Of a stretch of DNA of 64,000 nucleotides, positions 1-64,000 are shown piece after piece (the first letter of the stretch is position 1; each line of letters begins with the position of its first letter). Source of the DNA: Alternaria dauci (Eukaryota; Ascomycota; Dothideomycetes; Pleosporales; Pleosporaceae); the NCBI RefSeq assembly GCF_042100115.1, contig NC_091277.1:2294001-2358000 (forward strand), read 5' to 3'. The notes under the pieces were generated by a model. The model made no database searches. It worked only from the letters and a program-made list of their open reading frames with translations, and was not told where the DNA came from. Both the position numbers and the translations under genes were made by a program.

Positions 1-1
1 C

Positions 2-496
2 GCGCGGCTGAGTCGGGATTTATCACAGCTTCCTAGCCAGAGGGCGTGCAGGAGCCCGCACCCCAACCAGTATCAACCGTTACTCTCGGAGCTACCAGCT
101 AGCCCAACACGCAGACCGATAGCATCGCATACAGTCAGTGAGCCAATCGCCGTCCCCACTGTCCATGAACTGTCAGTCCCGCATTCAACATCTGAGCTTG
201 ACTCCGAACAACTCAGTTCGCACATGCCTGTCAACCACCAATGCCGCCAAACAGCCACCACAAGACCTTGGTCTGTATACGCGTTATCTTCGCAGTCTCG
301 GCTTTCGACGCGCAGTACAACTTCGTTACGTTCTTCACCACGCATCCTTCCGGCCACGGAGTTATCGGGTATTGAGCGTGATCGACCAATGTCGTCACAG
401 GCTACACAGGCCGTACACGCTAGCAATAGCACCGCATCAGCGCGGATGAGACGTCAAAAGCATGTGTTAGATCTGCTTGGGAGTATCGATGGATGA
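2..496 (+). CDS. 3' end of an unknown Ser/Thr/Pro-rich protein (partial)
   Basis: One frame is open from the first bases of the window to a TGA at 494-496, 164 codons, so this looks like the last exon of a gene that begins to the left. The translation is rich in Ser, Thr, Pro, Gln and Arg with no recognisable domain, as in disordered tails of fungal regulatory proteins. It ends with a more ordered basic/hydrophobic piece (RRQKHVLDLLGSIDG). I cannot assign a function. A chance open frame of this length is possible, because overlapping frames are also partly open here; the absence of any start requirement at the edge and the protein-like C-terminus favour a real exon only moderately. Confidence 0.45.
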   Translation, partial: ARLSRDLSQLPSQRACRSPHPNQYQPLLSELPASPTRRPIASHTVSEPIAVPTVHELSVPHSTSELDSEQLSSHMPVNHQCRQTATTRPWSVYALSSQSRLSTRSTTSLRSSPRILPATELSGIERDRPMSSQATQAVHASNSTASARMRRQKHVLDLLGSIDG

Positions 497-967
497 AAAG
501 GGCTGTAAAAGTACGTTTGTTGGAGTTATTGATTGAACCGGAGGTCGTCTACATGGAGCGTTGAACCTTATCATTAATACTGTACCATTTACCCGATTTA
601 AACCGTTAGAATAACACTGCACATACATTCCAAAGAGATTCAGAGTTGCTGTCATTTCCTGTCCTTTGCACTCCCTTCACTCATCAGGTCGCATGTCCAA
701 GACGAACGGGAACGAAGTTCACAACTGCCCGCGTCCCGCGCCACTTCAGCCACCAGTCCGCACGTCCCCCGCTGCGCACCCAGCTCCAAATTCCTGTTCG
801 CGCGACATCATCGCCCGCCATCACCCATGTCCAAATCCATCACGACAGCCACTCTACCTTAGCAAGCCCCCTTCACCCCAAACAAAACATTTGACGACAA
901 TTATAGTCGCCAATTGCACACGTTTTTCCCGCATCAAGAGAAAGAGAGAGAGAAAACACCAGCCAAG
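497..967. other. Intergenic: 3' flank of the left gene and TIM10 promoter
   Basis: No gene is visible. The last 130 bases before the TIM10 start are rich in C and A and then purine-rich (AAGAGAAAGAGAGAGAGAAAA at about 938-958), which is a plausible 5' untranslated leader. No convincing TATA box was seen. Confidence 0.5.
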
Positions 968-1401
968 ATGTCAATGTTCTTCGGTCAAAAACCCCAAATC
1001 TCTTCGGAGCAAAAGATTGCGCAGGCGGAAGCCGAGATTGATATGGTGAGCGACATGTACAGCCGGTAAGTTAGGAACTCCAAGTTCTCTCTCGCGCATC
1101 CTGTAGCTCTACATTTGCTCAATTCTCGTCCCACGCCTGTCCACGTGTACCGGCGGCGGCAGCCCTCTCAAACAAGATCAACACTAACACATCAATTCTC
1201 CCCAGCCTCGTCAAATCTTGCACCGCCAAATGCATAGACACCAACTACCGCGAAGCCGATCTTAACAAGGGCGAATCCGTCTGCCTCGACCGCTGCGTGT
1301 CCAAGTTTTTCGAAGTCAACGTAAAGGTTAGCGAGAAGATGCAGGGAGAGGCACAAGGAAAGCAGGGTGGAGGCGGCGGCATGTTCGGTGGTGGAATGTA
1401 A
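968..1401 (+). CDS. TIM10: Mitochondrial intermembrane-space chaperone Tim10
   Basis: Exons 968-1065 and 1206-1401 (intron 1066-1205, 140 bp, GTAAGT...CAG) give a 97-residue protein. It has the twin CX3C motif of small Tim proteins, CTAKC and CLDRC, separated by about 17 residues, with the flanking helices expected for Tim10 ([19 protein letters not shown] before, [13 protein letters not shown] after). In the family, Tim9 and Tim10 form a hexameric chaperone in the intermembrane space that carries hydrophobic precursors to TIM22 and the SAM complex; the cysteines form two disulfides through Mia40. The tail is glycine-rich ([11 protein letters not shown]), as in several fungal Tim10 proteins. 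Tim10 is preferred over Tim9 because of the length and the Gly tail. Confidence 0.93.
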
Positions 1402-2185
1402 AGAGATTCATCCTATATCAAAGAGGTGAAATGTGGAGGTTGGGCGATATACGATCATGCCTAGTTGTGCTTGTGCTGGGCCGCTGGAGGTCGGATGCTC
1501 GAGGGCAGGAAACCTCGCTGTCGGCATGATTGCTGCTGCATGGATTTTTGACGTGGTCGGTGTTTTGGATCAGAATGCTAAAGGACTGCCTTGCACAGCT
1601 CCGTTTCAGCCTTTAAATGCCTGGATGTCTTCATGGCCACATTCACAGCAATGACATCACGATATGAAGGACATGTACAATACAAAGTTCGCATTTTCAA
1701 ATCAATCGGTTTATCTAACAGGGGTATCTCCCAAAGTCATGCCTGAGCCTCGATCTGTGCGTGCATTCGGATGAATTGTGTCAATGTTCAACCCTTCCGC
1801 GTCGTGGTTATTAAACGGCGCTCTCGGCCAATAGTGAGCCAACCAGCGTATCGGTTCATGATCACATGCAACTGTAGTATCATGAACCGTAAACGCATGC
1901 AATCTTCGTGTATCGTACAGCCGTTCTGTCGTACGTTTCTAATGTGAAAGAGTGACAATGAAAAGGAAGCGCATGGCAGATTATGGCGGTTCGAGACATG
2001 CCAGGCGAGCCACATCCGCTCGACATGTTGAAACTGTAAATGTGGCTAGTGTGCCAATGAACTGGAAAAAACAGTAGATGGTGTGCAAAGGCGCCCTGTA
2101 GCAGACTGCACAGAGCGCGGTTTGCGACACACTGACTTCTGTTAGCTGTTGGTCTCTGATAATTGCTATGAGTTCTGACCTACTC
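1402..2185. other. Convergent intergenic region
   Basis: This 0.78 kb separates the 3' ends of TIM10 and the coiled-coil gene on the opposite strand. Only short frames without protein-like composition are present. It probably holds two 3' untranslated regions; nothing else was seen. Confidence 0.5.
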
Positions 2186-4291
2186 TCAATGTGCTCCGCG
2201 CATGGCTGACAAAATTCCTGGGCGTGTCTCTTCCTCCGCTCCACCGCCAGCAGCACTCGTGAAGAGACTTTTAATGAACTTCATAGAACGAGCGTCAATC
2301 TCTGCTCCGTCAAGCAGGCGATTCAAACGCGTCAACTCAAGCGCAGCACGGTCTGCATGAAGCTCTGCATCGCGGGCACTCTTCTTCGCCTCCAAGGCAC
2401 TGATTCTGGCGTTACGAGAGTACTCAGCAGCCAGGATCATGCACTGTTTGATTTGTACGGTCAGGACGAGCTCTTCCAACATGAGAGACCGTAAGCGGAG
2501 GGTTTCACATACCTCTGCGATCTGTACGTGGCGCAGACGCTCTGGCGAGTCCTCAGGCTCCGCATCTATGCGATCGACCATTTCGTGAAGCATCTCAGTC
2601 ATGCTCTTTTGCTTCTCAGGAACTGCTTCTTGTACTAGAGACGCTCCGCCATTATTAGACGCAGTGAACATGCCTGTCTGACTGCTCCTCTTGTTGACCG
2701 TATGATCTGACCTGAGCTCTAACCTCGATTCAGTCTTTCTCGGCAGATGAATCTTGGACAGACTCTTGGAATCGCGCATGACCTTGGCGAGCGAGCTCCG
2801 CGTAGCACCCATGAACCCTTGCTTGGGTGCGGCAGTCTCAGGTGTTTTGACGCGTGCCTTTTCGCGACTGAACAAGCCACGGATGCTGCGTTTAGCCTTG
2901 ACTTTCTTCGCTAGTGCTTCCTCGTTTCGGTCCTCCGGGGTAGTGTCATCTGCAGAAGAAGACGAGACCACGGGTGTGTATGGCTGGCGTCGCGAAGGAC
3001 GACTCTTAGGCGTTCCGCGGCCCAATGGGACATCAATGCTAATCGACCTGGCTGTGTCCGAGACCCTTGGCTTAGACAGATCTTGGGTGCGGATCGTATC
3101 GCGCGAATGCTTAGCTTGAGACAAAGATGGCGAGCTCAATTCGGCGGTGCTGATGTTGGGAGCCGAACCGCTGTTGCCAGGACGGTTGAATGAACCCAAC
3201 GAGGGACTTACATCCTCCAGCGTTGACGTGTTCCTGACCTTGCTGACGCTGAGGAGGTTGTCGGATTCGGATGCGATCGTGAGCTCAGAGATCTCCTCAG
3301 GAATTTCCTATTTTGCTTGTCAACATCATCATACCAAGGGATAGAGATTACATACTTCACGGACTTGCACAGAACTAGTTGGCGGCTTGGGTGGGTCTCG
3401 AAGGGGCGGAGCAGGTGACTTGGGCTCTGGCGCAGGTGTTAAGGACCTGTCTGACATCGGCGAGACACTGCGTTCGGCATCCGGAAGCACCATAGAGGCC
3501 TTGCTGACAGTCGCGGCGTCTGGTACAGTCGAACACACTGACGAGGGCGATCTGGGCGAATTGGCATCTAGACTAGGCTGCCTCGGCGGCTGCATCGATC
3601 GGATGGGGCTGATCTTAACGACGGGACTTCCATTTGCCGTGAGCTCTTTGGTGCTTGATACTGGCGACGCTGTTGCAACGGTCAAATCTGCTCGCGACGT
3701 TGTCGCCTTGGAAATGCGGCTGGTGAGAGCGCTGAAAGAATGCGGTTGAACAGTACGCTCTGGGAGTACTAAAGGTATGGCAGGTACGGCCGGGATCGAG
3801 TCGCAGTGGCCTAGAATCACTGCGTCTGCATCGCCAGAGATCGTGAGGATAGGACCGGTTCCTGAGCTTGAACCTGAGCCCGACGAATGCCAGGAGAGTC
3901 GCTTCACCCGAGTGCCCTCGTCTCCATCGGCGGAAACAAACGAGCGAGAAGCGACTGGGCTTCGTGCTGGGAGCGAACTCCTCTTGGAGCTCAGACGCGG
4001 GGGAATGTTCTCGGGGCGCAGAACTGGGTACTCCTTCAGGATCGGGCTTGGCGTGAAAGCGTCGACCAAGGTGCGCGAAGCCCTGGGAGGAGAGTTGGGA
4101 TCTATCACCTGTGCGATAGGCGGACTTGGCAGTGCTTTGTCGCTTTGAGGGCGACGGGGCAGTCGTGAAGTGCCCGTGGGCGTCGTCATCGCGCGAGTCG
4201 CAGGTGACATCGCCCTTGCAGGCAATGCCCCTCTCATACCCACCGAATCTGGCCGGATACTAGGTATCTTTGATCTGTTAGTAGTGGTCAT
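2186..4291 (-). CDS. Uncharacterised fungal protein with disordered N-terminus and C-terminal coiled coil
   Basis: Two exons, 4291-3356 and 3307-2186, joined over a 48 bp GTATGT...TAG intron, encode 685 residues. I chose ATG 4291 (MTTTNRSKIPS) because the 17 residues upstream in the same frame (from 4342) are hydrophobic and do not resemble the rest. The first 550 residues are low complexity, rich in Ser, Pro, Arg and Thr with many SP/TP sites. The last 130 are helical: from about residue 555 (KSMTEMLHEMVDRIDAEPED) through LEELVLTVQIKQCMILAAEY and LEAKKSARDAELHADRAALE a coiled coil is likely. No catalytic or known domain is visible. Composition resembles scaffold or septum-associated proteins, but this is only an impression. 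Confidence 0.75.
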
Positions 4292-4761
4292 GTTTGCATA
4301 TCTTGACAGCAGCAAAGAGGTCACAGCAAAGAGGTTCAGCACGTGTCGCTTTGTGGGGTGTTCGATGGTGAAGTAGGAAGGAGCCTGAAATTTCTACTGT
4401 AGTTGCTAATTCCCGAGTTCTGCGCACAGACGCGTTTGCCCACAGAGGAGCAGTGACGGTGAAAGAGGGTGTCCTGGCACGTAAAGTGCAATCCTGCTCT
4501 TTTCGGCATCCTCGGTGGTGATTCCTGGGAATGCAGTAGTACCAGCAGACATATCGGCACTGTGAACTAGAGTCTTGGCTATATTCTGTGACAGTGCAAT
4601 GTAGGTGTTGGAGAGAAGAGGAGTGTGGAAGCCGCGATGTGTGAGGTCATCGGCGCATGGGCCACCTCCCGTTTGTAAAGAGGCCAGCGCGACGCGTCAG
4701 ATGTACCAACCATTGCATCTCAAAATAAACGACCAACTCGCCCAACGCTCCTTCTGGCATC
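4292..4761. promoter_or_regulatory. Shared divergent promoter between the coiled-coil gene and GWT1
   Basis: 470 bp lie between two divergent start codons, so both promoters must sit here. No gene and no clear TATA box were found. Confidence 0.5.
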
Positions 4762-6287
4762 ATGGCGAAGACATATAAGCAGATGAAGGAGGCCTGGGTG
4801 TCTGGACATACCGGGAGCTCCGTGGCAGACGTTAACAGCGTCTCGCTCGCAATGCCTGTACCGTACACACACCCACTACTCGAGCAATGACCCCTTGCTG
4901 ACTACGAGCATAGCTGAGCATTCTACTGTGGTCCGTCGTCCAGTCGCGCATGCGCCTCTTTACACCCTACACTCCACCTGCCTTCTTGGTTGACTTCCTG
5001 CTCAACTGCGGAGCCACGTTGTTCGCGACTACCATTTACTCCCATTCACCATGGATCCTGAACCTCCTTCTGCTGCTTCCAGCACTTGCGCTTTATGTCT
5101 TCGAGAAGCCGGTCGCGGCAAAAGACCCCCCACGACCGCCCAAGATTGACAAATCCGAAAAGGACACCAAGCTCGATGCACTCCCCGTGAAGCCGTTCAT
5201 TACGAATTACCGTGGCGCAATGATGGTCATAACATGTGTTGCTATTCTGGCAGTCGACTTCCGCGTCTTTCCCCGGCGCTTCGCAAAAGTGGAGAACTGG
5301 GGTACATCGCTCATGGATATGGGGGTGGGCTCCTTCGTCTTCACGGCTGGCGTAGTATCTGTCCGGGCTTCGCTCAAGGAAGGAGCTGGCCGTCAGCCGC
5401 TATCAAAGCGCCTCACAGCATCCTTCAGACACGCCATTCCCCTTCTGGTCCTGGGCACTATACGACTCATCTCCGTCAAAGGGCTGGACTATGCTGAACA
5501 TGTCACCGAATATGGTGTACACTGGAACTTCTTCTTCACCCTTGGTTTCTTGCCTCCATTCGCCGCTCTCTTCCAATCGGCATTCGATTTGGTACCGTCC
5601 TATGCCGTTCTTTCTTTTGTCCTGGCTGCTGCATATGAGATTGCTCTGGACTGGACCTCGCTCGGATCCTTTATACTGGTAGCTCCACGGACCGACCTCC
5701 TGTCTCAGAACCGAGAAGGCATTTTCTCTTTCTTTGGCTATCTCGCCATCTTCCTTGCAGGCCAGTCACTAGGTGCGTCCGCACTACCAAGGCAACAGCC
5801 GATCGCAAAGGACGTATCAATCCAGGCTAAGCTCCGACAATCCACGTTTGGCAAGCTGATCATGACTTCCGTGTGTTGGACAGCCCTTTTCTACTTCTCA
5901 ACCAGCTACTACGGTCTGCGACTCCCCGTATCGCGGCGCCTGGCTAACCTCCCCTACTTCCTCTGGGTCTCGTCGTTTAACAGTTACCAAATCACCATCT
6001 GCTACACTATCGAAAGTTTTCTCTTCCCAAACTTGTACAATGCCAAGACCAAAGAGGAGGAAGTTCGAAGAAGCAGAGACGCTACTAGCACTGTGCTGTA
6101 TGCCTACAACCGCAATGGTCTGGCAGTCTTCCTTGTAGCGAACCTACTTACTGGTCTGGTCAACATGACATTCCCAACCTTGCATATGACTGTTTTGCAG
6201 TCCATGGGGATACTGGTCGCATACATCGCTGCGGTCACTGCAGTTGCAGTGGGTCTGGATATGTACAACCTCACCATAAAGCTCTGA
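4762..6287 (+). CDS. GWT1: GPI-anchored wall transfer protein 1 (inositol acyltransferase)
   Basis: GWT1/PIG-W acylates the inositol ring of glucosaminyl-phosphatidylinositol in the ER, an early step of GPI-anchor synthesis needed for cell-wall mannoproteins. The main exon encodes many membrane segments (for example LLLLLPALALYVF, MMVITCVAILAVDF) and the conserved family stretch DMGVGSFVFTAGVVSVRA. The N-terminus is in a separate exon: ATG 4762 gives MAKTYKQMKEAWVSGHTGSS, which matches the conserved Gwt1 start. I place the intron at 4858-4913 (GTACCG...TAG, branch-like CTGAC), joining in phase to LSILLWSVVQ; a second solution (donor 4861, acceptor 4918) gives nearly the same protein. Total 489 residues, the usual length. 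An in-frame ATG at 4950 would truncate the protein. Confidence 0.92.
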
Positions 6288-6431
6288 GCTTGATGTGCAT
6301 ACACACATGTAATACAACACAAGGAGTTTGCATCTACTTCCTCATAATCTGCACTGATTCTCTACCATTTTCATCTCAAGTCTCTACAAGAAAGATGCGT
6401 GGATCGCTCAACTGCTGGTAGAATGACCAGA

Positions 6432-7828
6432 TCATAGCTTCGGGCTCGGCGCTTGCATCTTTTGAACGAGTTCAAGGACGCGTTCAGCGGTTCCCCATGA
6501 TGATTGATAGCCCGCACCAGCATGTCCATAGCAATGCACAACCGGAACATCCCACTTCCCCATCTCTGTCTCAATCCTTGGGCCGCCCTTGCGTGAAGCT
6601 AAAGATCGTCAGTATAGCTGTTTGCAATGACACAGATCGACTGCTATGACTTACGTCTCAATCCCACGTTCTTCGCGATAACCTGCAAATCCTCCGGCTT
6701 CCCCAGCTCAGGACACAGCTCACAGCACCGCTTCATGATGTCTTGACCAAGTTCCTCATCCCATTCCGCACTCCAGTCATTGTCTTGTCGACTGCCGCCT
6801 AGGATGACGCCACCACCCAATGGGCGGGGAAATACATATGTCGTCGTCGGATCGATTCGCTTAGGAGAGCGGAAGTACCTGGTTTCACATGGTCAGTCTG
6901 ATCAGTTCCACAGAAATTCGTCGGGGGATTGGGCAAGGTAACGCAAGCAGATAGCACTGTCGTACTTGACCCGTTCCATTTCATACATTCGAGTGATTGG
7001 TTTCTTAGGCTCAGCGACTAGTAGTGTTTGGCCACGTGTTGGGTAGAGGTTCGTATCCTTGATGTCGGAGAGGTTCAGGGGGCCGATTCCGGTGCAGTTT
7101 ATCAGGAGGGTAGTTGATGGAAAGTCGGCCAGGACGGCTGAGACTGATGGGTAGTGGCGACGAACGAGGCTGATGCCTTTGTTCAAGGCTTGAACTTGGA
7201 GCCTGCGTATACTGTAAGCTTCTGGAATTCTAATTATGTGGGCATCGTCTTGCAATTAAGGAAAGGACGGACAGTCGACGTACCACTGCAAATATACCTG
7301 CGTATTAATCCTGAACGTGCTTGGGTAATCGAGACCAAACGTCGCGCCCTTGGGAAGCTCACTTTCCTCCAACTTCTTCAGCCCTCCAACTAGCTGGTCG
7401 TACCACACCTTGCCCGTCGCCTCCGTCAAGAGTCCCGTCTCTTCAATCGGCGTGTCAAACACACCCCACATACCCATTCGCCCCAACCCTGCTTCGTTGC
7501 CTCCCCCATTCACACCATCTACACCTTGCGTCTCACCAGCCTTCAGCGTCTGGCATCCAAACACTTCCTTGCCATCGATGAGCTCGCCAAACCGGTGAAA
7601 GGTTACCTCGTCGTGTTTCTCTAGCGGTCCATTGTCGTGCGCCATAGAAGACCAATTGGCACCAGCCCAGGGAGACGTGTATTCTATGGAGCGGTCTCCA
7701 GGGAAGTGCTTGGCTACCACGGTTACCTTGGCGGTGGGGTAGACGTGAGTCAGGACGAGGGAGGTGGTAAGGCCGATTACGCCTGCACCGAGGACAAGGA
7801 TGTGTTGATCGCCTGTTTGAGATGCCAT
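6432..7828 (-). CDS. D-amino-acid oxidase (FAD-dependent)
   Basis: Four exons (7828-7284, 7211-6966, 6878-6655, 6598-6432) give 393 residues. The dinucleotide-binding motif ILVLGAGVIGL is at residues 10-20. Family blocks follow: SPWAGANW, LINCTGIG, NLYPTRGQTLLV, TTYVFPRPLGGG, ILGG and the C-terminal VHCYGHAGAGYQSSWGTA. The enzyme oxidises D-amino acids to 2-oxo acids, ammonia and hydrogen peroxide, normally in peroxisomes. The C-terminus is -SPKL; PKL resembles a weak type 1 peroxisomal signal. Compared with the usual 340-370 residues there is a Gly/Asn-rich insertion near residue 108 (DGVNGGGNEAGLG). The exon 1-2 junction creates VYLQC where the family usually has W. D-aspartate oxidase is the alternative call. 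Confidence 0.9.
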
Positions 7829-8570
7829 GGTGGGAGTTGTGGAGTTTTTGAATGAATTCCAATTTGGCAGAGTGTATCAGAGGTTACTGGTGGTATGATA
7901 TTCCGATGATGTTGGTTGCAGAATCTTGAGTATGTGATAAAAATTTGATTCTATATCGAGGCAGAATGAAACTCCGAATTGTGTATAGAATGTTCGAGCG
8001 TGATATAAAGCTAGCTCAGTATCAGCGACCTGTCTCTCTTATACATTGGAGCCATCGGAGTACGATTCATGTACCTTGTGAAGCTATCCCGAAGTCTACG
8101 CAACCTATTCCGACGGCAAATAGTCCCTAGACCCTAGACCGTCTTGTCCAAAAGCGATCGGACCTATAGCAAACCAGACTCGGGCGACGCTTAGAATCTC
8201 GGGGAGGTACAATGTACGTGTATTGTTCTGGCTAACAAAGGTTTACGCGATATGTTCTTCAGCATACTTGATTTGAGGTTGCAGATGACACACTGATAAG
8301 ATCAATTCCGAGATCGGAATGAGCGGTTCCGCATAGCACGCTCCTACAAAGACATGCATGGCAGCCAAGTGTCTCCTGGCTGAGATTTAGCAGTACAAGG
8401 AAGAGGTACTGATTTGCTGGAGAAAAATTTGGGTATCTTTTGAAACTAATGAGGGTTGTACAAGTAACGATATGAACATCATCCCAAACGTAATATCATG
8501 TACTAACATGTCAACCAACTTTTATTATACCACGTCCGTTTCCGAAGCACTCTGCAACCCGAAGCAGACA
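7829..8570. other. Intergenic: D-amino-acid oxidase promoter and 3' flank of the transcription factor
   Basis: 742 bp between two minus-strand genes. The part near 7829-7990 is the oxidase promoter. AT content rises toward 8400-8540. No gene or repeat was seen. Confidence 0.5.
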
Positions 8571-11340
8571 TTAGGCCGACTGCTTCATGAACCAATCTGA
8601 GCTCGCGTCAACCATGTAATTTGTGATATTCGACTCATTCCCAAAACCGCCATCTGGCAATTGCATGTTGCCGTCAGGCGCAGGGTAACTCATGGCACCA
8701 TCCATCGAAACTGGGAGGCGAGGCATGTTGAAGAAGTCAAACACGTCAAGATACTCCAGCTCATTCGGCGCAGGTGTTCGAGCCGGGGTAACAGTACTGA
8801 TCTTCTGGTTTTGGTTGTTATTGAGCTTGGGCTGCCAAGAGATGAGGAAATCCAGATCGAATGCACACCGTCGCATGTCCGCCAGAATCTTGACAGTCGA
8901 AGGCGTCACGCGTTCACCGTTCGCGCCCGTGGGGGTCTGCTGACTCTCCTGGTATTCCGAGAGGACGCGCGCAAGCAGGCTCGCATAACGCGTACCAACT
9001 TCCCAGTACTGACCCATGTCTTGAAGGGTGCTGACAAGGAGGTTGATCGACTGGTCGACGCGATGATCGATTGTAGATCCGTGGACCAGGAGAACACGCG
9101 CAGCCACCCACAGCGAAAACGCGAAAGGTGGACCGAGTTTGCTCAGCAAACCGTTGTCACGTACAGTAGCGCACAGGGCTGTTATGTTCTCGACAGCGCT
9201 GAGACATCTCTGGCTAGCGCTGAAGGACGGAGTGAAGATGGGCGATCGATGGGTCGGGTACGCGGCGGAAGAGTGAAGACGAATGACCGTGCTATGAAAG
9301 TCAGTACATGCTTTGTAGCCTGAGCAGGGAGCAAACTTACGTGTGGAAAGCCGAATGGAGCATTACCAAGCCGCTGTCGAGATTCTGTCCCATGCCCGGC
9401 TTTGCAAATAATCTCGCCGAGTTTCCAAATTCTGCCGGAAGGTTGTACTTCCATTGTTCGATAGCATTGTCGAGCTCCCGATACTGGCTTTGCCAAGATT
9501 CGACGTCAGACAAAGACGTAATATCAACTGGCTTCTTCAGGAACTTGTGGATGCGCGTGAGGATCCCTAGGATCTCGACGTGGTAGGAAAAGGAGCCGAG
9601 ATTCTCTGGTCTGTTCATACTGTAGTCGGATCGCATCGAGGTGTGGAACCATCGCGTTTCAACAGGGGCATTGCGCGCATACATGTCGTCGCGACAGGGC
9701 AATCGGCGGTCGATCTCTTTCTCGTCCAGGGCAAATTCAAAAGCTGTCGCAACGGTCGCATACCGGTCCAGGACGTAGATCATCCAGAACAGTCTGCGCC
9801 GACTCTCTTCCTCAATCCAGTCTTTGGGCTCAGGGAGCGTCATGGCGCGCAAAGTGTATATGGACGCGAATTGCGGGGCCACGCTCGGTGAGTAGCTTTC
9901 GACCGAAAGGCCCAGCTGGACCACTGAGCGCGTGATGAGCGCAAGTAGATTCCAGCCCGGAGGTCCGTTGGAGCAGCCGACGACGTCTAGAGCAAGGATC
10001 ACAAGGGCTTGCAACGACTTGACGGAGCTGTTTTCGATGCCATACAGCAGGACCTTTTCCTTGGAGCTCTTGTGGTAGCGAGTGCGCTTCTCCGCCGTAA
10101 GGCGCTGGTCGGTGGAGAACTTGACAGTCGTGGCGACAACGGCGTGGAGTATGATTCGGTCCGCTTCGTCTAGCGTCGTGTCTCCAAACAGCGAGTTCAG
10201 CGTGCTCTGGCGGTGGAGGATGGGACACCAGGTGTTGATGTGCTTGAAGTAGAGGTCGACGAGCCCGTACAAGAGATCGTACGGAGGAAAGTCGGCATCC
10301 GCGTGGCCGAGGTTCCTCGACATGGCTGGCTGGTAGTGGTCGTTGTACGGCGTATAGACATCCCTGGACAGGCCACCGCTCATGCTGCTCATGTCTTCGG
10401 ACTGGTAGCCGTTGCCTGTGACCGAGGGCGTCGGCCTGTGGTCCGTGACGCCGTTGCCATATTGGTTCTGTATGGCATTCTGCGAAGGAAACGTGGGCTT
10501 CTGGATGAAAAGGGCCGTTTCGGGACGCGGTATATGAGGTGTCTGGATGACGGGCGGGCTGCGGAAGGCGGCCACCTCCTGTGGTGAAGGGCCCGAAGTG
10601 GCGACCTGGCTGTTGGACAGATGGTTGATTTGCGACTGCTGCTGGACCAGGAGCGCTTCGAGCTTGTCTGGAAGGAGCGCAACGGTTAGCGGTGGTTCGT
10701 GGTTGCCATGTACAGCCTCTGACTTTGGACACGGAAGGAGCAGCCTGTCCAGCCACGGTGCGCGATGATTGCGACGCGTCTGAAGGCCTCTTTGTGGCGA
10801 CTACGGAAGCGCAAAGGCTGACAGGCGTGGCAGCAGACTAGCATCCGCGTGATGCAGGCCTCGGCTACTCCAGAACAGGGCGGGTGAAGAAGGACACGCG
10901 ACGTACCAAGTCTCGATTCCAGCTCTCGTCCGTAGCCAGCGCGCAGGCCGGGCTTCTTGCGCGGGAGATATACCTGGATGTGATTGAGTACTGGGCGTGA
11001 TATCAGTTCGCGGCGCAGCAACTAACGCATGCTGAGTGGTTTTTCAGGCACCAGGAACACGATGGCGCGCCCCGGTCGCATTTTACTTTTCGCTGCTCTG
11101 CACACGGTCAGCATCAGAGGCCTCAGGACCTGCCGTACCGCACTTACTACACGTCTCACAGCTCACAGACAGCGGCCGCTTCCGCTTGTTGGACGTGCCG
11201 CTCTGGCTGCGGTCGTTGGCCTCGTCGTCGCTGGAGCGCTCGTCGCCGCTCCAGTCGTGCGCATCGCCCGGGGAATGGTTGGAGAGCTTTGCAGTGCCGT
11301 TGGGACTCGCCGTCTGCTGGTGGCCTGCACTGGTGTCCAT
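8571..11340 (-). CDS. Zn(II)2Cys6 transcription factor, candidate L-rhamnose regulator
   Basis: Five exons (11340-11148, 11097-11027, 10973-10907, 10667-9341, 9291-8571) encode 792 residues. The binuclear zinc cluster spans residues 61-88 with canonical spacing C-x2-C-x6-C-x6-C-x2-C-x6-C (CETCKQRKVKCDRG..., then CSWCLKNHSAC) and is split by introns 1 and 2. It is followed by RKKPGLRAGYGRELESRLD and a short coiled coil (KLEALLVQQQ), typical of DNA-binding dimers. The central part (about residues 200-560) has the features of the fungal-specific transcription factor domain, including HPILHRQSTLNSLFG-like text and EESRRRLFWMIYVLDR. Intron 3 is long (239 bp). The gene shares its promoter with L-rhamnonate dehydratase, so a role like RhaR/TRC1 of L-rhamnose catabolism is a reasonable inference, not shown by sequence. 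Confidence 0.9.
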
Positions 11341-11834
11341 GGTGGAGGATGCGATTGGGGGCGTGCAGCTGCACTCGGCAGAAGTCAGTCCGAGGTGTCC
11401 TCTCTTCGCAGCCCCGCCTGCATGCCTTAGACCCTTACCCCAGATATCGTATTTACCGGCCTACTCTCCCTCCGCATGTCCGGATTGGTGGCTTCCAGTG
11501 GGCCGCTGGCATTTCGGTACAATACTGATCTGCAAAAACACATGCTTCGGCCTTGTCCACATTCCGACCAACGTGCCGAACGCCTCGCTGCGACGCTTGC
11601 CCACGCGCCTGCGCTCCACTTGTTGGCCCAAGAATCAATGCATTCTTCCCCCAGTCGTTGCAAATCGCAGCGAGATGAACCGAGGGACCCTCTTGAATGA
11701 GACACGAAACCTGGCACGTAGTTATCCCGCCGTTTAAATAACATTTGCCCTCTGCCACCGAGCCCTCCTCTACCCCTCCTTCACTCACTTTGTGGCCTGC
11801 TTCTCCCGCGTGACCAACTCTTCCTGCTCTCACA
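11341..11834. promoter_or_regulatory. Bidirectional promoter between the Zn2Cys6 regulator and L-rhamnonate dehydratase
   Basis: 494 bp separate the two divergent starts. On the dehydratase side there is an AT-rich TTTAAATAA at about 11734 and a strongly pyrimidine-rich leader from about 11757 to the start codon, a common fungal core promoter layout. The arrangement would let the regulator act on both genes from one site. Confidence 0.55.
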
Positions 11835-13224
11835 ATGGTTTCTTCTACAGAGGCTGGCGCAGCGCGCTCCTTTCCCACCATCAAGTATGTGCGGACTTTT
11901 GTCACCCAAGGCCCCGGCAGCGGCGGAGACTATCACAACGTTGCTGGCGGCCACTGGCTCATTGACAGCAAGATCTCGACTCCCATGAGCCAGTATGAAG
12001 ATTACCGCAAGTCGAGAACCAGCTGGGGCATCAACGTCTTGGGATCCTTCTGTGTGGAGCTCGAGGCCAGTGACGGCACAAAGGGTTTTGCTACTGGATT
12101 CGGAGGTCCACCAGCATGCTGGCTCGTTGCTGAGCATTTCGAGCGCTTCCTAATTGGCCAAGGTGAGCACTCCGCTGAATACTGCGTCGAGTACCAATTC
12201 TAATCATGTCTAGATCCCAGAGACACCAACCACATGTTTGAGCAAATGTACCGTGCGTCCATGTTCTATGGTCGCAAGGGCCTCCCAGTTGCCGTCATCT
12301 CAGTCATCGATCTTGCCATCTGGGATTTGCTCGGCCATATTCGCAATGAGCCCGTATACAAGATGCTCGGTGGAGCTACCCGAGAGAGGCTCAACTTCTA
12401 CTGCACTGGCCCCGAGCCTGCGGCAGCAAAGGAGATGGGTTTCTTTGGCGCCAAGGTACCACTACCTTATGGTCCTGGTGAGGGTGTTGAGGGTCTCAAG
12501 AAGAACGTCGAGTTTCTTACCAAGCACCGCGAGAGCGTGGGACCAGATTTCCCTCTCATGGTTGACTGCTACATGAGCTTGAACGTACCCTACACAATCG
12601 AAGTCGTAAAGGCAACTGAACACCTCAACTTGAACTGGTGGGAGGAGTGCTTGTCGCCCGATGATTCGGATGGCTTCGAGCAGATCAAGCGCGCTCACCC
12701 TCGCATGAAGTTCACCACAGGCGAGCACGAGTACTCGCGATATGGCTTCAGGAAGCTCATCGAGGGCCGCAACCTCGACATCCTCCAGCCCGATGTCATG
12801 TGGGTTGGAGGCATGACTGAGCTCATCAAGATCTCGGCCATGGCCGCTGCGTACGATATTCCTGTTGTGCCCCACGCCAGTGGACCATACTCGTACCACT
12901 TCGTCGTCTCTCAGGCCAACTCGCCATTCCAAGAGTACCTCGCAAACTCACCGGACGGCAAGTCTGTTCTGCCTGTCTTTGGCAACCTGTAAGTTTCGGC
13001 CCAACCATTTACCAAATGTTTCGCTAATGCAGTGTAGATTCACCAACGAGCCCATCCCCACCAAGGGATATCTCGACGTCAAGACGCTTGATCTCCCAGG
13101 CTTTGGCCTCAAGCTAAACCCCAACGCCGGCTTGATCGACGCCACTCGCATACTGAACCCGGCGCCCCAAAAAGCGCTGAAGCCTGCTGAGCCTGAGAAG
13201 GCGGAGGTCAATGGACACGCGTGA
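11835..13224 (+). CDS. LRA3: L-rhamnonate dehydratase (enolase superfamily)
   Basis: Exons 11835-12162, 12214-12988 and 13038-13224 encode 429 residues of a mandelate-racemase/enolase-type enzyme. The N-terminal capping part includes WGINVLGSFCVELE, and the barrel has the acid metal ligands expected: Asp in LMVDCYMSLN, Glu in WWEECLSPDD, Glu in TTGEHEYSRYGF, and the later His in PVVPHASGPYSYHF. The WEECLSPDD and GEHEYSRYGF blocks are specific for L-rhamnonate dehydratases, which form 2-keto-3-deoxy-L-rhamnonate in the non-phosphorylated fungal rhamnose pathway (LRA1-LRA4). The C-terminal 30 residues are Pro/Ala/Glu-rich and end in NGHA. The adjacent divergent Zn2Cys6 gene may be its regulator. 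Other enolase-family sugar dehydratases are possible but less likely. Confidence 0.9.
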
Positions 13225-13758
13225 TGAAATGCACCGCATCATGCGAAATGTGGGTATACGACATGATGGCGTTGTGGCGTTGCATATGGCTTGCTTTTTC
13301 GGATAGCCTGGTGTTGATGCATTGCGCCGGAGCGGCAATTTTTGTTCTTGGCCGCTCGCTGGCACCCAGAAGCATCTGGATGAAATTTTGATTCTGCGCA
13401 TGGCGGCATGGGCGATGACTAGTTATACACGTAATCTTACGAGATAGCTGTAGCTTATGGAGAATGAAGAGATGAAGCATGTACAACAAGTCTATTATTA
13501 GTGACGAATTGCGGGCGCTGACGATCTCGGGAGGCTCTGGGCTCGTTCCTACCCATGTGCAGTAGGGACCTACGCCGAGTGGGGCTACGAGCGTCAGAGC
13601 TGTGCTGTAGTCGATTCTTCATAAAGGCGGAGTGAGGCAGCAAAACCGACCTTCTCCCCAAGCTCAGTGTATATCTCAGGCATACACTCTGGAAGCAGTT
13701 GCAACATCTTTCCACAGTACACCAATTACCCCGCCAATACCCCGCACCACATACCATC
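13225..13758. other. Intergenic: LRA3 3' flank and UAP1 promoter
   Basis: 534 bp between two plus-strand genes; no open frame with protein-like composition. The last 90 bp before the UAP1 start are rich in A and C. Confidence 0.5.
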
Positions 13759-15508
13759 ATGGAGGCCATCAAGGACACGGTCAACAGCGCGCTCGAGAAG
13801 CTCAACATCACAGGGGGCGCATCTCAGGGCACGCCGGCAAAGGAGCCGTCAGAGGAGCAGCTGAACGAGCTCAAGTCCAAGTACCAGAAGGCTGGCCAAG
13901 AGCAGGTTTTTGTATGTGTAGCCCGGCGTTGTTGTTGTTGGTTTTGCTGGCGAGTCTGGGAGCACCTCGCTGGACATTGTGAGCACCAAACAGCTTACTG
14001 GACCCCGGCCATGACTCCTGGACCTCTCTTGATCCCATATTCCCTCGCTAACAGAAACACCAGGCCTTCTACGACAAGCTCACCACTGCTGAGAAGGCGA
14101 GCCTCTACGAGCAATTGAGCAACTTCAACCCCGACTACATCAACGAAATCACCGAACGCGCCCTCCACCCCGCCGAAGCTGAAGCCACTGAGAACAAGCT
14201 CGAGCCCCTCCCCGAAAATGCCACATCCTCGGTCCTCTCGTCCCAGCAGGAGGACCTCGACCAATGGTACAACAGCGGACTGGACCTCATCGCCGAGAAC
14301 CAGGTCGCGGTTGTGCTGATGGCTGGTGGCCAGGGCACCCGTCTGGGCAGCTCCGCACCAAAGGGATGCTTCGACATCGGCCTTCCCAGCAAGAAGAGCC
14401 TGTTCCAGCTGCAGGGTGAGAGGATCAGGAAGGCCGAGATGCTGGCCGCCAAGAAGCACAACAAGGAGAGCGTTACCATCCCATGGTACGTCATGACCAG
14501 CGGCCCTACTCGTGGCCCTACCGCCGACTTCTTCGAGAAGAACAACTACTTTGGCCTGAAGAAGGAGAATGTCGTCATCTTCGAGCAGGGTGTCTTGCCG
14601 TGCATCTCCAACGATGGCAAGATCCTGTTGGAGAGCAAGTCAAAGGTCGCCGTCGCTCCCGATGGCAACGGTGGTCTCTACCAAGCCCTCATCCAGTCTG
14701 GTGTCGTACAAGACATGGGCAAGCGTGGCATCCAGCACATCCACGCATACTGTGTCGACAACTGCCTCGTCAAGGTCGCCGACCCTGCCTTTATCGGCTT
14801 CTCCGCGTCCAAGAACGTTGACATCGCAACCAAGGTCGTTCGCAAGCGCAACGCCAAGGAGTCTGTCGGTCTCATCCTCCAGAAGAACGGCAAGCCAGAT
14901 GTCGTCGAGTACTCTGAGATTTCAACCGAAGACGCAGAGGCCAAGGACTCCAAGGACTCGAGCCTACTCAAGTTCCGCGCCGCCAACATCGTCAACCACT
15001 ACTACTCATACAAGTTCCTCGAGAGCATTCCAGAGTGGGCAAAGAAGCTTCCTCACCACGTTGCGCGCAAGAAGATTCCTTTCGTCAACACCGAGACGGG
15101 CGAGACCGTCAAGCCAGAGAAGCCAAACGGCATCAAGCTGGAGCAATTCGTCTTCGATTGCTTCCCCTTCCTGACGTTGGACAAGTTTGCTTGCATGGAA
15201 GTCAAGCGCGAGGACGAGTTCTCGCCCCTGAAGAACGCGCGGGGAACTGGCGAGGACGACCCCGATACCAGCAAGCAGGACATCATGACTCAGGGCAAGA
15301 AGTGGGTGCAAGCTGCCGGCGCCACTGTCGTCAGCGAGGACGCCGAGGCCGGCATTGAAGTATCACCATTGATCTCCTACGTAAGTTTTGAGAGACGACT
15401 CCTGGTCCGTCAGACCGAATGCTAACTGCCATACAGGGTGGCGAAGGCCTCGAGTTCCTCAAGACCAAGACCCTCAAGGCTCCTGCTGTCATCGAGTCTG
15501 AAGACTAG
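13759..15508 (+). CDS. UAP1: UDP-N-acetylglucosamine pyrophosphorylase
   Basis: Exons 13759-13911, 14064-15380 and 15437-15508 give 513 residues. The enzyme makes UDP-GlcNAc from GlcNAc-1-phosphate and UTP in the cytosol, the precursor of chitin, N-glycans and GPI anchors. The uridyltransferase signature [20 protein letters not shown] is clear, followed by [36 protein letters not shown] and the basic/acidic block [12 protein letters not shown]. Intron 1 is long (152 bp). I take acceptor 14063 (VF|AFYDKL); the upstream AG at 14054 would add three residues (KHQ). GWT1 in the same window uses the GPI pathway this product feeds, but there is no operon-like link. Confidence 0.95.
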
Positions 15509-16512
15509 AAGACCTACAAAGCTCGATACAATTTGCTCCAGCCACGAGACCTCCTCTTCCGCACGACAGAGCATGGCAGGTGAACGACCACGAACTAAAA
15601 AAAAGCTTGTCACTACTGTTGGCATTGAGTAATAGATAGACACGAATGATATGAATATTTCGGACAACCACCTGCTCGACAGTTTTGACAGACTCAGCCT
15701 GCTCTGAGGGCGTTGAGTTTCTGGTACTGGGGAAGCTGACTCTGCATTGTAGCTACAGGGTGCGACTGCAACAGTGGTGTCATGATGCGGGGCGGAGAGT
15801 TCTTAAGCTGGCGGCAGCAGCGGAGGGGTAAAAAACCCATCCAAGGCCCCCACGGTACGATGAAAGCGCCTTTGATGCACAACGATAGGAGACGGGACAT
15901 TTCTAGAGTGAAGAGGGCATAGTCGCGTTCTATGAAACGGCGCATGATGCAACTCGGGGCTGTTTATGGACCAGTTCGACCTCGGGAAGAGCAGATTGCG
16001 CATTTCGCTAGCGCAACCGAAGCAGGGACCACAGCTATGAGAGATGCATTTTGCCCGCTGCCCGAATGTTCCACGATCCCCCAAATTCTCTCGCCACATT
16101 TAGCAGGAGGTTGAAGAAGAGTTGCAGTGGGCAGGTCAGGAAAGTTGAAAGTAGGTTGCGCCCGCCGAGAGTCCCCCCTTCCCTAGAGTGTGCGCGCTAG
16201 GTTCCGCCCTGGCGCGTGCTTCGTTTGTCCGCGTTCCCTTGCCCCTCGACAACAGCCCCTCGAAAAATCTGCGACTGACTGGCGACCGCAGGTGAAGGAA
16301 ATTGAAGAAGCAAACGAAGCAGGTACTTTGGCCCTACCAACTCTCGTAGTCGCGCGCGCACTCGCTCGAGCAAACACGGAGCAAAGCAGACGTCGCAGCA
16401 AACACACAACCCAAAACCACCCCTCATTCACGATCCACTCCCTGCGCAGCTCACGCAACCACCGACTATATACTTATACGCTGTTTCCAGATATACGCAG
16501 AGAAACACCATC
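15509..16512. other. Intergenic 1.0 kb upstream of the CCHC zinc-knuckle gene
   Basis: No convincing gene. From about 16180 to 16512 the plus strand becomes C/T- and CA-rich, consistent with a promoter and leader for the following gene. Overlapping open frames on both strands here lack recognisable domains. Confidence 0.5.
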
Positions 16513-17543
16513 ATGTCTTCTCTCTCTCGTCGTGCGTGCTTCAAGTGCGGAAACGTCGGCCATTACGCCGGTAAGCCATCTCGCGCATGCACTCGTGGCG
16601 CGCGCTGCAATTGCTCTGTCAGAAGACAGATGGCGCATGTTGGTTCTGACTGCAGTACCTGCAATGCGCAGCCGCGAGCCGTGTTGCAGTATCCATGAGA
16701 GACTATGCGGCTAACGGTGATGTACAGAGGTTTGCTCTTCCTCTGAGAGGCTGTGCTACAACTGTAAGACGACCCCAAAACCACTCACGACTCTGGACTA
16801 ACCTCTCTACAGGCAAGCAGCCAGGTCACGAGTCCAACGGATGCCCGCATCCCCGCACCACCGAGAGTACGTCACTGCAATCCACACACTACCCGTTTTG
16901 ACTTTGGGCACTCGTCCAATGGCCCTCGCGCACTTTCAGGGACACACACGCCTATACGATAAAGGAATCAGGAGCTGACCAAGCAACAGCTAAGCAGTGC
17001 TACCACTGCCAGGGTCTCGGACACGTCCAGGCTGACTGCCCGACTCTGCGCCTGAGTGGAGCCGGCACCAGCGGACGCTGCTACAGCTGCGGTATCGCTG
17101 GCCACCTTGCCCGCAACTGCCCCAACCCTGGAATGGGTCGTGGAGCTGGCGGTCCTCCTCGTGGCGGCTTTGGAGGAGGTTTCCGTGGCGGTTTCGCCGG
17201 CGGTGCTCGCCCGGCCACATGCTACAAGTGCGGTGGGCCCAACCACTTTGCTCGTGACTGCCAGGCTCAGGCTATGAAGTGCTACGCCTGTGGCAAGCTT
17301 GGTAAGTCGACCGAACGCATTCCAGCATACAATCGCTAACATGAGTTAGGCCACATTTCCCGCGACTGCACCGCCCCCAACGGCGGGCCCTTGAACACTG
17401 CTGGCAAGACTTGCTACCGCTGCGGCGAGACCGGCCACATCTCTCGCGACTGCACCCAGGCTGAGGTCAACGGCGACGCTTCCGCCGCACCTGCCGCTGC
17501 TGCTCCCGTCCCGGCCGCTGCCCCTACCGCTGCTGTCGCCTAG
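16513..17543 (+). CDS. GIS2: CCHC zinc-knuckle nucleic-acid-binding protein, Gis2/CNBP type
   Basis: Five exons (16513-16570, 16728-16763, 16813-16866, 16990-17301, 17350-17543) encode 217 residues with seven C-x2-C-x4-H-x4-C knuckles: CFKCGNVGHYAEVC, CYNCKQPGHESNGC, CYHCQGLGHVQADC, CYSCGIAGHLARNC, CYKCGGPNHFARDC, CYACGKLGHISRDC and CYRCGETGHISRDC. An RGG-type stretch rich in Gly, Arg and Phe lies between knuckles 4 and 5, and the tail is Ala/Pro-rich. Seven knuckles match yeast Gis2 and vertebrate CNBP, which bind mRNA and single-stranded G-rich nucleic acid and act in translation control and stress granules. Four introns divide the knuckle array; three of them fall inside or beside a knuckle. 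Confidence 0.92.
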
Positions 17544-18562
17544 GCGACTTCAGGCTGCGCCCAAGTCTCGCCATGAGTAACATTATGGCGAGCGCTGGCC
17601 CCCATGACATGCACTATCATGTCTTTTGTTTGCTTCACCATTTCATCACAATCATTTTCCTAGCCAATCTCAGCATCATTTCGGCATATCTCACACATTC
17701 ACGAGTCATCAATGGATATGAGAAAGGTTCTTCACGATTCTTACACTGATACCCCACAAGCGTTATATCCCTTACTTGAACCATTCTACCATTATTTCGA
17801 CAGACGACGGCTTGGCGATTTGGATGGCGACCTGTTTTGACACGAGCAATTTGGCTTGGCAGCTCCTTCGGCAGAAGCGTTACCAATGCGATGTGCTTGG
17901 ATAGATCAGGCTCGTCTATGGAGCTGGAAGGCGCTGTGGTGGTTTGGTGCGAAAGTTTGTTCCCAGGGGATGGAGGTGGTATGGAAGAGGAAGAGTGAAG
18001 GAGACTGTGTGTATATGTCGGGAGCTGAGTCGGTGTATCTGTCTGTTAGCACTATGTTCATACATGACTGTGCTTGCATCGCTTAGATTTTGATTGTATC
18101 ATCTATTTCGAATATATGCAGTCACATCAGTATCTAGATTCCGAGTTTTGATCTTGTTTTCACTGACGAGAATAGCAGATACTGTCAATTCTACTGCACA
18201 GTCCTAGGAGCTACTCTGATGCCAGGCCCTCAACGCAGGCACCTTCTGAGTCGATCCAATCGAACTCTGCCCATTCGTATGATATACATGTGCTCCTCTG
18301 TACCAGTTGTGGGGCGGTCGCGTAGACGGTGGTGGTTGCGCCTTCCTTCCTTCTCAGTCTTACACACTAAACAGACCTCAGCGCCCCCACCCATCGTGCC
18401 TTCCTCCGCCGTCTCGCCTCCTTAGACTTTTCTTTCTTTCTTCGTGCATCGTTTCTTCACGCCCTCGTTCATACATTCGTCGCTCCCACGCGCAGCATTC
18501 GTACCTTCGCTCGTATTGTTCCCTTTCATCTCATACCAAGTCAGTCACCACCTAGAGCTACC
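17544..18562. other. Intergenic 1.0 kb between the CCHC gene and DMC1
   Basis: No gene seen. The last 150 bp before DMC1 contain pyrimidine-rich runs (CTTTTCTTTCTTTCTTCG at about 18428) that probably form the DMC1 promoter or leader. Confidence 0.5.
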
Positions 18563-19935
18563 ATGGGCGCTTCTTCAGTTGCCAGCGACGACTCGAACAA
18601 CGATGTGAGTGAACTACTCTCGTTGAAGTGAGACACACACTGACTGAATGCACACAGGACGGCTTCATCGTCGACATCGACGCGATCCAGGCGCACGGGA
18701 TCGGTGCCGTCGACATTTCGAAGCTAAAGTCAAATGGCTACTATACAATCGCATCGGTGCATTCGGCTACTCGTCGCAATCTTCTGAAGATCAAGGGCTT
18801 CAGTGAGATCAAGGTCGACAAAGTCAAGGATGCCATCGCAAAGTGCCAGGTACATCACCACACCTACTTGACACTGAGGTGTAGATCTCTGACATGCAAC
18901 ACAGCCGTCTGGAGGAGGCTTTCAGACTGCTCATGAGCTCGGACATTTGCGCAAGCGTGTCATCAAGATTTCTACCGGCAGCAAGGCGCTTGATGCCGTG
19001 CTTGGGGGGTGAGTGCCTGTTTCAGCCTGCGTTCCAAGTCTCGATGCTGACAACACGTAGTGGCTTCCAGACGATGAGTATCAGCGAGGTCTTTGGAGAG
19101 TTTCGTTGCGGAAAGACCCAATTGTCACATACCATGTCTGTTATCGCACAGCTACCGAAGGATATGGGTGGCGCAGAAGGCAAGGTGGCCTACATTGGTA
19201 TGTCGAACATCGCTGCCTTTGAACTTCGCTCACATCCATTCAGATACCGAAGGAACATTTCGACCCGAGAGAATAGCCCAAATTGCCGAGCGGTTTGGTG
19301 TCGACCCTGAGACTGGTATGTGTCATCTTACTTCCGCTGGTGCCTCCACTTACAACCTCCAGCTCAAGAAAACATTACGTATGCGCGCGCGGTGAATTCG
19401 GAGCATCAGATGGAACTTCTCAACAAAGTCGCCGAGTTCTTTGTCAGCAACGAGTACCGCCTACTCATCATCGACAGCATCATGGCTCTTTTTCGCGTCG
19501 ACTACACTGGCCGTGGTGAGCTCAATGAGCGGCAGCAGAAGCTCAACCAGTTCCTCTCAAAGCTGACGCATGTCGCTGAAGGTATGCCAAGTTTCCTGGT
19601 GGTTCTGATACAATCTGATAGTGCATAGAGTTCAACGTCGCCGTGCTCTTGACAAATCAAGTCCAGAGCGACCCTGGAGCGAGCGCTCTCTTCGCTGGTG
19701 CAGACGGGCGCAAGCCAATCGGCGGTCACATCCTTGCCCACGCTTCTGCTACAAGGATTTTGCTTCGCAAGGGTCGAGGTGAAGAGCGTGTTGCTAAGAT
19801 TCAAGACTCTCCTGGTATGTTACCATGGATTGCTATTCGTCCTATATCCGCTAACGCATCGCTTCAGACATGCCGGAGAAGGAAGCAACGTACATCATCA
19901 CGAACGGTGGCATCAACGACGCAGAGAAGCTGTGA
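18563..19935 (+). CDS. DMC1: Meiotic recombinase Dmc1 (RecA/Rad51 family)
   Basis: Eight exons (18563-18604, 18658-18849, 18905-19008, 19061-19197, 19244-19315, 19363-19581, 19629-19814, 19868-19935) encode 339 residues. The N-terminal helix-hairpin domain ([19 protein letters not shown]) precedes the ATPase core with Walker [10 protein letters not shown] and Walker [12 protein letters not shown]. Loop and C-terminal blocks ([45 protein letters not shown]) are present. Dmc1 rather than Rad51 is indicated by [30 protein letters not shown], the lack of the Rad51 N-terminal extension and the length. The product forms filaments for interhomologue strand exchange in meiosis. All seven introns are 46-55 bp. 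An Sfr1/Mei5-type accessory gene lies 1.65 kb downstream. Confidence 0.93.
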
Positions 19936-20205
19936 CAGATGTGCAGCAGTCTCGCGTTGATGCACGTATGAGGGGTATTTCTCGAAGAAATGGTGCTATG
20001 TGAGATGAACTGATGCACATTTCTCATGTACGACGATAGCGAGCTGTAGTGTGTCATATTCTCCGATATAGGAAGATTTCATCTCGTTCGTATCTCGGTA
20101 CCCGCGTAGCGTCTGTATGCAAGTTTTGTCGTCTTATAAACTTTTAGACATGTTATATCCAGCTTGAGCCTGCTCGATGGTGGCCGAAGCCAATCTCACA
20201 CTTCT

Positions 20206-21146
20206 TCAATCCTTCATCGTTTCCTCGTTCCGCGTCTTGTCCCTGCTATTCCATTCCCGATCAAATACCTGTAAACTCCTCTGTGCAGTAGGCACCACAT
20301 CCAGCGCCTTCACGCTGACCCGATCTTTTTGGCTTAGCATAAAAGCAGCCGCTTCCGCAACATCAGGAGCGACAAGAGGCTCGAAGCCGGTCATGAAAGT
20401 GTCATAGCTTTCCTTGTCATATCCAACACTAGACATGTCGTTAGCCTAAAGTTCCACCACAGAATCAAAAGTGTGAGAGCACGGAAACGGTATGTACGAG
20501 AGACACACGCAATGTACGAAAAGACATGTATGACGTACCGCTGTTCATGAAAATTTGTCGCCACAACCCCCGGCCGCAGCGCAAGCACCTTGATATCCGT
20601 GCCCACCAACTCGGTCCTCAGCACATTTGTAAAAGCCTCCTGACAAGCTTTGCTAGCGTGATACACCGCCTCGCCCGGGAATGGCGGTACCTCCAACCCC
20701 GTGGTGCTAGTGACGTTGAGAATCGTGCCTTTGCCCCGCTCTTGCATCTTTCCCTCGTTCAACGCGGCATATGCAGCGAACATGTACCCATTGATATTCG
20801 TGTTGGTCATGGTAATAATGTCGTGTATTTTGAGGTCGGGGAACTTGGAGGGGGCACCGATAGCAAGACCGGCGTTGTTGATCAAAATGTCAATGTGTGA
20901 GACTTGCTGGACTACTTTTGAGATGGCAGTGCTGAGGGAGGTGTGGTCTTGGACATCGACGACGGATAGGAAGATGTTGAGGTTGGAGTGCTTGGCTTTG
21001 AGGGAGTCGGACAAGGCCTTTAGCTTGTCGCCTGAGCGGGCGAAGAGGATGAGTGTTGCATCTTCGGCGGCTAGACGCTCGGCGATGGCTGCGCCGATGC
21101 CCATTGATGCACCTGTGATGAGGACGGTTTGGCCTTTGAGTGACAT
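20206..21146 (-). CDS. Short-chain dehydrogenase/reductase (YMR226C/serine dehydrogenase-like)
   Basis: Exons 21146-20539 and 20428-20206 (110 bp intron) encode 276 residues. The classical SDR elements are present: cofactor motif TGASMGIG, DVQD, NNAG and the active-site YHASK, with ALRPGVVATNF after it. The closest type is the NADP-dependent 3-hydroxy-acid/serine dehydrogenase group, which reduces or oxidises small beta-hydroxy acids and carbonyls; the substrate cannot be read from the sequence. I chose ATG 21146 (MSLKGQTVLITGASMG) because it places the motif at the usual distance from the start. The frame is open upstream to ATG 21278, which would add 44 residues rich in Arg, Ser and Pro; a targeting peptide is possible. 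A palindromic CRE-like TGACGTCA lies 155 bp upstream. Confidence 0.88.
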
Positions 21147-21300
21147 GGTTGGTAATGGGGGTTGAGAAGCTCGAACGTATGGATTGTTTGGAACAGCGAC
21201 ACGATTGGTATGAGACTTCAGGAATTGGGCTATCAAGAGGGCTTGAGAAGCACGATGGCCGTCGTAGCGCGTAGACATTAGTAATGCTAGTAGTATACTA

Positions 21301-21308
21301 TGACGTCA
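21301..21308. promoter_or_regulatory. Palindromic CRE-like site TGACGTCA upstream of the SDR gene
   Basis: A perfect TGACGTCA, the consensus of ATF/CREB-type bZIP factors (Atf1/AtfA), is 155 bp before the chosen SDR start. About one copy per 64 kb is expected by chance, so binding is inference. Confidence 0.35.
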
Positions 21309-21584
21309 CATGCATGGCATTCTTCGACATTTTTAAAGATCTGCATTAAATGTTAATAAACTCCGTCGCTCGTAAAAGGGTATCGCCGTAAACAATCATC
21401 CTGACATGGTAAGTTATTCCGCAAGCGACAGACATGGAAGTTGACTTACACTTCGTATCGTGGCTTCCTCTAAAGCCTACGTCCATTCGTGGACAGGGCA
21501 AGCTCAGTTCTTGTATGGATGGGTTCTGTAAAATTCATGGTATGTGCCGAGGATGTGCCGGATGGTGTCCTTTACTCTCGAAGT

Positions 21585-22482
21585 TCATCCATCCCACCTT
21601 TGCGCTTCCTTGTTATAACCAATGAGCTTGAGGTCGATGTTGAGCGTCTTGAGCATCATGTCCATGGTAAAAGACTGTGTCCCTGTCAGCGACAATATAT
21701 GCATACAGTCTCCGCGTACTCACATCGTCGTCTGCGCACTTGAACGTCTCCTTCTCCTCTTCTCCTTTCTCTCTTTCCAGGCCCATCTCAGCATACCGAT
21801 CATACGCTTCTTCCGAAATATCTCCACTCTCCTTAGCTTCTTCCATCCTTTCCCGCTCTGCCTCCATCTCTTCCTTGTCCCACTGCATCTGCCGTTGCTT
21901 TGATTCCTTCTCGCGTTCCTTCCACGCGCCTACTCCGCCCATTCTATTGACCCTATCGCGAGTACTGCCAAACAGCTCTTCGGCGGCTGCACGACTTGCT
22001 GTGCGCCATTTATCTATCAGCACGACCAGGTCGTCGTCTTTTGTAGAGGTAGCGAGGGTCTGGGCTTGTGTGAGCATCTGGATCTCGTTGCGGAGTTGCA
22101 TAATCTCGCGTGTGACTGAGGGGTTCGATGGCGCCTTCTTTGGAGCGACCCGCGAAGGTGTGGATATGTTTGGACGTGAGACGAGAGACTTTGAGACACG
22201 TGGTGTCACCTTGGAGGTTGCTGGCGTTGATAGTGGCCGTGTGGAAGGCTCAGAGGTGTTCGAGTGCTGTGCATAGCGGCTTGCAGGAGCGACATTCCTG
22301 GCAGCGTTGACATCTGCCTCCGAAATCTTGCGGGCTGGAGTGCGTATCTCAGGCGGATCTGAGGATGGCGGATCGTCTCCTATGCTGGGCTTCAAGGGTG
22401 TGCGGAACGGCGATTTGAACGGCTTCTGGAGCGTCTTGGTGGCTTCGTTTAGCCGGCGGCGTTTCGCTTGCGGGGTCGCCAT
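21585..22482 (-). CDS. SFR1: Sfr1/Mei5-type recombinase accessory protein
   Basis: Exons 22482-21724 and 21674-21585 give 282 residues. The N-terminal half is basic and disordered (KRRRLNEATKTLQKPFKSPF). The C-terminal half carries the conserved Sfr1/Mei5 core: LRNEIQMLTQAQTLATS, LVVLIDKWRTASRAAAEELF, VNRMGGVGAW and an acidic coiled segment. After the 49 bp GTGAGT...CAG intron the conserved end FTMDMMLKTLNIDLKLIGYN is read in phase. In fission yeast Swi5-Sfr1, and in budding yeast Sae3-Mei5, stimulate Rad51 or Dmc1 filaments. The start at 22482 (MATPQAKRRR) is preferred; an in-frame ATG at 22560 would add 26 residues. Its closeness to DMC1 is notable. Confidence 0.85.
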
Positions 22483-22963
22483 CTTCGTGACTGTTGACGC
22501 ATTGGTACCAGCAGTTCTCGATGTGGCGGGGTGGTAGGTGGGTGAAACAAGACCACCCATGTCATCTGTCGCTTCTCGTTCCGGACGATCTAGCGCGTCG
22601 CGCTAGACCCTCGTCGTCACGTGTGTTCACCTACGCGACAAGTGAAGGCCTGGACATTCAGGCAGCAATGAATCTCTTCACTGGAAAGTTGCGCTGATCA
22701 ACACCTTCCCTTACCTTCCCGATCGGGTAAGAGGGGCAGAAGCATCCCATTTCTGGAAAATGATCTAGGCGTGAGGTATCACTCTCGAGACTTGATGATG
22801 GCAGCTGAGGGCAGATGTAGGTGTTGGAAACGCTCCTGAATCCGATCGAAAGCGCTGGGATGCCGCGAGAACAGAATCAAAGTATATTGAGGTGAAGTTT
22901 TGATCAGCACGTGGTAGCTGAACCAGCAAATCATATTGACGTGGGAGTAACGCGCTCGACTAT
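22483..22963. other. Intergenic: SFR1 promoter and tyrosinase 3' flank
   Basis: 481 bp between two minus-strand genes. An AT-rich stretch with TATATATAA at about 22970-22979 overlaps the tyrosinase 3' end. No gene seen. Confidence 0.5.
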
Positions 22964-24280
22964 TTAAGCATATATATAACACAGTGGCCCTGCTGTGGTA
23001 GAAAAGAACTGCTTACTGGCAAGGTGATTCTTTCCCGGTGGCGCCACAATATTCAACTCCTGTTCATCCGTCGGTTTGCCTCTAGGACTGTTGGGGATCA
23101 TCCAATGGGTGCCGCCCTCGTACATGCTCGTCCGGGACTTAATCTCCTTCTCCTGGTACATGGCCCACATCCACCAGTGCCTATCGAGCTGACTATGATG
23201 CAGCCAGAAGGCTGGTTCGGCAGGGCTTACATACACATCACCGCCGGGGTCGCCCCATATGCTGAAGTGGCCAGCAATGTGAAGTGCTGCAAGGTTGTTT
23301 ACATTGCTGCTCTGGAGAGAATCTTGGAACGCGCCGATGGCTTTGTTGCTGGTGATGTGGGACAAGAGATCTTGAGGCCGCAAGTGACTCTCTGTGAAGA
23401 AGTTACTCACGTCACGACGGTGACAGCGTGGGTTGTCGCCAAAGCCATCAGCACGCGGATTGGTCTTGATGTTGAGTTTCGGGTCCATGGTGGATAAGAT
23501 GGGACCGAGACGAATCGTCAGGTTGGCAAAGGGACCTTTGGTAACGCAACCGCCACCTGGTCCACCTGGAAGTGTTTGTCCCGGTCCTAGACTCGTACCT
23601 GCGTGTGGACCAATTGGATCCCCATTGCCACCCATGCTCCATTCATCGCCGTTGAATATAGGACTATTGACCAGGTCTTTGTACTTGGCCCAGTTCCAAT
23701 AGGGTCTGTGATAGATAATATCGGGTTAGTGTTCACTTCGCATAAGCCTCGTACACTGATACTTACTGGTAACCCTTGTAGCCACATTCTGTACGGAGCG
23801 CTGTCTCATACGCCCATATGTAGTAGCGATGCCAGTGCATGAAATTTGCGGTGGCATGGACGGTTGGTGTCATGTTCATGTGGACGACTACAAAGTCATC
23901 ATAGCGGGACTTCGCGCCCGGGTACTGTCCGGCAGGAAGCTTGGAAGGGGCTTTCAAAATACAGTTGACGGCTGTGGTATATGCTCTCCGCTCCTCTTTG
24001 GTGAGGTCGCCGCTATCATGTGTTAACGTATGTTCCGAATGATTTCCATAAGTACTTGCAATTCTCTGCGTACAGCAACAGTGTCTTTGTTACATGACGC
24101 GGACCTGTTCAGGCCATCCGATAGCGTCCCATCCAGTACCTTGTACGCATTGGCAAGGGCCTGTTCCTGAACACCGTCAAGAGTGAGCGTGGTCTGCCTC
24201 CTGGCGAAAGGAAAGGCCGAAGCGCCGGAGACCAGAAGCAAAGATGCCACAAGGGCTTTGACAACCGCGATGCCAGCCAT
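22964..24280 (-). CDS. Secreted tyrosinase / polyphenol oxidase-like copper protein
   Basis: Exons 24280-24060, 24012-23767 and 23705-22964 encode 402 residues. Residues 1-22 form a signal peptide (VVKALVASLLLVSGASA). The type 3 copper core is complete: CuA histidines in VVVHMNMTPTVHATANFMHWHRYY and CuB histidines in LHIAGHFSIW and WLHHSQLDRHWW. Family members hydroxylate monophenols and oxidise diphenols to quinones, for pigments or defence. Intron 1 (24013-24059) has a GC-AG boundary: only donor GCAAGT restores the frame, giving VRREFGDLTKEERRAY, which matches the family; the neighbouring GT is out of phase. There is no C-terminal extension that must be cleaved, so this is the short secreted type. 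Cys at CNKD and in GGGCVTK may form disulfides. Confidence 0.9.
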
Positions 24281-24323
24281 TGATCGAGATGCGAAAATGC
24301 TGCTGAGTACGGATGCCAGAGCT

Positions 24324-24329
24324 CTTATA
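24324..24329 (-). promoter_or_regulatory. TATA-like box upstream of the tyrosinase
   Basis: On the minus strand TATAAG lies about 44 bp before the start codon, inside GGTATAAGAGC. The position would imply a very short leader. Confidence 0.35.
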
Positions 24330-26697
24330 CCAAGTAGACATGGTCAGCTTCCCTCTCCAACGCAGGCTAGTGGTGACTGCCATACTACTGCATTCGCTGC
24401 GTCGTCTAATTTGATGGTCGCCCGACGTGTTCCCCAGTACGGGGCGAGATTCCCCAAAGTGTCCCTGTAACGAGCACCCTTCACATTTGATACATGCAGC
24501 AAGGAACACCGGTAAGGGAAGGATAGCCCACCGCCTTTCTCGTCGATCTCACGAGGCTTCTAGTTCTGTTCATGAGATCTGCAGCATAGCGTTCATGACG
24601 GCCCTGAGTGGCTGTAGTATCAATCTCTTAAGGGCTCCAAGACTTGAGTTGCATCTGACCACATTGCCGACCGGCAGTCCGAACAAGGCAGTTAGCATCC
24701 TTGCATATGCAACGCACAGCGCAGAGCCAAGGTCATGGGCTCAGCTGCGGTTCACCTCGAGCTCGGATTTTCCATTAAGACGAGCCATGAGAACAAGCTC
24801 CTACACTTTAGTTCGAAAGTGCCATACTACCCGGTCGTTTCCGTAGAATGGAGTAGGATGCTGCCATCTGAGTTCGATTGAGTAAGCCAAAGGGTCTTTT
24901 TTCTCGTAGTCGGCCACAGCTGTGTGCAAGTGCCAGCGGCGAGGATCGTCGTTTTTATTGATCTCTTACGAACAAGAGAGCCCCTACTGGACAATATCGG
25001 ACGTGCAATACCGGCTATGGCACCCCTGGCGTTCGGCGAGATTCTGCCGAGCGCAAGCGGCACTTGCCAAGCTCGAGTACTTTTGAATGAAACTGTAACA
25101 CATCAACATTGATTGCGGGCCAGTATATTTGAAATGGTGGACTCCGTCACCTGCATCGCGACACTCTAGAACGAGACGGCCAGGAAGGGAAGTGCGATAT
25201 CTCATATGCTACCCAGCGCAGCGAGTTCTCCAGTAGTGCTGGTGTCTACGGACACCCATGGTGCATACTGGAAGTGCATGCTGACAAGAAATCCAATGTA
25301 TGCCGCGAGTTGTGTGACACAACGCCTGTTAGAGACACAGCCAAGGAAGCAACGAACAGACACGATCCAACACTCTGGCATAAGACGTATGCGCCATCCG
25401 AGAACTACTCTGAATGGCTCAAGAAGCGCGAGTGTTTTCTTTGGTCTAAAGAAATGTGAGTTCACACCATCTAGAAGGGCTGTATGCGCTGTCAGAGTAT
25501 GGTGCGATGGATCCGAAAGCCAGACAGGTTGGAAGATGGACAAAACAAAAAATCACGTATCTGACGGAAAGCCTGTTCCCGTGAATGACGAGCTGGTTGA
25601 CGACAGTGTGTGCCAGCATTCGTCGAAGCCGAAAGACCAGACCAGTCCAAAGCAGGAAACCGCGCCGCCCAACATGAAGAGCAGCATACTGAGGGGGGAA
25701 GCTCTGCCGCATATTCGATACGTCACAATGGATGCGACATATTATTCTGGGTGCTGCTGCCGTTGATTGTGATGGTTGCGGACGTGGTGAAACTGCAAAG
25801 CCGTTGGGTTCCCTGGTAGCGTCATGCGCCAAACCAGATGCGGGCTTGAGTGGAACACGTGAAGACGTGTCGAGGGGCGGTTTTTGTCGCGGCAGCCCGA
25901 ACGCGCTCTATCCATACACCCCTCGCGTCCAAGGGTCATTGATCAGCGACGCACAATTTCACGGCATCAGGCACCGTGTCATGGTCGCTGACCTCGCTTT
26001 TGCCAGCCGCGGATCTCACCATTGCGCGGAACCGGACCATAGCCTCGCGCCACGCCTCTTTGACTAGGATTCGGTCCTTCATCGCGACATTTGCCCCTCA
26101 GGGGAACGGCAAACGGGCTCTAGAGAGGGCGTCCGGTGCATGGCCGCCATTCTTTGATTCGCAGACGCAAGCGATGAGCCGATGTTGGCTGTTGCACGAC
26201 GGCGGCGTCGATTGCTTTTCTCAAAACTTTCCTGGGTACCTGGCCAAAGCTTCCACCCTTCCCGACGCAAGCTGCAGGCATTGAGCCCTGCGCAAAGATT
26301 GCGACCAGTCATCTCATCATTCCGTCGAGGCTGACGGTGCTCGTCGCATGCCTCTGGCAAAAGCATGTGACGAGACATCGCGAGTATCGATCCTCAGCTC
26401 TTGATGGCTCGTTTCTAACACGTCTAGTTGCTTGCGGTTCAAGGACCACGCCAACCCACCGGCGTACAACTAGCGCTATCAGCCTTCTTTGTTCCGCCTT
26501 TGTTTCACAACCTTGCACAAATACTGCTTGGTCTAGGTCCGGGGGCTCAGCCGTCCTGACTCTTAGCTCTCGAAAAGGCAAAGCGGAACATGTGATATCG
26601 CGTTTACGTGTTAGGTCTGTGGACGCGTCCAATCCGCGTCGCATTCCACCCTCACCCTGGCCGAGGGCCAGAGAGTGGCCTCCCGTTAGGAGTCAGG

Positions 26698-26705
26698 TAT
26701 ATATA
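26698..26705 (+). promoter_or_regulatory. TATA box upstream of the BTB gene
   Basis: TATATATA occurs 182 bp before the BTB start codon, followed by a pyrimidine/CA-rich leader, the order expected for a fungal promoter. Confidence 0.4.
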
Positions 26706-26886
26706 CACAGCTGCAGTCGCCTAGTACTTGCGTGCTACCGTCTCATTTGCCCTGCGACGTATCTGCCTAAGGTTTCTTTCGAGTCGTCTGCTTGCCTGCT
26801 CAGATTCGTACACTTGCTGCCTACCACTGCACTTATAAGTATCAACAACATCCCTTTGTACAGTACCACAGTTTTCGTACTTCATC

Positions 26887-27750
26887 ATGTTCTCATCAAA
26901 CCGCACACGCCACCAGGAAGGCAGCTTTTCGAAACATCGCGCAAGCAAGTCTAAATCACACAAGAAGAACCCCTCGTTCAGGGATTCGTCCAAGAGAGTA
27001 GAAAGGCTAGCACAACATGCCCAAGCATCATCGCCGCAATCAAACCAAACATCGCCGTCACTAGGAAGGTGAGTACATCCAGTCCTGGCCAACCCAAGCG
27101 ACTGTGCTAATGTTTCCATCAGTGCCATCATCACCATATCCGTCGGCCGTGAACAGCGACTCTTCGCAGCGCACGAAGATGTCCTATCGCACTCTCCTTG
27201 GTTTCAGACTCTCTGTAGCGGCCAGTTCTTCCAGACTACCAACAAGCGCATCGACCTGCCTGACGAAGAACCCGAAGTCTTCTCATCGATTCTTGAATAT
27301 CTCTATAAGGGTGACTACTACCCGCGTATGGAGTACGACAAGAAGCGAAACAGCTGGAATCTTGAAGATGGCGGCAATGCCAACAACACACAGGAAGCTG
27401 TCGTCCAGTCTTCCGTAGGACCGATACTGAAAGACACCGTCATTTACTGTCAGGCTGACAAGTATGGGCTACAAGAACTTAAAAAGCTTGCGTTGAAGAA
27501 GCAAGGTCTCCAGTCGGGCATCCAGTGCTCGACTATCCTGACGTCTGCCCGTTATGCCTACGCCAACACTCCCGACAACGATTCGAAGCTCCGTGCACAC
27601 TACCTCGCGCTCATCATCCGAGCCAGACACACCTTCAAGCGCAGCGGCACGATGCAGAACGAGATGGAGAACGGCGGCAAGCTCTTCTTCGACTTGTTCG
27701 TTGCCATGGTCAACCACATGGACGACCTGTCATCACCTTCAATCCGCTGA
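26887..27750 (+). CDS. BTB/POZ domain protein
   Basis: Exons 26887-27068 and 27123-27750 (54 bp intron, GTGAGT...CAG) give 269 residues. A basic, Ser-rich N-terminal 60 residues (FSKHRASKSKSHKKNPSFRD) precedes a BTB/POZ fold from about residue 62: ITISVGREQRLFAAHEDVLS, SPWFQTLC, IDLPDEEPEVFSSILEYLYK. The inserted piece between about residues 125 and 160 (YDKKRNSWNLEDGGNANNTQ) is longer than in minimal BTB domains. The rest, VYCQADKYGLQELKKLAL onwards, is the usual helical extension. Such fungal proteins often act as adaptors for cullin-3 ligases or in protein dimers, but no second domain is present to tell which. Confidence 0.87.
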
Positions 27751-29780
27751 AGCTTTCCACTTGCAGCAATCACACTTCCTCAGATGCGACTAATGATTTT
27801 ACTTGTCTGTTTTCTTACACTTCTTGTACATACACTTTCTGTTTCAGCCTCACGGCTATGCCTCATCTCTTCACTGGGCTCTTCCTCGGTTGCGGTCTTG
27901 ATTCTGCATGGCGTTACAGTTTGGACATATCTTTCTGGCACTCACTCACGCCACTGTTGTACTACTATGCTTATCTTTTTATCTAGGATGGGTTCCGTTG
28001 CGGTTTCGCATCTTCTGCATTTGCCTCACGATGCAGGCCTTCGTCGCATTAGTTTGACTTTCTTCTTTGCCTCTTGAGACACGAGATTGTTGTGGGTGAC
28101 CAATGTCACTCGAGTGTCCCGTGTTCATCTTCCTTTTTAGCCTCTACATCCTGCGGCTGGGTGTCTTTCTTCGCAGCTGAGCTGCATCAAATTGTAACAA
28201 GATACGATCGTCGATTTCACAGCCTGTTCAAGCCGATTAATGCTAGCATTTGGTATCACAATGAATGAAACTAGGGAAATTGGATTCAATCCAAAGTTCT
28301 CCATTGATAATGCGACATGGCGCAGCAGTTCGTTAGGCCTCCCACTTCATGTAACAATTCTTGATACTCAGCCATCCTCGATCTCCACTCTCGCTTGGCT
28401 GATATCACTGGCCGGCAACGCGGCATCACCACTCCATCTGCACTTCAACAGACTCTAGATATATAGCCGAGATGGGTTCCCAGCGCATCAAAGTTTATGG
28501 TATCACAGGACACAAGTGCATGTATCCAGCAAACTGAACATCATAAAGGGACTTGTATACACACAAAACCTATTGAGCGTTTGTTCGTTATATTATACAC
28601 CAGACTACAGAATCCAAAGCATTGTCGGACACGATGTTTGAATGCCCACCCCCGCACTCCGTCCAAGCCATCAGCGCAAAACGCGTCGGCGGGAAGAAAG
28701 TGCCCAAACAGTACCGCAAGTACCACCGAAACCACAAGAAGAGCAGCAAAACCAAAGGCGATATCGCTAGCAAAGTAGCGCACAATCTGATCCGCGGGGT
28801 AAAACACATTATCGAGTCGTTCTAAGGGGAGCGAAGCACATGCAGCACTGGTACGCTATGATAGGACCAAGACATATGGGCTGCAAACGGAAACAAGAAG
28901 CAGGAAGCAGGAAGCGCAGAGAAAGGAAAGAACTATGAACTGGGGTGCATGGCTTAGCAAGCGCTACTCACCACGCCAGTCAGGCAGCAACCGATTCAAC
29001 GGGATGGGAAATGCAATGCAATGTCTAGGCGAACGATAACGGTGTCCGAAGACGGACATGGATGGAGGAGGACCAGGTGCATCGCCTAGGCAAGAAGGAA
29101 CACGATAGCCTGCGTACCCGAGGGAACACCGACGATCGTTTTCCGGTGATTCGTCTCGCCGAAAGCTTACCTACGCTTTTAGACGATGAGGCGTGATACG
29201 GGTACTTTTAGGAGGTACAGTCACAGTACCTCTGCCGACGTCCATCTACATGCAGCATGCGCCAAGAACCACCATGGCTGTATGTTGAGGCGGGGGTGAC
29301 AGCGAGAAATCGTCTTGGGTCGCGTCGGATAGGGAGCACAAGTGGGGTGACGATTATCAGGGCGGACAAGCGTTGGGTGTGGACGGGGGGTCTGCAACGC
29401 GATATCAGCTGATAGGGCGACAACGTGTCTGTGCGGGAACGCGGCTTGTGGCTCCTACGACAATGACTGGTCGCGCACCGAGAGCCGGCTTGTCTCACGA
29501 ACCGTGCATGGGAAGGTTTAGATTGGATAAAGAAACTACCAGGGATGCAGAGTTGGAGGTACGTTGGTAGCTTGTATTGCATTGATGCTCTGGATAAGTT
29601 TTTCTTTGTCGCGATGGTGTGATACGTCATGTCGTGATTGCGTGCACGTTGAGGCTGCTTACACAGGCAACCGTGCATGCGCGTTCCCAGCTTGGATAGT
29701 GACGTGTCGCGGTACGTAGCCATGATTGATTGATGGTTGAGTCCCGCAGGAGATTTCTAGTACGAGAGTGTGTTTAGGCA
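27751..29780. other. Gene-poor 2.0 kb between BTB gene and CSN12
   Basis: Convergent 3' flanks. A basic 67-codon frame at 28622-28825 and a hydrophobic frame on the other strand over the same bases were seen but not accepted. A purine-rich stretch with repeated AGGAAGC units lies at 28890-28925. Confidence 0.45.
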
Positions 29781-31410
29781 TCAGACCCCTGTCCCGGGAA
29801 ACGCGCCCTTCTTGTTCATCACTACCATGCCGTGTTCGCGCGAGATATACCCCTTCATGAGACCCTGCAATCTGGGTTAGCCAAGTGGGTTCAAGATGTG
29901 ATGTGGTCTCCGTGACGAGGCCGCCCCAATGCTGGGTAAGACCTGCAGAAGTGTGGAGTAGAGCAGTAGAGCCCAACGTTGGAGACAGGGTATGCGCACC
30001 TTGTAGATCTGGTTTGCCAATAAACACTCAACCTCATCGTCTTCCACGGCTTGGCCGCTGCCTTCGCCTGCAATGCCCATTCTGAGCGCGGCGGCAAAAT
30101 TCGCTAGCGGTACTCGCGACTTCCGTATCCGGTCCTTTTCTGTTTGCCCTTCCTTGAGATCGTCAAAGCCACCAGCCAGGTACACCTTTCGGAGGAGGTT
30201 GCGCAAGGCGATGTCGCGGCTCCGCTCCAAAGTGAGGAAGATGCGCCGTCTGACAAATTCGGGCTCGCCCTCTGCCAAGGCTTTGTCAAAGCCTGTGAGG
30301 TCGCCTCGCTTTATGCACGATACAAGGGGGCCGAATATGCGTTCTAGACGAGGCGCCTCAGCGAGAAGACTGGCCGTAGGAACCTTGTGTTGAGTGATCA
30401 GGCGACAGGGTATGAGATATGTGAGAATAAGCCTGTGGTTTTAGCTTGAGAACCATCCGCGTCAGGTTCTTTGAACTCACGATTTGTTCTGTTGCGACTT
30501 TGACCAGCAGGATTCCCATGCTTGTTGCAGGCTGGTTTCCGCCTTGGCATAATCCTCTTGTAGGAAAGCTAGGACTCCAAGGTAGTACTTGTATGTGACT
30601 CTATGCGCTCGCGGATACAGCTCGAACGTGGGCAGATCGGACTGTGCTTCGATGGATCGTACGACGTTTTTGGATAGGCTGATGGCTTTCAACTAGGTTC
30701 ATACGCGTGAGCGACTGTCACAAAAGGCAGAGTGGGATAAACCTTACTTTGAAGTATGTCTTGAATTGGAGATTGGCTATGCAGTATACACCCCACTTTC
30801 GCGATTCTGACATGTCTGGGTTCCTGTCGCCAAGACAGAGAGCAAAGATCCTGTTGAAGACTCGCGCGGCTTCCTCAAGCTTCTGATTCTGCGGGGCGGT
30901 GCTCACGATATCGTCCGAGTAGCCAGTGCTGGGCGTTGCTGGTTTCGATTTGGCCAATTGCTCGTCCGCCCTGATTGCTATCGTCCTAAGATGATTCGCA
31001 GTGAAGTACAGGGTGAAGATGGCCCATGGTGGAAGCAGCCCAGCGTTTATGTGCTTGATAAAGCTGCTCGTCAAGTCCTTCCATGCGTCGTACACAGCCA
31101 CATGCTGACCCGCACCGAGCCTGCCTTGGTTCGCTGCCTCGTCTGCCGTGATGATCTCTTTGACAGCGCGCCAGTAAGCAGCAATGATGTCAACCCACGC
31201 GCCGGCCTCCTTGTTGGTCATGCGTGTGTTCTTGTTGTATTTGAGCGCATAGCGAACATCGCCTTCAATCTTGTCGTCACTGGAAGCGCGATAGAAGTCG
31301 TACAGCCGGCCGGGGTCATGTGCAGGAGCAACTGGACTGAGGAAATCCGCGACGGGTTGCGCCAGGCCACTGGCGTATGCCTCGTGGAAAGGCTCGAGGG
31401 CGGCTTGCAT
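29781..31410 (-). CDS. CSN12: CSN12/Thp1-type PCI domain protein
   Basis: Four exons (31410-30748, 30692-30481, 30432-30000, 29864-29781) give 463 residues, the normal length of Csn12. The TPR-like helical part includes [20 protein letters not shown] and the family block [17 protein letters not shown]; the PCI winged helix follows ([72 protein letters not shown]). In yeast Csn12 associates with COP9 signalosome subunits and with Thp3 in transcription and splicing; relatives of this fold (Thp1/PCID2) work in mRNA export. Intron 3 is 135 bp with donor GTGCGC, unlike the other two. ATG 31410 ([15 protein letters not shown]) matches the family start, although the frame is open 25 codons upstream. 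It shares a 387 bp promoter with RPL20. Confidence 0.88.
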
Positions 31411-31797
31411 GGTTGTGCGTGGGCGTGCGACTGCAGAAATTAAGCGATGATTGTCGCGATGGTCAGAGTGGTTTCGCGACTTCAACTGGTGTCTTCAACC
31501 TTCGGACATGTTGCAGACTATGTTTTGCAGTCCGTCGACTGGTGCGTGTTTGGTTGATGCTCGATGTTGGCATGTCGGTGTTTGGGCTGTTTGTTCGCCG
31601 ACGACCTCGCGCCTGCCGCCAAGTTGTTGTGGGCCCCTGCTCAACTAGCGCCCACAAGCTGCTGTCGAATTCGCTTGTGTGTCCACGATAGAGACGACCT
31701 GACTGAACTTCCCAACTCAAGGTACTAACCTCACAGCACAATCAAGGTCAGTCTACGTCGTCAGCCCATATCATCATCGCTTGCTAACCATTCGCAG
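31411..31797. promoter_or_regulatory. Divergent promoter of CSN12 and RPL20
   Basis: 387 bp separate the two start codons. The end nearest RPL20 resembles the 3' part of an intron (ACTAACC at 31723-31729 and CTAACCATTCGCAG immediately before the start codon), so a 5' untranslated intron ending at 31797 is possible. Confidence 0.45.
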
Positions 31798-32784
31798 ATG
31801 GGTAAGCACTTTTCTCTTCTCCCCAAGACGGTCCCGTCCAGCAATCGCAGCCGATGGAATTTTCGAACAAGGCCAGCGCGGCCTTGAACGCCTCTCGCCA
31901 TGACAATCCACGACAACACGAGTTCGAGACCGACCAGGAAGGAGCAGCAATAGTGCGTGTGCAGACACGATGGGCGGGTCAAGAGCACCGAACAGTCATG
32001 ACCATGGCAGCGAATGCACGCGAAATCGTTCGCATGCGACAAATTCGAATACGACCGTGCTCGAGCAGCCTTACCCAACCGAACTCTCCGACAACGGTTG
32101 CTGCAATTGCTGGACTGGGGGGCTCTATCTTTGGTTGAAGCAGTACTGACGATGCTTCAGCACGCTTCCAGGAATACCAGATCATCGGGCGCCATCTGCC
32201 TTCAGAGACCAACCCCGCGCCCAAGATCTACCGCATGCGCATCTTTGCGCCCAACGAGGTCGTCGCCAAGTCGCGGTTCTGGTACTTCCTTGGCAAGCTC
32301 CGCAAGATCAAGAAGGCCAACGGTGAGATCGTCTCCGTAAACCAGGTACGTCAGACAGTACTCCAAGCCTGAGTGGTAGACGCTGACTTTTCTAGATCCA
32401 CGAGAAGAAGCCCCAGAAGGTCAAGAACTTCGGCATCTGGCTCAAGTACGACTCGCGCTCCGGTACACACAACATGTACAAGGAGTACCGTGAGATGTCC
32501 CGCGTCGCCGCCGTCGATGCTCTCTACCAGGACATGGCCGCCCGCCACCGATCGCGTTTCAGGCAGGTTCAGGTAAGACCAGACCGGCTCCACCGTCCCC
32601 GTCAGCCCACTTACATTCTCTCTAGATTCTCAAGGTCGTTGAGATTGAGAAGGCCGACGACATCCGCCGACCATACATCAAGCAAATTCTCACCAAGAAC
32701 CTCAAGTTCCCGCTGCCCCACCGCATCAACAAGAAGGCTGGCAAGAAGGTCTTCTCTGCTACCCGACCTTCCACTTTCTTCTAA
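31798..32784 (+). CDS. RPL20: 60S ribosomal protein L20 (eL20, L18A family)
   Basis: Four exons, 31798-31801, 32161-32345, 32396-32572 and 32626-32784, encode 174 residues, exactly the usual size. Only ATGG lies in exon 1; the 359 bp first intron then joins in phase to give [15 protein letters not shown], the expected family N-terminus. Conserved blocks include [56 protein letters not shown] and [15 protein letters not shown]. The protein is a structural part of the large ribosomal subunit. A tiny first coding exon with a long first intron is common in fungal ribosomal protein genes. I looked for a snoRNA inside the intron and found no clear C/D boxes. Confidence 0.95.
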
Positions 32785-33080
32785 GCGTGTTTTCCATTAC
32801 GGAGTGCGGTCTGGATGGGTTGGGATGATATGGGTTTCCCTCGGTTATGCATGCTTCACGAAAAGAAGTACACTAGGAACGAATGAAAATCCCTGATACC
32901 TCCATTCGAGCCGTCGGTGCGCGTGATGCAGTACAGGGCGCTGGCTAGCTACGCGCCTGAAGGCGAGCCAGACAGGGACATTGAACAGCAGCTGTGTGGG
33001 ATGAGGACGATAGACAATGAAGTCATGCCAATACACTTTAACAGTACGTTTTGTGCGCTGGCTCGCATTCTAATATGCAA

Positions 33081-34223
33081 CTAGATCTTTGGCTTCCCTG
33101 CTGGCACCACCTTTGGTCTGTTTAAAGTGTCCACCTGCGTCCACCACGGATATCCAGCCACGTTGGTATTGCCCATCGTTCCTGTAAACCTGGCCTGCCT
33201 CTTCTCCATGAACGACCTCACGCCCTCGGTGTTGTCCCTGTAGCCAATTAGCTTTGTTCAACCTTGACGATGCCATAGACTTACGGCGACCCGAACAGGT
33301 CAAAGATGACCCTACTATCCAACAAATGCTGACCTTCAGGACTCCCCGTATCCCTATACATCAACTCTTTCATCAGATATGTACTCACGGAACTTGTGTT
33401 CCTCGCCACCTCCTCGGCCACCTCAAGCGCCCTTGGCAGCACTTGCTCCGCCTTGTCACACGTCTCCGCAAACAACCCACCCCAGATCTTGTCGCTCGCA
33501 AGATACGTGCTCCCTGTTGTGACGGCCTGCATCGCGCGACTATGCCCAATCAACCGGGGCAAGAAGAAGGAACTAGCCGCTTCCATGATGATGCCACGGC
33601 GCGCAAAGACGAAACCAATCTTCGCGTTGGCGTACGCTATGCGTATGTTCATGGGGAGCGTCATGGTGATGCCGATGCCTGCGGCGGAACCTTGGATCGC
33701 AGCTATGGAGGGTTTGCGACAGTGCTGGATGGCTAGGGTCAAGCGGCCGCCTCTGAGGAAGATTGTCACGTGTTAGCTGACTTCTTGCGTCTTTTGTTGT
33801 GTTTTCTTCTAGAGGGAAGACTATACAACACAGCATGGCGTCATATTAAAGTGGTGAAAAAGAAAAAGAAAACGAGGCAACATACTCATCTCTATGCTCA
33901 TACCCTTTTTCAACTTCCTTATCAAGATTGCCCTCCCCGGTCCCGTCGTCTAAATCGGCGCCGGCACAGAATATCCGCCCCTGTCCTGTCACGACGATGC
34001 ATTTTACGCGGTCGTCGGCGTCGAACATGGTGTATGCGGATTCCATTTCTGCGCGCATAAGTTCGGTGAAAGCATTATGGTTGGCTGGTCTGTGGAGCGT
34101 GAGGATGATGATGGAAGGCTCTTTTTCGTAGTGGCGCGTGATGATTTGGGTAAAAGTGAGGTTGTTGTACGAGGATGGGAGCGTGATGTCTGGGGCGTGG
34201 CGCGGGGGTTGGTTGTGTGCCAT
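33081..34223 (-). CDS. Enoyl-CoA hydratase/isomerase family protein
   Basis: Exons 34223-33886, 33752-33285 and 33237-33081 give 320 residues of a crotonase-fold enzyme. Seen in order: IIILTLHRPANHNAFT, the oxyanion-hole block GRIFCAGADLDDG, PSIAAIQGSAAGIGITMTLP (second oxyanion segment), FVFARRGIIMEAASSFFLPR with the acidic residue Glu typical of the active site, and LIGHSRAMQ. The family hydrates 2-enoyl-CoA or shifts its double bond in beta-oxidation. The C-terminus is -GKPKI, not a canonical peroxisomal signal, and no clear mitochondrial presequence is present, so the compartment is open. Intron 1 is 133 bp, introns 2 is 47 bp. The substrate cannot be inferred. Confidence 0.9.
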
Positions 34224-34713
34224 TTTCTGCTGGAGCGATTTGTGGACGTGAATTGTATCTTAGGTGTGGAGGACGCTGTTGGAGAGCTCGTTCTATTCGT
34301 GCATTCGCCCCATTCTGTTTGGAGCGTGGAGGCGTGTTTATATTGATCGTGATGCGGGGAGACGAGGAACCGAGGTAGGCGTCGGCGGTGTTCAACGTCG
34401 ACGCGTGGGTTCTGGGCGCAGGTCAGCTCACTTTCCATGCTCAAGCTTCGCAGACGAGGGGAATGATTCATACGAACATGTCGTGTCTATTCGAAATGCA
34501 ACACGGATGATCGAACATACTGCGGCACGTGTCTGGTGGGTAGAGGAGTAGCGCAAGAAGTCTAGTAATGCTTCACGATTACTCAAACACGACCATCATA
34601 CACAAGTGTCAACGTAAGATGATTACTGACGTTCAAATGTCCACTCCCGATGGCCAAAACCAAATATCTTGTACTATTTTACATTATGGTATCATTTTTC
34701 CGAACCAGACACC
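34224..34713. other. Intergenic: hydratase promoter and NUP85 3' flank
   Basis: 490 bp between two minus-strand genes; no open frame of protein-like composition and no repeat. Confidence 0.5.
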
Positions 34714-37700
34714 TCAAGCAGTAACCTCACCCTCTGCAAAGGCTCTCCCGATTTCTCTCGCAACACCCAACCTAAGCACCGTGATGATATCCTCACTCTT
34801 AGCACCCTTGGGAAAGCCTTTTCGCCAATCCCAGCCACGCTTGGTATCGTCGACACGTCCGCCCTTGACAAAAACTGTTGAGCCCTCTGTACTCTGACCA
34901 TCTGCGGAGCCAAAATCAGTTGAACCGATGAGCGAATATTGGCTTGATGCAGTCGTCAGATTCGATGTGGATTTCGATAGGAGCTGGTGCGGGTTCGGCA
35001 GTCGTTGTGATGAGTTGACGTCATGTGCGGAGAGGAGAGTAGTTGCGAGTACTTCTTCGCATTGTATTCGGATCATACTAGGAGCAGTATCAAAGTCTTC
35101 GATGGCCGCAAGGAGGTCGTACAAGTGACGGAGAGTCAATGTGCGCTTGGGCTGGTTGACGAAGACAAGTGCCTCGCCTAGCAATGGTAGCAGGACATCG
35201 ACTTGAACCACAGTTTCTATCTCTGGATCATACAGCCCCCCACGGATGCTGGACGCTGCGCTGGCGATGATGACCATGAGCGCATTAGCTGCAGCTCGTT
35301 TCCGCGCCATGGGCCGGTGTGCTGGCTTCTCTCCGGCCTTTAGAAGCACCCCTTCATCCCGGAGATCGTAGTATTTGCGTATGGTTGCGTAGCCGCTGAG
35401 ATAATTCGAGAGGAGGGAAGCGGCTTCTGAGTCCAGGCTTGCGAGATTTGTCAGGGTCTGCTTGGGTGAGGTGATGAGCGAGTTGAGTGACTCGTCTAAT
35501 TCGTCCAGCGGTGGATAGGCAATTGACTTGATCAGGCAGTGGGCGACCAATACACGCAGCACTTCTTGGATCTTTTGTGCGTCGTGGGCACGAGCATAGT
35601 AAAGAAGCGTGTCGCCATAGCTTTCGGTATTTGTGCGAAGATGGTCGGCGTATTTCTGCCACAGTAAGTTTGGACCCGAGAAGATTTTGTGATATGACTT
35701 ACCTGGGCGATGGTAACAGCGTGCTGCGAGAGGCCCAAATTGTGGCAAAGCTGAGTGATCTTGTCAACGCGGGCCGAGGATTCCAATGGCAAGTCGTTCA
35801 GTATCCGCTCAATACGCTCGTTCGCCGTAATGACGTCGTCCAGTCTGCCGAGGACCTGTACAGCAATCTCCCATCCTTCTTTGGATATTTGTCCGTCATC
35901 CGTTGTCAAGGGATCTTTCTCGGCAGCTAAGAGTTTTGAGTAGGAGATGAGCAAGTCGTCCTTTGTCAGACCCTTTGGCTGCTGCTGCTGTTCGTTGTAA
36001 CTCAGGACCATTAGATCGCTCTGGTCAAACTGATCCAGTAGGCCCTTGGCGCTCGTGAACCACTCTCCTGCGCTGGCGAGCTCGGCAGTTGCACAAGCCA
36101 TGGGAAGTGACAACACCTGGAGGATTTCCAGAGCGCCCTCGATGTTGTCATCGAACGCACATGCCAAACCGACTTCAAGGCGGTCTGTAGCATTGACACT
36201 GAAGTCTTCATCAGAGTTGTGAACGACTGCTGCCAGCGCAGAGGACAAGCGTTGGCAATACGCTTTGACCGGAGTCACGTCGACAGGGCGGACTCGTTGT
36301 GACCGCATGATGGAGCGACGGCTTGCCGCCAGACTGCCTTGTGCAGAGTCGTCCTCTTCCCCGTTCCACCAAGCACTCAAACCCACAACTGCTTCGATCC
36401 AATCGGACGACAAGGTGAGAATCTCTTCTTCGTTGCCCAGCAAGAGCTGGTAGACTATTCCCAGGTTCTCGTACACGGACCACGGCACTTTGCTCTCGGC
36501 TTTGCGACTCGCGACACTAAGCTGGAAGCTTGCCTGTGATTGCGAAATGCCAAAGTGTGCTGCCTTGAAAGGCTCATAGACGGAATGCCGGTTTGCACTT
36601 TCGCCCTCGGCAAAATCCTCCAAGCTCGCATATACGTGCTGTACTCGCTGGCGGAAGATGGTCCAGTCATGTCCCTTGATGTCCCAGTCCTCGGATGCAA
36701 CAGCTGGACATTCGCGCAGAAGATCGACTGCCTGACGCACCGCCTGGTTGGCGTACTGGAGATGTGTGCCGGTATAGCCCGTGGTGCCTAGCCCGTCCCG
36801 TTCGGCTGTCTCTGCGTTTTCGAGTCGAGCACCCTGCAGTAGCTTCAAAGTCTGTGAGAAGTTGCCGCGAACAATGGAAACATGAACGGCCTCCCAGAAA
36901 GACGCATGTCTCGAATACCCGCTTGTTTCCTTTATTACCTGTCCGGCGTCGGTATTACTATCGAGGGGGAATGCGTGATTCAGCCAGTCGAGCAGTACTT
37001 TTGGAATGGGCGTGTATTGTCTCGAGTCGGATCGCGCAGGTACAAGTGAGAGGGCGGAGGCTCGCTGGTCTAGGCCGACCTGTGGGGGGTGGTGTAGGGT
37101 GAGCAGAAGACTGGCGAGTTGGCTGCCTTTGCGTTTTTCCCAGGGTACTTGACTGTCTGAAAAGGCAGATGTGAAAGGCGGCTTCGTGGCCTCTCTCCAG
37201 ACTGCAACCAGCTCTTGAGCGACTGTGTTGAGCACTTGGGTGCGCTTGTCTGGCGAGTCTGAGTGAAGGGACTCGTGGGCCTTTTCAGACAGGCGCTCCG
37301 TCTCCAGTATCAGGTCAGGGCCCTCGTTCAGGCATTTCTGTTTGCCAGTTGGCATCCAACGGCCTTGGGGAGCGTCGGATGTGAGGCCCCTGGCGAGCGC
37401 CAGGAGATCGAATTGTGTCTGTTTTTCACCGGAGCGCACCAGTGTGGGGCCGGGCTCCATGTCGGTTGCGCTTGTTCGTGAGACGACCGAGTGGGAGAAT
37501 CTGTTTTGTGTCTTGTTGCGGCGGTGCGGGGAAAGTGGCTCGTCCTCTTCGGTGCCGTCGTCGTGGTCCATGTCTTGGTCGTCGTCGTCGTCGTCGTCGT
37601 CTTCTTCGTCTCCCTCTTGATCCGTGTATTCTTCCTCTGACTCGCCGTGTGCGTGGCGGTTGGGTGCGTTGGTGGGCGCTTGAAAGTGGCTCGAGGTGAT

Positions 37701-38015
37701 TCGTCCTCGCTGCACTGGGGGCCGTCCGGACGCCGACGTGCCTATTGAGCCGGCGCCAATGCCTTCGAAGAGACCCTGCTTGGGCGGCGAGCTGTCGAAG
37801 AGCGAGTGGCTGGAGTAGGCATGGCTGTTCGGGTTGAAGGTCGGGCGCGTGTTGCCAAAGAGTCGGTTGTTCATGCCGGGCGGCGGGCCGGCTGGTGTGG
37901 ACGAGGGATAGTGCGAGTCGTCGGGCGGCGGCGGGCCGGCGGGCGTGGTCGAAGGTTGGCGGTCGTAGTCGTAGTAGAGATCGCGGCCGGGTGTGGAAGG
38001 AGGCCCACGAAACAT
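34714..38015 (-). CDS. NUP85: Nucleoporin Nup85
   Basis: Exons 38015-35703 and 35655-34714 (47 bp intron) give 1,084 residues. The first 200 are disordered: Pro-rich repeats (STPAGPPPP, SSTPAGPPPG), then an acidic run of about eight Asp coded by a (GTC)n tract at 37572-37612. The rest is an all-helical solenoid with the marks of fungal Nup85: SHFQAP, FWEAVHVSIVRGNFSQTLKL, ENLGIVYQLLLGNEEEILTL, SAWWNGEEDD and the C-terminal ALVFVNQPKRTLTLRHLYDL. Nup85 belongs to the Y-shaped Nup84 complex, the outer coat of the nuclear pore, where it binds Seh1. It is longer than yeast Nup85 (about 740 residues) because of both ends. The divergent neighbour is a SYLF protein. Confidence 0.87.
35016..35023. promoter_or_regulatory. 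CRE-like TGACGTCA inside the NUP85 coding region
   Basis: A perfect palindrome within the exon; probably fortuitous. Listed for completeness with the other copies. Confidence 0.1.
37572..37612. repeat. (GTC)n trinucleotide tract in NUP85
   Basis: An in-frame run of GTC/TTC units on the plus strand encodes the Asp/Glu run in the Nup85 N-terminal region. Such tracts vary in length between strains. Confidence 0.8.
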
Positions 38016-38951
38016 TGCAGTCGTGCTGTCGCGACTCTACCGTGCTGAGACTGGCGTGCCGGGAACCCCAACACCCAAGTAGTGTTTGCGCTTTTTTTTA
38101 TTTCGCACGTCAAATGTTCCGCCGCACGCGCGCCCCAGTAGGCTATTGAAGACGGGCGGGTAAAAGCGTCCTGGGGAGCTCTTTGTCCAAATCTCGTCGC
38201 AGTCGCAAAGCGTAAACTTTGGACGAGCTCCATGGACGCGCCTGTTCGGACCTGGCTTGGCGCGTCGAACCCCCGGAGCCCGGCGAAGCTGTTTCCCCGG
38301 CCGTCGCCGCCCAGGGCAGAAGACGGGGGAGGCCTTGCTTGCTTTGCTCTCCGGTAGATTGCAGACCCGCCCCGGCTATCTAGGATGCACGACACGTGTG
38401 CGTGATTCACGACGCATGGTCTAGTCGGATGCCCTTGTCTTGCTTAACTTTTGGTTTTTTTTTCCTGCTCGTTCCTGGTGGCGCCATGGAAGCGCATGCT
38501 CGCGGCGAATCAGCCAGCGTGCCGCCTCGGCCATGGGCGTGTCCAGCACCCGTCTTCAACCCCGCTACGTCCTGTTTTTGCCAAATCAATATCCCATGGC
38601 CCTCACTAACTCTTCCATCGAGTCGTGATGGGCAGGGGTCGAGTCACTCGCTAATGCCTACGCTTCATGATTAAGGTACCCGATGCTAGACTGCGCCCTC
38701 GCCAGCCTCCGCCAGCATTAGCCTACAGCTGACGTACAGTGGGACTCAAAAACGGTTGGAGCCCGCTGGCCTACCACACTGCCTTTCCCGCTGCTTCCGT
38801 CTGCTGACCATACTCTTTGCCTTTTCTTCGTACGAGTTGCCCTACTTCAAGCGCGCTTCGTCTCTAATGTGTAATGCTGCTGCACCCCTCTCATAGCACT
38901 CTGGCCCACCCTCTGACGTAGTGCCTCTGCAACCACCAACCGCCCCAAACC
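38016..38951. promoter_or_regulatory. Divergent promoter region of NUP85 and the SYLF gene
   Basis: 936 bp between two start codons on opposite strands, with no recognisable gene. It contains T-rich runs (CTTTTTTTTA at about 38091 and GGTTTTTTTTTCC at about 38452) and, before the SYLF start, a C/T- and CA-rich leader. Confidence 0.5.
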
Positions 38952-40867
38952 ATGGCCCTGTGGTCAACAGCCAAGACGCAATCAAAGCAAGGCTTCGACA
39001 AGGTCTACAACTGGGTTGACAAGCTCGGTGCGCCTGTCAACCGCCTGTCCAACAAGGTCGGCTCTGAAGCCTTCTGGCCTACAACGCTAGACGTCGAGTC
39101 GGACAAGGCTGCGAGGATCCTCAAAAGCTTCTGCAGTACGTCAGCTCCCGCTACCCACCGCAAACCGCTAACACAGTCACAGAGGATGGCTTCTACCAAG
39201 AAGAAGACCGACCGGTTACCACCGACGTCCCCAAGGGCAAGCAGCGCGTCCTCAAGAAGATACCCTCCAAGGTAATCAAGAATGCCAAAGGTCTCTGCAT
39301 CTTCACAACCATGCGGTCCGGCCTCTGGATATCCGGATCCGGCGGAGCAGGCGTATTGGTTGCGCGCAAGGCGGACGGAACATGGTCACCACCCTCTGGT
39401 ATCATGATGCACACCATTGGAGTAGGCTTCCTCGTTGGCGTGGACATTTACGACTGTGTCATCGTCATCAACTCGGACAAGGCAATGGAGGCTTTCCAGT
39501 CCGTCCGCTGTACCTTGGGAGGAGAAATCAGCGCAGTCGCAGGCCCAGCCGGTGTTGGCGGCATACTCGACACGGAGCTCCATAAGCGTCAGGCGCCACT
39601 TTTCACGTATATCAAATCGCGGGGCTTCTATGCGGGCCTCCAGCTAGACGGAACCATCGTAATCGAGCGAACGGACGAGAATGAGCGCTTCTACGGCGAG
39701 CGCATAGGAGTCAAGGACATATTGGCGGGCAACGTACGGCATCCACCCTATGAGATAAGGAGACTCATGGAAACACTCAAGTCCGCTCAAGGCGACACCG
39801 ACGTGGATGAGTCTCTGATACCAGACGAGGCAACACCAGGAGACTTTGAGGTTACAGGCCCCGAAGACAAGACTTTTGGTATTCCAGACGCTGTCGATCC
39901 CGACCCGTATGGCGTGTTGGCACTCCAAGAAGCCGGCCTAGAAATCAGAGAGGCAGGCACACACAGTCGGCCGACAAGCGAGCAGTTTGAATTCAAGCCG
40001 AGCCCAACCAGTCCCATTTACAACACTTTCAGGAACTCCACGTTCCGGAGAAGCGTGGATCGGTCAAGCTTTGCCGGCAGTCGACGCTCGAGTTGGCGAA
40101 CAAGCACCATCAGTGGCGTACTCGAGCCCCGGACACCAACGGTCGACATGAGCACACAGACTGATGATCTACCGCCACCCCCTCCGACTATCAAAAAGAC
40201 GCCCCCTACACTACCGCCAAGGACAAGCGTCGCACGTTTACCCACGCCTCCTATCGCAGAAGTCCCCGAGACCAGGGTCGAGCAAGCCACTCCGCCACGA
40301 GCCAAGAGTGTTGAGAGGCAGATTGAAGAGGCAACACCCACAGCTGCGAACAAGACTGACAGCGCTGTTGACTCCAAGTCGACTGGCTCTCCTCGCAACT
40401 CAACAGCCGCTGAAGAGGTTGACGAGGACGACAGCAGTGACGACGAGGACGACGAGTTTGAGGATGAGCCAGTCGTTTACGAGGTTCACCAGGCCGCTGC
40501 TCCGCAAGCCATCCACGCGCGCGTTGTCCAAGTTGCCAAACCAGTCGCCCCAGCCCTACCCGTCAGGAATCCCTTCCGCAACCGTGTCTCAACAAACTCT
40601 GACGGGTCGCTGAACACTACTCAGGGTGGATCCCCTCTGCCCTCTCCGACCAAACCAAAGCATAGCCCAGAATCCACCCCTTCGCTTATGCGCGGTGACT
40701 CGACGTCTTCTCTGTCCTCCGTAGAGGACAACAGACTGGAGCAGATTGGCAACAGACTCAAGCCAAAGTACTCGCATGAGCCTTCGCCCGATGACGAGAA
40801 GAATGATGATTCTTATCACTCACTTCCGGAGTCTCCGATGAAGCACATTCCGGGTGGTTTCAACTGA
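38952..40867 (+). CDS. SYLF-domain (Ysc84/DUF500) lipid-binding protein
   Basis: Exons 38952-39135 and 39183-40867 (47 bp intron) give 622 residues. The SYLF domain fills about residues 60-290: IPSKVIKNAKGLCIFTTMRS, SGSGGAGVLVARKADGTWSP, FLVGVDIYDCVIVINSDKAM, SRGFYAGLQLDGTIVIERTD. In yeast, Ysc84/Lsb3 use this domain to bind phosphoinositides and actin at endocytic sites. Here the usual C-terminal SH3 domain is missing. It is replaced by a disordered tail with Pro-rich motifs (PPPPPTIKKTPPTLPPR) that could bind SH3 proteins, and an acidic stretch (EVDEDDSSDDEDDEFEDE). The tail also has a basic NPFRNRV element. Confidence 0.9.
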
Positions 40868-41617
40868 GCAACCAAAGAGTGGCAATTATCGAATCTTCGC
40901 ACCTCTCGTCACACCGCTCTTTACCGCGACGATAATCAACGGGGATGACAGCATCATCCCTGACTACAAGTCCTCAGAGTACGCGTAAAAGATGGCGTTG
41001 AGATGTGCAGCGCATGGTTACCGTGTCTTACCACTTGCTTATTCCACTTGGCTGAAACGCAAGCATTCTCGGTCGATCAGTATTTTCTCATTGGAGATGA
41101 ACTCTCACCGTCGTTACGACTTATGATTCCCATTGATATCCACATTCTTGCTTTGTCTGCCTCTCGCGCATAGTCCCTCAGCATTCGTATGTATTTAGTG
41201 CCGTCTTCAATTAGCAATGCATTAGCCCATGTAGCGACAGCGACCGTAGATCAACATCAATCCCATAATTTGTAAACAAAACGTCCCTCAAAGTTTGCCT
41301 GCGTGGTACTAAGCTCCATGGCTGCTGGGAGGCAGTGGGAGCGCTGGACGGCTTCGGACGCTAACGCAGCCGTGACATCCCTGCCAAAATTTCGTGAGCG
41401 GAATTCCACCACGAGCTTGACTTGCGCGGGCGCATGCGAAAACTTCTACACCAACAATCTCAAGTCCGATTCCCGAAACAGCGCTCCTTGACATATAGAG
41501 CTAAGATCTAGACGTTTGAAAGAGTCATAAATCGTGTTCATCCAGAGAGATACCAATCAATACCTCCTCAAGCACACAGCGCTGCCCGTCGCAACCAACC
41601 CACGAACCAAAGCCACC
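40868..41617. other. Intergenic 0.75 kb between SYLF gene and RRP7
   Basis: 3' flank of the SYLF gene followed by the RRP7 promoter. No gene-like frame or repeat seen. The frame upstream of the RRP7 start is open for 28 codons but lacks conserved content. Confidence 0.5.
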
Positions 41618-42701
41618 ATGGCACCCTCAGCGTCCCCCGCGCCCAAGAAATCCAAAGCGCCACCCAAAACAATCGCAGACTTCACCGTCCTCCCCCTCAC
41701 ACTACCCACCCTCTCGGGCGTACCAGCAACCTCAAACACCGCCAAACACTACCTGTACATCAAACAGCACGCACCCAGCCTCCCCACCGCAGACGACGAG
41801 CGCAGCCTCTTCATCGCAAACACACCCATTGACGCCGACGAGCGCAGCATACGCGCGCTGTTCCAGGGACAGCTAGGCGGGAGCATGGTCGAGCGCGTGG
41901 AGTTTGATGCGAGTGTGCCTGCGCAGCCGATGCATAAACGGTGGAGGAATGCTGAGAAATCTGTGATTGCAACTGCGACTGCGAAGGAAGACGATGACAA
42001 GAGGGGGAAGAAGAGGAAGAGGGTAGACGACGCGGCTGTGATTGCAGAGGGCGTTGTGGAAGATGCTGAGAGTGTGTTGCCGCGGTTGTGGAATAGTGAG
42101 GTGAGGAAGAGTGGGAGTGGCGCTGTCGTTGTCTTTGTGGATAGGAAGAGTGCGCGGGGAGCGCTCAAGGAGGTGGCGAGGGCCGTGAAAGAGGGTCAAA
42201 GTATTGTATGGAAAGGAGAAGAAGGGTTGGGCGTTGAACGTAAGTCTGATTCCCATATTCTCTACTCGACATGCTGAATCCACATGAATGTCCATGCTAA
42301 CTTTGGAATCAACAGGCTACAAATCACACAACGCACTCCTCTACCCCACGCCCTCCTCACTCCAAGCCTCCCTCAACGCATACCTCACACAATTCAACGC
42401 ACTAGAAACAGCCAGGAATCGCCTCCGCAAGACATCCCGCTCCGTTCCCGACGAAGATGGCTTCATGACAGTCACGCGAGGCGGACGCGTTGGGCCTGCG
42501 AGGATTGAAGATGCAGAGAAGAAGAAGGCGGAGTTGGATGAGAGAAAACGGAATCACAGGGCCACGGATGACTTTTACCGCTTCCAGAATCGGGAGCGCA
42601 GGAAGGAGGCTGAGGGTGCTTTGAAGAGGAAGTTTGAGGAGGATAGGAGGAGGGTGGAGAGTATGAGGGAGAGGAGAGGGAGGGTCAGGCCAGAGGCTTG
42701 A
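41618..42701 (+). CDS. RRP7: Ribosome biogenesis protein Rrp7
   Basis: Exons 41618-42239 and 42316-42701 (76 bp intron) give 335 residues. The start at 41618 has a strong context (GCCACCATGG); an in-frame ATG at 41534 is less likely. The N-terminal half has an RRM-like fold with family landmarks KHYLYIKQHAP, SLFIANTPIDADERSIRALF and VVVFVDRKSARGAL. The C-terminal half has the Rrp7 signature: DEDGFMTVTRGGR followed by FYRFQNRERRKEA and a long basic helix (LKRKFEEDRRRVESMRERRG). Rrp7 is part of the UTP-C/CURI modules for small-subunit processing in the nucleolus. The gene converges on the kinase-HET gene, with 274 bp between the two stop codons. Confidence 0.92.
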
Positions 42702-42975
42702 GGGGTCATGATTGTTGTGTAAGGTTACCTGAATGGCGTTGGTATCTTCAGACATTTTCGTTATTGAATCAGGTGTTCAGGATGGATGATCACCTAGTAT
42801 GGCGCACAAGACGAGATAATCGAATCCAAAACGTTGATTCTCGACTATGAAATAGCAATCGTAAAGCGCCATGTAAACTGAAAGAGAAACTCCTGAAACG
42901 CCCTGGGAAAAGACCAAGGTTCTTCAACTCAATAGCCGAATAAGAAAAGCGACTTCCTGTCACAAAGCACCCCGA

Positions 42976-45900
42976 CTAGTCCTTCCCATTCCCATTTGCA
43001 CTCGCATCACTCCCACACCTATTCATGAGATTTCCGTCCATCCCTTCATCGTTCCCATTACCGCCGCCTGGGTTCTGTCCAGGAAGTGTCTTTGACTGGA
43101 AGCAAGCTTTGTTCAGTCGACGACTTCCACTCCTCTGATGCGAAGGACAAAAAATGGAACTCAGATCGGACATTTGGGTCGAGTTGACTTTTAGCGTGGC
43201 TTGCACAGCTTCTGTCCCTTGTCCGATATCATCGCCTTGCTTCCTTAGCCATTGGCAGTCACGTAAACGACTTGCTGAAGGAAGTATGTGTTGCGGTTCA
43301 GACGCACTTTCGGAAATACTAGTGAAAACACCATCGGAGGCATGGGCCTCCCGGATATCTAGATGATCTTTGGCATGGCAAGCCTTGCCTGGCATCGTGA
43401 GGGAGATGAGGTCGTTGCGATGTTTGCTCTTCCCATTCATGGTAGCGGCCACCAGGACAGGCTGCATGACTTTGCTAGATTCAGTATGAATCTTCTCCCA
43501 CACCAGCGGCGAGAGTCCGCGAGGGAAAGTTTCGGATGCCTTGAGGGTGTTGCACTCCCAATACAACTGTTCGCCCAAGTGAAGGAAGCGTCGACTGAGG
43601 AGGCGGTCTTGTAGTGCCCATGCACGTGTGTCCCAACCAAAGTTTGGCGTATTCAAGACGCCAGCTGGTAGCAGAGCAGAAGCAGGTAATTGGCCTGACG
43701 TCGGGCTCTGACTTGTACTCGATCCAAGTAAAGGCACCAGATAGGTCTTGTCGGTCGTGCCTTCGACGGCAACTTCGTTGTTGAAGTCATGGCCCGGGTC
43801 ATTTGAATGGTCAAGTACGACGGTCAGTGTCGCATTGCGGAAGGTGGACGCCATACTCGTGCATTCGCGTTCCTTATCTTCTTCTGAATCTTGCAAGACA
43901 CAGAGTGAGTCTAGCCAACAGTACTTATAGCCCAGGTCATGCGCTGCCGTAATTGCATTCGCAATCGCAATCGGGAGGGTCGGTAGTAGCAGTTCGTTCT
44001 GCATGCTCGATAGTGTCTCGCTCGAGAGTAGTGGCTGTATGTGACTCCAGATGTGACTCAATGCCACGTACTCTACTTTGTCGGTAGTCGATTCGATGCC
44101 GTCAGTCTGAACAATCTTTGCGCGAATTGTGCCACCTTGGCCATTCGGAAGAATCTCAATCAGACGTGTGGGTAAGGAGCTGGCATCGCGTGCTGCTGTA
44201 TGGCGACAAGCCTCGTGTGTCCATGAACATTCGCTCAGCCAATTCTTTGCATTCGCAAGGCTGGCATTTGCTTCTGTGGCGTTCGTGCCGTGATGGTGAG
44301 GATGGTCGTAGGTGTCGATGTTCCCGTGCTGATTGAGCAAGTCTACTCCATCAAGCTCTTCTTGTGGGCCGGGGAATGTCGCCTTGTCGTTGGGCCAGTT
44401 GAGACAGCATGGTGCCGGAGTGAAGACCATGGCCAATGCTCCTGCATCTGGCCGTTCATCTGGATCAGCATTTAACATGCTCTGAAGCGTGCAAATGACT
44501 GTATGCTCTGTCGTGGTCTTCGCCTCAGCAAGGAATCCGGCGAGCTTGTCTTGTATACCAGATACATCCTGCCAATAGTGCTTGCCAGTACGCCCACTAA
44601 ATGCCTTGCGGAAAGCTAGCCATCCCATGTTGTCTTCACTAAACGGAACGGATGCCATCTCCGCAAAGACGCAACCAAGACTCCAGATGTCAGCAGCCTT
44701 CTTGCGAGGAGCGCCCTCGAAGACCTCGGGTGCAATGTATTGGCGTGTTAGCGGCTTGTGTTGGTCATCGCTAATCTCCTCCGAGGAGCTGACACCGAAG
44801 TCGCTGAGTATCACGTGGGGGAATTCTTGATCACCTTCGACGATCAAGATGTTCTGAGGCTTAATGTCCATGTGCCTGACTTGCTGCTCGTGAAGATGTC
44901 TTACTGACGACGTAAGACAGCCGAACATTTTGACGATAGTCTCCGACAGATTGGCAGGCTTCTGCGACGCTGATCGCTCGAGCCATATCGCAAGTGTTGT
45001 ATCCGCAACGGGCGAGAGCAGCATGGACATCTTATCGCCCCGGGAATAGGTCCCCATGATGCGAATGATGTGAGGGTGACGTAACTTCCGAAGAACGCCT
45101 ACTTCCTTCTTGAGCTCATCAATCACCGTCTGGTTACGGTTCTTGAGTGTCTTGCGACTGACGTGCAACCCCGTTTGTTGATGCACGACCTCATCCACCG
45201 TACTAAAGCCTCCTGAGCCTAGTAGCTTGACACTAAGGAAGGTCGATTCCCTAGCATATACTGCTCCTCTGGAGTACCCAAATGGCACAATATCCTGTGT
45301 GGATGTCGTTGTGTACTTGTCCAGGGATACATGGCGTGTCGTGAGTTCTCCATCTCCAGGGGTAGCGGGAGACACTGGGGATGACAGAGGAGGTCGTCCA
45401 ACATCCGTCGGTCTCATCACAGTGCTGGGTTTTATGTATGTAATTGTATCCATGCTGTTCCATATGCCTTCAGTCAGGACGTCTCGACCTCCTGTGGTGA
45501 CTGAAGATGCTCGGGATAAGCGCCGAGTGCTAGCAGCGATACCGCCTCTAGAATGCTTCCAGTGAGGATGTTCCAACAGAGTACTGTCTGTCCTATCATC
45601 CATGGATGAGGCCGGAAGCTCCTTATTTATGGACTGGGCGACATCATCTCCGGCCAAAGCAGTCTCGTCGTCTTCCTCTGCTCTGATGCGGCCATCTCGC
45701 AGGGAGCCCGCAACAGTCGACACACTGCGCGAGCCAGACTTGTTCGACTCATGTAGTGAGGTCGGTGACTGAGAGATGTTCGGCGAAATTGTAGTGGGTT
45801 TGGTACGTTGGTCCGCACAATCCAACTGGCTCTCACCGAGTTGTGAGAGCTGGAATTGGAAGAATCCTCCGGAGGATGATGGGCCTGCAGGACCGCTGCC

Positions 45901-47404
45901 GCTGCCGCCGCTGCCAGGGTACTTGGAGCCATTACCGCCCCGTGGATGGAATGGCGGTTGAGGAGAAGGCTTGCCACCGAAGCTGTCATCGCTTGGTCCG
46001 TCGTCATTGTCATCGTCCGCAGAGTCGTGGCTGTCGTTGTCTTCCTCATCCCGCCAGTCAAGCATGCACTTGCCCTGTTTGAAGTGGTCGGCGATGTGAT
46101 CTATACGTTCTTGTCTGGACTGGAAGCGGTGTCGGCAAAATCCGCATCTGCGAGGGAATTCGGTCTCAGAGATGACTGTACTGGCCTCGTCGAAGTCTTC
46201 AGGGTTCATCTCGGGGTGGATGTTTCGGAAATGCTGGACAAAGTGGTACTTTCGATAACATGGTTTGACGTTCTCGACCCCCTCAATCGTGCACAGGCTA
46301 CACACCCACGATTTGCATGGGTAGCCCTCCTCTTCATTCCGCTTCCAGTCATTCTTGCGGCCATACCGTTTGCCGCACTTCCTAGTGCACTGGTAGATCT
46401 TCCTGGGATCTCTGCCAAGCAACTCAATGTCCTCGGTAGGACAGCACCGCTTCTTGCTGCCCCGTGTGGAAACTACGGGGACGGTGACGGTAGCGGTGTC
46501 ACGATTTGGCGATGAGCTATTAGAAGATGTCTCCCCAAGCGCTGGCTGTGCAACGCTTCCATAGACATTGTATGCCTCCGGAAGCTCCGTCTGGAACGTG
46601 TGGTCATCCCATAAGGATTCATGCTGCTTCTGTTGTTGTTCTTGTTGGATGAGTGCTGTCTGGGATTTGTAGGCTGAATCGCTTTGGCTGCCACCCATAC
46701 CCTGCTTCAAGAGCTGACTGAACCAGCTTCGGATGGCATCTGCTGGCTCACCAGTGAGCTGGCTTAAGGAGTCGATATGTCTGTCACTTGGCAGTACATT
46801 GTATTTGTTGAACCATGTCGCGCAGACGTCAGCTGCCTCATCTGGAAGTCCATCTGCTACCACAGAAGGGACAGGGTCCAGGTTCCAGCTGGACGTAGTC
46901 GTCGTGGGGGGTGTAGGGAACAAGGGGAAATCAAAGCTTGCGTGACGCTTCGACTGAGGGTAGTCGTGCATGTCAAGCTGGAGTGGGCGCTTGCCGAGCG
47001 CATTGAACTGTGTGGGCATGTTGTCAAAAGACTGTAGTGGTGTGGGTGGGAATGATCCCGCGATATGTTGGAGTTGCATATCAGGAGTGAGCTGCGTATT
47101 CCATGCTGAGGTCGCCGAGGTATCATCCAAGGCCTGCCACGCTGTTAGCACGCATGCGACATGGCAGGCTCAATGAGAAGCTTACAAGAGTATGTTGCAT
47201 GTCAAATGTGCTCTGCTGAGGGGTGCTATCGAATACGGTCGGGTCCATGAAAGACGATGCGGTAGTATCGATACCCTCGTCAGCGAAGAAGAAGCCAGAA
47301 GTGTTATCCGCTGGCGTGAATGTCTGTTGTTGCGGCGTCGCGAACATGTTGCTGAAGTCCATGTTGGTCGTGTCAAAGGCGAAACCTGCGCCCTGATGGT
47401 CCAT
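42976..47404 (-). CDS. Homeodomain-like / C2H2 / Ser-Thr kinase / HET-domain fusion protein
   Basis: Exons 47404-47186 and 47133-42976 (52 bp intron) encode 1,458 residues; exon 2 is a single uninterrupted 4.2 kb frame. Order of parts: Gln/Thr-rich N-terminus; homeodomain-like helices at about 170-217 (ATWFNKYNVLPSDRHID... IRSWFSQLLKQ); a zinc-finger region at about 320-430 (CTRKCGKRYGRKNDWKR, CKSWVCSLC, CGFCRHRFQSRQERIDHIADH); acidic and Gly/Ser linker; protein kinase at about 700-975 with glycine loop LGSGGFSTV, Lys in VSRKTLK, catalytic HMDIKPQN, DFG and APE; then a HET domain at about 1035-1270 with its three blocks VEYVALSHIWS, YCWLDSLCVLQDSEED and RAWALQDRLLSRRFLHLG, ending QLYWEC. The kinase appears catalytically complete. 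HET domains trigger cell death in fungal non-self recognition. The protein could couple phosphorylation and nucleic-acid binding to that response. Confidence 0.85.
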
Positions 47405-48492
47405 GACTATGGGATTTGTCAGAGGGCGTTGTCGCTGGGTATGGCGTATTGCTGTCGTCGTGGTAGACGGTTAGCAGTCACAGGCTCCAAGGAATGAGCG
47501 AGTATGATGGAGAATGAGTGTCTAGAAGCCTGAGGCCTGTTGCTCGGTATTTTAGATCAAAGGGCGCTGCGCGCACGAGGTTCGCAATCGAGTTCGGAGT
47601 CATTCATGCAGCCCTTCAGCTTCAGGGAAGGGCGATGGAGATCCAAGGTTCAGGCAACCGGTGAGCCGAATAGTGGGGAATCGCGGTAACTTTACGACTT
47701 CGCCAAGCCGGTCGTTCAAGATGCGATTGTGGAGATCCTACGCTACGTGCCAGAATGTCAAGTCGGCCCCGTCGCGTCGCCTGACCTGGTAGCTATCCGG
47801 TCTTAGCAGAAGGTGCTCTACTTGCACGACGTGTGTGGTCGTTGCGACGGCCTCTTCCAATGTGGGTGAAAAGAAACGTCTTTCGCAGGTTCATAAGCGC
47901 TAAATTCCTGTATCGCCCTTTCCCTCTCAGAAGGGCGCAGCCGCACAAAACTGGCTAGCGTCGGCAGTGCGAAGTGGGGCGTGTGGCTGAGCTGCAATCA
48001 AGATACGGAGAACGCGAACTCCACCTCCAGCCCCATGTCTTGCATGGCTGAGTCATTCTTGGCTTATATATCCACGACACACTGCTCATGATCATGTTGA
48101 AGATGTGGTCGAGTCGCATACCTGGGTAGATGTCTGCTCCATCGAGATTAGTGCGGGCTACTGTACCAAACCTTGGAAGGAGCGATGAATAGATCAGTAA
48201 GTCGCCAACTTGAAATTCGCAAGCATCAATGATTGTCTAGATCATATGGGCTATCAACAGTAGTCAGTCTCCCGTGGTGTGTAGGAAGGACATCTGCACT
48301 CAAGTGATTCAGGAGTTTAAGATGTTTAACCAGGCCAAACACCTACTCCAAGCAAATAACACGGACTGACTCACGAGACATGATCACTTTGCGTGAGGAA
48401 GCAATTGCCTGTTTCCATATATGATGAACGTAGCCTGGATAAGTGCTTCCTTCCACTTCTGGACAACTCATCGATTCTCCAACTAACCTTTC
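47405..48492. promoter_or_regulatory. Divergent 1.1 kb promoter region of the kinase-HET gene and an orphan
   Basis: No gene seen between the two divergent start codons. TTATATATCC at 48064-48073 is a TATA-like element roughly 420 bp upstream of the orphan. Otherwise nothing distinctive. Confidence 0.45.
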
Positions 48493-49272
48493 ATGAACCA
48501 AAAACGTGAAGCTCGACTGGCAGATATCCGGCAAAACCCACGTCGTCTTGATCCCCTTAACGATGAGGACTGGAAGATATTGCTGGCACTCCTAGATGAA
48601 AGAGAAGAGCGCGAGATACGAGAACGAGCAGATCGAGCGAAACAAGCGCAGGCAAACCAAGTCCGGTCCCCTCCATCTCCGACTCCTGGTAGCTCATCTG
48701 CCGCAGCAACGAACACTGATCATGATGGCGATGGCGATGGCGATGATAAGAAGGAAAACTCCGACGAAAACGAAGAGAGCGCCGTCTCACTATCAATCCG
48801 CACGAAGATCAAAGAAGAACAAGCAGACACCGAAGACGAAGACATGAAACCCCCCGCACCAGACCCAACCGCAGCTCCCACCGACCTTAACCAACCCCTC
48901 ACTGCCCCCTCTGGAGAACGCATTTACTTCTTCTACGGCACCTACAACATCCCCCTCGTACTGCTCCACACAGATATCCAAACTGCCGTGCAGAAATTGA
49001 TCGAAATGTACATTGCGCGCAATCGACTAGCTGGCAGTGTCGACGTCTGTATCCACCAGCGCTATGATGGTCGAGCTACGGATAATGTTGATGGTCTAGA
49101 GTATGCCTGCGGGAGTTGTATTGACAAGTATCGTGATGGTCAGAACTACAGGGGATATAGGGTCTGTATAAGACATGGGCGGAAGGCTGTGGATGGACAG
49201 ATGGTATATGCTTATTTTGCTGTCGCGCAGAAGCGGACAGAGAACCAGCGGTTGATTTGGCGTAGCGAGTAG
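48493..49272 (+). CDS. Orphan acidic protein of unknown function
   Basis: A single frame of 259 residues. Residues 1-50 are charged and probably helical (LLALLDEREEREIRERADRA). Residues 55-130 are disordered, with an acidic repeat (HDGDGDGDDKKENSDENEES) and a possible SUMO site (IKEE). The C-terminal 125 residues look folded: ERIYFFYGTYNIPLVLLHTD, an amphipathic helix, then four Cys in DVCIHQRY, YACGSCIDKY and YRVCIRHG, ending in LIWRSE. The folded part and absence of stops support a real gene, but I recognise no family. An upstream exon cannot be excluded. It is divergent from the kinase-HET gene and convergent with catalase (209 bp between the stops). Confidence 0.65.
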   Translation: MNQKREARLADIRQNPRRLDPLNDEDWKILLALLDEREEREIRERADRAKQAQANQVRSPPSPTPGSSSAAATNTDHDGDGDGDDKKENSDENEESAVSLSIRTKIKEEQADTEDEDMKPPAPDPTAAPTDLNQPLTAPSGERIYFFYGTYNIPLVLLHTDIQTAVQKLIEMYIARNRLAGSVDVCIHQRYDGRATDNVDGLEYACGSCIDKYRDGQNYRGYRVCIRHGRKAVDGQMVYAYFAVAQKRTENQRLIWRSE

Positions 49273-49481
49273 CACAAAGACGAGTGAATGAAGAAGAAGG
49301 CGACATTTTCCTTCACGATTCTTCACGTTCGCACTGCGATCACCAGTATTCAGTGCCGAACAGGGAAAATTCAGTCGAGGGTTTGTGAGTAAAACCTAGT
49401 CATGTGGTATCATTTCGTATCTACATTCTGGAAAAGTAAAGTGGTATCTCATCATTACCGTCCATCATCAAACCCGCGCGC

Positions 49482-51806
49482 TTAGTACGCAACCATCTGG
49501 TTGAGCCCAGCGGTCTCACGCTCAAAGTTCTTGTGCTGTGAGATGCTGTACAAGTACGCGCTGGTGAAGTCCTTGGCCTCCTTGGCCATGTTGACAGCCT
49601 CCTTGAAGCTATCGGCGTGGACCTGACCAGCAGTGACAACACCGTAGCTGTTGACGACATCAGCGGCGGCCGAAAACTCCATACCCGGGAGGTCGACGGC
49701 TTGCTTGATGAAGGAGACGGCCTCTCCGGTACCGCCAATAGCCTTCAAGTGACCGAAAGCCTCGCGGATCCAGTGAACGGCGCGACCGTTCTTGCGGAGG
49801 GTCTCGATGGACTTGGCACCGCCAGGGACGAAAACACTGTCATACATGGTGGAGCGCTGGCCCTCGAGATGGTGGTCTGCTACGACGCCGGAGCCACTCT
49901 TGTCCTCGCCATCGGCGTAAATCTTGTTCCTCCTGGGGGAAATGGTGAAGGGAAGGGCGCCGGCAGCGGTGAGCGCAGCCTTGATGCCGTTGTAAGCGAC
50001 TTGGTCGTAACCGTCAGCAATGAGGATGGCAACCATGCGGGTAGCAATGGTAGGCTTCTCAGGCATAAAGTCCATCTGCGAGAGACCCTTGGCCTTCTTG
50101 TTGTGCTTGGGGCGAGTCTGCTCAGTTGGCACATCGCTGCCAACCATCTCCGCGACGCTCTGAGCGAGCTCAAGATCAATCTCGCAGAGGCGCTCACAGA
50201 GACGCTTGTAGACGACAGGGTCGTCACAGTGGTCAAGCTCGAAGGCGAAAGCGTCCTTCATGTGCATCTTCTCGTTCTCCGACATGGAGTTGTAGAAGAG
50301 CTCGGCCTGGTTCTTGTGCTCCCTGAACTTGCTAGTCTTCATGCGGGCCTTGATGCCGGCAGTCTTCTCAGGGTAGTCGATGTAGGCGCCCTCCTTCTCC
50401 GTAGCAGGAGGGACAGTCTGGAAACGGTTTGGCCAGTAGTTGACCTTGCCCTTGGTGATGGTGTGGCGCATGGCACCGTCACGGTTGAAGTTCATGACGG
50501 GGCAGACAGGCTTGTTGATTGGCAGCTCTTCCCAGTTGATACCCAGGCGAGAGAGTTGGGTGTCCTGGTAGGAGAAGTTGCGTCCTTGCAGAAGAGGGTC
50601 GTTGCTGAAGCCGATGCCAGGGACGATGTGGCTTGTGCAGAAGGCGACTTGCTCAGTTTGGGTGAAGAACTCGTCGGGGTTCTGGTTCAGCTCAAGCTGA
50701 CCAATGTACCGGATGGGAACCAGCTCCTCAGGCCAGACCTTGGTGGCATCCAAAATGTCAAAGTCAAAGTCGTGCTCCTTGGACTCTGGGAGAACTTGGA
50801 TACCGAACTTCCACTTGGGGTATGCACCGCTGTCGATAGCCATCCACAGGTCCTTGCGATGGAAGTCGGGGTCTTGGCCAGCAATCTTGAGAGCCTCGTC
50901 CCAGACGAAACTGTGCACACCGAGCTCGGGGGTGAAGTGGAACTTGACAAAGCTTCGCTCGCCCTTGGCGTTGACGAGTGTGTAGGTGTTGACACCGAAG
51001 CCCTGCATCATACGGTATGAGCGGGGAATGGTACGGTCGGACATGGCCCACATGAACATGTGTGTAGCCTCTGGGTGCATGTACTGGAAGTCCCAGAAGT
51101 TGTTGTGAGCGGACTGTGCTTGCGGGACCTCGCAGTCAGGCTCGGGCTTTCCGGCATGGATGACATCGGGCTGGAGAAGTCAGTGAATGTGTCACACGAG
51201 GTTCGCACAAGGTCATTGCTTACGAATTTCATCGAGTCCTGGATGAAGAAGACGGGAATGTTGTTTCCAACAATGTCCCAGTTACCCTCCTCTGTGTAGA
51301 ACTTGACGGCGAAACCGCGAACATCACGGACGGTGTCTGCAGATCCACGGCTACCCAGTACAGTTGAGAATCGCAGGAAGACGGGGGTCTCGCGCGATGT
51401 GTCGGTAAGAACGCCAGCTGATGTGACGTCTTCGGCGGACTCGAAGAGGGTAAACTTTCCAAAGGCGCCGGAGCCACGGGCGTGGACAACACGCTCGGGA
51501 ATGCGCTCGTGGTCGAAGCGGTGGATCTGATTATGTTAGGTCGTGGTGTTGCGTTGCAGAGGGTGGCGTGCTAACCTTCTCACGAGCAGCGTGATCCTCA
51601 AGCAGCGTCGGACCTTGCTGGTCGTCCGTCGCCACCGACAGCCAGTCGTCGGTGTTGCTCTGCTTGACACCAGCATCTGTGGTGATGCGCCACTTGTCGT
51701 CGTGGACGTCTTTGGTGACGGCTGCAAGCTGAGCCATCTTGCCGGTCTTCTCGCCAACAAGGCCCTTTGCCTTTTCCGCAGCGTTGCCTAGTATCTCGGA
51801 CGCCAT
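49482..51806 (-). CDS. Large-subunit catalase with DJ-1/PfpI-like C-terminal domain
   Basis: Exons 51806-51576, 51526-51224 and 51170-49482 encode 740 residues, the size of clade 2 fungal catalases (CatA of Aspergillus, Cat-1 of Neurospora). It decomposes hydrogen peroxide. Seen: distal His in [14 protein letters not shown], distal Asn block [20 protein letters not shown], proximal haem-ligand Tyr in [12 protein letters not shown], and the C-terminal flavodoxin/DJ-1-like domain from about residue 560 ([35 protein letters not shown]). No signal peptide is present ([15 protein letters not shown]), so it is cytosolic or spore-associated like CatA rather than secreted like CatB. Donor sites are GTTAGC and GTAAGC. 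A CRE-like palindrome lies 509 bp upstream. Confidence 0.95.
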
Positions 51807-54800
51807 ATTGTCGGTTGTGAGTGAAGATTGAGGCAATTGGCGATGTCAATCGATGTGGTGGGCATTTGCAGCGTGCGGCGCGCCCGTCTTTGTATCGCAA
51901 TCGCGGGCGGGCATCTGTTTACTTTTCGACGTCATAGCGACGTGTGCTCGCTGCAGTTCGGCTTTGAGTTGCCTAATGGCTCTGCAGTGCAGCTACATCA
52001 AGACTCTGACTGCGCGATTGCGACGCGCTTGCGAGTGGAGTTTGTGCACGACAGCCAATGGCAAGGCAGATGATGTTAGATCATCGTGATTTGTACGTCT
52101 GCATCGACGGCCGAGCGACGCCGATGTGCGACGCGAGACTCGACTTTGCCATGTGGCCGGCAGCTGGCCCGAGCAGTTCGAGAATGCCATGCTGAGAAAT
52201 GGATAGCCTGTCCGTCCGCCTTGCCTTAATTGCTGCTGCTAACCCCGTTCCTGGCGAATCAAGAACAAGCCGATAGCAAATGTTCAAGTGCCGCTGCTCG
52301 GAAAGATCGTGCTGTGACGTCAGCGATGTAAAGCCGTTGCAAAGCCCACGTGTGGACGCCCCGCACTGTACCCACCAGAGCAAATCGCCAACATGTTCAG
52401 GGCGAAGACATCTCCGGAGGCAAAGGCAGTCGGTCGTGAGAGGGGTGCACGAGATATTCAGGGCGAGGGGGCCTGCTCTTCAGGCTTCGTCGAGCTAACG
52501 TATAGGGCGGGTGAAATAAGCTTTCGTTTTCGCTTCTGCTCTTTGCGCCCAAGCCCTACCGTACGTATTCCGATGAACTCTACTGGGCCTCGCCGTCTCT
52601 TCCTCTTCATCTGAAACACCGCGATGAACGTTCCCTCAAGGACGAGAGGAAGAGACGCCGACCGTCACACGGCTTTCCGTAACGTGACCATAAAAGCTGA
52701 ACTACATCGCATCCACCCCAATAGTACGCCATAGACAACCTCCGGAACTTTTTCTGGACCAGATTCTCCATACCAGTTCCATTGTTTCATGCAACTGAGA
52801 TCAGCCGCTTTGCGCTAATGTTGGGCTTACGTTCTCATACAACAGACCAGCAGTTTGCGGAGCAACGATGGTGTGCGTCGCAATAGAGTCAGCTGGCCCG
52901 TGTCAGCAAAGTGTACATGCGACTGGCTTATCTCAAAGTGACGACAAGTTTACGCGAATCCAAGTTATCTTCCGATGGTATTTCGCAGAGTTGTACAAGG
53001 TAATTTCGGCGTACCTAGTATCCGTCAGGAGCCGTGGCGCTCCGGATCATCCTTCTTCCAATGGATCGTCTGTACATATTGCATCTGGTTGGCATTGCGT
53101 ACTCGTTCGCCTTGACCGCAACGCCTTGGCTGATGATCGACAGGCGTTGCGCTTGTTTATGTGTACCTTGCAGCTATATCCAAACTCTCCGCAGTCCCGT
53201 AGCGTCCATAGAGGTCGAGATTGTCAAACGGCGGAAAAAGTCTCTCAAAACGTCGTGTGCATTAGTAGCTCCTGGTTGATCATCGCTCTCATAACTCTGC
53301 ACAGGCAAACTGTATACCATGGCATCGATACGCTAGCTGTTGACGCGACGATTTCGGATGCAAGCCTGGTGCTGTTGGCCGTGATGTTGCGCGAGCAGAT
53401 GTGCACAACCTCCGCTGGGCGGCGTTCGAGGCATCGGCCATCTGCTGCTAGCCCCGGGAGCTTTAACTTTATTATTTTTGCTTGTCAAGGTGCGGATGCG
53501 ATTATGTAGAACTTGTGCGGTGTCCCTACGGCCCTGCCAGGCTGTGATGAGCCTTCGTGCTTGGTTTCCGGCAACTACCGCCTGCTATCCATGGATGCAC
53601 CTCTTGCGGGGCAGCAGGCTAGTCGCATGTGCGACTGTATTGTTCTCACGCCATGTCGTTATGCAAGCGCACCACTGTGTAGACGCGCCTGACCCAGCTA
53701 GTTCCGTGTCTCGGACGCAGATCTCCATGTAGAAAGGTGGACAAGGAAAAGCCTCAACAACACGGAAGATTAGATACACATGTTGGGCGACAAGGAACAG
53801 GTAGCCGCGAGGATGCGGAATGTAGACGTGACAGGTGTGTCTGTCGAGAGGCGGGGCAGCCCCGGTTCTAATTGTAGGTGCTGATCAGGCATAGCACCGA
53901 GGTTGACGCATAGTCGCTGGTGCTATCCTCCAAGTGCAGTGGGGCATGCTGTGCCTCTTACCAACTGCCAACGTCAAAGGAGTGCTAGTGAGACGAGCAG
54001 CCAACGGCTTTTTGATGGTCATCGGAGGGATATAAGGATAGGGCCGCTGTCACAAGCGCACTGTGGTATAGCGCGGCCTAACCTAGTGTCTTCGCGTGTG
54101 GTAAGCGCAACCGAGATTTGCACCCTGGAGATTACCACCAGGCTGACCTGAACAGCATCCGAGTCGGAAGTGGTGCTGCCAGAGCCTTGCGTGGATCCGT
54201 CGGCACCCAAGTCGACCTTGCTGTGGCTCTTGGTCGATATACCACATTATGCAGCACAGTGCAGTACAGATCTGACAACCATGTTGATCAATGAGCAGCG
54301 ATCAGCAGCATTGAGTTGTCCACTGCCGAGCAATAGCCGAATCGGTCACATGAGGCTACTGTGATGCGCATGGAGACGGGGGAATACGCCAACACGCAAA
54401 AGGGAAGATGAATCACATTTTAATCTTACAGCCGCGAGCCCCCGCGCATCAAACGTGGATCAATATACCGAAACACAGCTCTGCCCAAGTGGGCGATGGG
54501 TCGCAGTGGAGAGCAACAGACTTTGGAGGGCTGTTGCAGGTATAAGACACATGTTGCTTCTGCGCGACAAGACTGCAGGCGCGCGGACTGGATTCCTGCG
54601 TCTCGCAAAACGAAACAGTCCGCGTTGCTTTTTGATCACCGACGGCGCATCTGCACTGTGGAGTTCCAGGTCGCACAAGTCGATCAGGTATGAGCGGGCC
54701 GTGGAGCTAGTGCATTTCGGGAAAGGCGGATGAAACCACCCCTGCCGCCCGTTGAAGACTGGTTGTGGAACACAGTCTGACAGGCTACACAGCATGCGTC

Positions 54801-56717
54801 GAGTAGCGCCTGTATCTTGATCGCGGACCGTAAAAGGACGTGTTCAGTCGTGTATGATGCCTTTGCGCTCCAGCTGACTTGTTTGTACTGTCGTCAGGGT
54901 GTGGAGACTGGCGGTAATCACACATCGGCAATCCGGCTCAACTCTCAACCCTCCAAACGGACGCTGACGTGGTAGCTCATTTGGAGGGGGGCTCCGAGTC
55001 GGCTGGGTGTTTGCAATCCGCGGGTTGTTTGGTTCCAGGGTTCGAAATTGGGGTGACGACTGGAGAGAGATGGAGAGAGAGGAAGTTTCCAGTCTGTCTC
55101 GAATCATGGGCGGAAGTCGCAATTTACAACGCTAAAGTTTGCGTCCAAATTTGGCACACAGGGCTACCAGACTCGATAGCTAGCACTGTCGACATTTTAC
55201 TGCGTCGACACTTCACTTGCTTCACTTGCCCTCGCCCCGAGGGAGCTAACATCGAGCTGCGTTGACGTTATGCAAGGACGGCCCTTATTATTGCTTCCAA
55301 TGTTCCACCCGTGTTGTCCGCCGCGCTGGAATCGACAGCGCATGACAAGTAGGAGCTTGGGTGTTTTTTTTAATGTCTGGCGACTGAATTCACAAGGGTG
55401 CCATGTGCCAATGGAGCGCGGTCGCGATAGGAACCAGGGTGTGATTACCTCGTCCGCTTGGACAGGGTACATGTTGTGATTATTGACCACAATGCTTGAG
55501 TCGAGGCTTGAGTCAGGCAGGATGCGCGCAAACAGACTCACTCGGAAGCCTGGCTGCCAACAAAAGATGAGTTGGAGATGCCGTTAGCCGTCTGGCATGG
55601 TGTTGCAGGTCGTCCTGTAACCGACGGAGGGTTGCAGTAGCGGAGGTCAACGTCTGTCTATTAACAGCAAGTGTCGTACGGTGCGAGTAAGAGGCATAGG
55701 CAAGAGGCAGAGGTAGAGGCAGAGAGACGATGGACTAGCTACTCAGCCCTGTGGTCTGATGCGTCGGGGCCTCTTCCGGCGCGGCCAAGGAGACGAAGTA
55801 GTTTGTTTGCGCAGCGTTGATTTGAAATGGGCAAGCAACGGAGCTGGGGCAGCGGGTGTTTCCTGGGCTTCGCAAAGTGCCGGGCAGCCTCCGCAGTGGG
55901 CAGACCCTGGGCAGATGAGGGAGAGGAGAGAAACGGTCGTCGGGTGTCCAGGCACGGCGATTGGGCCATTCACGGCGTGTTGGTCACAGCACTGGCGCTG
56001 GCCAGGAGGCGGGATCACCCTGGCTGATGCGATGCTGGCTTGCTGGCTGCAGCTAGGCGTCGAGGCTAGTAGCTCCGCGTATGTATGTGCTTGCCTTTCC
56101 GCACGGAGCCAACGGCTGTACAAGACTGTCGCGTCCTGTTGCAAACGGGAGCGAAGGCAATCTAACAGCTTTGGAGCGTACCGTCGGGCTGGCTCGCTCA
56201 ATGTTGAAGTTATAAAACTCTCCACGCTGCCCGCTGGATCCCCTTTGGACGCTCCGACCCATTCCTCACCCACTCTCCACCACGTAGTAGACCTCGCACT
56301 TGCTGCTGCTGCTGCCCTTGCCGTCTCCTCGTCGACCACGCCGGCACACCCTCGCACCGCCAACAGCAAAGAAGCTTTGATCCCGCTGCCGGCCGCCCAT
56401 CTCAATCTTGCCCGCGTCGTTGATTCTTCCTGACTTGTTTTTGCTCGTCTTCTTTCATCACACACATACACACACCTTCTACTGCTCCTCGTCCTCGTCG
56501 TCTCCCTCGTCCTCCTTCCCCGCGAGCACGTAGAGCAGCGCTCCGCACGGCAGTCTCGCCCTCAAGCTGCAAGAAGAAAGAGCTCCCTGCACCACAGCCA
56601 ATCAGCGCGTCACAGCTGCCACCCCGCCTTCCCTGTCTCCCACGCCCGTTGCAGAAGGAGATACCCTACCCCCGCCGTCCGACGCTCAACCGCGCTTACC
56701 CTACCCCCCGCCCAAAC
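51807..56717. other. Gene-poor 4.9 kb between catalase and the small Cys-rich gene
   Basis: No recognisable gene, transposon, terminal repeat or RNA. Open frames exist (52868-53509 plus, 213 codons; overlapping frames of 242 and 224 codons on opposite strands at 55743-56471) but none has a domain or splice partners. Purine-rich low-complexity patches occur at about 55062-55085 and 55691-55731. From about 56220 to 56710 the plus strand is strongly C/T-rich, the likely promoter and leader of the following small gene. Confidence 0.45.
52315..52322. promoter_or_regulatory. Palindromic CRE-like TGACGTCA upstream of catalase
   Basis: Perfect TGACGTCA 509 bp before the catalase start codon. ATF/CREB-type AtfA is known to control conidial catalase genes in Aspergillus; binding here is inference. 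Confidence 0.4.
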
Positions 56718-56864
56718 ATGTGCACCAAGGTCGTACACAAATATGGCTGCGGCCACGAAATCGCCGAGAAGGCCCCGTGTGCGACATCAAGAACAGCGCC
56801 CTGCGGCGTCTGCAACACCAAGACGGTCAAGCACGACGAGAAGTGTGATAGATGCGACCATTGA
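56718..56864 (+). CDS. Small Cys-rich protein of 48 residues
   Basis: A single exon begins MCTKVVHKYGCGHEI and ends CDRCDH. It contains eight Cys and three His in pairs resembling a small zinc-binding fold: C2, C11-x-H13, C21, C28-x2-C31, then C42-x2-C45 with a final His. Short ascomycete proteins beginning MC..V...Y.CGH are widespread and uncharacterised. The chosen start is the one that gives this pattern; the frame is open 23 codons upstream (from 56649) but that part is Pro/Arg-rich leader-like sequence. The long pyrimidine-rich tract upstream suggests strong transcription. No function can be given. Confidence 0.7.
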   Translation: MCTKVVHKYGCGHEIAEKAPCATSRTAPCGVCNTKTVKHDEKCDRCDH

Positions 56865-58896
56865 GACAGGTGCGCCCCGACACTCCCCAAACCCCATACG
56901 CGTCACACGTGTCTAACCCCCCGCCGCGACAGTGCCGTGTACTACCCTCACCTTTCTTCGCACGATACCCCCATCATGGCCAGTCCGCCGTCGCACTGAG
57001 CCCATGCACAGCCAGCTCCCCCCATTGAGCCTCGGGCCTCCCCCTCCCCAGACTGCATTTCACGGCGCCACGGATTTCATAAAAAAAGTATTGGCCCCCT
57101 TGGGCATTGCGTCTTAATTGCACCTTGGGCTCTCACTGCACGTCCGGCGTTTTGGATACAGGCCCGTGTTGCGAGACATTTTCCTAGCCGTGCCATTCGG
57201 CACCCTTCTTGCTTACTACATGGATACCACGTTCTCCTAATCATGTCGCGCCATGTGCCGACGGCGAACCACATGCCTCCTCTCTTCTTATCTTGTCATT
57301 GCTATCACTATATTTTCTGTCGGCCCTCTCTGGCCTTTTGCAATGTTGGCATGAGGGACAATGTCCAGTATACGAGCGAGTCAATCAATCCTTACGCACC
57401 CGGGACCGACACGTTGTCCCCTCCCGGGTCGCCACAATTCTTCTGTTGAGCTCATTGTTGTATTGCGCGACCTCCGCGCCGAACGAGACCATTTCCATGG
57501 CCAATCAATCTGCGCGGATCTGCGGTACAGTATCACGCATGAGCACCCCATATGCAATGCCGTTTTTCGCCAATCGCCCTGGGCTTACGGCCTCTGCGAT
57601 GCCATCAATCACAGTTCACATAGCCCTCGAACCACCAAGCGCGAGTCAGGCCAATCAAGCGAGCCGCCAATCCGCCATGTATATTGGGGCCTGACTCCCT
57701 TGTATATCAGCCTCGCACTAACAACCAGGTAAACGAGCGTACATGGTCAAGGCACCTCTGTTCACGCCTCGTGATAGGACGCCAGCAGTCAAGCTCCAGT
57801 CTTGTCATGCAGTACATGCTAGCATGTGCACCGGGCCTAATACTCAACCTGGGAACAAGGACCTTGTCGTATAGCCCTCGAGATGTGGCCGTCTTACTAC
57901 ACCTCCGATCATGCTGAGGGACGGGCCGTGGCATGTTCAACGCCTCGTAAGCTTAGATGCATTCGTCTACCCACGCCTCTCTCTCTTCTCTCTCAGCCAC
58001 CACAACAATAACCAAATCTCTTTCATACACTGAGACCCAGCCGGTGCAGCGCTTCTCATGTAGCCAACAGCACAGCCGCGGCCTGCGCCAATGTGTATCC
58101 CGATCGCCAAATAACCGAGACTGTCATGTATGGGCACCTGATATGCGTCAAGCTCCGCACTGATCATCTGCAGCCAACCGGGTAACGCGTCTTCTAGAAG
58201 GCATTCAGCCTGACTACCTTGACGGTTCAACCGAAAACTGAGCCACATCGACGCAGCAATAGCGCCAGCGCCCTCTGTCATGCGTGTGATTGTGCACCGA
58301 CCCTCCCAGGCTCTTTCGAGATTCCTTGCCACACTCTTAAGACTTAGTACGACCGAGTTTAGAGGGACAGTCTTGACAACATGGTGTGCTTTGGTTGATA
58401 TCTTTGTGGTGATTTGCTACCCCAGGCAGAGGTAAGACGCCTACCGGTGCGCACCCCTGCAACTACCGCACCATCCCTTGCTCTTGTTGCCTCAAACCAT
58501 CACATGAGCGATCTGCGGTATAGAGGCGCTTGTAATAGCACGTGCAGAGATGCAGAGCGGCTCCTTTCGGTTCATCGATTAGACGACCTGCTTTCGTGTC
58601 AAGTCATACCTGTGCTAACTTGGTACACGACCGCGAGCGGGTCTCACTATCAATCGTTGAATCTAGTCGGCAGGGGGCTACGCGGAAGGCAGGGTTCCAA
58701 TGCAGACGTGAATAGCTCATCACATCTGGACGTTTCGTGAAGAAATGAGGTGCGCAAGCGATGACTTCGCGGTCAGGATGATGAGTGGTTCGCGGCTCGG
58801 CGTCATCGTTTGTGCGCTCGGCCCGGTGGTCGCTTCCTTATTCGGCGTTGGTAGCCGCGACTTTCTTTCGTCAGCCCCAACCATCAATCTCCAGCC
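56865..58896. other. Gene-poor 2.0 kb between the Cys-rich gene and MDM12
   Basis: 3' flank of the small gene and the MDM12 promoter. Open frames are short or lack protein-like composition. No repeat or RNA gene was recognised. Confidence 0.45.
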
Positions 58897-60204
58897 ATGT
58901 CGATTGACATCAATTGGGACACCATCACAGGCGGCGCAGAAGGCTCCGCGCGTGCAGAAAAGATACGCGCCTTCATTCACGACCGGTTCCAGCAGGTGAC
59001 GCTGCCACGATTCATTCGCTCCGTTCACGTGCATTCCTTCGACTTCGGCAGCGTACCCCCGGAAATTGAGATTAAAGACATATGCGACCCACTACCGGAC
59101 TTTTACGAAGACGATGAGGACTATCCAGACGAGCAAGGGGACGACCTGGGCGAAGAAGACACTGAGCATGCCGCCAAATCACGCGATTCCAGCAACCCAC
59201 CTAGTCAGTCACCAAGGGATAGCCATCCCAGGGAACGAGTCCGAGAAGCAGACTTGGAGGAACACACTCCCAACCAGAACAGATTGCGCCCTTTTCAACC
59301 TCTTGCTAGACCGTCCACCCAGCGCTCGTCATTGGCTCCCAACGAGCTAGGCAGCCCGTTCTTTCATGGAGCTCTCACTCCAGGCATCCCTGGTGGCACC
59401 TCCAACATGAACTACTTCCATCTGCCTTTGAGCGCAGGTCTCTCTGGTGCTACAACGCCTCTGGCTGCTGTAGCTGGCGCGCAATTGCATAATTGGCTTG
59501 ACGACCGTCACAGCCGGCCGAGTACGCCAACGAATATGCGTCTGCGGAACGCCGCGTCCATGAACTCGCTAACCCTCACACCACAATCCCACCCGGATCC
59601 CAGCTCAAGACCCTCTTCCAGGCACCAACAGGACGACGGGAAGAAACAGTCCTTTGCCGGATCAGATGACAGTCACTCCCAGCATAGCTTTGGGCGGATA
59701 CCGTCTGCATCTCCTCACCGCATGCGTGAGAAGAGCCCCGATGACATACAGGTCGTGACCCATGTGCAATACTCTGGCGACATCAAAATGTCCCTGACTG
59801 CCGAGATCCTTCTCGACTACCCCATGCCGAGCTTTGTCGGCATTCCCCTCAAGCTGAACATCACCGGTCTCACTTTCGATGGTGTTGCAATCTTGGCATA
59901 CATCAAGAAGAGAGCACACTTTTGCTTCCTGTCACCGGATGATGCAGATGCTCTGGTTGGCGGGGAGAACGGTTTCAACGGTCTCCAGACAGACTCACAA
60001 GGCCAAAACCCACGTCCCGTGCAACGACCCAAGATCGGAGGACTGCTGGAACACATCAAAGTCGAAAGCGAGATAGGTGGCCAAGGCAGCGGTAAACAGG
60101 TCCTCAAGAATGTTGGGAAGGTGGAGTCATTCGTACTGGAGCAAGTCAGGCGCATATTTGAAGATGAATTTGTCTACCCAAGCTTCTGGACGTTCCTGGT
60201 CTAG
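58897..60204 (+). CDS. MDM12: ERMES subunit Mdm12
   Basis: One uninterrupted frame of 435 residues. Mdm12 is the cytosolic SMP-domain subunit of the ER-mitochondria encounter structure, bridging Mmm1 in the ER and Mdm34/Mdm10 in the outer membrane and carrying phospholipids. The conserved N-terminus MSIDINWDTI is followed by VTLPRFIRSVHVHSFDFGS and EIEIKDICDPLPDFYED. The second half of the domain is DIQVVTHVQYSGDIKMSLTA, PSFVGIPLKLNITGLTFDGV and the end EDEFVYPSFWTFLV. Between them about 180 residues are disordered and acidic or Ser/Pro-rich, an insertion typical of filamentous fungi and absent from yeast Mdm12 (271 residues). The lack of introns is usual for this gene in several ascomycetes. 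Confidence 0.95.
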   Translation: MSIDINWDTITGGAEGSARAEKIRAFIHDRFQQVTLPRFIRSVHVHSFDFGSVPPEIEIKDICDPLPDFYEDDEDYPDEQGDDLGEEDTEHAAKSRDSSNPPSQSPRDSHPRERVREADLEEHTPNQNRLRPFQPLARPSTQRSSLAPNELGSPFFHGALTPGIPGGTSNMNYFHLPLSAGLSGATTPLAAVAGAQLHNWLDDRHSRPSTPTNMRLRNAASMNSLTLTPQSHPDPSSRPSSRHQQDDGKKQSFAGSDDSHSQHSFGRIPSASPHRMREKSPDDIQVVTHVQYSGDIKMSLTAEILLDYPMPSFVGIPLKLNITGLTFDGVAILAYIKKRAHFCFLSPDDADALVGGENGFNGLQTDSQGQNPRPVQRPKIGGLLEHIKVESEIGGQGSGKQVLKNVGKVESFVLEQVRRIFEDEFVYPSFWTFLV

Positions 60205-62070
60205 AGCATTGAAGGCCGCGTCCCGCAAAAAGTGGGTGGACGTGTAATCACATGTGTTGTATGCACCCGCGGCCAACAGCCTCAACAACGGAACCGGGAT
60301 GTGACATTACGCATCGGCATTCTTCGCCGCCCACGAAGGATGGGATTTAACGTGGGCACGACATACATGACCTATCCATTGTCGAATTCATTACACAGCA
60401 TGCATGTGTGCGCTTGCGGGGTTACACAGACGCGTTTATCATCACTTGGTTGACAAGGCTGGCATCTCACAGCAGCAACTTACTCTTGAAGCAAGCCTAT
60501 CCGCCCTAGTCGATACAAGGGTAATACTGCAGAAAATCCAGGAACGTGGGTTGCCGTTCCATTACATGCGGGTGCAAGCAGAAGCGATGGGGGACAGCAT
60601 TTTGACAGCTACGTTACTGACAGCGGGAGTGACGGAATCAGACCACGTTGGTAGCGCTTAAAGAGGAAGAAACTAGTGGGTTTGGATGCTCTTTTGAGCC
60701 TTCAGTGCGAGTGTTACCGGCCTGTCAAAATCAAGTACCCGCCGGCATCGGCATCGGGCCCATTCAGGCAGTCTTGCACCACAGTTGTGTCCCGTCTACT
60801 AGCGCATATACGACCAACCTTGTTATCATGTGTGTTGGTCATCGATGTTGCATCCTGCCCGTCTCTCCGCGCGATTCCCGTTTCCGTCGCGATTGCGCTG
60901 GCTCGTTGCGCCTTGCTAGCATACAGCAGTGCATTCTGGACGACACTACCAATATACGATGCTGTGCATTTGACTTCACCGGTCATTGAAACACCCTCCC
61001 AGCGACTGACCAGTGATGTCGGAGCACGACGAGCGGACCCAACAGATTTCATACAAGATTCTGACTTCTTCCTGATCGGTCACTGCAGCACAGCGCATCG
61101 ATACTAAAGCGCCGCAGTAGCCAATTGAAGTATGCCAGCAACCGAGACATGCTTGCACAATACCACTACATGTGTTCAGATGAACTTTATGACTTTTTGC
61201 CATCACTAAAGACGAGCAGCACGTCGACATCCTTGGACACCACAAAATCCCAACACATGCGATCTATTCTTGGATCATTACAAGACAAAGTTTCCATAGT
61301 CCTTGAGACGGGGCATAACCATGCTCCATTGTCCGTGCAATATTGCCATGTCCTCTGCGTTTATTGTCACATATAGCTTGTCAGAGTTATAGTACCAGCT
61401 CCGGGCTGGTAGGGATCGCGACGCTGTTCTATGTCTTGCATGGTTAGGGACGCCGGACTTCCGATGACTGCTTTTGGCTGACCTGCACGGGCCTGCAGAT
61501 ATGATGCCGAAGTTTTGACGGTGGCTTTCTCTGCCCTGGTTGACCTGAAACGTCGGGGCTATCGAGGTGGTACGAGGATGTGGAATGTGGAAAGCATGTG
61601 CAAAAAAAAGCATGTGATTAGTGTTGATCTCGAGTGACCAAGAAGCTAACGTGATGCCTGGAATTGCGAATGTGCCGCTGATGGTGTGTCTGGAGCATGT
61701 TTGCATGATTGGTTGTCCGTTCTGTGGGTTTGGCATGTGAATGCCGCTGCGACGAGCCGGCTCCTTCAACACTGGAAGCTGCGATGAACACACCGCTCAA
61801 CTCCAAGCAACGAACTGCTTCTAGCTTTGGGATCGAAGCGTATAGGAAGAAATTGCATCACCCGCATGGGTTCTTTCACCTAGGAAAGTGTTGTTTTCGT
61901 GGTTCCTCAATCCGCATCAGCCTTGGTGTGTTGTAAGATCTTGTTTACTATCTACTAACTCTCGACAGCCTCTGCAATCAGTAGCGAATCATTCGATCCG
62001 ATACATCATCGTGCCTGCTGGTTAAAGCTCACTGATCATGGACGTAAACTAGCAAATGGCGTTCCTTGCT

Positions 62071-62117
62071 CCCCACCTTACAACCCCACCTTACAACCCC
62101 ACCTTACAACCCCACCC
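62071..62117 (+). repeat. 13 bp tandem repeat, about 3.5 copies
   Basis: The unit CCCCACCTTACAA is repeated perfectly three times (62071-62109) and then partly. It resembles a minisatellite produced by replication slippage; no function is suggested. Confidence 0.85.
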
Positions 62118-62973
62118 ACACTCACCTCCACCAATGCACAACGCGTCCTGAAGCTACTCAATCCACCCGTGAGGCTGCGCGGCCTCGTACACCATGCTCG
62201 CGTTGCTCAGAATTGGAAACTACCTATATCCTACAGCCTCAAATGCTACCAGTATGAAGGTCTGCCTTCAGCCACTTGTATATGTCTGTTAGAGCTCTTG
62301 CCAAATTCAAGTAATGGCGTCATGCGTCGTTCCTGAGGGCGATTAAGCTGGAAGACGCACCTTCCTCCAATGCTCTGCCATACCCAAGGAGAAGTACTGA
62401 TTCTCTATTCCAGGACCACTATCTCACAAAGGGACGGGCTCAAAATCTTTGTCGACTACAACAGTGGATTCAACCCGCCATTTCACCATCGTCTGCGACG
62501 ATCGCCTCGTCAGGGTCAATAGCAGTCTTCGGGATGCACTCCTCATGCTCTTCCCACACTCGACCTGCGGTAAATTCTCTCCCAGATTTAGCACAAAATC
62601 TCTCTTGAAATCTTTACACGGTTTCTCCGCCTTCATCAACCTCCTACAAAAAATCCACCGGTTTTTCAATCACGCACCAACTTGGCCGAATCATCCATCC
62701 TTGTCGCATCCCCTACTTTTTTTCAACAGCCGCATACAACCCCACCACAGAACCGACTTTCCGCTCAAGACAATCATCTTCCAAAGACGATATCATAGAT
62801 TGACACGCCGCCACTGCTCTTCTTTCTCGCTTGAAAGTGCCTACCCCATGAGACTAACCGACCGTGGTGCAAGAAAGCGCGAGAGGATACAAGTGTACCA
62901 ACATGGAACAGCCGTATGTAGACAACGAGAATAGTAAAGCCTTGCCTGATTCATATCCAAAACTTCATCGCAC

Positions 62974-62981
62974 TGACGTCA
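62974..62981. promoter_or_regulatory. CRE-like TGACGTCA in a gene-poor region
   Basis: A perfect palindrome 0.5 kb from the 3' end of the hybrid kinase gene, far from any known start; probably fortuitous. Confidence 0.12.
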
Positions 62982-63510
62982 CAGCAAAGAGATGGGAGGA
63001 AAGCGAATTGAGTAGTGCGCAGCAGCCAAGACAGCACTGCAAGATGAGTTGATTTATCCCAATCCCTTCCCTGATATTTTGTTGCCTGGTTAAAATGAAA
63101 TAAAAAATTCCAAAAAAAAGACATCCCATGTCTTCTCCTCATATCAACACCAAGGCAAGCAATTCCATCAAGATGGCCAAATACCAAAGCCCTCCCAGAT
63201 CCAAGTTTTGAGCAATGAAGAACGCCAAAACGCGCACCCAAATGTTTTGCGGTTCTCAAAAAAAGAGAAAAAGAAAAAAGGGAAGCTGTGCTTCCATGTA
63301 TCCCCACCAGCGCCATGCTTGCTATGTACATTTGCTGCTTGCAAAAAAAAAAGTGGGAAGAAGGACAAAAACCCGTCGAACCAAGGACGTGATTAGAAAA
63401 CTAGCGATTAGGTGGTATCGTGCGTAGGACATGAACAAGGAACTTCGTAGACAGAGTTGCAAAAGATCAAACAAATAGCGTTATGCAGACAGACGGCAAT
63501 GTCACTGCCG

Positions 63511-64000
63511 CTACGCCGGCGGCGGCGGCGGCGGCGAACTCGTAGGTGATATCGCAGGCGATTCATCCACACGACGGTTGTCGCTCGTGCTCGTGCCAGA
63601 AGCAATGGTAAAAGGCGCTGTGTCGTTTGCTCCGGGGGCAGGGGCTACCACTGCGCCGTTTGTTTTCGGGGCCAGTTTCGCAGAACCAGGCGGCGTTGAA
63701 TCCGAATCCTCTTCTGGAATCGTGGGGCAGTATGTTTTGAGGACGTGTTTGAGGGCCGGCCGGCGGATGGGTTTCGAGAGGAAGAAGTCCATGCCTGAGT
63801 CGAGGCATTCCTGTGATATATTAGTATCTGGGTAGTCAGAATGGCAGTGGATTACACACCTTCACGTTGCTCTCCTCCGCGTACGCTGTCAAAGCGACAA
63901 TGGGAGCTGAGAAGCCAGACTGTCGGATGAGTCGTGTTGATTGCAGGCCATCCAGGTTAGGCATCTGGACGTCCATGAAGATGAGATTGTATGGAGCTTG
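63511..64000 (-). CDS. Hybrid sensor histidine kinase, C-terminal receiver domain (Sln1/TcsB-like, partial)
   Basis: Exons 64000-63860 (entering from beyond the window) and 63810-63511, joined over a 49 bp intron, give the last 146 residues. They form the second half of a response-regulator receiver: [15 protein letters not shown] with the phospho-accepting Asp, [15 protein letters not shown] with the switch Thr, and [17 protein letters not shown] with the conserved Lys. The block [22 protein letters not shown] resembles Sln1-type osmosensor kinases, which signal through Ypd1 to Ssk1 and the Hog1 pathway. After the receiver comes a disordered tail of about 60 residues ending in six consecutive Pro. 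The sensor, kinase and remaining receiver parts lie to the right of the window, so the Sln1 assignment is tentative. Confidence 0.82.

Follow-up and report, generated by a model that had tools for sequence, protein, structure and literature searches.

The window analysed here is a 64,000-nt stretch of contig NC_091277.1 of Alternaria dauci. On its minus strand, positions 47404-42976 encode one 1458-aa protein from two exons, in which a homeodomain-like unit, a C2H2 block, a Ser/Thr kinase and a HET domain follow one another (Table 1). Exon 2 holds every recognised domain of this protein; a Pfam search of exon 1 returned none. The frame through kinase and HET is open for 1397 codons, frame 0 ranks best in 29 of 34 codon windows, and the coding signal spans both junctions. 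The reading frame thus confirms what an earlier note on this DNA had claimed, that kinase and HET belong to one protein on a stop-free 4.2-kb exon, and the fusion is, as also claimed, independent of any intron, both domains lying on exon 2. Kinase and HET as adjacent separate genes are ruled out because no stop parts one from the other. The gene is flanked by housekeeping genes (RRP7, Nup85, Ysc84 and catalase), with no recognised immune cluster there.

Table 1 Features of the window gene, in the order of transcription
Feature	Position	Strand	Description
Exon 1	47186..47404	-	219 nt; start codon and 73 residues; Thr, Phe, Asp and Gln commonest
Predicted intron	47134..47185	-	52 nt, phase 0, GTAAGC...CTAAC...CAG; from splice signals only
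Exon 2	42976..47133	-	4.2 kb; 1385 codons and stop; uninterrupted frame
Degenerate homeodomain-like three-helix unit	46696..46851	-	About aa 168-219; sequence and fold similarity
C2H2 block	46042..46404	-	Homologous to fingers of homeobox-C2H2 proteins
Linker before kinase	45241..46041	-	Partly low-complexity (Asp-, Ser- and Gly-rich); no Pfam domain
Ser/Thr protein kinase domain	44419..45240	-	Pfam and motif alignment
Kinase-HET linker	44248..44418	-	57 residues; frame unchanged
HET domain, including N-terminal W..C...H..C / PTRLI lead-in	43531..44247	-	Pfam part 43609-44070
C-terminal tail	42979..43530	-	184 residues; unlike the region after HET in relatives

Profile searches for the two central domains, proposed in the earlier note, both returned matches. 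Pkinase (PF00069) was found over its curated cut-off (5e-43), and the catalytic set is complete (GSGGFSTV loop, Lys734, Glu750, Asp829, DFG at 851-853 and APE at 874-876). The kinase therefore has all the catalytic elements ascribed to it, with the correction that it is of the non-RD type: the Arg of HRD is replaced by Met (HMD), and the Ala of AxK by Ser. In the tree, it lies nearest to three kinases of its own genome (L044, L045 and L031; 95/96), the top identity being 34%, to L045. They are likewise non-RD, but the 3.6-6.5-kb stretches examined for them, unlike the window gene, gave no match to the HET profile. Other searches also converged on the kinase. When exon 2 was compared with solved structures, the best 60 of 2137 matching sequences all aligned to the kinase part; in the prokaryote collection, matches at 41 loci were confined to query residues 600-897, essentially the kinase; and NCBIfam matched the kinase part alone, every match being below its cut-off. 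The viral contigs searched held no relative of the protein, and no NACHT or NB-ARC domain with repeats, the criterion for a fungal NLR, was found by Pfam up to E 1. An AlphaFold2 model of the kinase-HET part, made without an alignment, had a mean pLDDT of 31 and was left out of the argument.

The HET domain (PF06985), the lack of which the earlier note had counted as a refutation, was matched by Pfam at 9e-17 (62.1 bits, against a cut-off of 22.5). Eight residues (Ser, Trp, Asp, Gln, Met, Arg, Trp and Glu) are common to all 28 other HETs compared, and the window protein keeps seven of them. The three diagnostic blocks reported earlier are altered in two places: Asp1249 replaces the Glu found in 28/28 of the compared domains, and Ser1103 replaces the Gly of 27/28. 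The branch of the window HET (length 1.71) is the longest of the 29 compared. The protein lacks the region that commonly follows HET, and two codon windows within tail codons 1269-1348 do not favour the coding frame. That this region might be hidden in another frame or past an intron was rejected by searches of 42700-43700: tblastn with the C-terminal sequences of relatives as queries (30, including two duplicates) gave 58 rows, E 0.043 being the best value for a target of 1 kb, and a profile built from these sequences did no better than 0.057 (1.3 bits).

At the other end of the protein, the C2H2 block used as query found six other places in its own genome at E<1e-3. Against a profile of eight relatives, which had themselves been collected with this block as query, it scored E 5.8e-17 in a test set of 5,001 sequences (itself and 5,000 shuffles); against solved structures, the finger block gave nothing better than E 0.19. 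By inspection, finger 2 has an insert and keeps its zinc ligands, and finger 3 (CGFC-x12-H-x3-H) is likewise complete. The C2H2 assignment in the earlier note is therefore upheld by homology to the homeobox-C2H2 block, except that finger 1 has lost both His. Of the four modules it had placed in order, the homeodomain is the one for which fold and position are the sole basis: the sequence and fold similarities found were not significant by E-value, neither Pfam nor a family profile of six relatives matched, and the window gene is not among the eight places found by a Homeobox_KN search of the genome. Helix 3 contains WFSQLLKQ (aa 210-217), with Gln at 51, as read from an alignment to TGIF1, and Leu at 53 and Gln at 55 by ungapped continuation. 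At these positions, which are DNA-contact sites in the usual homeodomain numbering, the fold resemblance is not matched by the residues: Asn51, Arg53 and Arg55, kept in 6/6 homeobox-C2H2 relatives, are absent. Since finger 1 lacks its His pair and the homeodomain its contact residues, DNA binding by the N-terminus is doubtful.

The relatives, six homeobox-C2H2 proteins of the same genome (L050, L052, L053, L055, L056 and L057), share the order of homeodomain followed by C2H2 block, and their block ends in CGFC...H.A.HF as it does in the window protein. In the 3.1-3.4-kb stretches examined, neither the kinase nor the HET profile matches them. The combination of homeodomain and C2H2 is a listed class among fungal dual-specificity transcription factors (PMC5415576). 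In our search of this genome, the window gene was the only one in which such a module is added to kinase and HET.

The pairing of kinase and HET, by contrast, is not singular, because four further loci of the genome (L039, L040, L041 and L042) also carry a Ser/Thr kinase, again non-RD, upstream of HET. These kinases differ from that of the window in forming their own clade (100/100) with an HGDLKPxN loop, and their HETs group together (93/90) with the window HET outside. Each of the four loci has another kinase of the family to which its own belongs, 2.1-5.7 kb away; around the window gene, no further kinase is listed up to 10 kb away. Across the two kinase clades concerned, 8/8 kinases are non-RD; six other kinases compared, a non-random sample, are RD. 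The trees favour two separate joinings of kinase and HET but do not prove them, since a single clade of the window gene and the four loci was not rejected (p-AU 0.0662 for the kinase and 0.356 for HET). One old fusion is possible, with HET later lost in L044, L045 and L031; the weight given to the readings below is the same under either history. Kinase and HET combinations also appear in public domain-architecture tables.

In the literature, HET is described as a TIR-related domain that induces cell death, and kinases or kinase-like domains are fused to other fungal death executioners or proteases (PMC12881547, PMC10197012, PMC4986451 and PMC10890737). HET-E, HET-D, HET-R and BH of Podospora resemble the window protein in carrying a HET of about 220-240 aa within a multidomain protein (PMC12881547 and PMC10890737); their HET is N-terminal and is partnered with NACHT-WD40 or a lectin fold, whereas here it lies near the C-terminus with a kinase and a transcription-factor-derived module. 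Fungal HELL proteins with kinase or pseudokinase domains, fusions of proteases with kinase-like domains and animal RIPK3/MLKL (PMC12881547) offer another parallel, a kinase domain that is fused to an executioner of cell death or acts on one. Their executioner-type domain is a helical bundle or protease, in contrast to the HET/TIR-like domain of the window protein. A literature search in open-licence papers of PubMed Central yielded no HET-kinase fusion.

Taken together, the architecture of transcription-factor-like front, kinase and HET points to a putative kinase-controlled self-recognition or immune-like switch. Our preferred reading, held tentatively and at somewhat short of even confidence, is a kinase-regulated HET signalling protein with a binding or sensing N-terminus. 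Its modular chain would run from a homeobox-C2H2-derived binding module (two complete fingers and a homeodomain-like fold that has lost the customary contacts to DNA) through the non-RD Ser/Thr kinase to the TIR-related HET. Through its N-terminus, the protein may dock to a partner, be it nucleic acid or protein, and sense a change there, which would switch on the kinase; the kinase could then control HET in cis, by autophosphorylation or oligomerisation, and HET signalling would ensue, with regulated cell death as the extreme case. In support of this reading are the single frame, the Pkinase and HET matches, the finger homology and the homeodomain-like fold, the four further kinase-HET loci with non-RD kinases throughout both clades, and the published kinase fusions to fungal death executioners and proteases. 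Counting against it are the long HET branch with its altered residues, the missing region behind HET, and the housekeeping neighbours with no second kinase nearby. That kinase-before-HET recurs in this genome suggests that HET is generally placed under kinase control, the window gene being one version of this arrangement. With this order at five loci, four of them two-kinase loci, phosphorylation control of HET therefore becomes testable as a general idea.

Several of the points that count against this reading would suit a nuclear signalling kinase in which HET no longer kills and serves interaction or oligomerisation, with a role in transcription or development. Such a role agrees with a HET that has diverged, carries Asp at a position where Glu is otherwise invariant and lacks the region that normally comes next; it also agrees with the N-terminal homology to homeobox-C2H2 proteins and with the housekeeping neighbourhood. 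Some TIR domains have no catalytic glutamate or no detectable NADase activity (PMC9153377). We nevertheless consider it unlikely: the substitution of Asp for Glu is conservative, the Glu that it replaces may not be the TIR-equivalent one, and DNA binding is itself doubtful. More remote is a decaying or neutral fusion of a kinase gene and a HET gene fragment, its frame open and its function slight. The long branch, the altered invariant residue, the missing C-terminal region and the weak coding signal in the tail are as decay would leave them, but the stop-free frame, the retained catalytic residues and the dominance of frame 0 make this improbable. Very improbable, in our judgement, is the production of separate kinase and HET proteins from alternative promoters or by splicing within the exon, given that the halves are not parted by a stop and that only the short linker separates the kinase from the HET lead-in.

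The lost DNA contacts admit another explanation, in which the N-terminus is an integrated decoy that mimics the cell's homeobox-C2H2 proteins, so that a product of an invader or incompatible partner would engage it and trigger kinase and HET. Plant NLRs with integrated domains offer an analogy. A cellular family has homologous fingers, the contact residues kept in all six relatives are gone, as expected of a bait with no need to bind DNA, and an effector-type module lies downstream; many other causes could account for the loss of DNA binding, however, and the decoy seems to us distinctly unlikely. Bolder still, and with only a slight chance of being right, is a NACHT-free single-chain immune protein in which a homeobox-C2H2 copy without DNA contacts would act through the non-RD kinase on a TIR-like HET effector, within a wider kinase-HET signalling class. 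If true, it would parallel, in fungi, the plant receptors that have integrated domains, and the class would also take in the loci with two genes, kinase and kinase-HET.

HET proteins belong to the largest and least understood groups of fungal proteins; a review ranks them with the most obvious gaps in knowledge (PMC10197012), and a 2024 paper calls the mechanism by which HET domains induce death unknown (PMC10890737). With kinase and HET in one chain, the upstream control of HET becomes directly accessible, and a transcription-factor-derived front end without DNA contacts is a candidate sensing module without NLR repeats.

Some smaller features mark the other loci. A Cys-x2-Cys block lies inside the kinase frame at L040 and L042 and inside the HET frame at L041. 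An N-terminal region was recognised by eye in the four further kinase-HET proteins and in three of their partner kinases; a search with it matched L031 (0.011) and L044 (0.041) weakly and the window protein not at all. L043 was set aside as a fusion because some 1 kb lies between the end of its kinase frame and the start of the HET frame; by inspection, that kinase frame is CDK-like.

The long open frame of the window gene runs for 1397 codons without a stop, which has a chance probability of about 3e-19 given the off-frame stop frequency of 0.030 in the longer open frames of the window, and codon usage prefers this frame in 29 of 34 scoring windows. The single gene and protein proposed in an earlier note are upheld. 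Confidence in the gene model is lowest at the C-terminus, since codons 1269-1348, the last two windows to be scored, do not prefer this frame and the final 37 codons fall outside the scoring.

Coordinates of the window gene, the partner kinases (2.1-5.7 kb from their kinase-HETs) and other features
Feature	Location	Strand	Description
Window gene	42976-47404	minus	One gene, two exons; product 1458 aa
Exon 1	47404-47186	minus	Begins at first ATG of its own frame
Intron	47185-47134	minus	52 nt, phase 0, standard fungal signals
Exon 2	47133-42976	minus	Joined to exon 1 by the 52-nt intron
Open frame	48487-49272	plus	261 codons, past the 5′ end of the window gene
Partner kinase L048	C6		Paired with L039
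Partner kinase in L042	L042:5788-6978 (C5)		Paired with the L042 kinase-HET
Partner kinase L102	C2		Paired with L040
Partner kinase L103	C2		Paired with L041
L056/L057	C1:180741-186455		Tandem homeobox-C2H2 genes
L034	C7:2723602-2726755		5.8S match

The Pfam kinase match of the window protein (PF00069, E 5.3e-43) is far above the cut-off. As the Gly loop, Lys734, Glu750, Asp829, DFG and APE are all retained, the kinase should be active, in line with its earlier description as active-type; with HMD in place of HRD, however, it is a non-RD kinase. In a 14-row kinase tree (duplicates and pieces below 140 residues excluded, L031 represented by part of one exon only), the window kinase groups with three kinases, L045, L044 and L031 (95/96), whose examined stretches gave no HET profile match. 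Midpoint rooting splits the tree into two sides, one of which (96/93) is made up of this clade and that of the kinases lying upstream of HET domains at four other loci (L039-L042). Every one of the eight kinases in these two clades (window, L031, L039-L042, L044 and L045) is non-RD, carrying HMD, HKD or HGD, and the six further kinases compared from this genome, not randomly chosen, are all RD. The non-RD pattern is common among plant immune receptor kinases.

The HET domain predicted in the earlier note was confirmed by Pfam (PF06985, E 9.4e-17, far above the cut-off), and all three blocks are in place. It is nevertheless divergent: its score is 66.3 bits, where the top HET of the genome reaches 129.2, and it forms the longest branch in a tree of 29 HETs, a non-random sample of the at least 155 HET places (best Pfam hits, best matches to the window protein, kinase-HETs and one kinase neighbour). 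Where 27 of the 28 other HETs have the Gly of the motif-1 Trp-Gly, the window protein has Ser, and where all 28 have the Glu of the block-3 Gln-Glu, it has Asp. HET is related to TIR, with a conserved functional glutamate (PMC9815663, PMC9153377), and the similarity fades beyond helix alpha C (PMC4986451). The domain proper, which spans roughly 220-240 aa and on overexpression is enough to cause death (PMC12881547), is present in length. It is followed by 184 unrelated residues, to which the C-terminal sequences of the relatives gave no match; relatives with a continuing frame (split kinase-HETs and two fragments left out) have 174-404 residues after HET, at least 268 in all but one gene. The 34.9-Mb assembly as a whole holds a large HET repertoire, with exon pieces counted among those at least 155 places.

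The architecture and residues of the window protein are observed directly. On that basis we tentatively propose, at slightly under even confidence, that the N-terminus would bind, the kinase would become activated and control HET in cis, and HET output would result. The leading alternative, which we regard as unlikely, is that the protein is a signalling kinase and its HET kills no longer. A decoy-type immune protein is the boldest reading and an improbable one, and its full novel case is marginally less probable still. As to precedent, HET is already known with NACHT-WD40 or a lectin fold (PMC10890737) and, in a table for Trichoderma, with FAD-binding domains (PMC3218866), Pkinase occurs among the N-terminal domains of fungal NLRs (PMC4986451), other death executioners or proteases are fused to kinase or kinase-like domains (PMC12881547), and the pairing of C2H2 with a homeodomain is one of the listed transcription-factor classes (PMC5415576). 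Searches of the open-licence literature turned up no description of HET with a kinase, or of all four modules. A kinase ahead of HET does recur in this genome.

For the N-terminal part, Pfam homeobox and zf-C2H2 matches were absent from the window protein, and the N-terminal pieces alone, searched up to E 10, gave just a plant zinc-finger model below the cut-off (E 0.075). The finger block is real despite the absent Pfam match: it matches six other places in its own genome at E < 1e-3, and a profile built from eight C2H2 blocks of this kind picks up the window protein at E 5.8e-17, against 1.9 for the top-scoring of 5,000 shuffles. By inspection, finger 1 has lost both histidines and fingers 2 and 3 retain their ligands. 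A homeodomain precedes the fingers in six proteins (L050, L052, L053, L055, L056 and L057; the last two found by the finger-block search at E 0.002 and 0.009), which supply six of the genome's eight Homeobox_KN places. The tandem L056 and L057 have divergent homeodomains, with CLSN and RLTN instead of WFAN.

Comparison of 150 listed HET places, of at least 155, with 139 kinase places revealed four more loci (L039-L042) with a same-strand kinase up to 1.6 kb upstream of HET. Since the kinase frame extends into a Cys-x2-Cys block in L040 and L042, that block sits in the HET frame in L041, and the HET frame closely follows the kinase frame in all four, each is most simply predicted to be a single gene interrupted by a short intron. 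In the trees the four kinases make up a single clade (100/100), and the HETs likewise cluster together (93/90). Both trees place the window gene outside these groups, a placement in favour of the kinase-HET join having arisen twice, but a single clade of all five is not rejected (p-AU 0.356 for HET, 0.0662 for the kinase); the join may have arisen once or twice.

The L041 kinase as query recovered ten family loci (E <= 0.001), comprising the four kinase-HETs, a neighbouring kinase for each of them and two more. A related kinase thus adjoins the kinase-HET at all four loci, head to head in two, and this recurrent two-gene locus resembles the two- and three-gene clusters of other fungal death pathways (PMC12881547). 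All four partner kinases have an HGD loop and are also non-RD, the family N-terminal region is discernible by eye in three, and their examined stretches gave no HET profile match. Near the window HET, its own kinase aside, none of the 139 kinase places lies within 10 kb.

No second gene with the full domain order was found in the genome, either in a search with 34 of 154 candidates scored or in the finger-block search. The window otherwise encodes housekeeping genes (GWT1, a UDPGP family protein, Nup85, Ysc84, RRP7, a catalase and an MMM1-domain protein) and a fungal-specific transcription factor domain, and no Rfam family reached threshold across it. The plus-strand open frame beyond the window gene has no Pfam match; its middle is acidic and its C-terminal half contains some Cys. 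Elsewhere in the assembly, where 39 of 1043 candidates for 5.8S were scored, the sole match reported is at L034. It lies in a very AT-rich stretch resembling a copy of rDNA that has mutated, possibly by repeat-induced point mutation.
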